DNA from: Alphaproteobacteria bacterium
Lineage (GTDB): Bacteria; Pseudomonadota; Alphaproteobacteria; UBA8366; Aestuariispiraceae
Direction: 5' to 3'
DNA length: 64,000 nt
Assembly (NCBI GenBank): GCA_033344895.1
Contig: JAWPMN010000001.1
Span: forward strand, 1,302,001-1,366,000
Under the pieces are notes generated by a model, which searched no databases, was not told the origin of the DNA, and was given only the letters and a program-made list of their open reading frames with translations. A program made the position numbers and the translations under genes. Each line of letters begins with the position of its first letter. The stretch's first letter is position 1. Shown here piece by piece: positions 1 through 64,000 of the stretch.

Positions 1-88
1 CGCAGACTTCGACAATCGCTGAATTCTCGCCGTCGGGCATATCGATCCTCGCACTACGTCAACAAGCTTGTTCCGCAGCGCAGCAGAT

Positions 89-1822
89 TCAAGATGCGGA
101 TGACAGGCTTTCGTCCGACGGGGAGAACCTGCCATGGTCCGTGAGGTCCCGGGCAAAGGCGAAGCCGTTCTTGCCGGCCTCCTTCGCGGCATATAGCGCG
201 CTGTCCGCACGGTCGAAAAGTTCGGTTACCGTCGTCGCATCCCCGGGCAGGAATGCGATCCCGACGCTGCAGCCCACCTTGGCCGATGCGTCATCTGCCT
301 GAAACGGATCCGTTATGGTCTGGACGATGCGCCCGGCAATGGCCCGGGCTTCGGACTGGAAATCGTCATGGTCGACCAGCACCACCAGCACGAACTCATC
401 GCCGCCGAGCCGGGCGGCGATTTCCCCGCCGCGCACGATGTCGGTCAATCGGCGGGCGACGTCTTTCAGGACACTGTCCCCGGCGGCATGGCCCAGCCTG
501 TCGTTGATCGGTTTGAAATTGTCCAGGTCGATATAGAGCAACGCAATCTGCTTGTTTTCCCGCTTGGCACGGGGAACCGCCGTTTCAAAATAGTTGTCCA
601 GCGCCATGCGGTTCGGCAGTCCTGTCAGACGGTCGTGAAGCGCGGCAACCGACATCGTGTCCAGTGCCGTTTCCGTGCGCCGCAGACTGTGAATCAGGCG
701 GTTCAGCGTCTCGGCCAGGGTCGCAATTTCCTTTGGCCCTTTGAAATGCGGAATTTCCGTCGCGTCGCCGGTGCGAATGCGATCCGACGACAGCGCGATC
801 TCCGCCAAGGGGCGTGTCAGCATTCCGATCGCGATCCAGCCCAGAAGCGCCGCGGTCAGGGCGACCCCCATGCCCCAGAGGGCGACCTGCTGCTTCAGGC
901 TTCGGATCGGTTCAAAGGCCGTACCTGTCGGTTGCCGCGTCAACACGGTCCAACCAAAGCCCTCGAAATCCAGATGCCCGTCGGCATAGGAATAGCCCGT
1001 CACGTATTCCCTGCCGTTCGGCCAGGTCTCCATCACCCAGCCGCTGCCCTTGCTCTCCTGGGCTGCCCTAAAAGCCTGCAGATCCAGCTTCCTGCCGGTT
1101 TCTCCTTCGTCATCGGCCAGCAGGACCGTTCCGTCACGCGCGATGATGTAGATGGAAACGTCGGCACGTAGGGCCGCGCTCTGCAGCAGAGACCGGCGCA
1201 CCTCCCGCGCCCAGGCCCAACTGAGATGGGTGGCCAGAACGCCGACCGTCTCACCCGCCGCGGTGCGCAGCGGATACGCGATATCGACGAATTTCATCGG
1301 CTCACCCGTCGGATTCGGCAGCAGCGAGGCCAGCAGGACCGCATCGTGGACGTCGCCGATGAACCGGTCCCGGATACCCTCCTGGTATACCGGGCGGTGC
1401 GCGATGTTCGCGCCTTCCAGAATACCGTCCGACCCGACCACCACTGTTCCGTCCCGGGACAGCAACCCGATCCAGGAGAATGCGGGAATTGCGTCCTGCA
1501 GGGCCTCAATCAGGCGCCGGGCCTGCCCTGGATTCGCCATGTCCGCCAGGTCATCGATGATCGTGAGGGTCCTGACCTCACCGGACCGGGCCCACATGTC
1601 GCGGTCCAGCTTGTCGGCCATCTGATGGGACAATTCAGCCAGCCCGTTGCCGATATCCGTCTGCAGACGATTCGCCACAAGCTGGGTGACAACCAGTCCG
1701 ATCGCCAGACTGACGGCAAGAATCGCGGCAGCCAACGCCAAGGCTGTCTGAAGTCGCAAACTCATGCTGTTTCGGGGGCTCTGAAGCCCCATTCCCTTAC
1801 TCACCCATTCGGAGGCTAGCAT
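89..1822 (-). CDS. Membrane diguanylate cyclase (dCache-HAMP-GGDEF)
   Basis: Predicted to make cyclic di-GMP from two GTP in response to an extracytoplasmic signal. The 577-residue product has a first membrane span near 26-48, a periplasmic dCache-like sensor about 50-310, a second span about 315-335, a HAMP linker and a GGDEF domain about 395-560. The catalytic GGDEF is intact at 473-477, and the metal-binding IDLDNF is present near 431. The inhibitory site position reads RGGE (464-467) instead of RxxD, so product inhibition may be weak. There is no EAL domain. The 1822 start is the longest; ATG codons 11 and 20 are alternatives and none has a clear ribosome site. It is divergent from the FAD oxidoreductase gene. 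Confidence 0.9.
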   Translation of the reverse strand: MLASEWVSKGMGLQSPRNSMSLRLQTALALAAAILAVSLAIGLVVTQLVANRLQTDIGNGLAELSHQMADKLDRDMWARSGEVRTLTIIDDLADMANPGQARRLIEALQDAIPAFSWIGLLSRDGTVVVGSDGILEGANIAHRPVYQEGIRDRFIGDVHDAVLLASLLPNPTGEPMKFVDIAYPLRTAAGETVGVLATHLSWAWAREVRRSLLQSAALRADVSIYIIARDGTVLLADDEGETGRKLDLQAFRAAQESKGSGWVMETWPNGREYVTGYSYADGHLDFEGFGWTVLTRQPTGTAFEPIRSLKQQVALWGMGVALTAALLGWIAIGMLTRPLAEIALSSDRIRTGDATEIPHFKGPKEIATLAETLNRLIHSLRRTETALDTMSVAALHDRLTGLPNRMALDNYFETAVPRAKRENKQIALLYIDLDNFKPINDRLGHAAGDSVLKDVARRLTDIVRGGEIAARLGGDEFVLVVLVDHDDFQSEARAIAGRIVQTITDPFQADDASAKVGCSVGIAFLPGDATTVTELFDRADSALYAAKEAGKNGFAFARDLTDHGRFSPSDESLSSAS

Positions 1823-1899
1823 GTTCCCCGGCGCCTTGTCTCCCGCCGTGGCCGGGCGTATTGCTCTATCCGCTTTCGCGCGAACTGAAAGTGTGTTTG

Positions 1900-1917
1900 T
1901 TTGAGTGGTCGCTCAAA
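1900..1917. promoter_or_regulatory. Inverted repeat, putative repressor operator
   Basis: TTTGAG-N6-CTCAAA forms a perfect 6-bp inverted repeat, 23 bases before the ATG of the FAD oxidoreductase gene. Size and position suit a TetR-type or similar dimeric regulator of the oxidoreductase/MFS operon. No regulator gene is adjacent, so the binding protein is unknown. Confidence 0.4.
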
Positions 1918-1940
1918 AAAATTTAATCGGGGATGACGAC

Positions 1941-3548
1941 ATGACGGTGGATTCGACGGACGCGATCGTGATCGGCGCAGGCCATAACGGACTGGCCTGT
2001 GCGGGCTATCTGGCGCGGGCCGGCCTCAAGGTGACGGTCCTGGAACGGCGCGACGTGATCGGCGGCGCGGCCCTGACCGAAGAATTCCACCCCGGTTTCC
2101 GCAACTCCGTCTTTTCCTACCTCGTCAGCTTGCTGGACCGGGCGGTGATCCGGGATCTGGACCTCTACAGCCACGGCCTGACGCTGCTGGAACGCCCCGG
2201 CGGCAGCCTGTCGATCCTCGACGGGGACCACATGTATCTGCCGCGCGATCTGGATGGTGCGAAACGCGCTCTGTCCCGGTTTTCTAAGGCTGATGCCGAA
2301 GCCTATGGCGCCTTCGAGGATGTGCTGGAATCTCTTGGCGACGCAATCCGGGCAATCGCCAGCGAAGTCCCCCCCAACCTGGGCGGCGGTCTGGGCGACC
2401 TCTGGAAGCTGCTGGGCCAGGCGAATGTCCTGCGCAAGCTCTCCGCCGACCGCCAGGCCGATCTGGCGGAACTGATGACCATGTCGGTGGGGGACTATCT
2501 CGACCGCTGGTTCGAAAGCGACCCGATCAAGGGGCTGTACGGGTTCGAGGGTGTGATCGGCAATTTCGTTGACCCTTATGCGCAGGGATCGGCCTATGTG
2601 CTGTTGCACCATGTCTTCGGGCAGGTCGACGGTCGCACCGGCGCCTGGGCCTATGCCAAGGGCGGCATGGGGGCGATCACCCAGGCAATGGCGAACAGCT
2701 GCCGGGCAAAGGGGGTCGACATCCGCACCGATGCCGGCGTGAAGGAAGTAATCATCGAAGGCGGCAAGGCAAAAGGGGTCGTCCTGGAGGACGGATCGGT
2801 ACTGCATGCGAAGATCGTCTCCGCCAATGTCCATCCGCAGATCCTGTTCGGCGATCTGATCGATCCCGCCCTGGCGCCGGACCGTTTCGCCAAGCGGATC
2901 GGCGGCTGGCGCAGCGAGAGCGCGACCTTCCGCATGAATGTCGCGTTGAGCGAACTGCCCCGTTTCGACAGCGTCGACCATGACGAGGCGGGCCTGACCG
3001 CCATGAAGAACACGATCGATATCTGCCCCTCGCTGGATTACATCCGCGATGCCTATGACGATGCGAAGCGCGACGGCTGGGCCAGGAATCCCGTTGTATC
3101 GATGTGCATCCCGACCCTGATGGACGACAGCCTGGCGCCCGAGGGATGCCATGTCATGAGCCTGTTCTGCCAGCACTTCCGGCGTCACCTGCCGGACGGC
3201 AAATCCTGGGACGACGAGCGCGAGAACGTCGCGGATCACATCATCGACACCGTCGCGCGGTACAGTCCGAACTTCCGTCAGGCCATTGTCGGGCGGCAGA
3301 TCAACAGCCCGCTGGACATCGAGCGTAAACTGAATATGGTCGGCGGCGATATTTTCCACGGTGCGTTGCACTTGGATCAAATATTCTCCCTGCGCCCGGC
3401 CCCCGGGCATGCCGACCATAGAATGCCGATCCACGGCGTCTATCTGTGCGGATCCGGCGCCCATCCGGGTGGCGGTGTCAGCGGCATTCCGGGCCGCAAT
3501 GCGGCGCGGGAGATCCTGAAAGACGTCAAGAGGAGACGGGTCGCGTGA
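1941..3548 (+). CDS. Phytoene-dehydrogenase-like FAD oxidoreductase (PYROXD2-like)
   Basis: FAD-dependent amine oxidase/CrtI superfamily protein of 535 residues. The N-terminal dinucleotide-binding motif VIGAGHNGLACAGYLARAG sits directly after the start, and the C-terminal FAD motif CGSGAHPGGGVSGIPGRNAA is near the end. This arrangement, with no signal peptide or membrane span, matches the PYROXD2 group rather than true carotenoid desaturases, and no carotenoid genes are nearby. The substrate cannot be told. The ATG at 1941 is preferred because GGGGA lies just upstream; a GTG at 1905 would add 12 residues overlapping the operator-like repeat. The MFS gene starts inside its stop codon, so the two are probably co-transcribed. 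Confidence 0.85.
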   Translation: MTVDSTDAIVIGAGHNGLACAGYLARAGLKVTVLERRDVIGGAALTEEFHPGFRNSVFSYLVSLLDRAVIRDLDLYSHGLTLLERPGGSLSILDGDHMYLPRDLDGAKRALSRFSKADAEAYGAFEDVLESLGDAIRAIASEVPPNLGGGLGDLWKLLGQANVLRKLSADRQADLAELMTMSVGDYLDRWFESDPIKGLYGFEGVIGNFVDPYAQGSAYVLLHHVFGQVDGRTGAWAYAKGGMGAITQAMANSCRAKGVDIRTDAGVKEVIIEGGKAKGVVLEDGSVLHAKIVSANVHPQILFGDLIDPALAPDRFAKRIGGWRSESATFRMNVALSELPRFDSVDHDEAGLTAMKNTIDICPSLDYIRDAYDDAKRDGWARNPVVSMCIPTLMDDSLAPEGCHVMSLFCQHFRRHLPDGKSWDDERENVADHIIDTVARYSPNFRQAIVGRQINSPLDIERKLNMVGGDIFHGALHLDQIFSLRPAPGHADHRMPIHGVYLCGSGAHPGGGVSGIPGRNAAREILKDVKRRRVA

Positions 3549-4771
3549 CCGATACCAGCGCCGCCGCGGGGCGACAGAGCCTTCCCGAGTTCATCGCCCT
3601 GGTGGCGCTGCTGATTTCCATGGTCGCCCTGACGATCGACGCCATGCTGCCCGCGCTGCCGGCCATCGGGGAGGACCTTGCCGTCCTGCGCGCCAATGAC
3701 ACCCAACTGGTCGTATCCCTGTTCTTCCTGGGGTTTGCGGTCGGTCAGTTCATCTATGGTCCGCTTTCGGACTCATTGGGCCGCAAAGGCGTGATCCTGG
3801 CCGGTCTGGCCGTTTTCGGGGCGGGCTGCATCCTCTCCATGACGGCAACCGACTATACCGTCATGCTGATCGGCCGGGTACTTCAGGGTCTCGGCGTCGC
3901 GGCACCGCGCATCGTCACGCTGGCCATCGTGCGCGACCGCTATGCCGGCCGCGGCATGGCCCGGATCATGTCCTTCGTCATGGCGGTCTTCATCATCGTC
4001 CCGGCCCTGGCGCCCAGCCTGGGTCAGGGGATCGAGCATCTCGCCGACTGGCGCGCCATCTTTTTCAGCCTGATCGCGCTGGGCCTGATCGGCGGCATCT
4101 GGATGCAGGTTCGACTGGAGGAGACCTTGCCGCGCGAGAACCGGGCGCCGCTTTCCGCAGGACGGGTCTGGGACGCCGTGACCGAAACCCTGAAAACCCG
4201 TGTCGCGGCCGGATACACCATTGCGGGCGGGTTCATTTTCGGCGCGTTCGTCGGCTATCTCAGCACCGCGCAGCAGGTGTTCCAGACGGTCTACGGCGTC
4301 GGCAACGACTTCCCGATCTATTTCGCCGTCCTGGCCCTGTCGATCGGGGCGTCGTCCTTCGTGAACGCGCGACTGGTTATGCGCCTGGGCATGCGTTTCC
4401 TGTCCTTCCTCGCCGTCTTCGCAATGACCGCCTTGTCGGCGGGCTTCGCCCTAGCCGCGTTTCTGCTCGACGGCGGCCTGCCCTTTCTCGGCTTTATGGC
4501 CTGGGGGCTGCTAAGCTTCTTCTGGGTCGGTCTGCTGTTCGGCAATCTGAATGCACTGGCCATGGAACCTCTGGGACATATCGCCGGCACGGCCGCATCG
4601 GTCATCGGCGCCGGGAGCACCCTGTTATCCATGGTGTTCGGCGTTGCGGTCGGCCAGGCCTTTGACGGCAGCGCGGTGCCGCTGATCAGTGGATTCGCCG
4701 TGCTGGGTCTGGGATGCGGCGTAACGATGCTGATCACCAATCGCGGTTGGCATGGCGCTGATTCTGCATAA
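3545..4771 (+). CDS. Bcr/CflA-type MFS drug-efflux transporter
   Basis: A 408-residue inner-membrane proton antiporter of the DHA1 (Bcr/CflA) branch. About twelve hydrophobic segments are visible. The early sequence has the family features DAMLPALP in span 1 and GPLSDSLGRKG (motif A) in loop 2-3, with GRVLQGLG in span 4. It starts with GTG at 3545, overlapping the previous stop as GTGA, behind a good AGAGGAGA ribosome site. Such overlap suggests translational coupling with the FAD oxidoreductase, so the pump may export that enzyme's substrate or product; this is inference. Family members export drugs, cysteine or other small molecules. Confidence 0.88.
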   Translation: MTDTSAAAGRQSLPEFIALVALLISMVALTIDAMLPALPAIGEDLAVLRANDTQLVVSLFFLGFAVGQFIYGPLSDSLGRKGVILAGLAVFGAGCILSMTATDYTVMLIGRVLQGLGVAAPRIVTLAIVRDRYAGRGMARIMSFVMAVFIIVPALAPSLGQGIEHLADWRAIFFSLIALGLIGGIWMQVRLEETLPRENRAPLSAGRVWDAVTETLKTRVAAGYTIAGGFIFGAFVGYLSTAQQVFQTVYGVGNDFPIYFAVLALSIGASSFVNARLVMRLGMRFLSFLAVFAMTALSAGFALAAFLLDGGLPFLGFMAWGLLSFFWVGLLFGNLNALAMEPLGHIAGTAASVIGAGSTLLSMVFGVAVGQAFDGSAVPLISGFAVLGLGCGVTMLITNRGWHGADSA

Positions 4772-4810
4772 CGACCTGTTACTGCGTCTAAATCCCTGTT
4801 TCTGTTTATT

Positions 4811-4835
4811 TTCCGCGCTGCGGAATTAATTCCGG
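4811..4835 (+). promoter_or_regulatory. Two mutually exclusive hairpins (shared GCGGAA arm)
   Basis: TTCCGC (4811-4816) can pair with GCGGAA (4820-4825), or the same GCGGAA can pair with TTCCG (4830-4834) as part of the perfect 14-bp palindrome CGGAATTAATTCCG. The site lies between the MFS stop and the TRAP promoter. It may be a weak terminator, a protein-binding palindrome or chance; no T-run follows. Confidence 0.3.
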
Positions 4836-4849
4836 CAGGTGAATTCTGT

Positions 4850-4878
4850 TTGCTATTGGTAAGACCAATTGTAATAAT
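4850..4878 (+). promoter_or_regulatory. Putative sigma70 promoter of the TRAP operon
   Basis: TTGCTA (4850-4855), a 17-base spacer and AATAAT (4873-4878) form a plausible promoter about 85 bases before the TRAP binding-protein gene. The region is strikingly AT-rich against its surroundings. The spacer is almost entirely filled by the ATTGGT-AAG-ACCAAT palindrome. Confidence 0.5.
4855..4869. promoter_or_regulatory. PdhR/FCD-GntR-type operator
   Basis: ATTGGTAAGACCAAT is a perfect palindrome around AAG and matches the known E. coli PdhR operator core (ATTGGTnnnACCAAT) base for base. It sits between the -35 and -10 elements, where bound repressor would block RNA polymerase. FCD-domain GntR regulators commonly respond to organic acids, fitting control of a TRAP carboxylate transporter. 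No GntR gene lies in the window, so the regulator is encoded elsewhere. Confidence 0.6.
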
Positions 4879-4964
4879 TCTAATTCTTGGGTCAGGGGAT
4901 ACGGACCGCGGGAAAAGACGGTGCGACTCATGACCCTTAACGGGAGTTAGGAGGAAACCGTCCC

Positions 4965-6107
4965 ATGGCAGACAAGAAGCATTCGAAGCCCGGTCTCGAC
5001 CGGCGCAATTTCTTCAAGACCGCTGCGATCACGGGGGCCGCATTCGTCGGCGCCGGTGCAACGGCAGGCGGCCTGGCAAAACCCTGGATCCGGACAGCCG
5101 CCGCCGCCGGCACCACCTGGAAGATCCAGACATCCTGGCCGGGCGGCGTCGGCCTGCAGATCTTCAAGGACTGGTGCGGCAGCATCGCCGAAAAGACCGG
5201 CGGCGAATTGGCGTTCGAGCCCTTCGGCGCCAAAGACGTCGTCGGTGATTTTCAACTGTTCGACGCGGTCAAGAACGGCGTGCTGCAGGCGATGAACCCG
5301 TTCACGCTCTACTGGGCGGGCCGGATTCCGGCGTCGGTGTTCCTGAGTTCCTATCCGCTGGGCCTGCGCAACCCGCATGAGTGGGATGTCTTCTATTACG
5401 GCCTCGGCGGCCTGGAGAAGGCGCGCGCCTTGTTCGCGGAGCAGGGCATGCATTATGTCGGCCCGATACATCACGGCCCGAACATCATTCATTCCAAAGT
5501 ACCGATCCAGTCGATCGACGATTTCCGGGGCCGCAAAATGCGGCTGCCCGGCGGCATGGTCGCGGAAGTCTTTCAGGCGGCCGGGGCGAAGACAACATTG
5601 CTGCCAGGTTCGGAAATCTTCCCGGCACTGGAAAAAGGCACGATCGACGTGGCGGATTATGTCGGTCCGGCGATCAACTACGCCCTGGGTTTCCATCAGG
5701 TCACCAAATACATCTCCATGGGCCCGCCCGGCTTCATGTCACTGTATCAGCCCGTCGACTTGATGGACCTGACCGTCGGCATGGACGCCTGGAACGCCCT
5801 GTCGCCCGAAATGAAGCAGTTCGTCGAAATGGAAGTCCACGTCTATTCCGACATGCATCACGCGGCGATCCAGAAGGCCGACCAAGAATCCTGGAAGAAG
5901 TTCGAAGAGGCCGGCACGATCGTCACGCGGCTGGGTGAATCCGATGTCGAGAAATTCACCGAACTGGCGATCCCGCGCTGGTTCGCCTGGGCGAACAAGG
6001 ACAAGCACGCGGCCGAGATCTTCAAGATCCAGCTCGACTACATGATGTCGGGCAGCCTCGGCTATGTGACTCCGGGCATGGTCAAGGATCAGAAGCTCGA
6101 CCTGTAA
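4965..6107 (+). CDS. TRAP transporter substrate-binding protein (DctP family)
   Basis: Periplasmic solute receptor of 380 residues that captures ligand for the DctQ/DctM permease encoded next. The N-terminus has a Tat signal, DRRNFFKTAA followed by an Ala/Gly-rich stretch ending near residue 46 (AAAAGTTW), implying export of the folded protein. The mature start TTWKIQTSWPGGVGLQIFKDW and the later GPIHHGPNIIHSK place it in the TakP/FcbT1-like group, whose members bind 2-oxo acids or aromatic carboxylates. The ligand here is unproven. ATG 4965 follows GTTAGGAGGAAACC. A GC-rich hairpin separates it from the permease genes. Confidence 0.92.
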   Translation: MADKKHSKPGLDRRNFFKTAAITGAAFVGAGATAGGLAKPWIRTAAAAGTTWKIQTSWPGGVGLQIFKDWCGSIAEKTGGELAFEPFGAKDVVGDFQLFDAVKNGVLQAMNPFTLYWAGRIPASVFLSSYPLGLRNPHEWDVFYYGLGGLEKARALFAEQGMHYVGPIHHGPNIIHSKVPIQSIDDFRGRKMRLPGGMVAEVFQAAGAKTTLLPGSEIFPALEKGTIDVADYVGPAINYALGFHQVTKYISMGPPGFMSLYQPVDLMDLTVGMDAWNALSPEMKQFVEMEVHVYSDMHHAAIQKADQESWKKFEEAGTIVTRLGESDVEKFTELAIPRWFAWANKDKHAAEIFKIQLDYMMSGSLGYVTPGMVKDQKLDL

Positions 6108-6142
6108 TCGGCGGAACAGTCGGTAAATCCCTGTACCGACCG

Positions 6143-6182
6143 TCCGGGGGCGTGTTTTCCAAGATGGAAGCGCGCCCCCGGA
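6143..6182 (+). repeat. Intercistronic hairpin between TRAP binding-protein and permease genes
   Basis: TCCGGGGGCG (6143-6152) pairs perfectly with CGCCCCCGGA (6173-6182), and TTCC/GGAA can pair inside. No T-run follows, so it is not a classic terminator. Such structures behind binding-protein genes commonly protect the upstream mRNA segment and raise receptor over permease; that role is inferred from position. Confidence 0.55.
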
Positions 6183-6224
6183 TGTCGCCGCCTTCCCGTG
6201 ATTCGACGGTTCGGAGTGACATGA

Positions 6225-7343
6225 ATGCCTGACTTGGAATTCGTATTGCCGCACTGGCTCTACTGGGCGGGGCTGATCGCCTTCCCGCTGATCGCCATGG
6301 CGCTGGTCAAGCGCGCCGGTGCAAAGGGCGGCACCAACCAGACCAATCTTGGCGTCGGCTATCTGTGCCTGATCACAGGCGGATTTGTCGGCATGCATCG
6401 ACATTATCTGAAAAGCCTCTGGGGCTTTCTCTACCTCATCCCCTTCATCGGCATTCTGGTATGCAACACCTCCGGGCGCGACGCCCGGATCGCGCTCTCC
6501 CAGGTCAAGAACGACATTCTGTCCTATGAGTTCGAGGTGAAGCATTTCGGCAAGCGCGTCGCGGACGGATACGATGACCAGGACAAGCTGGATGCCGCAC
6601 AATCGGCGCTGGCGTCGGCGCAGCAGACCATCACCGCCGCTCAGGAGACCGTGGCCTTCTACAACGACATGGCGGGCTGGCTGGCGATCGCCATCGCGGT
6701 GGGCCTGCTGATCGATGCGATCCTGCTGCCGCGCATGGTCGCGCGCTACCGCGAGAACGAACCCAGACGCGCCGACGATCCCCCGGTCGAGGACAACCGG
6801 ATAGACCTGTCCGACAAGCCGTCCTGGTATCGCCCGATCGCCCATCTGAGCCGGCTCAGCGGCGAATTCGTGGCCTATTGGTGTGTCATCGCGGTCTTCG
6901 TCTACTACTACGAGGTCCTGGCGCGCTACGTCTTCAACTCCCCCACAAACTGGGCCCATGAAAGCATGTTCCTGATGTTCGGTATGCAGTATCTCATCTG
7001 CGGCGCCTATGCCTATCTGACCGACAGCCATGTGCGGGTCGATGTGTTCTACGCCAAACTCAGTCAGCGCCGGAAGGCAATCGCCGATATCGCGACTTCC
7101 TTCTTCTTCTTCGTTTTCGCCGGGACCCTGCTGGTCACCGGCTGGACCTTCGCGATGGATGCGATGCGTCAGATGGAAGGTCCGACGGGCAGTTGGGAAG
7201 TCAGTTTCACGGAATGGGCAATCCAGTACTGGCCGGTCAAGCTGGCCATGGTGCTGGGGGCGTTGCTGCTGGTCCTGCAGGGACTGGCGAAACTGGGCGA
7301 GGATATCGCGATCGCGGTCCGTCCTGATGTGAAGGAGGGCTGA
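6225..7343 (+). CDS. TRAP small permease (DctQ) with N-terminal TM2-like extension
   Basis: Small membrane subunit of the TRAP transporter, unusually long at 372 residues against about 160-200 for typical DctQ. Residues about 1-85 hold hydrophobic spans and a TM2-domain-like motif (GGFVGMHRHYLKSLWGFLYL). Residues about 90-145 are charged and helical, probably coiled coil (DKLDAAQSALASAQQTITAA), and a further span follows. The DctQ domain occupies about 205-365, with the family stretch YEVLARYVFNSPTNWAHE. It is followed after three bases by the large permease gene. The role of the extension is not known; similar long small permeases are, to my knowledge, seen in other alphaproteobacteria. Confidence 0.88.
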   Translation: MPDLEFVLPHWLYWAGLIAFPLIAMALVKRAGAKGGTNQTNLGVGYLCLITGGFVGMHRHYLKSLWGFLYLIPFIGILVCNTSGRDARIALSQVKNDILSYEFEVKHFGKRVADGYDDQDKLDAAQSALASAQQTITAAQETVAFYNDMAGWLAIAIAVGLLIDAILLPRMVARYRENEPRRADDPPVEDNRIDLSDKPSWYRPIAHLSRLSGEFVAYWCVIAVFVYYYEVLARYVFNSPTNWAHESMFLMFGMQYLICGAYAYLTDSHVRVDVFYAKLSQRRKAIADIATSFFFFVFAGTLLVTGWTFAMDAMRQMEGPTGSWEVSFTEWAIQYWPVKLAMVLGALLLVLQGLAKLGEDIAIAVRPDVKEG

Positions 7344-7346
7344 TCC

Positions 7347-8699
7347 ATGGGGCTCGATATCCCGATTGAGTGGCTTACCCTCCTGATGTTCGGCAGCCTG
7401 CTGGTGTTGCTGATGGCCGGCCTGCCGCTTGCCTTCGTCACCGGGGGTCTGGCCTGCGTCTTCCTGTTCCTGGTCGGCGACAGCGCCAAGATCCTGAACA
7501 TCGTCCCGTCCCGAATCTTCCCCCTGATGACCGACTATCAGCTCTCGGCCATACCGCTGTTCATATTCATGGCGGCGATACTGGAAAGGGCCGGCATCAT
7601 CCAGGACATGTTCGACGTCATCTACAAGCTGCTGGGCGGACTGCGCGGCGGCCTGGCGTCGGCAACCATCCTGGCCTCGACCATTCTGGCCGCCATGGTC
7701 GGGGTGATCGGCGCCGCGGTGGTGACAATGGGCATCATCGCCCTGCCGTCGATGCTGAAGCGTCAGTACGATCCCAAGATCGCCATGGGCGCGATCATGG
7801 CCGGCGGCACATTGGGCATCCTGATCCCGCCGTCGATTCTGGCCATCATCTATGCAGTCGTTGCCGAACAGTCGGTTGGAGAACTGTTCATCGGTTCGGT
7901 CATTCCGGGCCTGCTGCTGTCGGGCATGTATATCGCCTATGTGTCGGTCCGCTGTGCGCTGGACCCGAAGAAGGGCCCGGCAATCCCCATCGAGGAACGC
8001 ATCTCGGTTCGCGCGAAGTTCGCGCTGATGCGCGAAATGATGGCCCCGACCGTGCTGATCCTGCTGGTTCTCGGCGTCATCTTCACCGGCGTCGCAACCC
8101 CGGTGGAGGCAGCCGGGATCGGCACCTTCGGCGCCTTCATGGTGGCTGCCCTGCACCGCCGGCTGAGCTGGATCACGGTGCGCGAAGCCTGCATCACGAC
8201 CATCAAGGCCTCGTCCATGGTGCTGTGGATCATCTTCGGCGCCACGGTCTTTGTCGGCCTCTATGTCTTCGAAGGCGGTCAGACCTTCGTGCAGGAGGCA
8301 ATCGACGCCACCGGCCTTGGCGACTGGGGCGTGCTGATCCTGATGATGTTCATCCTGGTCATACTCGGCATGTTCCTGGACTGGGTCGGCATCCTGTTGC
8401 TCTGCGTTCCGATCTTCATCCCGATCATCAAGACCATGACCTTCGGCGGCCATGTCGCGCCGGAGGAGATCATGGTCTGGTTCGGGGTCCTGTATCTGGT
8501 GAACATGCAGATGTCGTTCCTGTCCCCGCCCTTCGGCTATGCGTTGTTCTATCTGAGGGGCGTCGCACCACCGGAAATCCCGATGAGCGACATCTTCAAA
8601 TCGGCCCTGCCCTTCCTGGCTCTCCAGATCGTCGGACTGGTGCTGTGCATGATGTTCCCCGATCTGATCACCTGGCTGCCGAGGCTGGTCTACGGTTGA
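7347..8699 (+). CDS. TRAP large permease (DctM family)
   Basis: The 450-residue transport subunit, with many hydrophobic segments along its length and family motifs such as MAGLPLAFVTGG near the start and AGGTLGILIPPSI around residue 152. It carries out sodium-coupled uptake of the ligand delivered by the periplasmic receptor. The start ATG at 7347 is three bases after the small permease stop, with GAAGGAGG as ribosome site overlapping the end of that gene. A GC-rich hairpin follows at 8739, closing the operon. The substrate is probably an organic acid, given the receptor type and PdhR-like operator. Confidence 0.93.
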   Translation: MGLDIPIEWLTLLMFGSLLVLLMAGLPLAFVTGGLACVFLFLVGDSAKILNIVPSRIFPLMTDYQLSAIPLFIFMAAILERAGIIQDMFDVIYKLLGGLRGGLASATILASTILAAMVGVIGAAVVTMGIIALPSMLKRQYDPKIAMGAIMAGGTLGILIPPSILAIIYAVVAEQSVGELFIGSVIPGLLLSGMYIAYVSVRCALDPKKGPAIPIEERISVRAKFALMREMMAPTVLILLVLGVIFTGVATPVEAAGIGTFGAFMVAALHRRLSWITVREACITTIKASSMVLWIIFGATVFVGLYVFEGGQTFVQEAIDATGLGDWGVLILMMFILVILGMFLDWVGILLLCVPIFIPIIKTMTFGGHVAPEEIMVWFGVLYLVNMQMSFLSPPFGYALFYLRGVAPPEIPMSDIFKSALPFLALQIVGLVLCMMFPDLITWLPRLVYG

Positions 8700-8738
8700 T
8701 CCGGATCGCGGAACGATACCGCTGAAGGCAAACCTCTG

Positions 8739-8770
8739 GGCGGGCCGGGAAACCGGCCCGCCGCTTTGTT
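8739..8770 (+). terminator. Terminator-like hairpin after the TRAP operon
   Basis: GGCGGGCCGG (8739-8748), GAAA loop, CCGGCCCGCC (8753-8762), then GCTTTGTT. The ten-base stem is perfect; the following T-tract is short, so termination strength is uncertain. Confidence 0.65.
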
Positions 8771-8810
8771 CATTGCCGCACTGCAAGATCAGCGCTATAT
8801 GCGAAGCGTC

Positions 8811-9479
8811 ATGATGCTTCTCTATCACCTCTGGCTCTCACCGCATTGCCGCAAGGTCCGGCTGATGCTGGGCGAAAAGCAGCTCACCTTCGAAACGCGG
8901 ATCCAGAAGACCTGGGACCGCGACGAGGCGTTTCTGGCGGTCAACCCGACCGGCGACGTGCCGGTGCTGGTGGACGAGGACGGAAACCGGGTCTGCGGCT
9001 CCCAGCCGATCTGCGAATATCTGGACGAGATGTATGGCGATCAGCCGCTGATCGGCACCGGTGCCGTGATGCGCGCCGAAGTCCGCCGCCTGATCGAATG
9101 GTTCGACATCAAGTTCCATGACGAGGTCGGCGTGAATCTGGTCGAAGAGAAGATCATGAAACGCTTTCTCGGCCTCGGGGAGCCGAGCTCCTCCGCCGTG
9201 CGCGCCGGGGGCCGGAACATTCACACCCATCTGGGCTATATCGGCTGGCTGGCCGAACGGCGCACCTGGTTGGCCGGGGATGAGCTGACACTGGCGGATC
9301 TGACAGCGGCGGCCCATCTGTCCTGCGTCGACTATGTCGGCGATGTGCCCTGGGACGACCATCCGGAAGCCAAGGACTGGTATGCGCGAATCAAGTCGCG
9401 GCCGTCCTTCCGGCCGATCCTGGGCGACCATATCCCCGGGGCGCCGCCGCCGAAACATTACGCGGATCTGGATTTCTGA
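8811..9479 (+). CDS. Glutathione S-transferase family protein
   Basis: Cytosolic GST-fold protein of about 222 residues. The N-terminal thioredoxin-like half begins LYHLWLSPHCRKVRL, with the glutathione-contact segment GDVPVLVDEDG and then CGSQPICEYLDE. The helical C-terminal half contains TWLAGDELTLADLTAAAHLS, the conserved N-capping box of GSTs. Start choice is uncertain: ATG at 8811, 8814 or 8799 are possible and none has a strong ribosome site; a TTG at 8766 is less likely because it falls inside the hairpin tail region. It lies 28 bases ahead of an SDR dehydrogenase gene and may be co-transcribed with it. Its substrate is unknown. Confidence 0.85.
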   Translation: MMLLYHLWLSPHCRKVRLMLGEKQLTFETRIQKTWDRDEAFLAVNPTGDVPVLVDEDGNRVCGSQPICEYLDEMYGDQPLIGTGAVMRAEVRRLIEWFDIKFHDEVGVNLVEEKIMKRFLGLGEPSSSAVRAGGRNIHTHLGYIGWLAERRTWLAGDELTLADLTAAAHLSCVDYVGDVPWDDHPEAKDWYARIKSRPSFRPILGDHIPGAPPPKHYADLDF

Positions 9480-9507
9480 ACGCGACGAGACAATAGGAAG
9501 CGAACCC

Positions 9508-10269
9508 ATGAAAATCGACGGAATGCCCGCCATTGTGACCGGTGCGGCGTCGGGTCTGGGCGAAGGCACCGCCCGGGCGCTGGCCGCGAAGGGCGCGAAG
9601 GTTACCCTGCTGGACATGAATGGCGACCGGCTGGAGCAGGTGGCAGCGGAAATCGGCGGCCTGCCGATCGTGTGCGACGTCACCGATTCCGCCGAGGCCG
9701 AGGCGGCCGTTGCCAAGGCGCATGAAGCCCACGGCGCCTGCGCCATCGCGGTCAACTGCGCCGGAATCGCCCCCGCCGCAAAGATCGTCGGCCGGGACGG
9801 GCCGATGGAACTGGACGCCTTCAGGAAGGTGATCGAGGTCAACCTGATCGGCACCTTCAACATGCTGCGCCTGACCGCCGCCGACATGGCAGGCCGGGAG
9901 CCGAACGAGGACGGAGAGCGTGGCGTGATCGTCAACACGGCGTCCATCGCCGCCTTCGAAGGCCAGATCGGCCAGGCGGCCTATGCCGCATCGAAGGGGG
10001 GCGTTGTCGGCCTGACCCTGCCGGCGGCGCGGGAATTCGCGCGCACCGGCGTGCGGGTGAACGCCATCGCGCCGGGCCTGTTCGGCACGCCGATGCTGCT
10101 GGGCATGCCGCAGGAAGTTCAGGACAGCCTGACCTCGACACTGCCCTTCCCGCAGCGTTTCGGGAAGCCGGAAGAATACGCCGCGCTGGTCGTCCATATG
10201 GTCGAGAACACGGTCATGAACGGCGAATGCGTCCGGCTGGACAGCGCCCTGCGGATGCAGCCCCGTTAA
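9508..10269 (+). CDS. SDR dehydrogenase, 3-hydroxyacyl-CoA dehydrogenase type 2-like
   Basis: NAD-dependent short-chain dehydrogenase of 253 residues. It shows the TGAASGLG cofactor motif at the N-terminus, VNCAGIAP in place of the NNAG segment, a catalytic Ser in [14 protein letters not shown], and the YAASK catalytic pair. Overall it resembles the HSD10/3-hydroxy-2-methylbutyryl-CoA dehydrogenase group, which oxidises short branched or straight 3-hydroxyacyl-CoAs in isoleucine or fatty acid breakdown. The specific substrate is inferred from family resemblance only. ATG 9508 follows AGGAAG. Its stop overlaps that of the convergent chemoreceptor gene by four bases. Confidence 0.88.
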
Positions 10270-11600
10270 CCGCGCATCGTCTCCAGGAACGTGTCCACCG
10301 AAGAACGCAGGGTTTCCGCCTGACGCGCCAGTTCCTGGGCGGCCTGCAGTACCTCTTCCGCGGATCGGCCGGTTTCCCGCGCACTGTGGCTGACTTCGAC
10401 CACGGTATCGGAAACGGCGCGCGTTCCCTGGGCCGCTTCCTGCACGTTGCGGGCGATCTCCTGCGTCGCCGCCCCCTGCTGCTCGACGGCCACGGAGATG
10501 GTCCCCGCAATGGCGCGGACCTCTTCGATGACCGACGAAATCCGTTCGATCGCATCCACCGCGGTTCCGGTGGCGGTCTGCATGCCGGCGACCTGATTCG
10601 TGATGTCTTCCGTCGCCTTGGCGGTCTGGTTGGCCAGATTCTTCACCTCGTTCGCGACGACGGCGAAGCCCTTGCCCGCCTCGCCGGCGCGGGCCGCCTC
10701 GATTGTCGCATTCAAGGCCAGCAGGTTCGTCTGCTCGGCGATCTCGCGGATCAGTTCGATGACATCGCCAATATGGTTCGCGGCCTGTTTCAGCCCGTCG
10801 ACCTCCGCATTGGCTTCGGCCGCGACCGAGACGGCACGTTCGGTGACCTCGTTGGACTGCCCGACGGAACGCGTGATCTCCTGGACGGAGACGGAGAGCT
10901 GTTCCGCCGCAGCCGCCACCGTTTCGACATTGCCGGTCGCGGTCTGCGCGATGTTGCGGACGCTTTCCGCCCGTTCGCCCGCACTGGCCGCATGCTGCGT
11001 CATGCCGGCGGAGGTCGCCTCCATTTCCGTGGCGGCGGAGGCGAGGATGTCCACAACCCCCTTCACACCGTTCTCGAAGTCGTCCGCCATGCCGCGCACG
11101 CGCCCGTCACGCCCCTGCATGAAGGCGACCGCCGCGTTGATCGCATTGGCCGACCGCCGATAGCCGCCGGGCATCCCGCGCAGCAGGATGCGCCGGAAGA
11201 ACCGGCCGCGGGAGACATGCTCCAAAGAGGCTTCCGCCTCACGCACGAAGGAATCGGTGATGTCGATCATGTGATTGACCGCCTGCGCCAGCGAGCCGAT
11301 GCCGCCGCCCCCCGAGCTGGGTACGATCCGGGCTTCGAAGTCCCCGGCCCCGGCACGTCGGCAGATCCCGGCAATGCGGGCGATATCCGTCACCGCCCGG
11401 CGCACCAGCAAGGCCGACGCAATCGCCAGCACGACCGCGATGACGGCCGCCGCAATTCCGAAGACGGGAACGGCCGCAAACCCCGCGCCGATACCGGCAA
11501 GGCCGAACAGGGCCGCACCCCAGGCAGCCGAACCGGCCCAGAACAATGCGTCGCGGCCCGATCGCTGCGGCGCCTCAAAGTGTGAAGACGTACTCTTCAT
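10266..11600 (-). CDS. Methyl-accepting chemotaxis protein without sensor domain
   Basis: A 444-residue chemoreceptor signalling protein. Residues about 18-70 contain two hydrophobic spans joined by only a few residues, so there is no periplasmic ligand domain. A HAMP-like linker follows, then a long coiled-coil signalling domain whose conserved CheA/CheW-binding tip reads [20 protein letters not shown] with [12 protein letters not shown]. There is no C-terminal CheR-docking pentapeptide. ATG 11600 has a GGGGAAG ribosome site and lies inside the end of the upstream Aer-like PAS gene (26-base overlap). The likely arrangement is that the PAS protein supplies the sensing function to this receptor. 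Confidence 0.9.
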
Positions 11601-12099
11601 ACTGCTTCCCCGTGTTCCTGACGGTTTCCATCATGGCGGCAAAGGAGGCCTGCATGCCTTCCTTCGCATTGCCGTGGCGCCCTTCCATATCAAGCAACGT
11701 CTTGTAGATCGGCTCGATCCTGGCCAGCGATTCGCGCGATGGTGCTCGCCGGTTGGAATGGTATCCGATGATTTCGTCACGCTCGTTCAGACTGGGGGTA
11801 ACATGGGCAAAGACCCAGTAATGATTCCCCGTCTTCGTCATGTTCTTCACATAGGCGAAAATTTCCTGCTTCCGCTGCAGCGTGTCCCACAGCAGCTTGA
11901 AGACGCAGCGCGGCATGTCCGGGTGACGCAGAATGGAATGCGGCTGCCCCAGCAGTTCGCCTTCGGTATAGCCTGATATCCCGACAAAGACATCGTTGGC
12001 ATAGGTGATCCGTCCCTTCAGATCGGTCTTGGAAACGATGATATCGTTCTCGCCGAAAGTGACTTCCCTGCCGGTGGGTTTGACGGCGTATTTTGCCAT
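11575..12099 (-). CDS. Aer-like PAS sensor protein
   Basis: Soluble 174-residue protein with a single PAS domain about 20-135. The segment [14 protein letters not shown] matches the FAD-binding PAS of E. coli Aer, including the Arg-His-x-Asp residues needed for flavin binding there, followed by [18 protein letters not shown]. It ends with a helical tail (about 140-174) and has no HAMP or signalling domain. Those functions are in the overlapping downstream chemoreceptor gene, so the pair looks like Aer split into two genes, probably sensing redox or oxygen for energy taxis. ATG 12099 is chosen because of the GGAGAG ribosome site and because PAS homology starts soon after it. Confidence 0.88.
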
Positions 12100-12418
12100 G
12101 TCGGTCTCTCCTGCGACCGTGCCGATCGGGCACGTTTCCTCCATTTCGGCGCAACCTATATGGAACGTCGGAAATCGGAAACGGAATTCGGAACCGTTGT
12201 CGGTCCGGCAATGATATTGCCCTTCAGCGCGCCGATCCTTTAACGTTCGGACAGTTCGTGACCGGGCACCGGTTTCATGCGACCATCCGCGCAGTTGCGC
12301 GCCGCCCGCGCCATTGTCATGGTCTGCGGCGGTAGAACGCAGAAAGACGGGTATGTCAAAGCCCGCGCTGGTCCATCCGAGCCCCTGAAGGGGCCGTCTG
12401 AACAAGGGGAAACGCCTC
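12100..12418. other. Intergenic region between divergent PAS and acetyl-CoA synthetase genes
   Basis: No credible gene is seen in these 319 bases. It must hold two divergent promoters, but no convincing sigma70 boxes could be assigned. Near the PAS gene there is a nearly perfect palindrome CGTGCCGATCGGGCACG (12118-12134). Close to the acetyl-CoA synthetase gene a small hairpin GCCCC-TGAA-GGGGC (12381-12394) precedes the AAGGGGA ribosome site. Confidence 0.5.
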
Positions 12419-14362
12419 ATGCATTCCGAAGTTTTTCCGGTCCCGTCCGATGTCGCCGAACGCGCGCTGATCGACAATTCCAAGTATCTGGAAATGTACG
12501 AGCAATCCGTGAAGGACCCGGAAGCCTTCTGGGGCGAACACGGCAAGCGGATCGATTGGATCAAGCCCTATACCAAGGTCAAGAACGTCGACTTCAACAT
12601 CCCGAACGTCTCGATCAAATGGTATGAGGACGGCACCCTCAATGCCTCCTACAACTGCATCGACCGGCATCTGGAAACGCGCGGCGACCAGACTGCGATC
12701 ATCTGGGAAGGCGACGACCCGAAGGATGACGCGACGATCACCTATCGCCAGTTGCACGAACATGTCTGCCGACTGGCCAACGCGCTGAAGGATCAGGGCG
12801 TCAAGAAGGGCGACCGGGTTTGCATCTACATGCCGATGATCCCCGAAGCCGCCTATGCCATGCTGGCCTGCGCCCGGATCGGCGCCGTCCATTCCATCGT
12901 CTTCGGCGGTTTCTCCCCCGACGCGCTGGCCGGCCGCATCCAGGACAGCGACTGCGTCGCGGTGATCACGGCCGACGAAGGCCTGCGCGGCGGCCGTAAG
13001 GTGCCGCTGAAGGCCAATACCGACAAGGCCCTGGCCAATTGCCCATCGGTCAAATCCTGCATCGTGGTGAAGCGAACGGGCGGCGAAATCGGCTGGGTCG
13101 ACGGCCGCGACGTCTGGTATCACGACGTCACCGCCGCCGCCTCGCCTGATTGCGCGCCGGAGGAGATGAACGCCGAGGATCCGCTATTCATCCTCTACAC
13201 GTCGGGGTCAACCGGGAAGCCGAAGGGCGTGCTGCACACGACCGGCGGCTACATGGTCTATGCCTCGATGACGCATGAATACGTCTTCGACTATCACGAC
13301 GGCGATATCTATTGGTGCACGGCCGATGTGGGCTGGGTTACCGGGCACAGCTATATCGTCTATGGCCCCCTGGCCAATGGCGCGATCTCGCTGATGTTCG
13401 AGGGCGTGCCGAACTATCCGGACAGCTCACGCTTCTGGCAGGTCTGCGACAAGCACAAGGTGAACACCTTCTACACCGCGCCGACCGCAATCCGCGCGCT
13501 GATGCGCGAAGGGAATGGCCCGGTCGAGAAATGCTCGCTGGACAGCCTGCGCCTGCTGGGGTCGGTCGGGGAACCGATCAATCCGGAAGCCTGGCTGTGG
13601 TACTACGACGTCGTCGGCAAGAAGCGCTGCCCGATCGTCGACACCTGGTGGCAGACGGAAACCGGCGGCATCCTGATTACACCGCTGCCCGGCGCGACCG
13701 ACCTGAAGCCGGGCTCCGCCACGCGGCCCTTCTTCGGCGTGCGGCCCCAGATCGTCGACAATGACGGTAACCCGCAGGACGGCGCGACCGAGGGCAACCT
13801 CTGCATCACGGAGAGCTGGCCGGGCCAGATGCGAACGGTCTATGGCGACCATGAACGCTTCATGCAGACCTATTTCTCGACCTACAAGGGCAAGTATTTC
13901 ACCGGGGACGGCTGCCGCCGCGACGAGGACGGCTACTACTGGATTACCGGCCGCGTCGACGACGTTATCAACGTGTCCGGCCACCGCATGGGCACGGCCG
14001 AGGTCGAAAGCTCGCTGGTCGAGCACAAGGACGTGGCGGAGGCCGCCGTGGTCGGTGCGCCGCATGACGTGAAGGGTCAGGGCATCTATGCCTATGTCAC
14101 GCTGAATGCCGGCGTCACCGCGACGGACGAGCTGAAGAAGGAACTGGTCCAGTGGGTCCGCAAGGATATCGGCCCGATCGCCAGCCCGGACTGGCTGCAA
14201 TGGGCACCGGGCCTGCCGAAGACCCGGTCCGGCAAGATCATGCGCCGTATCCTTCGAAAGATCGCCGAGGATGATTTCTCCAATTTGGGCGACACTTCCA
14301 CCCTGGCCGATCCGGGCGTGGTCAACGACCTGATCGAGAACCGGCAGAACCGAAAGGGGTGA
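12419..14362 (+). CDS. acsA: Acetyl-CoA synthetase (AMP-forming)
   Basis: Converts acetate, ATP and CoA to acetyl-CoA, AMP and pyrophosphate. The 647-residue length is normal for the enzyme. The adenylate-forming P-loop motif [19 protein letters not shown] lies near residue 260, [12 protein letters not shown] and TWWQTETGG follow, and the C-terminal domain has the lysine-acetylation/catalytic motif [14 protein letters not shown], where deacetylases such as CobB normally control activity. ATG 12419 follows AAGGGGAAACGCCTC. It is transcribed alone, with a strong intrinsic terminator directly after it. It allows growth on, or scavenging of, acetate. Confidence 0.97.
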
Positions 14363-14391
14363 GCCGAAAGCGCAATTTCGAAACCGTTTGG

Positions 14392-14421
14392 AAGGGGCTG
14401 CTTCGGCGGCCCCTTTTCTTT
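14392..14421 (+). terminator. Intrinsic terminator after acsA
   Basis: AAGGGGCTGC, UUCG tetraloop, GCGGCCCCTT, then TTCTTT. The ten-base-pair stem has one G-U pair and a stable UUCG loop. This is the clearest Rho-independent terminator in the window. Confidence 0.92.
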
Positions 14422-14617
14422 GTGCACTGCGGGGTAGATTGTTGCGCGGGCGGAACCGGTTACCACAGCCACGACACGCGTGGCCGCACGCAAATGTAAT
14501 AAGGCAACAAATCCCTCAATTCGTTCCGTGGGTTCACAAAACCGTCACGGGTACTGTGCCATTAGAGTGCGCCTTCGCCATCCCGGCGCCTCAGATTGCA
14601 GGACCCCTGGCTCCCCC

Positions 14618-16684
14618 ATGTCTATCAAAATTCGCATCTACATCGTTATCGGTATCCTGTCGTTGACCCTGACGGCAGTTGCCGGTCTGGAATTCGCGAA
14701 GTCCTTTTCGCAACTGACCACCTTCAACCAGATGCTCTTCCGGGAATCGGCGGCGCGCCGCCTCGAAGGGATGACCCGCGATATCGTCTTCGTCCGCGAC
14801 GTGGTCGACCTGATTGCAGTGAACAAGGCCTTCCCGATCGGCACGACCGAAGAAGATCTGGACCGGAGGGCGGGCGAACTGGTCGACGCACTGACGACGC
14901 TCCTGACGACACCGGAAATCAGGAAATCCTCCCCCGGCGCCGAGGGCATCCTGATCGGGCTGGAACCCGCCATGGCTTTGCGCCGGGAAATCCGGGACAT
15001 GGTCCGACGCGGCGATTCCGTGCCGAAGGAAATGTCCGCGCGCTGGCGCGAGGCGACCGACACGCTGCTGCATCAGGTCATCAACCTGCGGCGCGATCTG
15101 GAGGCATCCGCCGCCGGCGCCCCCGGCAGCGCGGCCTTGCTGGACATGCGGGACATGCTGAACAGTCTGGCCGAGATTTCCGGCCGGGAGCGCGTCAGGA
15201 TCTATCGCTATGTCGCGAAGAACATCCCGATGTTCCCCAACGAGGTCATTCCCCTGCGCGCTCTGGCCGGCGGCATTACGGTTCGGCTAGGCGATATCCG
15301 GAACAACGTGTCCCGCCTGCCCTCGGATCTGACGACCACGACGACGGGTGCCATCGACATCTATGCAAATGAGGTGGAAACCATGCGCGACACCGCGCTG
15401 ACCGCCGGTCAGGCGGCAATGGATTATCCGATGACCGCGGACGAATGGTATCAGACCTCCCGGCGCGGCACGGTGGCCATCCATGACGCCATCGACGCGG
15501 TCAATATGCGGATCGACGCGAACCTGAATGCCGTGCGGGATTCAGCGGCGACCGCGCTCTATATATCAGGCGGTGGAATCGTCTTTGTCCTGTTCACTAT
15601 CGCCTTTGCGGTCTGGACCACACAGGCCCGCATCCAACGGCCGATCTCGCAGTTGACCGAGGTGATGACCGAACTGGCGCATGGAAACATCGATGTACCG
15701 TCGCCGGACTTTCGCGCAATCACCGAACTGGCGGAAATGGGCGTCGTCATCGACCGCTTCAAGGATGAAGCCAGGGCGAACGAGACCTATCGGGCCGAAC
15801 AGGAAGCCTTCAAGCAGCAGGTCGTCGCGGATCAGAGCCGCCGCAACATCGAACTGGCCGACCGTTTCCAGGCCGCGCTTGGCGCGGTCGTCCAGGACCT
15901 GGTCGCCAACGCGGACTCTCTCGCCGGCGCTGCCGGTGACGTGCGATCCAAGGCGCGGGACAGCGCAGAGCGAGGCCAACGCATTTCGAACGATACGGTC
16001 CGGGCGGAAACCGACATCCAGGCCATCGCAACCGCGATCCAGGAGCTCGATTCCGCCATCCATGAAGTGGCACAGCAGGTCGGCTCGGCCGCCAGTCAGA
16101 CGCTCGAGGCCGCGTCCCGATCCCGCGAGGCCGCGGAGCGTGTCGATCACCTCAACCAGACCTCCTCGGCGATTCGCGATGTCGTTCGACTGATCTCCGA
16201 CATCGCGGAGCAGACCAACCTCCTGGCACTGAACGCGACCATCGAGGCCGCCCGGGCCGGGGATGCCGGCAAGGGTTTCGCGGTGGTCGCGAACGAGGTG
16301 AAGACCCTCGCCACGGAAACCAAGCGGGCCACGACCCAGATTGCGGATCAGATCGGCGGCATGCTGCAGGACATCGGCGCGACCACCGATGTGGTCAAGC
16401 AGATCGCCACCACCGTCGACCGGGTCAGCGAGACCGTCCAGGGCATCACCGCCGCCGCCGAGGAACAAAGCGCGACGACCAATTCGGTCGCCGAGTCGAT
16501 GTCCAAGTCGTCGCGCCGAATGGCTCGGGTCCGGCAGGACGTGGAGACCATGGCGCTGCTGGCCCGTGAAACCGGCGATGCGGTCGCCGGGGTGGCAACC
16601 TCGACCGAGACGCTGGCCCGATCCAGCGGTGCCCTGCAGACAGAGACGTCCACCTTCCTGGAAAGCGTCCGGACCCAGGGATGA
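14618..16684 (+). CDS. Methyl-accepting chemotaxis protein with large periplasmic sensor
   Basis: Transmembrane chemoreceptor of 688 residues. Span 1 is about 7-27, a mostly helical periplasmic domain runs about 28-310, span 2 is about 311-331 ([17 protein letters not shown]), HAMP about 332-390, and the signalling domain continues to the end with the tip [19 protein letters not shown]. The sensor domain could not be assigned to a named family; its helical character would suit a four-helix or helical-bimodular fold. No CheR-docking pentapeptide is visible. The start at 14618 is chosen because the first span follows at once; the upstream sequence has no good ribosome site. No che genes are nearby, so the ligand is unknown. 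Confidence 0.9.
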
Positions 16685-16698
16685 CATAGGGCGCGGCA

Positions 16699-16724
16699 AA
16701 CGCATGGCACAAAGAGCATGCGTT
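16699..16724. repeat. Inverted repeat after the chemoreceptor gene
   Basis: AACGCATG and CATGCGTT are perfect 8-base arms around a 10-base spacer, starting 15 bases after the chemoreceptor stop. No T-run follows. It could aid mRNA 3' end formation or be a binding site. Confidence 0.4.
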
Positions 16725-16948
16725 GGATGCAGCGTGAGGCTCATCACCCTCTCCGGTTGCTGTTTGTGATATTTTTGACTCCTTTGCGGCTTTCGCGCCC
16801 CCTCCCATGGGGTCAGCACTTGCAGGTGAACAGAGCTCATGACTAGGATACTCATACGTACCTTGGGGGCAGGGGCGGCAACCGGTGTGATCCGTCGAAG
16901 GCAGACGGCGTTGTCGTAAAATGGTGGGATTCAGGTATTTTTCTGGCG

Positions 16949-18088
16949 ATGGCTGACGACAAGAAGGCCGTTCTGCGGCGCCTTTCCGATGATGAGACAC
17001 GCGCACGCCGAGCTGCGGCGATTGCCAAGCTGGGCTATTGGGACGCCGATTTCGACGGCAACATCCTGCACCACTCCAGCGAGTATATTAGCGTGCACGG
17101 CCTGCCGACCGACACGCTGATCACGCGTCAGGAACAGATCCTGGCACTGGTCCATCCCGACGATCTCGAACGTGTGATGATCGAGTTCGAAATGGTCGAC
17201 CGGGAAAGGATGGCCTATTCGACCGAGTATCGGATCATCCGGCCCGATAACGGTCAGATCTCTCACATTCAGGAAATCGGCGAGATCGCGACCGACGAGA
17301 CCGGCGCCGTGATCGGGCATACCGGCACATCTCAGGACGTGACGGAACAGCGTCAGAACCAGGCGAAGCTGGAACGCGCGCTGGCGGAATCCGAAACCAA
17401 CCTGCGCTCCCGCGACCTGTTTCTGGCCAATATGAGCCACGAATTGCGTACGCCGTTGAATGCCATCAGCGGCTATGCCGAACTGCTCACCATGCTGGAT
17501 GCGACGCGCCTCACCGCCAAGAAGGCGAACGGGTATGTCTCCGCCATCCTGCGCGCGTCCCAGCATCTGACGAATATCATCAGCGATATCCTGCTGCAGG
17601 TCGAACTTCAGCGCGACATGCGGCCGGCGGAGCATCAGTCGGTCAACGTGGCGGAGTTCATCGACGACGCCATCGGCATTTCCGGCCTGCGTCTGGAACC
17701 GGATTTTGCCAATATCGAAATCGACATCGAACCGGCGGACGCGGTCGCCCGGTTCGACACACGCCTGATCAGTCAGGCACTGATCAACGTTCTGGGCAAT
17801 GCCGTGAAATATGCCGGCCTGGACAAGGGGGTGACCGTCGGATTCCGCCCGGATTCCGCGGGGTTCTACCTGTTCGTCGAAGATCACGGCGACGGCATGT
17901 CAAAGCTGGAGGCTCAGCGCGCGCGGGAACCCTTCTTCCGGGGCGCGCAGGCCGTCCGCAAGGCCATTCCCGGAACCGGTCTGGGCCTGTCCCTCACCCA
18001 CCGCATCATGGCCCTGCATGGCGGACGGATGGAGATCACGCCGGTCGACGGCGGCGGGACGCGCGTGACCCTGTACTTCCCTTCCTGA
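16949..18088 (+). CDS. Cytosolic PAS-sensor histidine kinase
   Basis: Orphan sensor kinase of 379 residues without membrane spans. A PAS/PAC module (about 15-135, fold PAS_3-like) precedes a HisKA domain with the phospho-acceptor in ANMSHELRTPLNAISGY (about residue 160). The HATPase domain has the N-box ALINVLGNAVKYAG, G1 box EDHGDGMS and G2 box GTGLGLSLTHR. All catalytic boxes are intact. No response regulator gene lies next to it, so its partner is elsewhere. The start is the ATG at 16949 with a poor ribosome site in an AT-rich stretch. The next gene, for a caspase-like protein, follows after 84 bases. Confidence 0.9.
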   Translation: MADDKKAVLRRLSDDETRARRAAAIAKLGYWDADFDGNILHHSSEYISVHGLPTDTLITRQEQILALVHPDDLERVMIEFEMVDRERMAYSTEYRIIRPDNGQISHIQEIGEIATDETGAVIGHTGTSQDVTEQRQNQAKLERALAESETNLRSRDLFLANMSHELRTPLNAISGYAELLTMLDATRLTAKKANGYVSAILRASQHLTNIISDILLQVELQRDMRPAEHQSVNVAEFIDDAIGISGLRLEPDFANIEIDIEPADAVARFDTRLISQALINVLGNAVKYAGLDKGVTVGFRPDSAGFYLFVEDHGDGMSKLEAQRAREPFFRGAQAVRKAIPGTGLGLSLTHRIMALHGGRMEITPVDGGGTRVTLYFPS

Positions 18089-18172
18089 GCCGCTTTCCCG
18101 CAAAAACCTTCCGTAATTCTGCCATTGCGTTACCCTAGGGGCGGGCTCAGGAGGACTAGCGGGGGAAGGGAT

Positions 18173-20266
18173 ATGGACGCGACACCGCGGTACCGGGTCA
18201 TGGTGCGCCTGGCAGGCCTTGTCGGGCTTTGTGCCCTGATCCTGGCCTTTTCCGACGGGGCGCTGGCCGAACGCCGGCTGGCTCTGGTGATCGGGAACGG
18301 CGCCTATCAGGTCGGGCCGCTGGAAAATCCGACCAATGATGCGGGCCTGATGGCGGAGACGCTGATATCCGCCGGCTTCGACGTCACCCATCTCGAAAAC
18401 CTGGGCTACCGGGACCTGCAGCGGGCGGTCGTCAGTTTCGGGCGCGACCTGAAGGCCGCGGGGCCGGATACCGTCGGCATGGTGTTCTATGCCGGTCACG
18501 CGGTGCAGGCGGATGGCGAGAACTACCTCATCCCGATCGATGCCAATATCCAGGATTCGCTGGATCTGCGCATTACGACCCTGGAGGTCTCCACCCTGAT
18601 GGCCAGCCTGCGCGCCGCCGGAAACCGTTTGAATCTGGTCGTCCTGGATGCCTGCCGCAACAACCCCTTCCCATCGATGAGCCGTTCCGGCTCGCGCGGT
18701 CTGGCAAAGATCGAGGCCGCCTATGGCACGCTGCTGGCATTTTCCACGGCACCCGGCGAAGTCGCGGCAGACGGGTCGGGCCGCAATTCGCCCTATACGG
18801 CGGCCCTGGCCAGGGCCATCCGTACACCGGGCCTGGCGGTGGAGCATGTCTTCAAGCGGGTCCGCGTCGATGTGATGGAGCGCACCGGTAACCAGCAGGT
18901 GCCCTGGGAGAGTTCCTCCCTGACCGGCGACTTCATCTTCATCGACCGTCCACCGGAACCGGTCGTTGCCGCACCTCAAGCGCCCGCCGTGCCGGACAAC
19001 ACCGCGGAAATCGAATACTGGAAAAGCGTTGCGGCCAGCAACGACCCGGCTGCGATCCAGACCTATCTGGACGCTTATCCCGGTGGCCTGTTCGCCAATC
19101 TGGCTCAACAGCGGATCCAATCCCTGCAGACCAACCAGGCCCTGGCAGCGCGGACGCAACATGAGGCCGCGGCCCGGGCCGCCTGGGACGCGGTGAAGGA
19201 TACCGACGACCCGGCCCTGCTGCAGTCGATCGTGGAGCGCTACGGCGATACGGTCTATGCGGAAGTCGCACAGGTAAAACTCGACAGTCTGCAGCAGGTA
19301 TCTGACGCCCAGGCCGCGCTGGATCGGGCCGCGACGCAGCAGGCGGCGCTGCCCCCTCCTGCCGCCCCCCCGGGTCCGCCGCCATCGGACGGGCGCCTCC
19401 TGTATCAGGGCAAGTTCATTGCGCAACGGAACTGCTATGGCGGCGGGACCTGGTGCGGCGGCAGCAGTACCTTCGACATGGATATCGAAATTATCGGCAC
19501 GGCGGTAACCCTGAAACTCAGGGGGCACGGCACCGGACTGACCCTGAAGACGAACCTGCGGGACAACCGCTTCGTCAGCACGAAATACATCAACGGCGTA
19601 TCGGGGAGCGAGGCCTTCTTCTTCTCCGGCACCCGTATCAACGATGAATTCCGGGTGGAAGTAACGCGAGGTTCGACCGTACCCATTTTCTCCGGCACTG
19701 CCGCTCGCGTAACGCCGGCCGCCACGACAGCGGCCGCGCCAGGTGCCGGCAATAGCCAGCAGGCGGAACTGCTGTTCTGGGAGTCGATCAAGGACAGTTC
19801 GAACCGCGCGGATTATCAGGCCTATCTGGACCGTTTCCCGAATGGCGTCTTCACCACGATTGCGCGCGATCGGGCCGCGAACGGATACGCCCCCCAGGTC
19901 GCCGCCCTGTCCCCGACCGCCGCACCGCCGCAGCACCCGCTGGACGGCGACTGGATCCTGACGGTGGAGACCACGATCCCCAATCCTCAGGCCCAATGGT
20001 GCCGCTGGGAAGAAGGTGTTGAGGAGGTCGTGACCTTCGAGGACGGGAATCTGGACACACGGGTCAAAACCAACATGGGCAAGAGTGCCCAGATCAAAAT
20101 GTCGCTGTCCGAAGGCGGTGCGAGTTACTTCGCCAAGCCACAGGGCTGGGGACAGCACCTCTTCTACGGCGACCTCGATCGGCAGGGCGACTTCTATCAG
20201 GCCGAAATCTTCATCACCATGTCGAATGCGCGCTGCAAGCAGACGATCACGCTGCGTCGCCCCTAG
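18173..20266 (+). CDS. Exported caspase-like (peptidase C14) protein with repeat modules
   Basis: A 697-residue metacaspase/caspase-domain protein. A signal peptide ends near residue 33 (GALAE). The caspase p20-like domain begins RLALVIGNGAY and carries the catalytic His109 in FYAGHAVQADGENY and Cys161 in VVLDACRNNPF, so the dyad is intact. After a proline-rich linker there are three related modules of about 35 residues starting near 278, 336 and 534, with the form W-x-S/A-[VI]-K/A-x-[ST] and then YLDAYPGGLFANLA-like text. Two beta-rich regions of unknown fold fill 400-510 and 580-697. Start ATG 18173 has GGGGGAAGGG upstream. Substrate and role are unknown. Confidence 0.88.
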   Translation: MDATPRYRVMVRLAGLVGLCALILAFSDGALAERRLALVIGNGAYQVGPLENPTNDAGLMAETLISAGFDVTHLENLGYRDLQRAVVSFGRDLKAAGPDTVGMVFYAGHAVQADGENYLIPIDANIQDSLDLRITTLEVSTLMASLRAAGNRLNLVVLDACRNNPFPSMSRSGSRGLAKIEAAYGTLLAFSTAPGEVAADGSGRNSPYTAALARAIRTPGLAVEHVFKRVRVDVMERTGNQQVPWESSSLTGDFIFIDRPPEPVVAAPQAPAVPDNTAEIEYWKSVAASNDPAAIQTYLDAYPGGLFANLAQQRIQSLQTNQALAARTQHEAAARAAWDAVKDTDDPALLQSIVERYGDTVYAEVAQVKLDSLQQVSDAQAALDRAATQQAALPPPAAPPGPPPSDGRLLYQGKFIAQRNCYGGGTWCGGSSTFDMDIEIIGTAVTLKLRGHGTGLTLKTNLRDNRFVSTKYINGVSGSEAFFFSGTRINDEFRVEVTRGSTVPIFSGTAARVTPAATTAAAPGAGNSQQAELLFWESIKDSSNRADYQAYLDRFPNGVFTTIARDRAANGYAPQVAALSPTAAPPQHPLDGDWILTVETTIPNPQAQWCRWEEGVEEVVTFEDGNLDTRVKTNMGKSAQIKMSLSEGGASYFAKPQGWGQHLFYGDLDRQGDFYQAEIFITMSNARCKQTITLRRP

Positions 20267-20267
20267 C

Positions 20268-20283
20268 GTCCGCCCCGGACTTT
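20268..20283 (+). terminator. Weak terminator-like hairpin after the caspase-like gene
   Basis: GTCCG-CCC-CGGAC followed by TTT directly after the stop codon. The stem is only five base pairs and the T-run short, so this is a weak candidate. Confidence 0.3.
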
Positions 20284-20375
20284 AACCTGACCGTCACGCC
20301 TTTCCGGCGAAGTCGGTGTTTCATTTCCCATGCGACTCCGGTTAACTCAACGGGCATCTGAACTGGAGCATCGTC

Positions 20376-20882
20376 TTGCCGCTGTCGATTGATTCGGGTT
20401 TCGTCCGCTCGCGAAAGGTCGCTGCGCTTGCAGAATACTGGCGGGCGAAATGTGATGGCGATGCATGGCCGACCCGCGGCGATCTTGCGCCCACGGATTT
20501 GAAGGACCTGCTGCCCAATATCGTCCTCAGCGAAGTGACCCGCGAACCTTTGAAGGTCTACTATCGGCTGGTCGGAACCCGCGTTGCCGAAATGTCGCGA
20601 CTGGATTTCACCGGCCGCTGGCTGCATGAAATGACCCCGGCCGCCGTCGACCCCGGTATCTGGCACAGAGGGTACCAGATGCTCCTGGAAACCGGGCAAC
20701 CGGTCTTTGGCCGGACGGGAATCCCGATCGCGGAAGGCAGCGAGATCATGCTGGAGGAGGAGTTCGGCCTGTTTCCTCTTGAACTGGGGGTGCCCGACCG
20801 GTTCCAATGTGTCGCGGTGGAGGATTACGGTGACGCCCAGCACATCGACCCGGAAATCCTGCGCGCCATGCAGCCGCGCTGA
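20376..20882 (+). CDS. PAS_5-family PAS domain protein
   Basis: Single-domain protein of 168 residues resembling the alphaproteobacterial PAS_5 family: YWRAKCDGDAWPTRGDLAPTDLKDLLPNIVL, read in pieces, matches the conserved opening where a short helix is followed by 'W-P-x-R-x-D-x-x-P-x-D'. A second member of the same family is encoded at 59198-59770. Such proteins usually have no output domain and their partners are unknown. Translation probably starts at TTG 20376, eight bases after TGGAG; no better in-frame start exists upstream of the PAS homology. The VOC gene follows 58 bases later. Confidence 0.75.
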   Translation: MPLSIDSGFVRSRKVAALAEYWRAKCDGDAWPTRGDLAPTDLKDLLPNIVLSEVTREPLKVYYRLVGTRVAEMSRLDFTGRWLHEMTPAAVDPGIWHRGYQMLLETGQPVFGRTGIPIAEGSEIMLEEEFGLFPLELGVPDRFQCVAVEDYGDAQHIDPEILRAMQPR

Positions 20883-20940
20883 CCGCACCAAACCGATGCG
20901 CCGAGGCCTTCGCCCGGACGCGCGCAGAGGGAGGAAGACC

Positions 20941-21432
20941 ATGTCCGATATCCAGGGATTGCACCACAACGCCTATCGCTGCCGCGATTCCGAAGCGACC
21001 CGTGCCTTCTACGAGGACTTCCTCGGCCTGCCGCTGGTCCACGCCTTCGAGATCCAAGAAACGAAGACCGGTCGCGAAACCCGAGTTCTGCACAGCTTCT
21101 ATCAAATGAAGGACGGGTCCTGCCTCGCCTTCTTCGAGGTTCCCGGATCGCCCTTCGATTTCAAGGATCAGCACGATTACGACCTTCACATCGCGCTGCA
21201 GGTGGATCGCGAAACCATGGTCGCGATGTTTGAGAAAGGGCAGCAGGCCGGCATCGAGACGCGGGGGATCGCCGACCATCACTTCATCGAATCGATCTAT
21301 TTCCGCGATCCGAACGGCTATGTCATCGAACTGACATGCCCTACCGAAGCCGGGGTCGACATCCTGCGCCGGGCAAAGGGCAAGGCGCACGACATTCTGG
21401 CAAACTGGCAAGCGACCAAACCGTCTGAATGA
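20941..21432 (+). CDS. VOC (glyoxalase/dioxygenase superfamily) protein
   Basis: A 163-residue vicinal-oxygen-chelate protein with two beta-alpha-beta-beta-beta halves. The N-terminal LHHNAYRCRDSEATRAFYEDFLG carries the first metal-ligand position (His-His), and SIYFRDPNGYVIELTCP near 120 carries the usual Glu ligand. A middle His (YDLHIALQV) may be another ligand. This suggests a lyase, isomerase or extradiol dioxygenase using a divalent metal; the substrate is not identifiable. ATG 20941 has a GAGGGAGGAAG ribosome site. It converges with the CBS-domain gene 18 bases away. Confidence 0.85.
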   Translation: MSDIQGLHHNAYRCRDSEATRAFYEDFLGLPLVHAFEIQETKTGRETRVLHSFYQMKDGSCLAFFEVPGSPFDFKDQHDYDLHIALQVDRETMVAMFEKGQQAGIETRGIADHHFIESIYFRDPNGYVIELTCPTEAGVDILRRAKGKAHDILANWQATKPSE

Positions 21433-21450
21433 CGCGGGCGTTGCCCCGCC

Positions 21451-21900
21451 TCAGCCGCCGGGAATGGCGTCGCCGGAAAAGAACGCCTGGAATGCCTTGG
21501 TCCGCGCGGCCGGGGAGGATTCCTGTTCGAAATGGCGCAGCAGATCGGACATGCTGACCACCCCGATGATGGCACCGTTCTGCGCCACGGGCATGTGACG
21601 GAACCGGCCGGCGGTCATGCGCTCGAAAATGTCATGCGGATCGTCGGTCGGCAGACAGGTCTTCACCGCCGTCGTGGCGATTCCCGAGACCGGTCGCTTA
21701 CCGTAGTCGCCACCACCGACGGCGACGTCATGGACGATGTCGCGTTCGGAAATCACGCCGAACAGGGATTCATCCTCGTTCAGGACCAGAAGGAATCCGA
21801 TCCGGTGTTCGGACATGATCTCGGCGGCATTCTGGATGCTGTCCGACGGCGTCACGTTCAGCGGTTTGGGACGGCCTTCGATGATGGTCGCTATGGTCAT
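21451..21900 (-). CDS. Tandem CBS-domain protein
   Basis: Small cytosolic regulator of 149 residues made of one CBS pair (about 8-60 and 75-130). Conserved CBS text is seen in both halves: GFLLVLNEDESLFGVISERD and MPVAQNGAIIGVVSMSDLL. Such stand-alone Bateman modules bind adenine nucleotides or SAM and adjust the activity of a partner. The partner is not evident. ATG 21900 follows GGGAGGAAGATC. It lies downstream of the methyltransferase gene on the same strand, with an 87-base gap. Confidence 0.9.
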   Translation of the reverse strand: MTIATIIEGRPKPLNVTPSDSIQNAAEIMSEHRIGFLLVLNEDESLFGVISERDIVHDVAVGGGDYGKRPVSGIATTAVKTCLPTDDPHDIFERMTAGRFRHMPVAQNGAIIGVVSMSDLLRHFEQESSPAARTKAFQAFFSGDAIPGG

Positions 21901-21987
21901 GATCTTCCTCCCGCAACTCCTTTTCCTGTCAGGCCTAACGCGATGTCCTTCGTCAGGCAAAGAAAACCTTCGTGAACAGGACCCCGG

Positions 21988-22758
21988 CTAACGGACCACC
22001 GGCCCCTCGTTTCTGGAAAGCGCGTGACGGCCCGCAACGGCAGGTCCGATTTCCGGAACCGGTACCAGCCGCGGCCGGAACGTGACGCGCCGGGCCGGGG
22101 TCGCGGCATAAACCTGCTTGTGGGCTTCAACGAACAGGGCGCCGCCCAGGCGCGGACACCAGCGCCGACCGATCCGTTCCACGGCCGGACCGGTGCGCAG
22201 TATCAGGTCCCAGTCACTGGGCGGCATATAGAGCGCCCGAGTGGTCAGAAGCGGCTCGAACAGGCTGTCCTTCAAAAGCTTTTCCATCTGGTACTTGCTA
22301 TATGGCTTGCCGTGCCCGAAGGGCGTCCGTTCGCTGCGCGCCCAGATGCCGCGCCGTGCCGGAACGACCGCCAGCAATCGCCCGTGCCCCGACAGGACCC
22401 GCCAGCATTCACGCATCATGGCGCGCAGATGTTCGCTGTTCTCCACCGCATGCACCAGCAACAGCCGGTCAATGGACAGATCCTCGAAAGGCAGCGAGGT
22501 TTCCTCCGCCAGGGCGACCCGATTCGGCTTGCCCCGCGGCCAGTGGGTCACGCCCTGATGCGCGGGCATGATCGCCATGATGCGGTTCGCCTCATTTTCG
22601 AACTGCTTCAGATAGGGCGTGGCATAGCCGATCCCGGCGATGGTACAGCCGGTGACGTCCGGCCAATGGGCACGAATCTCCGCCTGCACGAGACCGCGCG
22701 CGGCCTTGCCGAGCCTGCTTCGGTAGAAGCGGTTGAAATCGACGACGTCACTCCACAT
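21988..22758 (-). CDS. SAM-dependent methyltransferase-like protein beside gloB
   Basis: Class I methyltransferase-fold protein of about 256 residues. The glycine motif is degenerate (TIAGIGYATPYLKQF), but the following ALAEETSLPFEDLSIDRLLLVHAVE and ECWRVLSGHGRLLAVVP match motifs II-III of the Methyltransf_11 group. Residues after 180 include a basic tail. Genes of this type are often divergent from gloB in alphaproteobacteria, as here. The substrate is unknown. ATG 22758 is preferred for homology; a start at 22794 is possible and neither has a good ribosome site. Confidence 0.8.
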   Translation of the reverse strand: MWSDVVDFNRFYRSRLGKAARGLVQAEIRAHWPDVTGCTIAGIGYATPYLKQFENEANRIMAIMPAHQGVTHWPRGKPNRVALAEETSLPFEDLSIDRLLLVHAVENSEHLRAMMRECWRVLSGHGRLLAVVPARRGIWARSERTPFGHGKPYSKYQMEKLLKDSLFEPLLTTRALYMPPSDWDLILRTGPAVERIGRRWCPRLGGALFVEAHKQVYAATPARRVTFRPRLVPVPEIGPAVAGRHALSRNEGPVVR

Positions 22759-22864
22759 GACAGACACTATATCAGGGGAGAGGGGCCGACACATCCGCCG
22801 ATCGCGTCACTTGCCAAACCGGCAGGCCCCGTGAAACTGTAGCGCCCCAAAAGGGAGAGTAGCC

Positions 22865-23629
22865 ATGCTGGATATCCGCCAAATTCCCGTCCTGAACGAC
22901 AATTACGTCTATCTGGTCCATGAAACGGAAACCGGATCGACCGCTGTCGTGGACCCCGCCGTCGCCGCCCCCGTGCTGGCCGAGGCGGAGCGTCTGGGCT
23001 GGAAGATCACCCATATTCTGAACACGCACCATCATGGCGACCATGTCGGCGGCAATATCGAAATTCAGTCCGTTACCGGCTGTCATATCGTCGGACCGCG
23101 CGCAGATCGCGACCGCATTCCGGGCATCCAGACCGAAATCGGCGATGGCGACAACTATCAATTCGGCGCGGCGACGGCGGAGGTGTTCGATGTCCCGGGC
23201 CACACCCACGGCCATATCGCCTACTGGTTCGCAGCCGACGATGCCCTGTTCTGCGGTGACACGCTGTTCGCCCTGGGCTGTGGACGGGTGTTCGAAGGCA
23301 CGCATAGCCAGATGTGGGGCAGCCTGGCCAAGCTGCGCGCCCTGCCGGACAGCGCCCGTGTCTTCTGCGCCCACGAATATACCCAGGCCAATGCTCGATT
23401 TGCCCTCTCCGTCGATAGCGACAATGCCGCCCTGAAGGCACGCGCCGACCGGATCGATGCGATGCGGGCCCGGGGGGAACCGACGGTTCCGTCGCGGCTG
23501 GGGGAGGAGAAGGCGACCAATCCGTTCCTGCGGGCCGACGACCCTGCACTGGCGGCGGCCCTTGGCCTTTCCCGGGCAAGCGCCGCCGAAGTCTTTTCCG
23601 AAGTCCGCACCCGAAAGGACAATTTCTAG
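22865..23629 (+). CDS. gloB: Hydroxyacylglutathione hydrolase (glyoxalase II)
   Basis: Hydrolyses S-lactoylglutathione to D-lactate and glutathione, the second step of methylglyoxal detoxification. The 254-residue metallo-beta-lactamase-fold enzyme has the binuclear metal motif NTHHHGDHVGG at about 58-68, further ligands in PGHTHGHI and FCGDTLF, and the C-terminal glutathione-binding region with CAHEYTQAN. The length matches GloB proteins. ATG 22865 follows AAAAGGGAGAGTAGCC. A GST gene follows 34 bases later, so glutathione-dependent functions cluster here. Confidence 0.95.
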   Translation: MLDIRQIPVLNDNYVYLVHETETGSTAVVDPAVAAPVLAEAERLGWKITHILNTHHHGDHVGGNIEIQSVTGCHIVGPRADRDRIPGIQTEIGDGDNYQFGAATAEVFDVPGHTHGHIAYWFAADDALFCGDTLFALGCGRVFEGTHSQMWGSLAKLRALPDSARVFCAHEYTQANARFALSVDSDNAALKARADRIDAMRARGEPTVPSRLGEEKATNPFLRADDPALAAALGLSRASAAEVFSEVRTRKDNF

Positions 23630-23663
23630 TCCGCGCCGAAACACCTCTTTAAGGAAAACAAGA

Positions 23664-24272
23664 ATGAAACTGCTGTTCAGCGACACGTCTCCCTATGCCC
23701 GCAAATGTGCCGTGGTTGCGCATGAAAAGGGGCTGATCGACAGAATCGAGATTGAACGCGTAAACCCGTTCGAGACCGATTTCCACGAGTTGAACCCGCT
23801 GAACAAGGTACCCTGCCTTGTGTTGGAAGACGGTCCCAGCCTGTTCGACAGTCTGGTGATCTGCGACCATCTGGACCGGCTGGGCGACGGTGACGCCCTG
23901 ATCCCGGCCGGCGGGGCCGACCGCGACCGGGTGCTGCGGCTGCATGCCATCGGCCAGGGCGTGACCGATGCGGCCCTGATCCTGCGGGCCCAGGTCATGC
24001 GCGATGCGAAACTGGATACGCCGCTGCCCAAGGACTGGTTCATCGACCGGCAATGGTCGGCGATACAGAAAAGCTGCAAGCTGCTGGATCAGGAAATCGA
24101 CAGTCTGCAGGGCACGCTGGATCTGGGACAGATCTCCGTCGGAACGGCGCTGGGCTATCTGGATCTGCGTTTTCCGGAATCGGCCTGGCGGCATCACGCC
24201 CCGAAACTCGCGACCTGGTATGAAAGCTTCTCGCAGCGTCCGTCCATGCAGACGACGGCGCCCAAAGGCTGA
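23664..24272 (+). CDS. Glutathione S-transferase family protein
   Basis: GST-like protein of 202 residues. The N-terminal domain begins LLFSDTSPYARKCAVVAHEKG, with the Ser/Pro-Tyr motif of bacterial GSTs, then LNKVPCLVLEDGPSLFDSLVI, containing the cis-proline and the Asp-Ser glutathione contact. The C-terminal domain is helical. ATG 23664 has AAGGAAAAC upstream. It is placed directly after gloB, consistent with a glutathione-dependent detoxification group. Its electrophile substrate is unknown. Confidence 0.88.
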   Translation: MKLLFSDTSPYARKCAVVAHEKGLIDRIEIERVNPFETDFHELNPLNKVPCLVLEDGPSLFDSLVICDHLDRLGDGDALIPAGGADRDRVLRLHAIGQGVTDAALILRAQVMRDAKLDTPLPKDWFIDRQWSAIQKSCKLLDQEIDSLQGTLDLGQISVGTALGYLDLRFPESAWRHHAPKLATWYESFSQRPSMQTTAPKG

Positions 24273-24281
24273 CCAGGCAAC

Positions 24282-24740
24282 ATGTCCGAGCCGACGGCAC
24301 GAGAGATCGTCGACCTGCTGGGTCTGAAGCCGCACCCGGAAGGCGGCTGGTACAGCGAAACCTACCGCCATGACGGCGGCGAGGGTCGGCGCGGCGCATC
24401 CACGGCGATCTACTACCTGCTGGAAGCGGGGGATCAATCCGCCTGGCACCGCGTGACCGACGCCGACGAGGTCTGGCACTGGTATGCCGGGGCGCCTTTG
24501 GCCATGACCCTATCCCCGGACGGGCGCAATACGACGTCCCACCGCCTGGGTCCCGACCTGATAACGGGACAGCGCCCGCAACTGGTCGTCCCGGCCGGTC
24601 ACTGGCAGACCGCAAAAAGCATCGGACACTGGACGCTGGTCGGCTGCACCGTGGCACCGGCCTTCCGGTTCGAAAGTTTCGAAATGGCCCCGCCGGACTG
24701 GCAGCCCGGCAGGGGACATCCGGACGGATCGCCGACATGA
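24282..24740 (+). CDS. DUF985 (cupin_5) protein
   Basis: A 152-residue cupin of the DUF985 family. Characteristic text includes LLGLKPHPEGGWYSETYR, STAIYYLLEAGDQSAWHRV with the metal-type His, and DEVWHWYAGAPL. The C-terminal strand has GCTVAPAFRFESFEMAP. Family members bind small ligands in a beta barrel and have no settled function. It lies nine bases after the GST gene and overlaps the ferredoxin-like gene by four bases (ATGA). Confidence 0.9.
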   Translation: MSEPTAREIVDLLGLKPHPEGGWYSETYRHDGGEGRRGASTAIYYLLEAGDQSAWHRVTDADEVWHWYAGAPLAMTLSPDGRNTTSHRLGPDLITGQRPQLVVPAGHWQTAKSIGHWTLVGCTVAPAFRFESFEMAPPDWQPGRGHPDGSPT

Positions 24741-25393
24741 CCTACGATCGCGTCGCATCCGCCCTGGCCGAGGTCGGCCTGGTGGCGCGGGGCGGATTTC
24801 ATCCCGTGCCGGACGACGCGGCGCCGCCGACCTGTCGCAGCCTCATTCTGGTCGGCAATGTCGGTCCCGACTTCTGGCCGCGGTTCGAGGCGGAAAGGCG
24901 GGACGAACCGGACCCGCTTGACGCCTGGACGAAGCGCCAGGTGGACCGGGTCGCGGCGAGTGTCGGGGGCTGGGCCGTTTATCCATCCGACGGCCCTCCC
25001 TACTTCCCCTTCCAGCGCTGGGCCATGAAGTCGGAGCCGGTCCATCCGTCGCCGATCGGCATGCTTATCCATCCCGATTACGGCTTGTGGCATGCCTATC
25101 GCGCGGCCATCTGCCTGCATGATGCCGTGCCGCTGCCGGTCCCGGATACTCGGCCGAGCCCTTGTGAGACCTGTGCCGACAAGCCATGCCTGACCACATG
25201 TCCGGTCGGCGCCTTCAGCAGCAGCGGTTACGATGTCCCAGCCTGTGCCACGTATCTGCGCACCGATGCCGGTCAGAACTGCATCGATCACGGCTGCCGC
25301 GCCCGCCGCGCTTGCCCGGTGGCCGGACCGCATCTCTACGCCCCGGATCAGGCGGCCTTTCACATGCGGGCCTTCCTCGCCGCACGCGACTGA
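24737..25393 (+). CDS. Ferredoxin-like 4Fe-4S protein (epoxyqueuosine reductase-like C-terminus)
   Basis: Soluble 218-residue protein. The N-terminal 130 residues have no clear motif apart from a chloropeptide-free alpha/beta pattern. The C-terminal part has a cysteine set CETCADKPCLTTCPV and CIDHGCRARRACPV, suggesting one or two iron-sulfur clusters like those in QueG-type or reductive-dehalogenase-type ferredoxin domains. It is too short for QueG and lacks its cobalamin domain. The start overlaps the DUF985 stop, suggesting coupled translation. It probably passes electrons to an unknown partner. Confidence 0.7.
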   Translation: MTYDRVASALAEVGLVARGGFHPVPDDAAPPTCRSLILVGNVGPDFWPRFEAERRDEPDPLDAWTKRQVDRVAASVGGWAVYPSDGPPYFPFQRWAMKSEPVHPSPIGMLIHPDYGLWHAYRAAICLHDAVPLPVPDTRPSPCETCADKPCLTTCPVGAFSSSGYDVPACATYLRTDAGQNCIDHGCRARRACPVAGPHLYAPDQAAFHMRAFLAARD

Positions 25394-25484
25394 CCCCCCG
25401 CCTGAGCGTTCCGTCAGGAAAATCCGTCCGACCCTTCGATAGCCGGTTCCGGAAGAAACCCGAACCGACCGATCGGAGGTCCCC

Positions 25485-26048
25485 ATGCGCACCGACTTGT
25501 CCCCAATTCTGCGCCGCGCCGTGTTCGCCGCCCTTGCCGTGGCCACGCTGGGCGCCTGCACCCTGAACACCCAGAAACCGAGCGACGAGGGAATCGGATT
25601 CCGTACCCAGCGGTTCGAGGATATCGCCGCGATGCGCGAATATCGAACCTGCGTAGCCGACGCCGTCGAACTCGATCGCCAGGCCTATGCGACCCGCGCG
25701 ACAGCCAAATACCTCGCCAGTGCACGCCTTCTGGAAAGCTGCGAAGCGCAACTTGGACCGTCCGCCGCCAATGTCGCCCCGGACGAGCGCATGCAGGCCT
25801 ATGGCCTGGCCGTGCAGAACTACATCAAGGGCGGGGACGTCGATAAGGCGCGCGAAGCCCTGGCGCGGTTCGAAACCGCCTTTGCCGGACAGGACCTCTA
25901 CTACGCCGATGGGTCTTCCTTCACCGACACGATGGGCGCCCTGCTGGGCCGCTACGACGGAACCGATTTCGGCCAGTTCTCAACCCTCAACGTCAATGCC
26001 GACCTGAAGGCGGAAATGCGCCGGGTCGCCTACTGGTCGAAGAACTGA
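25485..26048 (+). CDS. Uncharacterised lipoprotein, first gene of the envelope operon
   Basis: A 187-residue lipoprotein with signal peptide and lipobox LGAC at about 22-25. The mature part is helical and charged, with DIAAMREYRTCVADAVELDRQAY, read as two helices, and an N-terminal region like a tetratricopeptide-type bundle. No named family was recognised. ATG 25485 follows CGGAGGTCCCC. It heads a run of eight same-strand genes (to 31961) that all encode exported or membrane proteins, with gaps of 48 bases or less, so it is probably a part of one envelope complex. Confidence 0.75.
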   Translation: MRTDLSPILRRAVFAALAVATLGACTLNTQKPSDEGIGFRTQRFEDIAAMREYRTCVADAVELDRQAYATRATAKYLASARLLESCEAQLGPSAANVAPDERMQAYGLAVQNYIKGGDVDKAREALARFETAFAGQDLYYADGSSFTDTMGALLGRYDGTDFGQFSTLNVNADLKAEMRRVAYWSKN

Positions 26049-26063
26049 GGAAAGGACATCGCC

Positions 26064-26960
26064 ATGAAGTGCTTCCCCCATCCCAGGGATTGGCGGCCGG
26101 CAGCCACCGCACCGCTGGTACTTGCCGTCACCCTGATGTTGCAGCCGGTTCCCGCACTTGCCGCGACGGACAGCCCGAATTGGGCCCCGACGGCGTCGGA
26201 ACGTTTAGTCAAACTGCCGACGGTCTATCTGAAGAAGTCGATCGACCGAGACTTTCAATCCTCCGGTCTTGCCGCGGCAATCCGCGACCGCACCGACGAG
26301 CTGGGCACCACACAGCAAACCATTCTGGAACTGCAGGACGCCATGGACATGGCTGAAGGCGATGTCCGTATCGAACTGAAGCATCAACTGCTTGCGCATA
26401 AGCAGGCCTTTGTTCAGGCGCTGGGAGCACGGATCGACCTTCAGCGTCGGGAAGCGGAGACCCGGGCGAGACTTTATCAGAACCTTCTGGACAAGATCTC
26501 CGCCGACGAGGCGGCGATGACGCCGGCGCGCCAGGAGCTGGTTGCGGCCCAGCAACTGGCGCGCCAGCGGTTCGAAAGCGCTATCGGCGATGTCGACATG
26601 GACGTGTTCGGCAGCGTCGCGGAAATGAGCCGCTACTCCGAAAAATATGCTGAAAACCGTGCTGCCATCGATGCGCTTTCCGCGAAGATCGCCGCCCATC
26701 CGATGAATCGCATGCCGGTTTTCGATGGGGAGGAAATGGATCGCAAGACCTACCTGCAGCGCCTTGCGGAAGACAGCCGCACCACGTTGGCCCTGCTGAC
26801 CCAGGAAGAGGAACTGCTGGGCTATATGGGCAAGCTGGTCGCCCTGGATGCCATGGCCCTGCATGACGAAATCGCCACGGCCCAGGCGGAAGAACAGGGC
26901 CTTGATCCGGATCAGGCGGGGGTCGAACTGTCCGACGCCGCGCGCCTGTTCCTGAACTAA
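26064..26960 (+). CDS. Uncharacterised periplasmic coiled-coil protein
   Basis: A 298-residue protein with an N-terminal signal peptide (cleavage near VPALA-A, about residue 33). The mature part is almost entirely helical and charged, with coiled-coil-like heptads around 75-165 (RTDELGTTQQTILELQDAMD and later RIDLQRREAETRARLYQNLL). No enzyme motif is visible. A length and helix pattern like this would suit an adaptor or scaffold in the periplasm. ATG 26064 has AGGAAAGGAC upstream and is 15 bases after the lipoprotein gene. I do not recognise a family. Confidence 0.75.
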   Translation: MKCFPHPRDWRPAATAPLVLAVTLMLQPVPALAATDSPNWAPTASERLVKLPTVYLKKSIDRDFQSSGLAAAIRDRTDELGTTQQTILELQDAMDMAEGDVRIELKHQLLAHKQAFVQALGARIDLQRREAETRARLYQNLLDKISADEAAMTPARQELVAAQQLARQRFESAIGDVDMDVFGSVAEMSRYSEKYAENRAAIDALSAKIAAHPMNRMPVFDGEEMDRKTYLQRLAEDSRTTLALLTQEEELLGYMGKLVALDAMALHDEIATAQAEEQGLDPDQAGVELSDAARLFLN

Positions 26961-26979
26961 CGCAAGGGAGTTCGAAACC

Positions 26980-27372
26980 ATGCTGAAACATCTTCTGACA
27001 TCCGCGGGACTTTCCATCGTCCTGCTGGCCGGGACGACCGCACAGGCGGCCGACACTCTGGAAAACCTGGAACGGGAGCGGGCGTTGACCGTTCAGACCC
27101 TGATCGACCCGGCCCTGGGCCCAGGAGAGCGCGCCGGAAAACTGGAGACGGCGATCCGGCGGCTGACCGACCTGGAACGCATGGCGATCCGGGATGACAG
27201 CCTGACCGGCGACACCTCCCCCGTCGTTCGGGTCGCGTTCAAGAACTATGACCTGACCTTCCTGGTGCATGGTTCCGTGGAGCGCAATGTCACCCTGATC
27301 GACCAGTGGATGGAACAGGTCGGGATCACCACCGACAGCCTTATGACGGCCCGGGTCGGGCGGCGTTACTGA
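26980..27372 (+). CDS. Uncharacterised small periplasmic protein
   Basis: A 130-residue protein with signal peptide (AQA-A near residue 24). The mature part is about 105 residues, with a helical hairpin (ENLERERALTVQTLIDPALG, then KLETAIRRLTDLERMAIRDD) and a C-terminal part containing VRVAFKNYDLTFLVHGSVER. No cysteine or enzyme motif is present. ATG 26980 has AAGGGAG upstream. The stop TGA overlaps the start of the membrane-protein gene (TGATG), which points to coupled synthesis and a possible physical partnership. No family was recognised. Confidence 0.7.
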   Translation: MLKHLLTSAGLSIVLLAGTTAQAADTLENLERERALTVQTLIDPALGPGERAGKLETAIRRLTDLERMAIRDDSLTGDTSPVVRVAFKNYDLTFLVHGSVERNVTLIDQWMEQVGITTDSLMTARVGRRY

Positions 27373-27875
27373 TGCGCACGCCGTCCCGAATCCCGGCCGA
27401 GGCGGCGGGACCGGTCGCACTGCGCGGCAGCTCAGTGCTGCTGGGCGTCGCGGTCCTGGCGCTCGCCGCCGGGGTGGCGGCGACGGATCTCGCCGCGTCG
27501 GACCTGCTGGACTGGCTCGCCGATACGCTGGGAATCGTCTTTCTGTCGCTGCTGGGCGCATTGTGCTTGGTCGCCTTCTGGGCCTGGATGCGCATCGTTC
27601 AGGATCACCCGCGCCGGGATTTCTGGCTGGAGGCCGGGCTACACGCCGCCGCCGCCATAGCAACGCTGGCCCTGACCTTCACCCTTCTGGGGATCAGCCT
27701 CGGGATCGGCACGCTGGCCGAGACCGATCTGACACCGGAAACCGTACAACAGGTTATCGCCCGGCTGACGGAACAGTTCAGTCTGGCCTTCATGACCTCC
27801 GTGATCGGTCTGCCGGTCTCCGCCGCCGTTCGAGCCCTGCTGCTGCTGACCGATCGCGCAGCCAGCAACGATTAG
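27372..27875 (+). CDS. MotA/TolQ/ExbB-like proton-channel-type membrane protein
   Basis: An integral membrane protein of 167 residues with about four hydrophobic segments (near 20-42, 52-73, 86-110 and 130-155). The third segment has LTFTLLGISLGIGTLA and the fourth LAFMTSVIGLPVSAAVRALL, resembling the paired channel helices of MotA/TolQ/ExbB proteins (the GLLGT-x-x-GI and T-[AS]-x-G-L-x-[VA] signatures). It is shorter than those proteins and has little cytoplasmic loop. The usual Asp-bearing partner is not obvious. The start shares TGATG with the previous gene. The assignment rests on motif resemblance by eye. Confidence 0.6.
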   Translation: MRTPSRIPAEAAGPVALRGSSVLLGVAVLALAAGVAATDLAASDLLDWLADTLGIVFLSLLGALCLVAFWAWMRIVQDHPRRDFWLEAGLHAAAAIATLALTFTLLGISLGIGTLAETDLTPETVQQVIARLTEQFSLAFMTSVIGLPVSAAVRALLLLTDRAASND

Positions 27876-27885
27876 GAGTCCCCCG

Positions 27886-28422
27886 ATGAAGTATCTCGTC
27901 TTCAACGCCGTCGTACTCTCCGCCCTGGGGTATCTTTTCGTCACGGAGGGGCGGATCGATCTGCCCCGTTTCACGGCAGATGCGCCGACGGTAAGCACAG
28001 CCCCCGTATCCGCAGGGGCCACTCCTCTCCCCGAGGCCACTGCACCGCCCGTGATGTCCCCATTGGCCGCCCCGGCCGCTGCTCCGGCAGACGCCCCGGC
28101 ACCCACCCAGGCGGCGCCCCAGGAAGGGTTTTCAGATGCCCCGTCTGTCGAAACCGCCGCAGACGACGCGCCCATAGCGCCCTCTGAGGACGCCGGAGTA
28201 TTCACTTCGCCGCCGGCCGCTTCCGTCCCCCTGCCGGACCTGCCATCCGTGGAGCCGGTGGAGACGCTGCCTGAAACCCGGATGGCGGCCGCGCCGTCCG
28301 AAGAAACTCCCGTGCGTCTGGAGGAAGGCGAGACCCTGATGTCGGGGCCGGAACGAACCCGCGAGTTGGACCGGCTGATCGAGGATATGGAGCTTTTCTA
28401 TATCGAACGGATTGCCCGCTGA
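27886..28422 (+). CDS. Uncharacterised single-span Pro/Ala-rich protein
   Basis: A 178-residue protein with one N-terminal hydrophobic segment (about 3-18), then a long Pro/Ala/Ser-rich stretch (about 30-130) and an acidic helical C-terminus (ERTRELDRLIEDMELFYIER). The layout suits an inner-membrane anchor with an extended periplasmic arm, as in TonB- or TolA-like tethers, though no TonB or TolA domain is present. ATG 27886 follows TAGGAG, 10 bases after the MotA-like gene. It may be the partner of that membrane protein; this is inference from position and topology. Confidence 0.7.
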   Translation: MKYLVFNAVVLSALGYLFVTEGRIDLPRFTADAPTVSTAPVSAGATPLPEATAPPVMSPLAAPAAAPADAPAPTQAAPQEGFSDAPSVETAADDAPIAPSEDAGVFTSPPAASVPLPDLPSVEPVETLPETRMAAAPSEETPVRLEEGETLMSGPERTRELDRLIEDMELFYIERIAR

Positions 28423-28443
28423 GCGGCGGCAATGGGAGGCGAC

Positions 28444-29508
28444 ATGCGGCAGAGAAATCGGGGCCCGGACATTGCAGTTGTCGCGCTGTGCCTGACTGCG
28501 GCCATCTTTCTGACGCTGTCGGCCTTCAGCGAGCCGCCGGCAGCAACACCGGTCGCGGCGCCCCCGCCGACACCCACCGACGCCACCCCGCCGGTTCTGC
28601 CTTCGGTACCGACAGCCCTCGTACTGCCGACGCCTCCACCGCCAGCGCCTACCCCGCAAGCCGCCGCCCAACCGGCCTCCCCCCGACCGGACACCCCGCA
28701 GCAGTCCCCGCAGTCGCCCCCGCAGTCGCCCCCGCCTGGCCCCTCGCTCGAGCCGATCACTGTGACGGCACTCAAACCCGACCTGGCGCGACCGGCGGCA
28801 ATGCCCATCACACCGTTGACCGTGACACCGATTGAGGATCCTCCACCGGTGCAACCGCGTCCCGCGCCGCCCCCCGCCCCTGTGCCGGTCGCGCCCGTCG
28901 CCGCAGCGGAACCGGTTCGCGGTCCCGCCGAGACGGAGGTTGCCGTGTCGGATAGCGGGCCCAAATCCGCACCAGCACTGAGACGCGGGCGGGCCTTGCT
29001 GCGCCTGCTGGAACAGGGTGCGGGCCCGGATATCAGGATCGCCTGGCCAGAGGACGCCGCCAGCCGGGAGCGTCTCCATTCCGTGTTGAAAACCTGTTTC
29101 GGCATGGAGAGCGTTCTGATGGACCGGCAGGGCCGGCTCTATACCGCAACCGGCATTCCCGGGGCCGCCCAAAGCCCCGACACGAATCGTTACAGCGGAT
29201 TCGTTCGGGTCGTTGAAGGCAGAATGCCGCTGCGGGAACGGGCCGACCTGACTGCCCTTTACGAACGCCACGGCCTGTCAGCCGGCGCCGTGCACGCGGT
29301 AAGGCTGTTTCCGCGCCGGGCGGATGCCATGCTCCTGGGCGGATTGTCGGAAATTCTGGGCGGCGCCCTGCCGAACGGACAGATGATCGCAGCCCGCTAT
29401 GCATTGGAGGACAATGACGTCACGATCACCGACCTGCGGAGCACCGGCACACCCGTCCCTGGGACGGTGCGGCTGCAGGCGCGCCCCGGCTGCAGGGTAT
29501 CGTCATGA
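28444..29508 (+). CDS. Uncharacterised single-span protein with Pro-rich arm and C-terminal domain
   Basis: A 354-residue protein. After a short basic N-terminus, one span covers about 6-25 with an Asp at its entry (RGPDIAVVALCLTAAIFLTL). Residues about 30-165 are very Pro-rich, with the repeat QSPPQSPP. The C-terminal domain (about 175-354) is compact, with charged helices (GRALLRLLEQ) and mixed strands, and no named family was recognised. The shape is TonB-like, but the TonB C-terminal signature is absent. ATG 28444 is chosen over 28432 for the GGGAGG ribosome site. The stop overlaps the lipoprotein start as ATGA. Confidence 0.75.
   Translation: MRQRNRGPDIAVVALCLTAAIFLTLSAFSEPPAATPVAAPPPTPTDATPPVLPSVPTALVLPTPPPPAPTPQAAAQPASPRPDTPQQSPQSPPQSPPPGPSLEPITVTALKPDLARPAAMPITPLTVTPIEDPPPVQPRPAPPPAPVPVAPVAAAEPVRGPAETEVAVSDSGPKSAPALRRGRALLRLLEQGAGPDIRIAWPEDAASRERLHSVLKTCFGMESVLMDRQGRLYTATGIPGAAQSPDTNRYSGFVRVVEGRMPLRERADLTALYERHGLSAGAVHAVRLFPRRADAMLLGGLSEILGGALPNGQMIAARYALEDNDVTITDLRSTGTPVPGTVRLQARPGCRVSS
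28707..28730. repeat. Tandem 12-base repeat in the Pro-rich arm
   Basis: Two perfect copies of CCCGCAGTCGCC, in frame, encode Pro-Gln-Ser-Pro units. Copy number could vary by slippage without shifting the frame, changing arm length. Confidence 0.85.
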
Positions 29509-30245
29509 CCTGCCGCGTAAGCACCATCGTCGGATTGATCGCGCTGCTGGGCACGGCCTGCGTACCGGAACGCGAACGCCCTTACGGCAGCCCTTCCGAA
29601 ATGCCCCGCGAGTTGGACCAAGGCACCGAGGTCAGCCTGTCGGAAGCCTATTTCACCGAATTGCCGGATTGCGTCACGCTGCTGCCGACCTCGAACGAGC
29701 ACGCTTCCGATACCGGAGAGGCCTTCGCCGGGTCAGCGGTTCTGGAGGTGGCCCTGACGCGTCACGCCCGCGACCGGTTCCCCCGCGTTATCGGCGGCCC
29801 GGAGCGGCGGCGTCTCGTTGACAGGCTGCTCGTCGATCTGACGATACCGGAAGATCGAGCCTATTTCGCACACCGCATTCGCTGCCGACATTTTCTGACT
29901 TTCGCGCCGTGGGGTGGCGCGGATCTCTATGCGGTGACCTACAGTCGCAAGACCGTCGGCATTGACGCCCGGCTGATCGGCACACGCGACAGCCAGCCGC
30001 TATGGCAGGCGCGGCACATCGCCGTCCGATCGGACGGCACGCTGCCCCTGTCACCCCTCGGCGCGCTGATCGGGGCCTTCGAGGCCGCCCGTCTGGAAAG
30101 CGACCCCGACCTGCCGAAATCCATGGCCGATGACGTCGCGCGACGGTTGATCGCGACACTACCGGATCTCGGCATGGCGGCATCCTGGACGGAAACGGCA
30201 CCCGGGGGCGTCCTCGGCTACCGCCCTGCGACGATGGACGATTGA
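29505..30245 (+). CDS. Uncharacterised lipoprotein
   Basis: A 246-residue lipoprotein with a signal peptide and lipobox LGTAC (Cys at about 19). The mature part has a run of conserved-looking strands and helices, including TFAPWGGADLYAVTYSRKTV and VGIDARLIGTRDSQPLWQA, reminiscent of lipoproteins such as GNA1162/LpoB-type CsgG-fold proteins, but no family could be fixed. The start overlaps the previous stop (ATGA), implying coupled translation with the Pro-rich protein. The DUF4384 gene follows 48 bases later. It is probably anchored in the outer membrane. Confidence 0.75.
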   Translation: MTCRVSTIVGLIALLGTACVPERERPYGSPSEMPRELDQGTEVSLSEAYFTELPDCVTLLPTSNEHASDTGEAFAGSAVLEVALTRHARDRFPRVIGGPERRRLVDRLLVDLTIPEDRAYFAHRIRCRHFLTFAPWGGADLYAVTYSRKTVGIDARLIGTRDSQPLWQARHIAVRSDGTLPLSPLGALIGAFEAARLESDPDLPKSMADDVARRLIATLPDLGMAASWTETAPGGVLGYRPATMDD

Positions 30246-30293
30246 CGCCAGACGCCGGTGGCCTCACTCTCCGGCGCCTCAGGAGGCAAGGGA

Positions 30294-31961
30294 ATGATAC
30301 CCAAGGGTCCGATCCTATTGGCGGTACTGGCAGCGGGCCTGCTGACAACGGCGGGAACGCGCGCGCAGATTGCGGAACAGATGCCGGCGCTCGGCACGAC
30401 CGACGCGGCAGCCGATCTTGCCCGCGAAATCCTTTCGACCGTTGAGCCGGACAGCCGCATCGCCGTTCGCCCACTGCGCGGCAGCCAGTCCAACCTGACC
30501 TCCAGCGTCGCCCGGGACCTTTACGAAGCCGTCCTGAATGCCCTGTTCAAGGCGTCGTCCGGCAATCATACGATCCTGACCCGCGAACGCCTGTCCCAGG
30601 TCTACGAGACCTGCGAGGAATTCTTCACCTGTGGCGACTACGCTGCCCGTCTGGAATCCGCGCGCGCCGACGTCGAGGTACAATGCGCCGCTTCCCCCGG
30701 GCCCAAACAGGTCCGGTTGTTCTGCTCGGCGGTCGAAATCGAAACGACCGTTACCGTCGGGCGCGGTCATGCCGTCTTCCCCCTGTCCGCCCTCTCCCCG
30801 GCCCGCGACTGGGCGCAAGCAATGGCGGGACTGGCGGCGGATTTAAACGGTTCGGTGGCGCTGCCGGGCAGTCTGGAGCGGGTGCATATCATCGACCAGA
30901 CGACCGGCACGCATACCGACTTTGCCGCGCTGCTTTCCAACAAGCTCCGCTTCGAACTGGGGCGACGCATGACCCTGCGCCAGGGCGATCTTGTCGACGC
31001 CGCGCAGGCGCGCAGACAATTGGGCTATGAGGACGAGCCGCTGCCGGTCTTTCCCGGGTACAGTTTGCGCGGGGTAATCTGGCCAGCGGGCGAAGACCGA
31101 CTGACACTGACGGTCGACCTGAACCATGACGGACGCACTCTGGCCATGGCCACGACCGACATCGCCGCGGACAGCATTCCCGAATATCTGCAGAACGGCA
31201 CGGGCGATGTGAACGGGCGGGTTTCCGCCTCTGCCCGGGCCATCGTTTCCGATCGACTGGACCATCGTTCGGCCATTCGGGCGGCGACCAATCTCGCCCG
31301 GGCGAGGCTGATCGCCCAGGCACTTGGCATGGCGGGGCCGATAGTCGACCTGATCGCCACGGAGGCCGACGCCACCCAGGCGCTGGGGGACGCCCTGGAA
31401 CGCGGCCTGCCCTATGACGAAGTACTCGAAATCCTGGAGCCCGCGGATAGCGACGGTAGCATCTCCGTGCATCTGACGGGACGGATTACCCCTGTCGGAC
31501 GTGCCGGCGCGCCGGATATTCGCGCGGCCTTGAGCAGGAACGTCTATGAAGCGGGCGATCCGATCTCGCTGACCCTGTCCACCGACCAGCCGGCAAGGAT
31601 CGGCATATTCGCCTGGGGCGCGGACAATCGTGTCGTTCGCCTCTATCCGGCGGACGGGATCGCGGCCCCGGACCTTGCTGCCGGCGAGGCTGTCACCCTT
31701 CCCGCCCCTTCGGAAGATCGTCAAATTCAATCCGCCCCTCTGGTATTGGAAGGTGAGGAAAATGCGGAGGATCACGAGATGCTGATCCTGGTTGCGACGA
31801 GCGGGGCCATCGACTTTGCGACCCTTGCCCCGGCATTGGGCCAGAGCGCGGCCGAGACATCGGCCAAGGCGACCGAAGGCGCGGCGTTCTTCCAGGCCCT
31901 GGTCGGGCTGGGCATGACGGACAAGCGCATCCTGGCGCTGCCCTATCAGATCCGGGAATAG
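30294..31961 (+). CDS. Exported DUF4384 protein with CsgG/FlgO-like N-terminal regions
   Basis: A 555-residue exported protein, last of the operon. A signal peptide ends near residue 24 (TRAQ). Residues about 40-175 and 185-300 look like two copies of a CsgG/FlgO-type fold: IAVRPLRGSQSNLTSS with TRERLSQVY, and RVHIIDQTTGTHTDFAALLS with KLRFELGRRMTLRQGDLV. The C-terminal 130 residues match DUF4384 (YEAGDPISLTLSTDQPARI, then RVVRLYPADG). DUF4384 domains often occur with caspase-like or penicillin-binding-linked proteins. ATG 30294 has a perfect AGGAGG seven bases upstream. It ends five bases before the convergent comF gene. Confidence 0.75.
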   Translation: MIPKGPILLAVLAAGLLTTAGTRAQIAEQMPALGTTDAAADLAREILSTVEPDSRIAVRPLRGSQSNLTSSVARDLYEAVLNALFKASSGNHTILTRERLSQVYETCEEFFTCGDYAARLESARADVEVQCAASPGPKQVRLFCSAVEIETTVTVGRGHAVFPLSALSPARDWAQAMAGLAADLNGSVALPGSLERVHIIDQTTGTHTDFAALLSNKLRFELGRRMTLRQGDLVDAAQARRQLGYEDEPLPVFPGYSLRGVIWPAGEDRLTLTVDLNHDGRTLAMATTDIAADSIPEYLQNGTGDVNGRVSASARAIVSDRLDHRSAIRAATNLARARLIAQALGMAGPIVDLIATEADATQALGDALERGLPYDEVLEILEPADSDGSISVHLTGRITPVGRAGAPDIRAALSRNVYEAGDPISLTLSTDQPARIGIFAWGADNRVVRLYPADGIAAPDLAAGEAVTLPAPSEDRQIQSAPLVLEGEENAEDHEMLILVATSGAIDFATLAPALGQSAAETSAKATEGAAFFQALVGLGMTDKRILALPYQIRE

Positions 31962-31966
31962 CCCGA

Positions 31967-32758
31967 TCAGGCCGGCGTGGTTTCCCGCACCACCCGCGCA
32001 AACGTCAGGACATCCACCGCACCGGCCCCATCCCGTTTCAGACGGCGTGCTATGGCATTGACCGTCGCGCCGGTGGTCATCACGTCGTCGATCAGCAGCA
32101 CCCGGCGACCGGCGATGTCGTCCTTTCTGGTCGGGTCGGTCCGAAACGCACCTTCGACATTGCGCCGACGGGCGGAAGGCGACAGGTGACCCTGCGTCGG
32201 TGTATGACGCTTTCGGATCAGGATGTCGGCCGAAAGCGGTTTTCCGGATTCTGAAGCGAGTGACTTTGCCAGCAATACAGATTGATTGTATCGACGATCC
32301 AGCAGACGCCGACGGTGCAGGGGAACCGGCATGATCAGATCCGTACTGTCGAGCAGTTCAGAACCGACGCGCGCCATCCACCGTGACAGGCCGGGTGCCA
32401 GATCCGTACGGTCCCCGTGTTTGAAGGTGATCAGAAGTCGGGCGATGCGATCATCATAGGCGACGGCGGCCCGGGCACGGTCGAAACAGGGCGTGGATGA
32501 CAGGCACCCCCCGCACCGGGCCCCCGCGCCGAAATCCAGTTCGAACGGATAGCCGCACTGGGCGCATTGCGGTGACGAAATGAACCGGACACTGCGCCAG
32601 CATCCGGTGCACAATCCGCCATGACTTCCGGTCTGACAGCCGCAGGACAGGCAACGGGGCGGGAGGACGAGATCAAGCAGCGCCGATCCGCCACGCCGCA
32701 ATCCGTGCAGCAGGGGGCCAAATGACAGCCCGTTTTCTATGGGTCGAAGGTCGGCCAT
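31967..32758 (-). CDS. ComF-family phosphoribosyltransferase-like protein
   Basis: A 263-residue ComF/GntX-type protein. The N-terminus has a double zinc-ribbon: CLSCGCQTG with CTGC, and CAQC with CGGC. The C-terminal half has the PRPP-binding loop VLLIDDVMTTGAT and the preceding MPVPLHRRRLLDRRYNQS. In naturally competent bacteria ComF helps import single-stranded DNA; in most proteobacteria the role is unclear. The start at 32758 lies inside the end of the rhodanese gene (22-base overlap), so the two are probably co-transcribed. Confidence 0.92.
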   Translation of the reverse strand: MADLRPIENGLSFGPLLHGLRRGGSALLDLVLPPRCLSCGCQTGSHGGLCTGCWRSVRFISSPQCAQCGYPFELDFGAGARCGGCLSSTPCFDRARAAVAYDDRIARLLITFKHGDRTDLAPGLSRWMARVGSELLDSTDLIMPVPLHRRRLLDRRYNQSVLLAKSLASESGKPLSADILIRKRHTPTQGHLSPSARRRNVEGAFRTDPTRKDDIAGRRVLLIDDVMTTGATVNAIARRLKRDGAGAVDVLTFARVVRETTPA

Positions 32759-34320
32759 GTCAGGGTGCCTTCACGTTCCACCTTTGGCACCAGCGCTACT
32801 TCCCAATCCAGATATCGCTGCATTGCGGCCTGATCGAGTTCCAGATCGTATGGCTTATGAAAGACGTCCTCCTCTGCGGAGAATGGCTGGCCGATCCCCT
32901 CCTCCATGGCGCCGCCCGCCGCCTTCCATGCCGCATTGCCACCGTCCAGCACTTTGACGCGATGGACACCGGCGCGGGTCAGGTCCTGGGCCGCCAGGAT
33001 CGCCAGGCGCGGATCATCGGCCGTGAAGACAATCCAGCGGGACGACAGAATCGGTGCCAGGTCGGTCATTGCACGGGACCGAATCGCGAATTGAGATCCC
33101 GCCGGATGGGCCCGCCGGTGCGCCAGGCTTCGGGAGAAATTCACCATGGGCACATCGTTCAGTTTCAGCGCATCCTGCGCCGAAATCCGGGCAACGGACA
33201 TCAAATCCAGTTCATAGACATGATCATCCGGCATCCCGGCTTCCGTGCCGCGCTGCCCGATGCCGCCCGCCACGACCGCCACGTCGGGCCATCCCATCTG
33301 AATCAGCCAGGATGCCGTCATCGTCGCGCGGGTCTCGGTATCGTCGGCCAGGATGATACGCGCGTTCTGAACGCCGACATATTCGTCGGTCGCCTGGACA
33401 AGCTGACCGCCCGGCGCGTGGCGGAAGCCCGGCACATGACCGGCCTCGAACTCTTCCTTGGTGCGAACATCCAACAGGAAAGTGGTGCGTGCCGGATCGT
33501 CCCGCCAGGATACCACCTCATCCCAACCGATGCGCGAGACGCCGAACTTTCGCCCGACATCCGCCGCCGCAGCCCGGGCCCAGGCATCCGCACCGGCATC
33601 CGGATAGGGGGCGACTTCGGTCGCACCACGGGCACAGTCATAGCCGGCCAACATCCAGCCCATCGTGCCATTCTCCAGCGCCACGACCCTGTTCGGTACG
33701 CCGGCATTGATCAAGGACTGCGCACCGATGATCGAGCGCGTCCGGCCGGCACAATTGACGACAATCGTCGTGTCCTCGTCCGGCACCGCCTCCCGTACCC
33801 GGTGCACCAGTTCGGCACCCGGAGAATCCACCCCGCCGGGGATCGACATGTTGTGGAACTCGCGATAGGGGCGGCTGTCCAGAATGGCGAGCTTGTCGCC
33901 CGCCTGCTGCATCTCCGCCAGGTCCCGGGCGGAGATATGCGGCGTACCGAAACGGGCCTCGACATATTCCCCGAACGCCTTGGAGGGGACATTGACGCCG
34001 CTGAAGAGGATATGACCCGCAGCCTCCCATGCATCGATGCCGCCCTGCAGGATCGAAACGTCGCTCCACCCCGCGAAGCCCAGAACATCGGCGGCCTTTT
34101 CGGTCAGGCCCTCCCCACCGTCGCAGAGCACGACCGGGACGTCCTTCCGGGGTATCAGCCGCCGATATTCCAGTTCCAGCCGACTGAGCGGCAAATTGAC
34201 GGCACGCAGGATATGGCGCTGACCGAAGGCCCCCTGTTCACGCAAATCGATCAGGGCGATTTCTCCGCCGCTCTTCAATTGTCGGTGCAGGCTGTCGGCG
34301 TCGATGGACTTGGCAGTCAC
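32737..34320 (-). CDS. Four-domain rhodanese-like sulfurtransferase
   Basis: A 527-residue protein with four rhodanese repeats at about 5-110, 125-235, 255-360 and 405-510. The first two carry an active-site cysteine (VVLCDGGEG and VVNCAGRTRS). In the third and fourth the equivalent position is Asp or Ala (ILADDTET and VFTADDPR), so these are probably structural or regulatory. No signal peptide or span is seen. It would transfer sulfane sulfur, for example to cyanide or thiol carriers, in the cytosol. It starts with GTG at 34320 behind AGGGGGAC and overlaps comF. It is divergent from the methyltransferase gene. Confidence 0.88.
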   Translation of the reverse strand: MTAKSIDADSLHRQLKSGGEIALIDLREQGAFGQRHILRAVNLPLSRLELEYRRLIPRKDVPVVLCDGGEGLTEKAADVLGFAGWSDVSILQGGIDAWEAAGHILFSGVNVPSKAFGEYVEARFGTPHISARDLAEMQQAGDKLAILDSRPYREFHNMSIPGGVDSPGAELVHRVREAVPDEDTTIVVNCAGRTRSIIGAQSLINAGVPNRVVALENGTMGWMLAGYDCARGATEVAPYPDAGADAWARAAAADVGRKFGVSRIGWDEVVSWRDDPARTTFLLDVRTKEEFEAGHVPGFRHAPGGQLVQATDEYVGVQNARIILADDTETRATMTASWLIQMGWPDVAVVAGGIGQRGTEAGMPDDHVYELDLMSVARISAQDALKLNDVPMVNFSRSLAHRRAHPAGSQFAIRSRAMTDLAPILSSRWIVFTADDPRLAILAAQDLTRAGVHRVKVLDGGNAAWKAAGGAMEEGIGQPFSAEEDVFHKPYDLELDQAAMQRYLDWEVALVPKVEREGTLTWPTFDP

Positions 34321-34410
34321 GCGTGTCCCCCTGTTTCGTATTGCGGGCGGGCAGTGTAAGAGGTTGGCCCAGACTTGGGAAATGTTAGTGACACCGGATT
34401 TCAGGACCGC

Positions 34411-35337
34411 ATGCCGACGCATCAGACCGACGAGATCGAGATTTTCGACCGCGCACTCCTGCGGAAGCGGCGGGAACGCACCGCTCGGCGCAGCGGCGAT
34501 CACGACTTTCTGTTCCACGAAGTCGCAGGTCGTTTGACCGACCGTCTGGAGGATGTCTCCCGCCGGTTCGAATTGGCGCTGGATCTCGGCGCCCGGGACG
34601 GCACGCTCGGCCGCGCCCTGCTGACCTCCGGCAAGGTGGACCGTGTCTTCTTCGCCGACCGTGCCGGCGCTTTTGCCGGTCAATCCGCGGAGGGCGGGCC
34701 GTCCGTTGTCGCAGATGAGGAACTATTGCCCTTCGCCCCCGGTAGCTTCGATCTGATCGTGTCGAACCTTGCCCTGCATTGGGCGAACGACCTGCCCGGC
34801 GCACTGGTCCAGGCCAATCGCGCCCTGCGTCCGGACGGTCTGTTCCAGGCAGCCATTCTGGGTGGCGAGACCCTGACTGAACTGCGCCACTGCCTGATGG
34901 ATGCGGAAGAGGAGGTCAGCGGCGGCGTGTCGCCGCGCATTTCCCCCATGGTCGACCTGCGAGATGCGGCCGGGCTGCTGCAGCGGGCGGGCTTTGCCCT
35001 ACCCGTAGCCGATCTGGATCATATTGAAGTCACCTATGAGGATCCGTTCCGGCTGATGGCGGATCTGCGGGCGATGGGCGAAACCAACGCGCTGCGCGAT
35101 CGGTTGCGGCATCCGACCCGCCGCGCCGTATTCCTGAGGGCCGCACAACTCTACGCGGAGCGGCATCAGCGGCCGGACGGGCGGCTGTCGGCGCACTTCG
35201 ATGTCATCTATCTGCATGGCTGGCGCCCTGCGGAAACGCAGCCCAAACCACTGCGGCCCGGCAGTGCCGCCGCGCGCCTTGCCGACGCCCTGGATTCCGA
35301 GGAAATCGGGACCGGAGAACCGCCGGCGCCAAAATAA
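34411..35337 (+). CDS. NDUFAF5/BioC-like methyltransferase
   Basis: A 308-residue class I SAM methyltransferase. The N-terminus IFDRALLRKRRERTAR matches the NDUFAF5-like group that pairs with mitochondrial complex I assembly; motif I is LALDLGARDGTLGRAL, and FDLIVSNLALHWANDLPG fits motif II/III of this family. Bacterial members are commonly encoded beside comF, as here. The methylated substrate is unknown, though hydroxylation of a complex I subunit is known for the eukaryotic protein. ATG 34411 follows CAGGACCGC; a TTG at 34375 would add 12 residues. Confidence 0.85.
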   Translation: MPTHQTDEIEIFDRALLRKRRERTARRSGDHDFLFHEVAGRLTDRLEDVSRRFELALDLGARDGTLGRALLTSGKVDRVFFADRAGAFAGQSAEGGPSVVADEELLPFAPGSFDLIVSNLALHWANDLPGALVQANRALRPDGLFQAAILGGETLTELRHCLMDAEEEVSGGVSPRISPMVDLRDAAGLLQRAGFALPVADLDHIEVTYEDPFRLMADLRAMGETNALRDRLRHPTRRAVFLRAAQLYAERHQRPDGRLSAHFDVIYLHGWRPAETQPKPLRPGSAAARLADALDSEEIGTGEPPAPK

Positions 35338-35358
35338 TTCGGCTTTCCTCTTGAACAG

Positions 35359-35376
35359 GTAAAACGATCGTTCTAC
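35359..35376. promoter_or_regulatory. TetR autoregulatory operator overlapping the promoter
   Basis: GTAAAACGATCGTTCTAC is an 18-base palindrome with one mismatched pair and the perfect core AACGATCGTT. It lies between TTGAAC (35351-35356) and a possible -10, TACATG (35374-35379), immediately before the TetR gene. This placement would let the repressor shut off its own two-gene operon. Confidence 0.65.
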
Positions 35377-35385
35377 ATGTGCGGC

Positions 35386-35952
35386 ATGACCGATACCGCA
35401 CATCAGATATCCGCGCGCCTGGAAACCTGCTTCGCCCGCCAGGGCTTTGCCGAGCCCGGCGTTGACACCGTCAGGGAAGCGGCCGGCGTCAGCCTGCGCA
35501 CGCTCTACAAGTATTTTCCATCCCGCGAAGACATGGTGATCGGCGCCCTGGAACACCGGCACCGGCGCTATCTGGACCATCTGACCGCCGGACTGCCGGA
35601 CGGGCCGGGCCCCGCCCCATTGCATCATCTGACCGACCGGGTAGCCGCCTGGATGATGGATGAAGCATCGACCGGGTGCCTTTTCCTCAGCGCGCTGGCC
35701 GCACATCCGGATAGCGACGCGATCCGGAAAACCGTCGCGCGACACAAATCCGAGATCCGCGACGCCTTGGTCGGATTTGCCGACCGTGCCGCGCCGGATG
35801 AGGGCGCAGACCGGCGACGGGCCATCGCAAATGCCCTGTTCCTGATGCACGAAGGGCAGGTCGCCGCCACGGCAACCTGCGGTGCGAAGACCGCTGCCGA
35901 GGCGGCCCGTCAACTGGCAGCAACCCTCCTGATCGAAAAGGTGATGCAATGA
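35386..35952 (+). CDS. TetR-family transcriptional regulator
   Basis: A 188-residue repressor. The N-terminal helix-turn-helix is VDTVREAAGVSLRTLYKYFPSRED, read as helix 2 and recognition helix 3; the C-terminal ligand-binding region is helical. It overlaps the quinone-oxidoreductase-like gene (ATGA) and has an 18-base operator-like palindrome directly upstream, so it probably regulates both genes together. ATG 35386 is preferred; ATG 35377 is three codons upstream. Neither has a ribosome site, and the promoter geometry would allow a leaderless transcript. The inducer is unknown. Confidence 0.88.
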   Translation: MTDTAHQISARLETCFARQGFAEPGVDTVREAAGVSLRTLYKYFPSREDMVIGALEHRHRRYLDHLTAGLPDGPGPAPLHHLTDRVAAWMMDEASTGCLFLSALAAHPDSDAIRKTVARHKSEIRDALVGFADRAAPDEGADRRRAIANALFLMHEGQVAATATCGAKTAAEAARQLAATLLIEKVMQ

Positions 35953-37040
35953 GCCCGGACCTTCCCGAGACCATGCGCGGCGTGGTGCTGACCGGCCATG
36001 GCGGCCTGGACAAGCTGGAATACCGTACGGATCTGCCTGTCCCGCAGCCCGGTCCCGGACAGATCCTGATCAAGGTCGCCGCGGCTTCCGTCAACAATAC
36101 CGACGTCAACACACGGATCGGCTGGTATTCCAAATCCGTGCGCGGCGACACCGGCACGGGCGGCACCGACGGCTTCGCCGACGATGTCGACACGGATGGC
36201 GGCTGGGCCGGAGAGCCGATCCGATTTCCCCGGATCCAGGGTGCCGATTGCTGCGGGCGCATTGTAGCCGTGGGGGACGGCGTCAACGCCGCGCGCATCG
36301 GTGAAAGGGTTCTGGTCCGCACGATGCAGACAACCGGGGCCAGCGGGAAAGCTTTCGCGAGTTGGACCTACGGCTCGGAATGCGATGGCGCCTTCGCGGA
36401 ATATGCGGTGGCGGACGCCCCCGAAGCCGAGCCGGTTCTGTCCACCGACTGGACGGACCTGGAACTGGCCACCATCCCCTGCGCCTACACGACCGCCGAG
36501 GGAATGCTGCAGAGGGTTGGTCTCGGTGCGGAAAAGGTCCTGATCACCGGGGCCGCCGGCGGGGTCGGTTCCGCCGCGGTGCAGTTGGCGAAGCGGCGCG
36601 GCGCCGTGGTCACCGCCATGACCTCCCCTGAGAAGGTCGACGCACTCCGGGCCCTCGGCGCCGACGACACGATCGGCAGGAATGACGACATCCCGCAGGA
36701 GCGGTTCGATGTTGTGGTCGATCTGGTGGCGGGCCCGCGCTGGCCGGATTTGCTCAATGCCATTCGGCCCGGTGGGCGATATGTCACATCAGGCGCGATC
36801 GCCGGCCCCATCGTCGAACTGGACGTGCGCACGCTCTATCTCCGGGATCTGACCCTCTTCGGATCGACCTACCAGCCGCGCAACATTCTGCCGGACATTA
36901 TCGGCTACATCGAACGCGGAGAAATCAAACCGTCGGTCGCCGCCGTCTACCCGCTGGAACAACTCGTCGACGCGCAGAAGGCCTTCCTCGACAAGGGGTT
37001 CGTCGGCAAGATCGCCATCGACGTGGCGGCGGAGCGCTAA
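35949..37040 (+). CDS. Zinc-independent quinone oxidoreductase/alcohol dehydrogenase family enzyme
   Basis: MDR-superfamily NADPH-dependent reductase of 363 residues. It has a GroES-like N-terminal domain (GPGQILIKVAAASVNNTD), a long insertion at about 65-95, and a Rossmann domain with VLITGAAGGVGSAAVQLAKR. The catalytic zinc cysteine of true alcohol dehydrogenases is not seen; CGRI is the only nearby candidate, in GADCCGRIV. The substrate may be a quinone or enone. It starts within the TetR stop and is under that regulator's probable control. Confidence 0.85.
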   Translation: MSPDLPETMRGVVLTGHGGLDKLEYRTDLPVPQPGPGQILIKVAAASVNNTDVNTRIGWYSKSVRGDTGTGGTDGFADDVDTDGGWAGEPIRFPRIQGADCCGRIVAVGDGVNAARIGERVLVRTMQTTGASGKAFASWTYGSECDGAFAEYAVADAPEAEPVLSTDWTDLELATIPCAYTTAEGMLQRVGLGAEKVLITGAAGGVGSAAVQLAKRRGAVVTAMTSPEKVDALRALGADDTIGRNDDIPQERFDVVVDLVAGPRWPDLLNAIRPGGRYVTSGAIAGPIVELDVRTLYLRDLTLFGSTYQPRNILPDIIGYIERGEIKPSVAAVYPLEQLVDAQKAFLDKGFVGKIAIDVAAER

Positions 37041-37486
37041 ACCCAGTCGCGCAACTGCGCCACCAGCGGCACGTCCGCCGGGGGCATCGGATAATCGCCC
37101 AGCCGCGCGGGCCGGACCCAGGCCAGTTCCTGCCCTTCGCGCGGCTGCGGCGTGCCCTGCCAGACGCGGCAGACGTAAAGCGGCATCAGCAGGTGGAAGT
37201 CGTCATAGGCATGGCTGGCGAATCCGATCGGGGCCAGGCAGCTTGCCCGTGTATCGATCCCCAACTCCTCCTGCAATTCACGGATCAGGGCCCTTTCCGG
37301 TGTCTCTCCATCGGAGACCTTGCCACCGGGAAACTCCCAAAGGCCGGCCATCTTCTTACCTTCCGGCCGCTTGGCAATCAGGATGCGCCCGTCGCGGTCC
37401 ACCAGCGCGACCGCAACGACGAGAACGATCGGCACGTCCCGCTCCGCTTCGAAAAGGCCCTCGCTGGCATCCCAACATCCACTCAT
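37037..37486 (-). CDS. mutT: NUDIX hydrolase, 8-oxo-dGTP diphosphatase
   Basis: Removes oxidised guanine nucleotide from the pool, preventing A:T to C:G mutations. The 149-residue protein has the full Nudix box GGKVSDGETPERALIREL continuing QEELG, at about residues 50-73, and WEFPGGK before it. The MutT-type region LLMPLYVCRVWQGTP follows. ATG 37486 overlaps the GNAT stop (ATGA). The gene is the last of the leftward cluster with GNAT, argJ and the isomerase, an order seen near secA in many alphaproteobacteria. Confidence 0.93.
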   Translation of the reverse strand: MSGCWDASEGLFEAERDVPIVLVVAVALVDRDGRILIAKRPEGKKMAGLWEFPGGKVSDGETPERALIRELQEELGIDTRASCLAPIGFASHAYDDFHLLMPLYVCRVWQGTPQPREGQELAWVRPARLGDYPMPPADVPLVAQLRDWV

Positions 37487-38055
37487 GCGCCGCCTTCCTT
37501 CCAGTCCGTCTCGTCCAGTTCGTACCAATTCACATCGACATCGCGTTCCCGCGCCGGGGCATGGATCCGCACGACACGTTCAAACCGCATGCCCAGCCGC
37601 CGAACCAACTGGTTCGATGCATCGTTTTCAAGGAAGACCCGGGCATAGAGCGACGTCAGTCCCAGGTCGCGAAAAGCATGATCGATGCCGGCTCGCGCCA
37701 TCTCACCGCCGAAGCCCCGTCCCCAAACCGGCTTAGCAACGATATAGCTGATCTCCGCCCGTTCAGGATCACCCTCGGCGAAGGTCAGACCGAATTGCCC
37801 GACATAGCTCTGATCGTCATGACGCCGTGCGGCGAGAAGGTGAAACACCCCCTGCCGCCGCTTCTGCATAGCCTCCGCAATGAACTTGCGCGCGCCGTCT
37901 TCCGGATAGGGGTATGGAATGCTGGACGTGTAGCGCACCGATTCCCAATCCAGACAGCTCGCCTGAACGTCCCCGGCATCGTCGAGGGAAATCGGACGCA
38001 GGAACAGACGCGCGGTGCGGACGGGATAGGGGAAGTCAACTGCGGTAATCGGCAT
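37483..38055 (-). CDS. GNAT-family acetyltransferase (RimJ-like)
   Basis: A 190-residue acetyltransferase of the RimJ/RimL type. It begins RTARLFLRPISLDDAGDV, and the acetyl-CoA motif A is read as IVAKPVWGRGFGGEMARAGI, followed by ARVFLENDASNQLVRRLG, the usual motif B. It transfers acetyl from acetyl-CoA to an amine, possibly a protein N-terminus or small molecule. It overlaps argJ by 20 bases upstream and mutT by four bases downstream, so translation is probably coupled across the cluster. Confidence 0.9.
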   Translation of the reverse strand: MPITAVDFPYPVRTARLFLRPISLDDAGDVQASCLDWESVRYTSSIPYPYPEDGARKFIAEAMQKRRQGVFHLLAARRHDDQSYVGQFGLTFAEGDPERAEISYIVAKPVWGRGFGGEMARAGIDHAFRDLGLTSLYARVFLENDASNQLVRRLGMRFERVVRIHAPARERDVDVNWYELDETDWKEGGA

Positions 38056-39268
38056 TGATGTCGATATAGGCGTGGGTCAGATCACAGGTCCAGACCCGGG
38101 CCTTTCCCCGTCCCACCCCGACGTCGACCTCGATGTGGATCTCGCGGCCCTTCAGATGCTCGGTCACGGGCGCTTCGTCGTAATTCTGAACACCCTCGCC
38201 CTTTTCAGCGATGACGACGCCGCCCATGGCGACGGTCATGCTGTCGCGATCGGCCCGCTCACCCGCCTTGCCGACGGCCATGACCACACGGCCCCAGTTC
38301 GCGTCCTCTCCCGCGATGGCGGTCTTCACCAGCGGGGAATTGGCAATCGACAGACCGATCTTGCGGGCGGCCTTGTCGGATGCCGCGCCGGTCACGTCGA
38401 TGGTGACGAATTTGGATGCGCCCTCACCATCCTTCACGACCTGATGCGCCAGATCGGTCAGCACGTCCAGCAGGGCGGTGCGGAACCCCTTCAACGCCTT
38501 GTCCGACGACTTCTTCGGCGCGACATTGCCCGCGGCCCCGGTCGCGGCCAGCAGCAACGTATCGCTGGTCGAGGTATCGCCGTCGACCGTAATGCTGTTG
38601 AAGCTCTTGTCCGTCGCCTTGCGCAGCAGTTTCTGAAGGATCGCCGGCGGGATGTTGGCGTCGGTGAAGACGAAGGACAGCATGGTCGCCATATCCGGCG
38701 CAATCATGCCCGATCCTTTCGCGATCCCGGCGATGGTGACCGGCACGCCGCCGATATCGCAGGTCGCCGACGCCGCCTTCGCAAAGGTGTCGGTCGTCAT
38801 GATCGCCTGCGCCGCCTTGCGCCAGCCATTGGGCGCCAGCGCGGCGTGCAGTTTCGGCACGGCCTTCGATATCCGGTCCGTCGGCAGTTTCTGACCGATC
38901 ACCCCGGTGGACGCGATCAGGATGTCCTTCTTCCGGCATCCGATGGCCTCGGCCGCCATGGTGGCCATATGCTCCGTGCCTTCCATACCGGCACGACCGG
39001 TAAAGGCATTGGCATTGCCCGCATTGACCAGAATGCCCCGCGCCGTGCCCTTTTTTAGGACCTGGGCGCACCAGTCGACCGCCGACGACCGTGTCAGGGA
39101 CGTCGTCAGGACCCCCGCGACAGAGGTTCCGGGCGCCAACTCCGCCATGAAAAGATCCGGCCGCCCCTTGTACTTTACGCCGGCAGCGGCACCGCCCAGG
39201 GTGACGCCGGCGATTTCCGGCAGAGTCGGGAAGCTCTTCGGAGCGAAAGGAGAGACGGCGTCGGCCAT
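38036..39268 (-). CDS. argJ: Bifunctional glutamate N-acetyltransferase / amino-acid acetyltransferase
   Basis: Arginine biosynthesis enzyme that recycles the acetyl group from N-acetylornithine to glutamate; bifunctional members also use acetyl-CoA. The 410-residue precursor self-cleaves before the Thr of IAPDMATMLSF (about residue 187), the new nucleophile, and the motif is intact. The C-terminus ends with TCDLTHAYIDINADYR, as in the family. ATG 39268 is chosen because MADAVSPFAP begins the conserved N-terminus. It is 31 bases from the isomerase gene. Confidence 0.96.
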   Translation of the reverse strand: MADAVSPFAPKSFPTLPEIAGVTLGGAAAGVKYKGRPDLFMAELAPGTSVAGVLTTSLTRSSAVDWCAQVLKKGTARGILVNAGNANAFTGRAGMEGTEHMATMAAEAIGCRKKDILIASTGVIGQKLPTDRISKAVPKLHAALAPNGWRKAAQAIMTTDTFAKAASATCDIGGVPVTIAGIAKGSGMIAPDMATMLSFVFTDANIPPAILQKLLRKATDKSFNSITVDGDTSTSDTLLLAATGAAGNVAPKKSSDKALKGFRTALLDVLTDLAHQVVKDGEGASKFVTIDVTGAASDKAARKIGLSIANSPLVKTAIAGEDANWGRVVMAVGKAGERADRDSMTVAMGGVVIAEKGEGVQNYDEAPVTEHLKGREIHIEVDVGVGRGKARVWTCDLTHAYIDINADYRS

Positions 39269-39299
39269 GGCGCGGGTTCCCTGGTTAAGGATCGATCCG

Positions 39300-40166
39300 T
39301 TATTGCGGAGGGGCAGGCAGCGGGTTGCCGTCGAGGTCGAAGCGTTCGACCTCCGCCCCCCGGATGGCTTCTTCGATGACCGCCCGCACATGCTGTTCCG
39401 CCAATTGCTGACGGAAACGCGGCGCCAGTTCCTCGAAGGAAGGCGGCGTGATCTCGCGACGCTCGTCCACCAGGATGACGTGGTAGCCGAACTGCGATTT
39501 CACCGGGTCGCCGGTGAAGGTATTCGGCTGCAGCGCGAAAGCCGCATTCTCGAACGGTTCGACCGTCTCTCCGCGCTTCAGCCAGCCCAGATCTCCGCCC
39601 TTCGCGGCAGAACCACTGTCGATCGACTGCTCCGCCGCCAGATCCGCGAACGGCGTCCCGTCGGTCACTTTCTGGATGATCTCGCGGGCTTCTTCCTCGG
39701 TCTCGACCAGGATGTGGCGCGTCTTGATCTCGTCACCGCCCGGCTGCTGCGCAACCCAATCGTCATAGGCCTGGCGGACCTCTTCGTCCGCGACGCGCGC
39801 TTCCGCCGCGTTGATCAGGTAGTACTGATAGATCAGCTCGTTTTCGGCCTGACGCATGCGCTCCTGGATTTCAGGCAAGTTCTGCACGCCTTCCTCGCGC
39901 GCCTCGGCGGCGATGACACGACGGCCGATCACTTCCTCCAGCAGCAGCGGATACAACTGCTCGACGCCCTGCGCCTGCACTTCGCGGGGCAGTTCGCGGA
40001 ACAGGCGGACCAGATCCGCCTCGGTCACGGCATTGCCGTTGACGGTCGCGACGGTCTTGCCGCCGGATTGCGCCGCTGCGGGGCCTGCACCGGCGAATCC
40101 GGCAACCGCGAAGACCAGGGCGGCGGCCGACAAACCGATGCGAAACTGCGGCGACAAAAGCGGCAT
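39300..40166 (-). CDS. Periplasmic peptidyl-prolyl isomerase (PpiC/SurA type)
   Basis: A 288-residue exported foldase. A signal peptide ends near residue 30 (GPAAAQ). A helical N-terminal chaperone region (NGNAVTEADLVRLFRELP, then QLYPLLLEEVIGRRVI) precedes the parvulin domain at about 155-250, with TRHILVETEEEAREI, GGDLGWLKRGETV and SQFGYHVILV. It would help fold outer-membrane or periplasmic proteins. It is divergent from secA across a 299-base region, so the two share a promoter region and a link to protein export. Confidence 0.93.
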   Translation of the reverse strand: MPLLSPQFRIGLSAAALVFAVAGFAGAGPAAAQSGGKTVATVNGNAVTEADLVRLFRELPREVQAQGVEQLYPLLLEEVIGRRVIAAEAREEGVQNLPEIQERMRQAENELIYQYYLINAAEARVADEEVRQAYDDWVAQQPGGDEIKTRHILVETEEEAREIIQKVTDGTPFADLAAEQSIDSGSAAKGGDLGWLKRGETVEPFENAAFALQPNTFTGDPVKSQFGYHVILVDERREITPPSFEELAPRFRQQLAEQHVRAVIEEAIRGAEVERFDLDGNPLPAPPQ

Positions 40167-40319
40167 GGTGAACCTCTTCGAAATTAGATATGAACCGATA
40201 CGGAGGCCCCGAAACGGGCCGTCCTTTTTCGCAGCGCACGAAACCACGTCCCGCCGTCGATCACAAGCATTACGGCGGGGTTTCTCCGCCTTCCGGGACC
40301 GGATGGGGGCAGGCACGCG

Positions 40320-40347
40320 TTGACAGTCGGGCGGCAGCCCCTTATCT
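40320..40347 (+). promoter_or_regulatory. Putative sigma70 promoter of secA
   Basis: TTGACA (40320-40325), a 16-base spacer and TTATCT (40342-40347) lie about 119 bases before the secA start. The -35 is a perfect consensus. The rest of the 40167-40465 region shows no gene; a rightward hairpin GGCCC/GGGCC with GTCCTTTTT (40205-40228) lies near the isomerase start. Confidence 0.6.
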
Positions 40348-40465
40348 CCAAACGCGCGGATGCGCTGCCCGGATTTCCCGGGATTTTCGTATCTCTGTCG
40401 CGGTCGGGCTCTGCAGCTCCTCCTTCGTCGAACCAATTGCTCCAATCACAAAGGTCACGTCTTTC

Positions 40466-43243
40466 ATGCTGGGCGGTTTGCTAAAGAACGTGTTCGGGTC
40501 CGCCAACGACCGGATCGTGAAACAGATGCGCAAGCGCGCCGAGAAGATCGGGGCGATGGAACCGGAGATGGAGGCGCTGGACGACGCCGCGCTGCGGGCC
40601 AAGACGGACGAGTTCAAGCAGCGCCTCGCCGATGGGGCGACCGAGGACGACATTCTGGAGGAAGCCTTCGCCGTCGTACGCGAGGCATCGAAGCGCGTCC
40701 TGGGCATGCGGCATTTCGATGTGCAGTTGGTCGGCGGCATGGTCCTGCATCAGGGCAAGATCGCCGAAATGAAGACCGGGGAGGGCAAGACCCTGGTCGC
40801 GACCCTGGCCGTCTATCTGAACGCGCTGTCCGGCAAGGGCGTCCATGTCGTCACCGTCAACGACTACCTGGCCCGGCGCGATGCAGGCTGGATGGGTCGG
40901 ATCTACGAGTTTCTGGGCCTGACCGTCGGCGTTGTCGTACCCGGCCTGGACGAGGCGGGTCGGCAGGCCGCCTATCGTTGCGACATCACCTACGCGACGA
41001 ACAATGAACTGGGCTTCGATTATCTGCGTGACAATCTGAAGTTCCGTCTCGACCAGATGGCCCAGCGCGAGCCGCATTTCGCAATCGTCGACGAGGTCGA
41101 TTCGATCCTGATCGACGAGGCCCGGACGCCGCTGATCATTTCCGGCCCGACCGACGATTCCTCCGAACTGTACATGACGGTCGACGCGCTGATCCCGCTG
41201 CTGTCGGAAGAGGACTTCGAAAAGGACGAGAAGCAGCGCGCCGTTACCCTGACCGAAGTCGGGCAGGAGCGGATCGAGGAACTGCTGCGCGAGAAGACGA
41301 GCCTGCTCGGCGAGGGCGGCCTGTACGATGTTCAGAACGTCACTGTCGTGCATCACGTCAACCAGGCCCTGCGCGCGCACAAGCTGTTCACGCGCGACGT
41401 CGACTACATCGTCAAGGACAACAAGGTCGTCATCATCGACGAGTTCACCGGCCGCATGATGGAGGGCCGCCGCTATTCCGAGGGCCTGCACCAGGCCCTG
41501 GAAGCCAAGGAAAAGGTGGCGATCCAGATGGAGAACCAGACTCTGGCCTCCATCACCTTCCAGAACTATTTCCGGATGTATGAAAAGCTGGCGGGCATGA
41601 CCGGCACGGCCATGACCGAGGCCGGGGAATTCGCGGAAATCTACGGTCTGGAAGTCGTCGACATCCCGACCAACAAGCCGATGCAGCGCATCGACAATGA
41701 CGACGAGGTTTACCGCACGTCGACGGAACGCGATGCCGCGGTGGTTCAGCAGATCCTGGAGTGCAACAAGAAGGGCCAGCCGGTCCTGGTCGGCACGGTA
41801 TCGATCGAGAAATCGGAGCAGCTGGCCGGCGAGTTGAAGAAAAAGGGGATCAAGCACCAGATCCTGAACGCACGCCAGCACGAGCGCGAAGCCTACATCA
41901 TCGGTGAAGCCGGTGTGCCGGGCGCCGTGACCATCGCCACCAACATGGCCGGCCGCGGCACCGACATCCAGCTGGGCGGCAACCTGGAACTGCGCCTGGA
42001 GCGTGAACTGGCGGACATCGAGGATGAGGCCCTGCGCGCCAAGAAGCGGGCGGAGATCGAAGCCGAGATCGCCAAGAAACGCGAAGAGGTCCTGGCTGCC
42101 GGCGGCCTGTTCGTCCTGGGGACGGAACGCCATGAGAGCCGTCGCATCGACAACCAGTTGCGCGGCCGGTCGGGCCGCCAGGGCGATCCGGGCGAATCCA
42201 AGTTCTTCGTCAGCCTTGAAGACGACCTGATGCGCATTTTCGGGTCGGAACGCATGGATGGCGTCCTGCGCCGCCTCGGCCTGGAGGAAGGCGAGGCGAT
42301 CGTCCACCCCTGGGTCAACAAGGCGCTGGAAAAGGCCCAGTCGAAGGTCGAGGCCCGGAACTTCGAGATCCGCAAGCAGCTGCTGAAATTCGACAACGTG
42401 ATGAACGACCAGCGCAAGGTCGTGTTCGAGCAGCGCAAGGAACTGATGGGCGATGACGATGTCAGCGAAACCATCAAGGACATGCGCGCCGAGACCGTCG
42501 ACGAGATCGTCGACCGCTGCATTCCGGAAAAGGCCCTGCCCGAGGAATGGGCGCTGGATTCGCTTCACGAGGAATGTCTGCGTGTCTTCGGCCTCGATCT
42601 GCCGATCGCGGATTGGGCCAAAGAGGAAGGCGTCGGCCATACCGAATTCCGCGACCGGATCGGCGATGCCATCGACCGCAAGATGGCCGAGAAGGCCTCG
42701 CGCTATGGCGCGCAGGTCATGCGCATTGCCGAACGCAGCCTGCTGCTGCAGCTGCTGGACAATGCCTGGAAGGACCATCTGCTGCAGCTCGACCATCTGC
42801 GCCAGGGAATCGGACTGCGCGCCTTCGCGCAGCGCGATCCGTTGAACGAATACAAGACCGAAGCCTTCTCGCTGTTCGAGGGAATGCTGACCAGTCTGCG
42901 CAGTCAGGTCACCCAGGTTCTGGCCCATGTCGAACTGCGCTCTGACGCGGAGGAGAACATGGCCCGCCGCCAGGCCCCGACCACGCAGCAGGAACTGCGC
43001 CCGGCCGCCGAGGACGACATCGCCGATGCGACATCCGGCAGTGCCAGGGAGGGGGCCACCCAGACGGCCTCCGCGACGCAGGTCGTGACGGAGGACACCC
43101 CGCCGCCGGGCTTTGTGCGTCACGAGGCAACGGGACGCTGGCTGCATCCGGGCGACCCGAACACCTGGGGCAAGATTCCGCGCAATGCGCCCTGCCCCTG
43201 CCAGTCGGGCAAGAAGTTCAAGCACTGCCACGGCAAGGCCTGA
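40466..43243 (+). CDS. secA: Preprotein translocase ATPase SecA
   Basis: Motor ATPase that drives secretory proteins through SecYEG. The 925-residue length is normal for alphaproteobacteria. The Walker A motif is MKTGEGKT at about residues 103-110, DEAD-type motif [15 protein letters not shown] near 208, and helicase motif [13 protein letters not shown] near 493. The C-terminal SecB/zinc-binding tail [15 protein letters not shown] is intact, with a flexible Ala/Thr-rich linker before it. ATG 40466 begins the conserved [12 protein letters not shown]. No secM-like gene is upstream. Confidence 0.98.
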
Positions 43244-43256
43244 CCGATCCGTCGGA

Positions 43257-44195
43257 TCAGGCCTTCACGCCCCGGCGATAGGCCCCCGGCCCCAGCCCGG
43301 TTTCCTTCTTGAACCGGGCCGAAAAGGACGGCAGCGACTCGTAGCCGCATCGCGCGGCGATCTCCGCGACATCCAGATCCGTGCCTCGCAGAAGCTCGCG
43401 CGCGCGAATCATCCGCCACAGGCGCAGATAGGCCGCGGGGCCCATGCCGGCCTTCTTCGCGAAGGCCTCCGCAAAGGCTGAACGGGACATGCCCGCCATT
43501 CGCGCCAGATCCGGCAAGGTCCACGGCATTTCCGGCCGGCTGTGCATCGCCCGGACGGATCGACCGAGGCGTTCGTCGGCCAGGACCGAGACGAACCCGC
43601 CCGATGCTCCCTGAGCGGCATCCGTCATTCTGCGGATCACCAACAGGAACAGGGTCTCGATCGTCCGTGTCAGGATCGCGGTCTTGCCGCCCTGTCCGGC
43701 ACCGGCTTCCGCCACAAGAATGGCGGTGATCGCCGAAAGTGCCGCATCTGCTTCGATCTCGGCTCGCCGCAGGATCAGCATCGGCGGCAGCTGAGTCAGC
43801 AGGGGATGGCTATAGCCCGATCGGAATTCGCAGAACCCGCATAGCAGTTCGGTCCGAGCCCCGTCCGTACCCAGATGGAAACGGCCCTCCGGCGACAGCC
43901 TGCCCCGCGCCAATGCCGCCGAAAGCGGCATGGGTTGACCGGCGCGACCGCGAAACAGGGTCTGCGTCACGCCGTGGGGAACAATCGCCCAGTCGCCTGC
44001 CGACAGGGTTTCCGACGTGAATCCAGGCACCGCCACGCCGCAGGACCCCGATAGGCCGAGATGGAAGCGGATCGTGTCGCGGTCCGGCGGGACCGCCACC
44101 GCAAAATCGCCACGCAGATCAGCCGCGAAATACAGCCCCCCTGTCAGGCGCAAGGCGTCGAACACGTCCGTCAGCGGATCTGCGGTGTCGTTCAT
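43257..44195 (-). CDS. AraC-family transcriptional regulator (cupin_6)
   Basis: A 312-residue regulator with an N-terminal cupin-like sensor (about 10-190) of the type that begins DVFDALRLTGGLYFAADLRG and a C-terminal double helix-turn-helix: DLARMAGMSRSAFAEAFAKK and VAEIAARCGYESLPSFSARF. It lies divergent from the LysE exporter gene, with 98 bases between, so exporter control is likely. ATG 44195 is chosen as the first start matching the family N-terminus. It ends 13 bases from the secA stop, convergent. Confidence 0.9.
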   Translation of the reverse strand: MNDTADPLTDVFDALRLTGGLYFAADLRGDFAVAVPPDRDTIRFHLGLSGSCGVAVPGFTSETLSAGDWAIVPHGVTQTLFRGRAGQPMPLSAALARGRLSPEGRFHLGTDGARTELLCGFCEFRSGYSHPLLTQLPPMLILRRAEIEADAALSAITAILVAEAGAGQGGKTAILTRTIETLFLLVIRRMTDAAQGASGGFVSVLADERLGRSVRAMHSRPEMPWTLPDLARMAGMSRSAFAEAFAKKAGMGPAAYLRLWRMIRARELLRGTDLDVAEIAARCGYESLPSFSARFKKETGLGPGAYRRGVKA

Positions 44196-44235
44196 TTGGC
44201 TTTGGACGTTTCGATAAAAATATTGGCCTTTTGAA

Positions 44236-44253
44236 GATGGTCGTCTGACCATC
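44236..44253. promoter_or_regulatory. Inverted repeat between AraC and LysE genes
   Basis: GATGGTC-GTCT-GACCATC has perfect 7-base arms, in the middle of the divergent region. It may be a binding site for the AraC regulator, although AraC proteins more often use direct repeats. Confidence 0.4.
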
Positions 44254-44268
44254 CTCCTGTCAATCATC

Positions 44269-44290
44269 CGTCTCCAACCGTCCGGAGACG
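44269..44290 (+). promoter_or_regulatory. Hairpin covering the LysE ribosome-binding site
   Basis: CGTCTCC (44269-44275) pairs with GGAGACG (44284-44290), which contains the GGAG ribosome site of the lysE-type gene (ATG 44294). The folded mRNA would hide the site and reduce translation unless opened. Confidence 0.45.
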
Positions 44291-44293
44291 ACA

Positions 44294-44914
44294 ATGACCC
44301 TTGATTCCATCCTTGCCCTGTTCGGCTTCGCCTTCGTGATGTCGCTGTCACCCGGCCCCGGAAACTTCCTGCTGCTTGCCTCCGGGGTGAATTTCGGTTT
44401 CCTGCGGTCGCTGCCCCTGGTCCTTGGGATCAGTTTCGGCTTTCTGTCCATGGTGTTCGTTGTCGGGATTGGCTTTGGCGAGGTCTTGCAGCGCGCGCCC
44501 GTCATCATGACGGTGCTGCGCCTGTCATGTGCCGCCTATGTTTTTTATCTGGCCTGGAAGATCGCCCGTATCCGGTCGCTGGGCACCGCCGAGGCGAGGG
44601 ACATGCCCCAACCGATCGGCTTCGTCCAAGCCGCGCTGATTCAACTCGTCAATCCGAAAGCCTGGGCCGTCGCCCTGATCGTGACCGTGTCCTACACCGA
44701 TCAACAGGATTACCTGACAAGCCTGATCACGCTGATCGGGCTCTTCGCCCTCGTCAATCTGCCGACCATCAGCGTCTGGGCGGTCTCCGGCGTTGCGCTT
44801 CGGCAGTTCCTGTCAACCGAAAGGCGCCTGCGACTGTTCAACGGGGGCATGGCGGTCCTGCTTCTGGCGACCATGATCCCGGTTCTGGCCGACGGTGTGC
44901 CAATCCTCAACTGA
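44294..44914 (+). CDS. LysE-family amino acid/metabolite exporter
   Basis: Inner-membrane exporter of 206 residues with about six hydrophobic spans. The family signature near the start, VMSLSPGPGNFLLLASGVNFG, is intact, and NPKAWAVALIV is in the middle. Members expel amino acids, homoserine lactones or other small solutes. It is divergent from an AraC-family gene and probably under its control. GGAGACGACA precedes ATG 44294, but the site is inside a 7-bp hairpin. Confidence 0.92.
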   Translation: MTLDSILALFGFAFVMSLSPGPGNFLLLASGVNFGFLRSLPLVLGISFGFLSMVFVVGIGFGEVLQRAPVIMTVLRLSCAAYVFYLAWKIARIRSLGTAEARDMPQPIGFVQAALIQLVNPKAWAVALIVTVSYTDQQDYLTSLITLIGLFALVNLPTISVWAVSGVALRQFLSTERRLRLFNGGMAVLLLATMIPVLADGVPILN

Positions 44915-45026
44915 CGTCCTTCTCATCCCGTGACGCTGCCGCTGAGAGTCGTAGCAAGTTCCTGAATTAGGCCCTATCATCTCGAAGTACGAATATATCC
45001 AGGGTCAGGTTTCCGGAACGGGACGC

Positions 45027-46862
45027 ATGGAATCCGATTTCAACGTCTTTCTGCTGTTGTTGAACAACATATCGATCTTCGTTGTCCTGATCGTCGGCTA
45101 TGCGTTCCTGATCGATGCCGTCAGAGACTGGCCGAAATGGCGGCGTCAGGCGGTGCTGGGCCTGTTCTTCGGCCTTGTCGCGATCGGCAGCATGTATGTC
45201 AAAATCCCGGTGGTCGAAGGCGTGATCGTCGATCAGCGGAATGCAATCATCGTGCTCAGCGGCGCATTCGGCGGCCCCTTTGCCGCGCTGGTCAGCGGCA
45301 CGATTGCAGCCGCCTATCGCACCTATCTGGGTGGCGCAGGGGCTCTGGCGGGTGTTTTCGGCGTTACCTTGTCCGCCATGGTGGGCGCAGGCCTGTATTA
45401 CATGCGGTGGTACAAGAACGACCTGGTCACTCTCGCGACCGGGGCCTTCCTGGCGGTATTGCTCACCGCCCCGGGGTTTCTTCTGGTGGGCGACCTGGCC
45501 TTCGGGCTTGAATTGATGAAGCGCATGCTTCTGCCCTGGGGCGCCGCCATTTTCATGGGCATATTTCTGGGCGGATTGCTGCTTTCACGTGAAGACAGAC
45601 GCCAGAAATCGGAAATCGATAAGCGGAAGAGCGAGGCGCTCTACAGGCAATTGTTCGAAAGCTCCATGGTTTCGCTTTGGATTCTGGACCTTCGTCCTCT
45701 CGTCGAGACGCTGCGGGCCCTTCGCCGGGCCGGTGTCACCGACCTTCGTGCCCGTCTGGCCAACAGCCGCGATTTCCGCGCCGATCTTTCCGACAAGATC
45801 ATCGTGACCCATGTCAACAAGGCGTGTCTTAACATGTATGGCGCCCAATCCAGCGAGGAGTTGATTGGCCGCCGGCACCATGTTTTCGGGCCCGAGTCCT
45901 GGGACGTCCTGACCGAACTGGTCGTCGCCATCTGGGAGGAACGCAGAAGCCTTATCGTCGAAACCGAACATCGAAGCCTCGACGGGCGCAAGCTGACTGT
46001 TCTGGTGTCCATACCCATTCCCAAGGATGACGCGGGCTATGCGGCCATCCCGGCCAGCATCATGGATCTGACCGACCGTGTCGCGGCGGAAGGCGAAAGA
46101 GACCGCGCCCTGCAGAAGGCCCAGGAGGCGGACAAGGCCAAGTCGGATTTTCTTGCCGCGATGAGCCACGAGTTGCGAACCCCACTGAATGCGATTCTGG
46201 GATTTTCCGACATCATTGCGCAACGAACGCTGGGCGCTTCAGGATCGGGCAAGTATCAGGAATATGCAGGATATATCCATTCCAGCGGCGAACTGCTTTT
46301 GTCGCTGGTCGACGATATCCTGGATATCGCGGCGATTGAATCGGGGCGCAAGGCGCTGAAACTGTCCGAGTTCGAACTGCCGCGGCTGGTCGACGAAAGC
46401 ATTTCAATGCTGGACACAAAGGCAAGCGCGGCCGGCGTGACATTTCATACGGACCTGCCGGATTCCTTGTCGCCGGTGGTCGGCGACCGTCGCGCCGTGC
46501 AGCAGATCCTGTTGAACCTCCTGTCCAACTCGGTGAAATACACCCCGACCGGGGGGCAGATCCGGATTGCCGCAAAGTCCGCGGACGACCGCACCTCAAT
46601 CAGCGTCGCGGACACAGGCAAGGGCATCCCCCCGGACCGGCTGACCGATATCCTGCAGCCCTTTGTGCGTAGCGAGGACGACCCGATGAAGGCGCAGGAA
46701 GGCTGGGGGCTGGGCCTGTCGATTGCCCGTTCCCTCGTCGAGCTGCATCACGGCCAGTTCGATATCGACAGCACACTGGGTCAGGGAACCACCGTCACCT
46801 TCGACCTGCCCAACCCATTGAATGGAGGCGACCGGCCCGTCCTAACGGAACAGCCCGGTTAG
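45027..46862 (+). CDS. LytS-type membrane histidine kinase (5TM-PAS-HisKA)
   Basis: Membrane sensor kinase of 611 residues. Residues about 8-190 contain hydrophobic spans of the LytS-YhcK 5TM receptor type, with GAFGGPFAALVSGTIAAAYR and AMVGAGLYYMRWYKN. A PAS domain (about 205-350) follows. HisKA carries LAAMSHELRTPLNAILGFSD (His near residue 380), and HATPase has LLNLLSNSVKYTP, VADTGKGI and GWGLGLSIARSLVE. Unlike true LytS it has a HisKA rather than a His_kinase domain. No response regulator is adjacent. Its 3' end overlaps the convergent TetR gene by 21 bases. Confidence 0.9.
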   Translation: MESDFNVFLLLLNNISIFVVLIVGYAFLIDAVRDWPKWRRQAVLGLFFGLVAIGSMYVKIPVVEGVIVDQRNAIIVLSGAFGGPFAALVSGTIAAAYRTYLGGAGALAGVFGVTLSAMVGAGLYYMRWYKNDLVTLATGAFLAVLLTAPGFLLVGDLAFGLELMKRMLLPWGAAIFMGIFLGGLLLSREDRRQKSEIDKRKSEALYRQLFESSMVSLWILDLRPLVETLRALRRAGVTDLRARLANSRDFRADLSDKIIVTHVNKACLNMYGAQSSEELIGRRHHVFGPESWDVLTELVVAIWEERRSLIVETEHRSLDGRKLTVLVSIPIPKDDAGYAAIPASIMDLTDRVAAEGERDRALQKAQEADKAKSDFLAAMSHELRTPLNAILGFSDIIAQRTLGASGSGKYQEYAGYIHSSGELLLSLVDDILDIAAIESGRKALKLSEFELPRLVDESISMLDTKASAAGVTFHTDLPDSLSPVVGDRRAVQQILLNLLSNSVKYTPTGGQIRIAAKSADDRTSISVADTGKGIPPDRLTDILQPFVRSEDDPMKAQEGWGLGLSIARSLVELHHGQFDIDSTLGQGTTVTFDLPNPLNGGDRPVLTEQPG

Positions 46863-47435
46863 CAGTTCGCGCATTGCAGTGGCATAGACGGTCGGGTCCG
46901 CACCTTCCGATACGGCCAGGGCTGCACGGTCGAACGCCGCCGAAAGGAGTTGCGCCAGTTCCTCCAGCGGCAGGTCCGACCGGCCATGCCGTTGGGCGGC
47001 ATGAGCAAGTCCGGCATGAAGCGTGCCGCCCCCGGTCTCACGATCGATCTCCGCCAGGGCATCCGCGCCTAACACGGCGGGACCGTCGATCAGCAGGATC
47101 CGGGCACGCCCGGCCGCGCGCATCGCCCGGAAATAGGCCTCCGCCCCGGTGACAAGCGCCTCGATCGGGTCGCTGAGATCGAGCGCGGCGCTTTCAATCT
47201 CGCCTGCCACCGCTGTCGCCTCCTGCACGACCACGGCACGGAACAGGTCCGCCTTGTCCGCGAAGTGATGGTAGAGCGCCCCGCGTGTCACGGCGGCGGC
47301 CTTCACGATCTCCGGCGTGCCGGTTTCCGCATAGCCCTTTTCGACGAAAAGCGTGCGCGCCGCCTTCAGTAGCTTGCCGCGGGTTTCCTCCGACCGGTCG
47401 CGGTTTGACCGTCTTGTGGATTCTTTTTGTTGCAT
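46842..47435 (-). CDS. TetR-family transcriptional regulator
   Basis: A 197-residue repressor with helix-turn-helix GTPEIVKAAAVTRGALYHHF near residue 45 and a C-terminal domain of the AefR/AcrR type. Two copies of the palindrome ACATACA-N3-TGTATGT lie in the 68-base gap to the divergent VOC gene, one touching this start codon, so it most likely represses both itself and the VOC gene. ATG 47435 has no ribosome site upstream because the operator occupies that place. Its ligand is unknown. Confidence 0.9.
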   Translation of the reverse strand: MQQKESTRRSNRDRSEETRGKLLKAARTLFVEKGYAETGTPEIVKAAAVTRGALYHHFADKADLFRAVVVQEATAVAGEIESAALDLSDPIEALVTGAEAYFRAMRAAGRARILLIDGPAVLGADALAEIDRETGGGTLHAGLAHAAQRHGRSDLPLEELAQLLSAAFDRAALAVSEGADPTVYATAMRELLTGLFR

Positions 47436-47452
47436 ACATACAGCCTGTATGT
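47436..47452. promoter_or_regulatory. TetR operator, copy 1
   Basis: ACATACA-GCC-TGTATGT is a perfect 17-base palindrome with 7-base arms. It starts directly after the TetR start codon, suggesting autoregulation. Confidence 0.75.
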
Positions 47453-47464
47453 TAATTCACTTTC

Positions 47465-47481
47465 ACATACACACTGTATGT
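47465..47481. promoter_or_regulatory. TetR operator, copy 2
   Basis: ACATACA-CAC-TGTATGT has the same arms as copy 1 with a different centre. Centres are 29 bases apart, and this copy lies 22 bases before the VOC gene. Confidence 0.75.
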
Positions 47482-47503
47482 ATCTTTTCTAAGGAGATCA
47501 ACA

Positions 47504-47929
47504 ATGCGCTGCACCCAGTACTACCCCGTGATCATGACCGATGATGTCGCCGCCACATCGCGCTTCTATCAGGACCACTTCCGCTTTCAGGCGGTGTTCG
47601 AGGCGGACTGGTATGTCCACCTGCAATCGAGTGAGGACGAGAAGGTGAACCTCGCCATTCTGAAGGGCGATCACGAGACCATTCCGGCCGTCGGCCGGGG
47701 CCGGGTATCCGGCCTGCTGCTGAATTTTGAGGTAGAGGATGTCGACGCGGTCCATGACCGGGCCAAGGCTGACGGCCTGCCGATCCTGCTGGAGCTCCGA
47801 GACGAAGCCTTCGGCCAGCGCCACTTCATTACCAGCGACCCGAACGGCGTCCTGATCGACGTGATCAAGCCGATCCCGCCCAGCGCCGAGTTCCTGGCGC
47901 AATACGCCCCGGACGCCGTACCGGCCTGA
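47504..47929 (+). CDS. VOC-superfamily protein under TetR control
   Basis: A 141-residue glyoxalase/bleomycin-resistance-fold protein. Two similar halves are seen: [20 protein letters not shown] and [20 protein letters not shown]. The end includes [16 protein letters not shown] with the usual metal-ligand position. It may be a dioxygenase, lyase or antibiotic-binding protein; the ligand cannot be told. AAGGAG lies nine bases before ATG 47504. It is divergent from its probable repressor and bears the second operator upstream. Confidence 0.88.
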
Positions 47930-47941
47930 TCCGAACCGTTG

Positions 47942-47977
47942 CACCCGTCATTCCGGCACCGGCCGGGGTGACGGGTG
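47942..47977. repeat. Convergent-gene hairpin, REP-like
   Basis: CACCCGTCA pairs with TGACGGGTG at the ends of a 36-base near-palindrome, with CCGG pairs inside. It lies between the convergent VOC and methyltransferase genes and may act as a bidirectional terminator. The CGTCATTCCGGC arm resembles common proteobacterial palindromic repeats. Confidence 0.5.
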
Positions 47978-47984
47978 AGGCGGT

Positions 47985-48608
47985 CTAGACCCGACGGGCC
48001 ACCACGAAATGGCTTGGCGGCGATTTCGGATAATCACCGGTCTCAATGATTTCGAATCCGGCCTTCCGGATCTCTGACTCCAATCGACGGGTCGACAGGA
48101 AATTCACGTAGGGGGCCTTGCCGAACAGGCGCATCACGATGATCGCCAGCCACATGGCGCGCCACGGCCCCTGAAGGCAGACCGACTTCGAGATGAACAA
48201 GCCGCCGGGTTCGACCCGGTCACGAATCTCCGTCAGGGCGGCCGGCAGATCCGGCAGCAGATGCAGGAAATTGAACGCCGTCACGACATCATAGGTCTCG
48301 CCACCCAGCGTCCCGTCGCCCGGGGTACCCTGCCGAAAATCGACATTGTCCACCCCCTGATCGAGGGCCTTTTTCCGGGCGATCTCGATCATCCGGGCCG
48401 AGATATCCGTCGCTGTGATCCGCCCGGACGCATTCGCCAGCTTCAGCGCCGTGGTTCCGGTGCCGCACCCAAGTTCCAGGACGCGGTCCGTCGGTTTCAG
48501 ATATGCCCGAACCCGCTCCAGGGTCTTCTCATAAGCGGGTACATCCTTTACCGGACTTGCCGCGTATTTGTCCGCCGCCCCATCCCAGAAACGCTGTGCC
48601 GTCGTCAT
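47985..48608 (-). CDS. Class I SAM-dependent methyltransferase
   Basis: A 207-residue cytosolic methyltransferase. Motif I is VLELGCGTGTTALKLA at about residue 42, the acidic loop ITATDISARMIEIA follows, and YDVVTAFNFLHLLPDLP and VEPGGLFISKSV complete the Methyltransf_25/11 pattern. The substrate is not identifiable. ATG 48608 follows GGGGAGGACAGG. It is convergent with the VOC gene. Confidence 0.9.
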   Translation of the reverse strand: MTTAQRFWDGAADKYAASPVKDVPAYEKTLERVRAYLKPTDRVLELGCGTGTTALKLANASGRITATDISARMIEIARKKALDQGVDNVDFRQGTPGDGTLGGETYDVVTAFNFLHLLPDLPAALTEIRDRVEPGGLFISKSVCLQGPWRAMWLAIIVMRLFGKAPYVNFLSTRRLESEIRKAGFEIIETGDYPKSPPSHFVVARRV

Positions 48609-48853
48609 CCTGTCCTCCCCGCATCGGTGTGGCTCTGCCTAGAGGCTCGGTTGCGCGGATGCAAGCACTGGTAGGTGGCAGTTCACGGTCATGTTATCGG
48701 CACAACGGTCGGCAACCGGAGACATCGAAGAACACGACACCGGTGAGACGCGAGCGACTGTTGCCTTCGGCACACAAACCGTTTCCCGAAGGGACGCTTA
48801 TCGCCCAGACTGTTCGGCACTATCTTCCGGTCCAGGTTTCTAGGAGACACGAA

Positions 48854-49687
48854 ATGCATATCGACCGGATCATCAAGGGTATGGAAACGTCCGACGGCGA
48901 CGGGGTGCGGCTGACCCGCATGATCGGCACACCGCAATGCGACATGATCGACCCGTTCCTGATGCTGGACCGGTTCGATAACGACGACCCGAACGCCTAT
49001 ATCGGCGGCTTCCCGGATCACCCCCATCGCGGCTTCGAGACCGTGACGGTGATGCTGGACGGTCGGATGCGGCACCGCGATTCGACCGGCGGCGAGGGCG
49101 TGATCGGTCCGGGCGACGTGCAATGGATGACTGCGGGGCGCGGGATCGTGCATTCGGAAATGCCGGAACAGATCGAAGGCCGCATGCGCGGTTTCCAGCT
49201 GTGGGTCAATCTGCCGGCCGCGAAGAAGATGACACCGGCCGGTTATCAGGATCTGACCGAGGCGAAGATTCCGGCGATCGAGAAGGATGGCCTGACAGTG
49301 CGGGTGATCGCGGGCTCCTATGACGATATCGAAGGCCCGGCCCGGACACAGACGGATATCCGCCTGCTGCGTATCGACGCCGCCCCGGGTTCAACGATCC
49401 GACTGCAGGCACCCCGGGATCACAATGCCTTCGTGAGCGTCTACGAGGGGTCGGTCTCGGGCCCGGACGCGCAGGACGCGGCCCGCAGCGTCCCCGCACC
49501 CTCGCTGGCGGAACTGACCGGCGGGGGAGAGGTTACACTGACAGCCGGTGCCGAAGGGGCCGCCCTGTTCTATGGCGAAGGGCGCCCGATCAACGAACCC
49601 GTCGCCCGCTACGGCCCCTTCGTGATGAACAGCCAGGACCAACTGATCCAGGCGGTTCGGGATTTTCAGTCCGGACGGTTCGTCTGA
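48854..49687 (+). CDS. Pirin-family protein
   Basis: A 277-residue bicupin of the pirin family. The metal-binding N-terminal cupin is intact: FPDHPHRGFETVTVML with two His, then HRDSTGG, and GDVQWMTAGRGIVHSEMP with the fourth ligand. The C-terminal cupin includes NAFVSVYEGSV. Bacterial pirins act as quercetin dioxygenases or redox-sensitive regulators; which applies here is unknown. TAGGAGACACGAA precedes ATG 48854. The 245-base region upstream holds no other gene. Confidence 0.93.
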   Translation: MHIDRIIKGMETSDGDGVRLTRMIGTPQCDMIDPFLMLDRFDNDDPNAYIGGFPDHPHRGFETVTVMLDGRMRHRDSTGGEGVIGPGDVQWMTAGRGIVHSEMPEQIEGRMRGFQLWVNLPAAKKMTPAGYQDLTEAKIPAIEKDGLTVRVIAGSYDDIEGPARTQTDIRLLRIDAAPGSTIRLQAPRDHNAFVSVYEGSVSGPDAQDAARSVPAPSLAELTGGGEVTLTAGAEGAALFYGEGRPINEPVARYGPFVMNSQDQLIQAVRDFQSGRFV

Positions 49688-49712
49688 CACCCATCAGGGG
49701 AACCGCCCGCCG

Positions 49713-49850
49713 TCAGTATCCCGCGTCCTGATTGCCGCCGACGTCTCCATCGGCGGCCGGCGCCTCTCCGCTGCCCTTCTTCTTGCAGGCGGTCAGCAGG
49801 GCTGCGAGCAGCCCCAGGGCGGCGAGATGCATGGCAATTCGTCGGGTCAT
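49713..49850 (-). CDS. Small lipoprotein (45 residues)
   Basis: A short gene with a well-placed ribosome site (AAGGAG, ten bases before ATG 49850). The product starts MTRRIAMHLAALGLLAALLT, followed directly by the lipobox cysteine in LTACKKKGSGE, and ends after a hydrophilic tail of about 20 residues. This is a complete lipoprotein signal with almost no mature domain. It lies in the gap between the convergent pirin gene and the permease gene on its own strand. Function is unknown. Confidence 0.75.
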   Translation of the reverse strand: MTRRIAMHLAALGLLAALLTACKKKGSGEAPAADGDVGGNQDAGY

Positions 49851-49884
49851 GCCCGTCGTCTCCTTGTCCGTTCAGCCCAGGATA

Positions 49885-50907
49885 TCACACCACAAGGCCG
49901 AACACCCAACCGGCCAACAGGGATCCGGTCAGAGCGAGGCCGAGATACAGCGAAAAGGCCTTGGCCCGCAGCACCGGCAGGATCGCCATCGCGCCCCAGA
50001 TGCTGACAACGCCGCCCGAAACCAGGAAGGCCATCGCCGCGCCGGGCGCCATGCCGTGTTCGATCAGGCCGCGGGTCAGGGGCAGGGCCGCATAACCGTC
50101 CAGGTAGGCCGGCGCCCCGACGAAGACCGCCAGCGGGACGGCCCACCACACATCCCTGCCCACCAGCGGCGCCAGGGCGTGCGGGTCCAATGCCATCTGC
50201 AGCAGGTATTCCGCCGCGAATGCCGGGGCCAGACAGATCAGGATCAGCCTGGCGGTCGCGCCGTACTGTTTCAGGAACAGGCGCCGGCGTTCCGCATCCG
50301 CCCAGGGCGCCGGCACGAATGTCGCCGGTCCGCAACCGCAACCCGTGTCCAGGCTGCGGACAAGGGAATTGTCGCGCAGGGGCGCAAGCACCCACGGCCT
50401 GGCGGCGACAAGTCCGGTCGCGCAACCGCCCAGCAGGCCGATCCCGAAGGCGGCGAGCGTCTTTCCGATCGCAAATTCCAGGCCCAGCGTCGCGGCAGTG
50501 GTCGCCAGCATCGCCGGATCGGTCACCGGGGAAGACAGCCAGAATGCCATGACCGGCGCCAGCGGCACGCCCGCCGCCAGCAACCCCACCATCAGCGGCA
50601 GCACGGTGACGCCACAGACCGGCGCCACCGCACCGATGGCCGCTGCTGCCAGGACGGTCTTGACCACATGGCCGTTGAACAAGGAGGCCACCCGACCGCC
50701 GGCACCGCTGGCGATCACCCAGGCGGCGACCAGGATTCCCGGCAGGACGATGGGCGCGACGGAAACCAGCCCTTCGACGACGAAGATCAGTGTTTCCAGG
50801 GCCTTCTCGGGATGGGCGACCGCAGCAATAGCCGTCACGCCCCCCGCCAGCCAGAACAGGCCCCGCCAGCCGACAAGCGGTCCGAAACTACCGGCCATCC
50901 GTTTCAT
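49885..50907 (-). CDS. ArsP-like permease (COG0701)
   Basis: A 340-residue membrane permease with about eight to ten hydrophobic spans in two related halves. Halves carry APVCGVTVLPLMVGLL and VGAPAYLDGYAALPLTRGLI, and both have a Pro/Gly-rich turn as in the DUF318 family that includes ArsP and predicted metal-efflux permeases. A Cys-x-Cys (DTGCGCG) in the central loop may bind metal. ATG 50907 follows GGAGACGACG. It is divergent from a LysR gene that may regulate it. The substrate is likely a metal or organoarsenical; this is inference. Confidence 0.85.
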   Translation of the reverse strand: MKRMAGSFGPLVGWRGLFWLAGGVTAIAAVAHPEKALETLIFVVEGLVSVAPIVLPGILVAAWVIASGAGGRVASLFNGHVVKTVLAAAAIGAVAPVCGVTVLPLMVGLLAAGVPLAPVMAFWLSSPVTDPAMLATTAATLGLEFAIGKTLAAFGIGLLGGCATGLVAARPWVLAPLRDNSLVRSLDTGCGCGPATFVPAPWADAERRRLFLKQYGATARLILICLAPAFAAEYLLQMALDPHALAPLVGRDVWWAVPLAVFVGAPAYLDGYAALPLTRGLIEHGMAPGAAMAFLVSGGVVSIWGAMAILPVLRAKAFSLYLGLALTGSLLAGWVFGLVV

Positions 50908-51001
50908 CGTCGTCTCCACCCTTGCCAAACATCACGCTGGCTGAAATCTGGGGCAGGGCTTACTATTTGTGAAACTCGTATTTTATATCAAAGGTATTTG
51001 C

Positions 51002-51877
51002 ATGACTGATACCTCAATCGGCAGAACCCTGGACAGCGATGTACTGCGTACCTTTCTGGCCGTGGCGGATGCGGGCAGTTTCACGGGCGGTGCGGAACGG
51101 ATATTCCGGACCCAGTCGGCGACCAGCCTCCAGATCAAACAGCTCGAAACCCTTCTGGGCCGTCAGGTCTTTGAGCGGCATGGTCGGGGAGTCCGCCTGT
51201 CGCCGACCGGTGAGCAGTTGGAGAAGGTGGCAAGGCAGGTCGTGGGCGATCTCGACAGAACCCTGAGCACCTTCACCGGGGCCGGCGCGGCCGGAAAACT
51301 GCGCGTGGGCATTCCCGACGAGATCCGCCACGGCGTTCTGTCCCGTGTTCTGGGCGATTTTGCCGCGGCGCATCCGGCCACCGAAATCGTGGTGCAATGC
51401 GCGATGAGCAGCCGGTTCGCCGCGGCCATCGACAATGGCGATCTGGATCTGGCGGTCTATGATGCCGATCTCGTCGCGCCGGATGCCGAGATCCTGATGC
51501 AGGAAACCGTTCACTGGGCGGCCTCCAGAACGAAGACGGCCTGGCGCCGGGACCCGCTGCCGGTCGCGCTGTTCGACCGCGATTGCTGGTGGCGCGACGC
51601 GGCCCTGGAGCATCTGGCCCGGATCAGGCGTGCCTATCGCATCGTCTATTCCAGCGAGAGCGCGGGAGGCGTCCTGGCCGCCCTGGATGCCGGGATCGCC
51701 GTGGGCATGCTGGCCCGCAGCAGTCTCCATGACGGCCTCACCGTGCTCGGCGCGCAGGACGGTTTCCCCGACCCGCTGCCGAACACGACCCTGGTTCTGC
51801 GGCGTGCCCCGGCCCTGAAGGACGATCCGGCCGCCGACGCCATGTCGGACGCCCTGCGATCGGCCTTCAGGCGATGA
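51002..51877 (+). CDS. LysR-family transcriptional regulator
   Basis: A 291-residue regulator. The N-terminal winged helix has LRTFLAVADAGSFTGGAERI and TQSATSLQIKQLETLLG; the C-terminal effector domain includes LRVGIPDEIRHGVLSRVL. It is divergent from the ArsP-like permease gene across a 94-base AT-rich gap, so control of that permease is likely. ATG 51002 is preferred to the upstream 50969, which is in the AT-rich promoter. Its inducer is unknown. Confidence 0.92.
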   Translation: MTDTSIGRTLDSDVLRTFLAVADAGSFTGGAERIFRTQSATSLQIKQLETLLGRQVFERHGRGVRLSPTGEQLEKVARQVVGDLDRTLSTFTGAGAAGKLRVGIPDEIRHGVLSRVLGDFAAAHPATEIVVQCAMSSRFAAAIDNGDLDLAVYDADLVAPDAEILMQETVHWAASRTKTAWRRDPLPVALFDRDCWWRDAALEHLARIRRAYRIVYSSESAGGVLAALDAGIAVGMLARSSLHDGLTVLGAQDGFPDPLPNTTLVLRRAPALKDDPAADAMSDALRSAFRR

Positions 51878-51887
51878 CCGGCGCGCG

Positions 51888-53840
<1,953 letters not shown>

Positions 53841-54050
53841 CCCCCTCGACTCCTTCTCGAAAATTGGCCCCAGAAATCGGCTTGCAATTGACTTGCTGTA
53901 CGGATTGGACGGTCTGTGCGATCCCGGCACAAAGGTCGTGCCACGCCCCCGCCTTGTTCTTTATGGCGTATGGGGATAGCACGGAGAAATAGGAAGGCCA
54001 AGGTGGCGAAAGCCCCTTCCGCGCCGTCCCACACAACTCCAAAGTCCTGG

Positions 54051-55034
54051 ATGAGCCCGCCCGTAACCGAAGTCGACGTTCCCGCCGCGAAACACGCGCC
54101 GCCCCGGGCGCCAGTTCCGGCGAAACCGGGGAATCCGATGCTCGGCGCGGCGCTGATGACCATGGCCGCCCTGTTGTTTGCCGGGCTGAACGGTCTGGTC
54201 AAATACGCCTCCAATCTGGGCCTCGATCCGTTACAGATATCCTTCCTGCGCAGCGTCTTCGCTGCCGGCGCCATGATGCCCTTCCTGATCCGACCGATCC
54301 TGGTAAACGGGATCGGCTATCTGAAGCCGGTGCGACCGGGCTTGATGCTGTTCCGGGGAGCGTCCGCCTGCATCGGCGTCATGCTGTGGATGACAGCGGT
54401 GACCATGCTGCCACTGGCGGAAGTGACCGCGATCAGTTTCACGGCGCCGCTCTTCGCGACCGTCGGCAGTGCCTTGTTGCTGGGTGAGACCGTGCGTGCC
54501 CGGCGCTGGTCGGCAATCGCGATCGGCTTTGTCGGTGTTCTGATCATCCTGCGGCCCGGCATGATCCCGCTGGAGACCGGCGTCTTCTGGGCCATCGGCG
54601 CCGCCGGAGGCATGGCGGTCGCGGCCCTGGTGATCAAGCTCCTGACCAGAACCGAACCGGCCGACCGGATCGTGTTCTGGACCAATGTGGTCCTGACATT
54701 GGGCACGCTGGGCCCGGCCTTATGGGTCTGGACGCCGATGACGATGGAGATGTGGCTGGTCGGCATTGCCATGGGTGCGGTCGGCGCGGTCAGCCATATC
54801 TTCCTGACCAACGCCTTTGCCGCGGCGGACGCATCCATCGTGCTGCCCTTCGACTATACCCGACTGCCCTTTGTCGCCGTGGTCGGCTTCTTCGCCTTTG
54901 GCGAAACATCGGACCTGATCACCTGGCTGGGGGCGGCGCTGATCGCGGGATCGGCCTTCTACGTCGCCCGACGGGAACAGCAGATCGCCAGGAAGGCGCA
55001 AAATGCGGCGCGGACCGGCGCCGCATCCGGCTAG
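54051..55034 (+). CDS. EamA/DMT-family transporter
   Basis: Drug/metabolite transporter of about 327 residues with ten hydrophobic spans in two EamA repeats (about 28-160 and 175-305). The first repeat starts MLGAALMTMAALLFAGLNGL, and the second half begins GVFWAIGAAGGMAVAALVI. Transported solute unknown. The N-terminal 27 residues are Pro/Ala-rich and probably cytoplasmic. ATG 54051 is the likely start; the ribosome site is poor and an in-frame start further upstream (53916) is possible. Its stop overlaps that of the convergent DUF3429 gene. Confidence 0.85.
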   Translation: MSPPVTEVDVPAAKHAPPRAPVPAKPGNPMLGAALMTMAALLFAGLNGLVKYASNLGLDPLQISFLRSVFAAGAMMPFLIRPILVNGIGYLKPVRPGLMLFRGASACIGVMLWMTAVTMLPLAEVTAISFTAPLFATVGSALLLGETVRARRWSAIAIGFVGVLIILRPGMIPLETGVFWAIGAAGGMAVAALVIKLLTRTEPADRIVFWTNVVLTLGTLGPALWVWTPMTMEMWLVGIAMGAVGAVSHIFLTNAFAAADASIVLPFDYTRLPFVAVVGFFAFGETSDLITWLGAALIAGSAFYVARREQQIARKAQNAARTGAASG

Positions 55035-55507
55035 ACCGCGATCGTGCCGTATCCGGCGACCAGGGTCAGAATCAGCGCCGTCAGCACCCCGATTGTCAGA
55101 ATTTTGCGCAGCCGACCGTACCAGGCCGGGAACATGCCGACCGCAACCGCCTTGCGATCGACCAGATAGGCCAAGGCGAAGGCAACGGCAAAGCCACCCA
55201 GAATGACGTGTGGATCCGGCAGCAGCAGCAATGCCCAGCCGAGGGTTGCCGGTGTCACCGACCATAACAGGCGGGCCCAATTCGGCCGGCAGGCATCGCC
55301 GGCCAGCGCCCGCCCCCAATGCACCCCGCCGAGAAAAGACAGGATCACGGCGGCATAGCCGAACTGCATGATCAGGGCGTTGTGCATCAGCGAGGGATCG
55401 CGGCTCCACAAGCCGAGGGCCGGGGCAAAGAAGGGAATCAACCCCGCCAGCCCCAGGATCAGGGCCGGTTTCGGGATGGCCCGGCCGGGCGTATCCGTCC
55501 CGGCCAT
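55031..55507 (-). CDS. DUF3429 membrane protein
   Basis: A 158-residue membrane protein with about five hydrophobic segments. The family text LIPFFAPALGLW and YAAVILSFLGGVHWGRALA is present, the latter including conserved Gly-Val-His-Trp. Function is unknown for the family. The ATG at 55507 overlaps the polA stop (TGATG), so polA and this gene are probably co-transcribed; a TTG three bases earlier is possible. Confidence 0.85.
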   Translation of the reverse strand: MAGTDTPGRAIPKPALILGLAGLIPFFAPALGLWSRDPSLMHNALIMQFGYAAVILSFLGGVHWGRALAGDACRPNWARLLWSVTPATLGWALLLLPDPHVILGGFAVAFALAYLVDRKAVAVGMFPAWYGRLRKILTIGVLTALILTLVAGYGTIAV

Positions 55508-58272
55508 CAATGCGCCTCCGCCCAGCTCTTGCCGGTCCCGGCCTCCACGACAAGGGGCACGGCAAGATCGAGGATCGGCGCCGCGGCCCCTTCCATGACT
55601 TCCTTCACACAGGCGATGACCGCGTCTGCCTTCCCCTCGGGCGCCTCGAAGACCAGTTCGTCATGCACCTGCAGCATCAGCTTGGCGTCCTCCGAAAGGC
55701 CGGCATCCTCCAGCGCCTTCGGGATGCGGATCATGGCGCGCTTGATGATATCGGCGGCACTGCCCTGGATCGGCGCGTTGATCGCCTGACGGTCGGCATA
55801 GTTCCGGCGCATCGGATTCTTGTCGTTGATGGTCGGGATATGGATGCGGCGACCGAACAGCGTCTCCACCCGTCCGTGCTTGCGGCAATAGTCGACGGTT
55901 TCGTCCATGAACTGCCGGATGCCGGGGAAGCGTTCGAAATAGCGGTTGATGAAATCCTGGGCCTCACTGCGCGCCACCCCGATCTGGTTTGCCAGGCCGA
56001 AGGCGGAAATGCCGTAGATGATCCCGAAATTGATCGCCTTGGCCTTGCGGCGGATATCCGGCGTCATGTCGGCCAGCGGCACCCCGAAGACCTCCGACGC
56101 CGTGGCCGCGTGAATGTCCTGACCATCCCGAAAGGCCTGGATCAGCGGCTTGATATCGGCCACATGGGCGACGAGGCGCAGCTCAATCTGGGAATAGTCC
56201 AGCGAGATCAGCGTTGAGCCTTCCGGCGCGACGAAGGCCTGGCGGATCTTTCGACCTTCCTCCGTGCGGATCGGAATGTTCTGCAGGTTCGGATCGGTCG
56301 AACTCAGCCGCCCGGTCTGGGCCCCTGTCATCATGTAGGAGGTGTGGATGCGCTTGGTCTTCGGATGGATTTCTTCCGGCAGGGAGTCCGTATAGGTGCT
56401 CTTCAGCTTCGACAGCATGCGCCAGTCGAGGATCTTGGCGACGATGGGATGGGCGTCGCGCAACGGTTCCAGGACATCGGAATTGGTCGAATAGGCCCCT
56501 GTCTTGGTCTTCTTGCCGCCCTGCAGGCCCAGTTCGTCGAACAGGATTTCCCCCAACTGCTTCGGGGAACCGACATTGAAGTCGCGGCCGGCCTCCTTCT
56601 TGATGCTGTCCTCCAGTTCCACCATGCGTTTGCCGAAGTCGCTGGACATCTGACGCAGAACCGTCGGATCGGCCAGAATGCCGCGGCGTTCCATGGCGGC
56701 CAGAACCGGCACCAGCGGGCGTTCGATGGTCTCGTAGACCGTTGTCAGCTTCTCCTGCAGCAGGCGGGGCTTCAGGATTTGCCAAAGGCGCAGGGTGATG
56801 TCGGCATCCTCGGCAGCATAGTCACAGGCCTTGTCCAGCGGCACTTCGGCAAAGCTGATCTGCGATTTGCCCTTCCCCGCGACCTCGGAATAGGCAATCG
56901 GCTTGTGGCCCAGATGCAGCTCCGACAGTTCGTCCATGCCATGGCCATGCATGCCGCCTTCCAGCACGAAACTGATCAGCATCGTATCGTCGATCGGACC
57001 GACCTGAACGCCCTCATTGGCAAAGATCACCGCGTCATACTTGATGTTCTGGCCGACCTTCAGGATGCCCGGATCCTCCAGCATCGGTTTCAGGATCTCG
57101 AGCGCTTCCGCCTTCGCAATCTGCTTCGGCGGTTCCGCACCGCCGCCCAGAAGATCGCCGCCCGATCCCGGCGCCACATGGGCGACCGGAATGTAGCAGG
57201 CCTTCCCGGCCTCGACCGACAGGGATATCCCGACCAGTTCGGCCCGCATCTGGTTGAGCGAGGTCGTTTCCGTATCGACGGCAACGACCCCCGCCTTTTC
57301 CGCCATGGCGACCCAGGCTTTCAGCCTATCGACATCCTGGACCAGTTCGTATTCCGCGTCCGCCGGGGCAGGCACATCCGCCGCCTTGTCCTGCGCGCCG
57401 CCGGCCTCCGAACCGTCCCCGACCCGGGCGATCAGCCGTTTGAAACCGTTCGCCTGCAGGAAATCCATCAGGCGGTCCTTGTCGATGTCCCGCCGTTTCA
57501 GCTCCGTCAGCGGGGTCGTGACCTCGACATCGTTCTTCAACAGCACGAGCTGACGCGAGACGCGGGCAAGATCGGCATGCTCGATCAGGTTCTGACGGCG
57601 TTTCGGCTGCTTGATCTCCTCGGCCCGCGCCAGCAGCGCTTCCAGGTCGCCATATTCGTTGATCAGCTGTGCCGCCGTCTTGATGCCGATCCCCGGTACG
57701 CCCGGCACATTGTCCGTGGAATCCCCGGCCAGGGCCTGGACATCGACGACACGGTCCGGACCGACACCGAACTTCTCCACCACCTGGTCATGCTTGATGG
57801 CGACATTCTTCATCGGATCCCACATGGAGACCTGATCGTCGACCAGCTGCATCAGGTCCTTGTCGGAGGACACGACGGTCACCTCGGCCCCCAGCTTCTT
57901 CGCCTGCTCCGCATAGGTCGCGATCAGATCGTCCGCCTCGAACCCTTCCATCTGCAGGCAGGGCAGGTTAAGCGCCTCGACGGCTTCATGGATCAGGGGG
58001 AACTGCGGGATCAGCTCTTCCGGCGCATCGGGCCGGTGTCCCTTGTAATCGGGATAGATCTCGTTGCGGAAGTTCTGACGCTTGGCGTCGAAGATAACGG
58101 CCACATAATCCGCATCCGTCTGCTCGATCAGGTTCAGCAGCATGCTGGTGACTCCGAACACAGCATTCGTCGGCGTCCCGTCGGCTCGATTCATCGGCGG
58201 CAGCGCGAAAAACGCCCGGAAAATATAGCCGGAGCCGTCGACGAGATAGAGATGCTTGGGAGTTTCGGACAT
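55507..58272 (-). CDS. polA: DNA polymerase I
   Basis: Repair and Okazaki-fragment polymerase of 921 residues with all three activities. The 5' nuclease domain (1-290) begins with LYLVDGSGYIFRAFFALPP and has SSDKDLMQLV. The 3'-5' exonuclease is probably active, since VVAVDTETTSLNQM keeps the DxE pair. The polymerase domain has motif A LISLDYSQIELRL, motif B AKAINFGIIYGIS and motif C MLQVHDELVFE. ATG 58272 gives the conserved N-terminus. It is divergent from the hsp20 gene. Confidence 0.98.
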   Translation of the reverse strand: MSETPKHLYLVDGSGYIFRAFFALPPMNRADGTPTNAVFGVTSMLLNLIEQTDADYVAVIFDAKRQNFRNEIYPDYKGHRPDAPEELIPQFPLIHEAVEALNLPCLQMEGFEADDLIATYAEQAKKLGAEVTVVSSDKDLMQLVDDQVSMWDPMKNVAIKHDQVVEKFGVGPDRVVDVQALAGDSTDNVPGVPGIGIKTAAQLINEYGDLEALLARAEEIKQPKRRQNLIEHADLARVSRQLVLLKNDVEVTTPLTELKRRDIDKDRLMDFLQANGFKRLIARVGDGSEAGGAQDKAADVPAPADAEYELVQDVDRLKAWVAMAEKAGVVAVDTETTSLNQMRAELVGISLSVEAGKACYIPVAHVAPGSGGDLLGGGAEPPKQIAKAEALEILKPMLEDPGILKVGQNIKYDAVIFANEGVQVGPIDDTMLISFVLEGGMHGHGMDELSELHLGHKPIAYSEVAGKGKSQISFAEVPLDKACDYAAEDADITLRLWQILKPRLLQEKLTTVYETIERPLVPVLAAMERRGILADPTVLRQMSSDFGKRMVELEDSIKKEAGRDFNVGSPKQLGEILFDELGLQGGKKTKTGAYSTNSDVLEPLRDAHPIVAKILDWRMLSKLKSTYTDSLPEEIHPKTKRIHTSYMMTGAQTGRLSSTDPNLQNIPIRTEEGRKIRQAFVAPEGSTLISLDYSQIELRLVAHVADIKPLIQAFRDGQDIHAATASEVFGVPLADMTPDIRRKAKAINFGIIYGISAFGLANQIGVARSEAQDFINRYFERFPGIRQFMDETVDYCRKHGRVETLFGRRIHIPTINDKNPMRRNYADRQAINAPIQGSAADIIKRAMIRIPKALEDAGLSEDAKLMLQVHDELVFEAPEGKADAVIACVKEVMEGAAAPILDLAVPLVVEAGTGKSWAEAH

Positions 58273-58355
58273 GCGGATCGGGCCCTCGAACGGAATGGCG
58301 TGGTACGGTGGCCGCAGTATGCCCGCGCCGGTCGGATCGGGAAACACCGCAGCCG

Positions 58356-58385
58356 CTTGAATTTCCGGCCCTGCTGACCAAAATA
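58356..58385 (+). promoter_or_regulatory. Candidate heat-shock (RpoH-type) promoter of hsp20
   Basis: CTTGAA (58356-58361), a 16-base spacer and CCAAAATA (58378-58385) precede the leader. The -35 fits the heat-shock sigma factor; the -10 is only a partial match to CCCCATnT. It would start transcription near 58391, directly before the two leader hairpins. Confidence 0.4.
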
Positions 58386-58390
58386 GGAAG

Positions 58391-58475
58391 AGCGGGCGAA
58401 CGCCTATGAAGGGTTCGCGGCCGCGGATCGGCTCTCGCTTGATCGCCGCTGAAACGGGCGATCGCAAGGAGGAGG
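58391..58475 (+). promoter_or_regulatory. ROSE-like RNA thermometer in the hsp20 leader
   Basis: Two hairpins lie in the leader. GCGAAC (58396-58401) pairs with GTTCGC (58413-58418). GATCGCC (58441-58447) pairs with GGCGATC (58457-58463), and this stem continues outward so that UCGCUU (58435-58440) faces the AAGGA of the ribosome site (58466-58470) with the G left bulged. UCGCU matches the ROSE consensus U-U/C-GCU that opens on warming. Start codon is at 58482. Confidence 0.65.
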
Positions 58476-58481
58476 CAGCCC

Positions 58482-58949
58482 ATGGCGCGCATGACGCTGT
58501 TCAACAGCCCGCTTCTGCTGGGCTTCGACGAGATTGAGCGGACCCTCGACAGGGTTGCCAAGATGTCGTCGGACGGATATCCCCCGTATAACATCGAGCA
58601 ACTGGACGAAGACCGCATTCGGATTACCTTGGCTGTAGCCGGATTTTCCGAAGAGGATCTGACAATCCAGCGCGAAGACGATCAGTTGATCGTCATCGGA
58701 CGGCAGGCTTCCGAAGACGGGGAGGAGCGCATTTTCCTTCACCGCGGAATTGCCGCCCGTCAGTTCCAACGCCGGTTTGTCCTGGCGGAAGGAATTGAGA
58801 TCGACGGCGCAACGTTGAGCAACGGCTTGCTGGATATCGACTTGCGCCGCCCCCGGCCCGAAGCCCGCGTCGAAAAGATCGCGATCAATTCGGGACGGAA
58901 AACGAAATCGGCCCGCGCGCCGAAAGCCTTGGACGTCGAAGATGCCTGA
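58482..58949 (+). CDS. Small heat-shock protein (Hsp20/IbpA type)
   Basis: A 155-residue ATP-independent holdase. The N-terminus FNSPLLLGFDEIERTLDRV is the IbpA-type start, and the alpha-crystallin domain spans about 40-135, with RIRITLAVAGFSEEDLTIQ and FQRRFVLAEGIEIDGATLSN followed by GLLDIDLRRP. The C-terminus is Lys/Ala-rich without an obvious I-x-I motif. AAGGAGGAGG precedes ATG 58482, and the site is part of a ROSE-like hairpin. DUF1150 follows closely, as in other alphaproteobacteria. Confidence 0.94.
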   Translation: MARMTLFNSPLLLGFDEIERTLDRVAKMSSDGYPPYNIEQLDEDRIRITLAVAGFSEEDLTIQREDDQLIVIGRQASEDGEERIFLHRGIAARQFQRRFVLAEGIEIDGATLSNGLLDIDLRRPRPEARVEKIAINSGRKTKSARAPKALDVEDA

Positions 58950-58965
58950 GGCGAAGGAGAAAGAG

Positions 58966-59178
58966 ATGGAAACGACCGACCTGAAATCCCTGACCCTGGA
59001 CGAGTTGCTCGGCCTCGGCGCGGGAGACGTCGGCTATATTCGCCTCGTCGAAACCGACGAAGGCCCGCAATACGAACTGCGCGACGCGGACGGCAGCCAG
59101 CTTGCCACCGCCGCGACCGCCGACGCGGCCCTGTTCGCCGCCGAACACCTGGATATCGAGCCGGTCACGCTGCACTAG
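58966..59178 (+). CDS. DUF1150 protein
   Basis: A 70-residue protein of the DUF1150 family, commonly encoded beside hsp20 in alphaproteobacteria. The short product has DVGYIRLVETDEGPQYELRD and a helical end AALFAAEHLDIEP. ATG 58966 is chosen because a strong AAGGAG lies six bases before it; an ATG at 58942 inside hsp20 would add eight residues. It is probably heat-regulated through the same transcript. Function unknown. Confidence 0.88.
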   Translation: METTDLKSLTLDELLGLGAGDVGYIRLVETDEGPQYELRDADGSQLATAATADAALFAAEHLDIEPVTLH

Positions 59179-59197
59179 GCAGAACCAGCACGCCCTC

Positions 59198-59770
59198 TTA
59201 ATCCGGAACAGGAAGATAGGTCGAGCGAACCTGCTCTGTCAGGTCGGCGTCGACCGCGCCCGGCCCCTCGTAGATCACCGTGATGCCGACCATCCCGTCG
59301 GCCTTGTCGCCATCGCTGGACAGCGGCAGCGCCAGCCGTTCGGCGCGGGTATACCGCCCGACCGAGCGATAGACGAAGCCGTCGGTATGGAAGATCGCGG
59401 GCTCCGTCAGGATGCGCAGCATGATGGCGTTCACCCGGTCGAACTCATCGGGCCGGACCAGTTCCGACAGCAATTTTCCACGAACGCTTGTTAAACCCGT
59501 CGCAATCGACACCGCCTCCCCGGCAAGTCGATAGCGGATCGTGCCGTGCTCGGCTTCGTAATCGCACAGCCAGATTCCCGACAGGATCGGCCCCAGGTCG
59601 AGCGGATCGATGTCGTGCCGGGACGGCAGGGCCCGCGCACCCCGCGCCGCGCGCCAGTAATCGAAAAGCGTCCAGAGTTCCTTGTGCTGAAAACAGGAAT
59701 AGGGTCCACGGTCGAACGCGGGGAAAGCATTACTTGTCACAGGAGCCTCGATCGCCCGGAAGGTATTCAA
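59198..59770 (-). CDS. PAS_5-family PAS domain protein (second copy)
   Basis: A 190-residue protein resembling the PAS protein encoded at 20376, with LWTLFDYWRAARGARALPSR and DIDPLDLGPILSGIWLCDYE matching the family opening, then the conserved RYRLAGEAVSIATGLTSVRG. No output domain is present. The start is uncertain: TTG 59770 or GTG 59740; neither has a good ribosome site. It is separated from infC by a terminator, so it has its own promoter. Confidence 0.75.
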   Translation of the reverse strand: MNTFRAIEAPVTSNAFPAFDRGPYSCFQHKELWTLFDYWRAARGARALPSRHDIDPLDLGPILSGIWLCDYEAEHGTIRYRLAGEAVSIATGLTSVRGKLLSELVRPDEFDRVNAIMLRILTEPAIFHTDGFVYRSVGRYTRAERLALPLSSDGDKADGMVGITVIYEGPGAVDADLTEQVRSTYLPVPD

Positions 59771-59804
59771 CTGACTGCAGATGTTAGGCGATGGACGGGA
59801 TCAG

Positions 59805-59842
59805 CACAAAGAAATAGCGGCGCCCCGCATGCGGAGCGCCGC
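59805..59842 (-). terminator. Intrinsic terminator after infC
   Basis: On the minus strand GCGGCGCTCCGC...GCGGGGCGCCGC is a near-perfect palindrome of about 26 bases followed by TATTTCTTT. It lies 27 bases after the infC stop. Confidence 0.85.
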
Positions 59843-59868
59843 CAAACCCGGTCAGCCTGCCTGGCACC

Positions 59869-60405
59869 TCAGCGTGGCGCCAGAACCATGATCATCTGAC
59901 GCCCTTCCATATTGGGGCGCTGTTCGACCTTGGCAGCCTCGTCCATTTCTTCCTGAACGCGCTTCAGCACTTCGAGGCCCAGTTCCTGGTGCGCCATTTC
60001 GCGTCCGCGGAAGCGGAGCGTGACCTTCACCTTGTCACCTTCCTCGATGAACTTTCTCAACGAGCGCATTTTGACGTCATAGTCATGCTGCTCGATGTTC
60101 GGGCGGAACTTGATTTCCTTGACCTCGATGGTCTTCTGCTTTTTCCGCGCCTCGTTCTTGCGCTTCTGCTGTTCGTATTTGAACTTGCCGTAATCGAGGA
60201 TCTTGCAGACCGGCGGATCGGCATTGGGTGAAACTTCGACCAGGTCCAGACCCGCCTCTTCAGCGATCCGAATCCCTTCTTCAACCGTGATCACGCCGTG
60301 ATTTTCGCCGTCGTCATCGATAACGCGAACTTGCCGCGCCGTGATTTCCTCGTTGACGCGGGGGCCCTCCTTGGTGGGGGGAGGAGCGTAGTGTGGTCTG
60401 CGTAT
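59869..60405 (-). CDS. infC: Translation initiation factor IF-3 with AUA start
   Basis: IF-3 prevents premature joining of ribosome subunits and checks start codons. The 178-residue product has the conserved N-domain [17 protein letters not shown], linker [17 protein letters not shown] and C-domain [18 protein letters not shown]. No ATG, GTG or TTG fits the family start. The reading frame begins properly at ATA 60405, five bases after GAGGAGG, giving [13 protein letters not shown]. Rare AUU-type starts on infC are a known means of autoregulation, since IF-3 rejects them. A GTG at 60495 has no ribosome site. thrS is upstream on the same strand. Confidence 0.9.
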
Positions 60406-60417
60406 AGGAGCCTCCTC
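60403..60417 (-). promoter_or_regulatory. infC: Ribosome site and AUA start codon of infC
   Basis: On the minus strand GAGGAGG (60417-60411), CTCCT, ATA (60405-60403). The ribosome site is strong and well spaced, supporting AUA as the initiator codon. Confidence 0.75.
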
Positions 60418-60513
60418 GACCGATTCCCGGCCGGTGTCGTTAATGTTGGGTAACCATCCGTTCGGTATGCGGAAGGCGTGCAGGTAACCCCACACGCCCG
60501 CACCTGAACACTT

Positions 60514-62466
60514 TTAAGGCGTGCCCGAAGGCATACGCGCTTCTTCCTTTAGGATATGGATTGCGTCGTCGAGCGCAAGAATTTCCTGATCCTTGCCTCC
60601 CAGACGGCGCAAAGCCACCGTACCTTCGTCCTGTTCGCGCTTTCCGACGACCAGAACCGCAGGAACTTTCTGAAGCGACAATTCGCGAATCTTCAGATTG
60701 ATCTTTTCGTTCCGCGTGTCGCTTTCGGCGCGAAGCCCGACCGCGCGCAGCTTGGCCAGAACCTCGGCCGCGTATCCGTCGGCATCATTGGTGATCGTCG
60801 CCACGGTCGCCTGGACCGGGGACAGCCACATCGGGAAGCGCCCCGAGAACTGTTCGATCAGGATGCCGATGAACCGTTCGAACGACCCCAGGATCGCGCG
60901 GTGCAGCATGACCGGGCGATAGCGGTTGCCGTCCTCCGCCATATAGGTGGCATCCAGGCGTTCCGGCAGGACGAAGTCGACCTGCAGGGTGCCGCATTGC
61001 CAATCCCGGCCGATTGCATCGCGCAGCACGAATTCCAGCTTCGGCCCGTAAAAGGCACCTTCGCCGGGATTCAGCGTGAAGGACGCGCCCGCCGCTTCCG
61101 TCGCCCGTTTCAAGGCTTCCTCGGCTTTGTCCCAGGTCTCGTCCGACCCGGCACGAACCTCCGGCCGGTCGGAGAACTTGATGGCGAATTCCTCAAACCC
61201 GAAATCGCGATAGATCGACGCCAGGAGGTCGATGAAGACCTTGGTCTCGGATTCGATCTGATCTTCGGTACAGAAGATATGCGCATCGTCCTGGGTAAAG
61301 GCGCGCACACGCATGATCCCGTGCAGCGCACCAGACGGCTCATACCGGTGGCAGGACCCGAACTCGCCCATCCGGATCGGCAAATCGCGATAGGACTTGA
61401 TGCCCTGCTTGAAGATCTGCACATGGCCGGGGCAGTTCATCGGCTTCAGGGCCAGCATGCGCCGGCTCGCGCCGTCTTCGGACGTGCTGTCGGATTCATC
61501 GACTTCGGCGATGAACATGTTCTCGCGGAACTTGTCCCAGTGGCCGGATTTTTCCCACAGCGCGCGGTCGACGAGCTGCGGCGTCTTGACCTCGACATAA
61601 CCGGCCTTGTCCAGACGGTCGCGCATATAGCGTTCGATGGTGCGGTAGACCGTCCAGCCCTTCGGATGCCAGAAGATCGACCCCCGTGCCTCTTCCTGAA
61701 GATGGAACAGGTCCAGCTCCCGGCCCAGGCGGCGGTGGTCACGCTTCTCTGCCTCTTCCAGGCGGTGCAGATAGGCCTTCAGCTCCTTCTCGTCGCGCCA
61801 GGCGGTGCCATAGATGCGCTGAAGCTGCGGATTGTTGGCGTCACCGCGCCAATAGGCCCCGGCTAGGCGCAACAGCTTGAACGCCTTGCCCAGACGGCCG
61901 GTCGACGGCAGATGCGGGCCGCGGCACAGGTCGATCCAGTCGCCCTGGCGGTACATCGTGATGTCCTCGCCCTCGGGCAGTTCCCAGACCCATTCCGCCT
62001 TGAAGCTCTCGCCCTTTTCGGCAAACAGTTCGGCGACGTCCTTGCGCTCCCAGACCTCGCGCACGATCGGCACGTCGCGGTCCACGATCTCCTTCATCTT
62101 GGCTTCGATGGCCTCGAAATCCTCGGAGGAGAAGGGCTGTTCGCGGTGGAAGTCGTAGTAGAACCCTTCCTCTGTCGCCGGCCCGAATGTGATCTGGGTC
62201 CCGGGGAACAGTTCCTGCACCGCCATCGCCAGCACATGGGCGGCGTCATGGCGGATCAGTTCCAGCGCCTCATCGTCCTGGCGCCGGATCAGTTCCAGCT
62301 TCGCATCGTTTTCGATCGGGCGGTTCAGATCCCATTCCGTGCCATCGACACGGGCCAGCACCGCGGCCTTCGCCAGGCCGGGGCCGATTTCGGTCGCGAC
62401 ATCCAGCGCCGTGACCGGGCCGTCATAGGATCGCACACTGCCGTCGGGAAGGGTAATTGCCACCAT
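60514..62466 (-). CDS. thrS: Threonyl-tRNA synthetase
   Basis: Charges tRNA-Thr. The 650-residue protein has a TGS domain (1-60), an editing domain with [10 protein letters not shown] and DLCRGPHLP (the HxxxH and CxxxH pairs), the class II core with zinc ligand Cys in [13 protein letters not shown] and His in [10 protein letters not shown] and [11 protein letters not shown], and a C-terminal anticodon domain from about 540. ATG 62466 starts the TGS domain ([12 protein letters not shown]), with GGAG about ten bases upstream. infC follows after 108 bases and may be partly co-transcribed. Confidence 0.97.
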
Positions 62467-62683
62467 GGCGTCTTGTCTCCATCCAGGTCCCGTCAACCAA
62501 ACGGGGCACCGTTTCCGGATCGCGGGTATCTCGGCCCGTTTCGAAGGGCCGCCCCCACAACCTGTCAACGTTCGGTTCCGGCACCGCCTCGCCCCTACGA
62601 AGGACGTTTGGACGGCACCGCTCGTCAAATAGTCGAACGGCCGGGGTGTATCGCAGCCCCGAAAGCGGGGCAAGGGAATTCGC

Positions 62684-63619
62684 TCACGCCAGCCGGGCGC
62701 AGGCCGCCAGAACGTCCAGCTCGTTCAGGCCCGAAAGGCTCGGCACGCGCAGGATTGTCACCTCCGGCCCCTTCTGTCCGCACAGTTTCGGATCGGAGGC
62801 ATGGGAATACAGAACCACACAGCGGCATCCGGCCACAGCGGCCAGATGCATCGGTCCGGTATCGTTGCCGACGGCGATCTCGGCGCGGCGCGCCAGGCTT
62901 GCCAGTTGGAACAGATCCGTCCGGCCAGTTAGGTCCAGCGCATCCGGGCAGGCGGCGGCGATGGCGCTGGTCCATTCGGCATCCGCCGCGGTGCCGATCA
63001 GTACCGGGGTCAGGCCCTCGGCGACCCAGCGCGCGGCCAGTGCCGCAAACCGATCGGCGGGCCAGCGTTTTTCCGGCCGGTGCGGTGCGCCGCCCGGTAC
63101 CAGCAGACCGATGCGCCCCGGCAGGTTCAGACCCGACAGATCGGCATTCATCCAGCCGACATCGGGCATCGGCACCTCCCGGATCCCGGCCATCGCCAGT
63201 TGCTCGCGCTGACGCTCCAGCGTGTGCATGCCGTTCCGTGCCGGATTGTCATGCGGATGAGACGCGCCGGGGGCTATGCCCGACAGACAGGGGCGATCCG
63301 GCCAAAGCAGCCACCAGTAGAAGCCCGACCTGTCCGATGTCTGCAAGTCGAACACCATGTCGAAACGACCCCCGCGCAGCCGGCTGCGCAGGGCCAGGTA
63401 GCCCAGCGGCCCACGCGGCCTGTCATCGATCCAGACCGTATCGAACCAGCCCGACTTCTCGGCCAGGCCCGCAAACGGCCGGGTCGTCAGCAGGGTGATC
63501 TCGGCCGCCGGCAGCGCCTTGCGGATCGCCTGGAACGGGCCCATGGCCTGCACGAAATCGCCCAGCGCGCCGAGTTTGATTATGAGGACCCTTTTCAGGC
63601 CGGTCGGGAGTTCCGCCAT
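62684..63619 (-). CDS. Glycosyltransferase family 9 (heptosyltransferase-like)
   Basis: A 311-residue GT-B enzyme of the LPS heptosyltransferase family. The N-terminal [20 protein letters not shown] is the family signature, and [20 protein letters not shown] is the donor-site motif. It would add a heptose or similar sugar to lipopolysaccharide or another glycan from an ADP- or nucleotide-sugar at the inner face of the membrane. ATG 63619 fits this start. It follows the partial glycosyltransferase gene by 11 bases, so the two are probably in one operon for surface-glycan synthesis. Confidence 0.92.
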
Positions 63620-63630
63620 GACGAAGGATC

Positions 63631-64000
63631 TCAAGCCGCGCTGACGGCGGGCGCCTGCAGCAATTCCTGATAGACGTCCAGCGTGGCCGCGCACATCCCG
63701 GCCTTGGTAAAGCGGGCCCTGGCATTCTCGACGCCGGCCTGGCCCATGGCCATGCGGGCTTCGGGGCCCATTTCAAGTGCCCGGTCCAGCTTGTTCGCCA
63801 GATCAAAGGCATCGCCTGGCCGGAACAGCCAGCCGGTCACGCCATCTTCGATCTGTTCCGGCGCGGCGCCGTGGGCGGGGGCGATGACGACCCGGCCCAT
63901 GGCCTGGCCCTCCACCGCGACCCGGCCGAACCCTTCCGGGTCCGTCGACGCGGAAATCACGATATCGGCCAGCTTCAGGGCCGCGGGCATGTCGTCACAA
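63631..64000 (-). CDS. Glycosyltransferase family 4, C-terminal part (cut by window end)
   Basis: Only the last 123 residues are in the window; the gene runs past base 64000. The visible part has the GT4 donor-site motif EGFGRVAVEGQAMGRVVIAP, with the conserved Glu pair, followed by GDAFDLANKLDRALEM. It would be a GT-B enzyme of LPS or exopolysaccharide synthesis. It lies 11 bases upstream of the family 9 gene on the same strand. Confidence 0.88.
   Translation of the reverse strand, partial: CDDMPAALKLADIVISASTDPEGFGRVAVEGQAMGRVVIAPAHGAAPEQIEDGVTGWLFRPGDAFDLANKLDRALEMGPEARMAMGQAGVENARARFTKAGMCAATLDVYQELLQAPAVSAA

Follow-up and report, generated by a model that had tools for sequence, protein, structure and literature searches.

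Eight genes on the + strand at 25485-31961 of the window (the whole 64,000-nucleotide stretch of alphaproteobacterial DNA that was analysed) make up one half of a conserved group of approximately 13 genes. We estimate a probability of roughly 60% that these genes, designated g1-g8, constitute the periplasmic and outer-membrane half of a motor-driven trans-envelope system together with its channel subunit, and that a second operon, composed of families F9, F7, F12, F11 and F5, provides the other half. Taken as a whole, the thirteen-gene set probably builds an ion-driven machine that spans the entire cell envelope and includes a cell-wall cutter and a Lon-like protease. The first-pass annotation of this DNA had proposed an operon for an apparently undescribed envelope assembly; the operon is indeed conserved and linked, but it accounts for only half of the assembly, as F9, F7, F5 and F11/F12 are encoded in the second operon.

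All eight ORFs run in the same direction (Table 1), with the widest intergenic gap (48 bases) between g7 and g8 and overlaps between g3 and g4 (TGATG) and between g6 and g7 (ATGA). In these respects the first-pass annotation was accurate, as it was in describing every product as exported or membrane-bound: a signal peptide, lipobox or membrane span was present in each of the eight. The lipobox cysteines of g1 and g7 were kept in 7/7 and in 26/26 ungapped members. The g2 protein, which is the best marker of the system, showed 30-48% identity to most relatives and matched no Pfam family over cut-off, while large cytoplasmic domains were absent from g4. For g8, the ATG at 30294, preceded by AGGAGG, was preferred over the GTG at 30258 from which the mechanical ORF begins. 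The DUF4384 domain of g8, already named in the earlier description, was the sole match over a curated cut-off in single-protein searches of the eight products; no window protein scored over a curated cut-off for Tol-Pal, Ton, Mot or Lpt, whose signatures had been reported as absent. Likeness to CsgG/GNA1162-like lipoproteins was seen in the g7 family, where 9/28 members matched PF05643 (GNA1162-like; best 4.9e-4), and in g8-type proteins of relatives, one of which (locus L050) matched CsgG (7.1e-7) and PG_binding_1 (5e-14). In contrast, the g8 of this genome matched only DUF4384 over cut-off, and its CsgG likeness rests on distant relatives; curli genes were not seen in the operon. Base composition of the operon was similar to that of its flanks, and a promoter and terminator scan of the operon gave no signal above shuffles. 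A phage or plasmid origin was considered and rejected, with no match to PHROGs and no match of g4 in plasmids.

Table 1. Position and sequence features of the eight operon genes within the window.
Gene	Product	Position	Strand	Features
g1	Lipoprotein, 187 aa; first gene of the operon	25485-26048	+	Lipobox LGAC, Cys25 invariant
g2	Periplasmic helical protein, 298 aa	26064-26960	+	Signal peptide
g3	Small periplasmic protein, 130 aa	26980-27372	+	Signal peptide, motif LENLERERA
g4	Polytopic membrane protein, 167 aa, ~4 spans; ZorA-like, presumed motor A subunit	27372-27875	+	
g5		27886-28422	+	One N-terminal span (MKYLVFN), acidic/Pro-rich linker, short C-terminal helix
g6		28432-29508	+	One N-terminal span, LPPPP-like motif, Pro-rich linker, ~170-aa C-terminal globular domain
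g7	Lipoprotein, GNA1162-like	29505-30245	+	Lipobox, Cys19 kept
g8	Secreted protein with C-terminal DUF4384	30294-31961	+	Signal peptide; PF14326 E 1.9e-7

Conservation of the operon as a unit was assessed by searching 43 genomes of the order for g8, which a few of them contained, and comparing those loci. All eight genes occurred in identical order in six other related genomes, and a ninth gene, g9, encoding an OmpA-domain protein (OmpA match 3.2e-18), was located between g7 and g8 in four genomes. A scan with the g2 alignment recovered 50 loci, mostly from Alphaproteobacteria (including Terasakiella, Magnetovibrio, Aestuariispira, Curvivirga and metagenome-assembled genomes) with some labelled Gammaproteobacteria; a phylum sample added other classes, and F9-F7-F12-F11-F5 and g1-g6 were found together in most of its inspected loci. 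Adjacency, defined as same-strand neighbours and counted among loci holding both genes of a pair, was nearly complete along the operon (g1-g2 51/51, g2-g3 50/50, g3-g4 47/47, g4-g5 36/36, g5-g6 35/36 and g6-g7 31/31). The maintenance of gene order in ~50 loci argues for a selected operon rather than stray ORFs; scattered, unlinked homologues, which the first-pass annotation had listed as evidence against its proposal, were not what the compared genomes contained.

Within its genus the operon is patchy (2/6 genomes). Matches to its flanking genes lie ~63, ~167 and ~55 bases apart in congeners G009, G010 and G012, respectively, versus 6.5 kb here, and in these three genomes exactly the eight genes are absent from an otherwise intact junction, which indicates that the eight genes were gained or lost as one block. 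The operon was also encountered in CP051228.1, titled Mesoflavibacter (a Bacteroidota name), with 91% identity in g2; the sequence resembles congener G011 and the record name looks wrong.

Clustering of neighbouring genes revealed that F10, F9, F7, F12, F11 and F5 lie directly upstream of g1 in most relatives. In the present genome F9-F7-F12-F11-F5 are instead encoded at C1:1623133-1627923, 289 kb from g1-g8. Adjacency was complete for F9-F7 (28/28), F12-F11 (23/23) and F11-F5 (23/23), with F5 next to g1 in 20/30 loci. Both F9 and F12 were present in 7/7 related genomes with g1-g8, and neither was found in 4/4 congeners without g8. Among 337 genomes of the class, g2 was present in 15, F12 in 17 and both in 11, against an expectation of 0.76, although the genomes are related and these counts do not represent independent events. 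In three of the genomes with g2 only, F9-F7 immediately preceded g1; thus F9, F7 and g1-g6 appear to form the core, with F12-F11-F5 a strongly associated module. The latter may be separable, as some loci (Sneathiella type) lack it next to g1 and others have it without g2. Instances of F12-F11-F5 with no g1-g7 nearby were observed at L145 (9757-13087) and L148 (8552-12622), once after an SLT-like gene, so a Lon-type module may exist independently. Stops or frame changes in single genomes appear to break F12 at G340:C1:3297654-3299293 and both F12 and F5 at L044 (6186-9258), for which either decay or assembly error is possible.

Several other genes were observed in the neighbourhood of the cluster. 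A secreted caspase-like protein (LALVIGNGAYQ) is encoded at 18125-20266 of the window, ~5 kb upstream of the operon, and caspase-like genes also adjoin the cluster in L036, L040, L047, L053 and L070; these neighbours are variable and were left out of the system. In the gammaproteobacterial loci L065 and L067 (about 4933-9310), the genes before g1 encode a Ser/Thr kinase to which an FGE-sulfatase-like domain is fused, and a large F10-like protein that matches FHA weakly. In one sub-type (L031, L050, L051, L057-L059, L062 and L151), response regulator and histidine kinase genes, as well as 17-kDa-antigen/glycine-zipper proteins, are located beside the cluster.

MotA/ExbB-type motors drive processes as different as flagellar movement, gliding, the uptake of nutrients, the stability of the outer membrane and defence against phage. 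The first-pass annotation had described g4 as MotA/TolQ/ExbB-like, and this agrees with the match of 35/39 members of its family to the PADLOC ZorA2 model (best 4.6e-5); its further statement that a Zorya signature was absent was wrong, because g4 matches the ZorA models. Matches to PF01618 were weak (4/39 members, best 0.047), alignment of g4 with TolQ by hhalign gave the expected register with P 0.05, and a search of the PDB with the g4 profile returned nothing relevant. In a decoy test, the profiles of g4 and F9 did not separate TolQ, MotA and ExbD from decoys, which counts against the motor reading. Thr142 is present in 39/39 members and position 143 is T in 33 and S in 6, which on the alignment, rather than on structure, places the Ser/Thr ring residues in the last two core helices. 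Assignment of g4 to the MotA/ExbB/TolQ superfamily, with ZorA as its nearest relative, is supported but not proven. As its candidate partner we infer F9, which resembles ExbD/MotB in layout: a single membrane helix followed by a small periplasmic domain. A Glu at the start of the F9 membrane helix (Glu18) is invariant (31/31), at the position where MotB, ExbD, TolR and ZorB have Asp; F9 thus lacks the Asp essential in ExbD, TolR and MotB, though Glu may do the same work. None of the 31 members matched an ExbD or MotB Pfam family, hhalign to ExbD gave P 0.13, and a profile search of the PDB returned nothing relevant. Both g5 and g6 were rejected as the ExbD-like partner, a conserved acid being absent from their spans. 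Genuine MotA/ExbB-family and ExbD-family proteins are encoded elsewhere in the same genome.

The layout of g6 is TonB-like, with a helix, a Pro-rich linker and a globular end. Its C-terminal domain was modelled with pLDDT mostly >90 and had no PDB match in structure searches, and the conserved His of the SHLS motif is missing from its span; TonB and TolA were not among the structure matches, though g6 may still be related to them. The F7 family consists of SLT lytic transglycosylases (PF01464 at 3.2e-24, over cut-off, in the L036 member), with the copy in this genome 48% identical to an F7 member. F5 is laid out as a Lon-type domain (residues 1-182), a membrane span and a periplasmic part, the last of which contains DUF4384 in four members. 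Nearly all PDB matches to the F5 profile were Lon proteases (best E 1.7e-4); the F5 model, with pLDDT mostly >90 in the Lon-type domain, had Lon as its top Foldseek match (E 3.5e-4), and by VIA (Z 14.6, rmsd 2.6, 150 residues) all rows listed were Lon/RadA/ComM Lon folds. Ser78 and Lys127 are invariant (24/24), with the lysine aligned to that of the KEK motif of Lon, so a working dyad is likely from the sequences. F5 thus shares with S16 proteases their fold and the placement of the Ser/Lys dyad, and is a membrane-anchored Lon-type protease domain with putative activity; unlike Lon, it has no AAA+ ATPase and continues into a membrane span and periplasmic domain. A profile search of the PDB with F12 returned no match.

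Linkage and conservation of the genes, co-occurrence of the two loci and the domain identities of F5, F7, g8 and g9 are established; from these parts we infer a complex energised by ion flow. The minimal ZorA/ExbB-like protein g4 would form an inner-membrane ring, inside which F9 would sit as the MotB/ExbD-like subunit and be moved by the ions. Attached to this motor, g6 and perhaps g5 would relay the motion via the Pro-rich linker, for which the lytic transglycosylase F7 would open a gap in the cell wall. The far end may act on the outer-membrane lipoproteins g1 and g7, on g8 (CsgG/DUF4384) and, where other genomes encode it, on the peptidoglycan-binding OmpA-like g9. At the cytoplasmic face, F5 with F11 and F12 could supply or control a substrate, or limit activity by proteolysis. 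Most likely the system would do mechanical work on the outer membrane in the manner of Tol/Ton, or export material to it.

Of the known motor systems, Zorya (PMC11890865) shares with these genes a membrane A subunit, in that g4 matches ZorA models and has the conserved S/T positions, and the g9 of some genomes matches the ZorB periplasmic domain (8e-8). In contrast to ZorA, however, g4 (167 aa) is without the cytoplasmic tail, which PMC11890865 describes as important for function; F9 has Glu in place of Asp and no OmpA/peptidoglycan-binding domain, with g9, where present, a separate protein; none of g1-g8 or of this genome's F5-F12 matched ZorC, ZorD or ZorE; and Zorya has none of the many lipoproteins, the transglycosylase or the Lon-type domain found here. 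Tol-Pal (PMC7391070) and Ton follow a comparable plan, with a ring of the TolQ/ExbB type, a small partner that crosses the membrane once, a bitopic transducer rich in Pro (as g6), periplasmic and outer-membrane proteins and, as in some of the genomes here, an OmpA-like protein, but g6 has no SHLS His, and its C-terminal domain matched nothing in the PDB. The vWA motor-driven force transducers (PMC12204202) are newly recognised TolQ-like motors with a similar series of helix, Pro-rich linker and new C-terminal domain, although no vWA domain was recognised here and the partners differ. Confident assignment to an established system, the other outcome that the first-pass annotation had listed as evidence against its proposal, was likewise not obtained. 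The defining features of Zorya are lacking and the system is no demonstrated member of Tol or Ton; the best reading is that it works like Tol, Ton and Zor while belonging to none of them.

The same parts could be arranged otherwise. We consider it somewhat unlikely that the set is a secretion or surface-assembly system, in which an export path, made of the CsgG/GNA1162-like outer-membrane proteins together with the SLT enzyme, would be powered or opened by the motor and the Lon-type domain would process the cargo. SLT transglycosylases are usual in trans-wall secretion machines and a dedicated one is present here, CsgG is an export pore family, and the kinase and FHA-like protein (weak, E 0.23) adjoining some gammaproteobacterial loci recall type VI clusters; yet genes for a secretion ATPase, a beta-barrel secretin or cargo were not recognised, and for CsgG the likeness again comes from relatives of g8 and not from the protein of this genome. 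Quite unlikely, in our assessment, is an unpowered scaffold or stress sensor, with g4 structural and the set connecting a regulatory protease with the cell wall and the outer membrane to sense envelope damage. Sequence support for the motor is weak, Asp is absent from the span of every protein, and the histidine kinase, response regulator and 17-kDa-antigen-like genes beside one sub-type would suit a sensor, but the invariance of S/T at 142/143 of g4 (39/39) and of the F9 Glu (31/31) fits an ion path, and the frequency of ZorA matches in the g4 family (35/39) also points to a motor.

Only a slight probability is given to a Zorya-related anti-phage or conflict system in which the ZorA-like motor senses envelope disturbance and the protease F5 is the effector. 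The nearest recognised relatives of g4 are ZorA proteins, the distribution in the genus is patchy (2/6 genomes) with clean gain or loss, and a protease module and, at some loci, caspase-like neighbours are at hand. Against it stand the missing ZorA tail of g4 and ZorB-type OmpA domain of F9, the failure of g1-g8 and of this genome's F5-F12 to match any further component of Zorya or of PADLOC, and flanking genes that, where inspected, are ordinary chromosomal rather than defence genes; the many secreted lipoproteins and the cell-wall lyase fit envelope work better. The motor-driven trans-envelope system accordingly remains our preferred reading.

No description of the system was found in the open-licence literature, and none appears in the passages identified in the motor-diversity papers PMC12505986 and PMC12204202 or in the Zorya paper PMC11890865. 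Literature on GNA1162/DUF4810, and on Lon together with TolQ or ZorA, yielded nothing relevant, and that found for DUF4384 concerns caspases and radiation resistance. According to the 2025 survey PMC12204202, further motor systems of the MotA/ExbB type await discovery. We suggest tentatively, as a possibility short of an even chance, that this is a class of trans-envelope machine in its own right, the first to combine a ZorA/ExbB-like ring with a Lon-type protease anchored in the membrane and a dedicated lyase for the cell wall. Such a machine would perform a task, such as the movement or export of an envelope component controlled by proteolysis, that none of the known Tol, Ton, Mot, Zor, Agl or secretion systems carries out. 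There is a real chance that the job of the system is new. The system has a parts list, two separately deletable operons and close relatives naturally without it; it is present in named isolates (e.g. Terasakiella, Aestuariispira and Curvivirga), and the residues that bear directly on the motor and protease claims are Glu18 of F9, Thr142 of g4, and Ser78 and Lys127 of F5.
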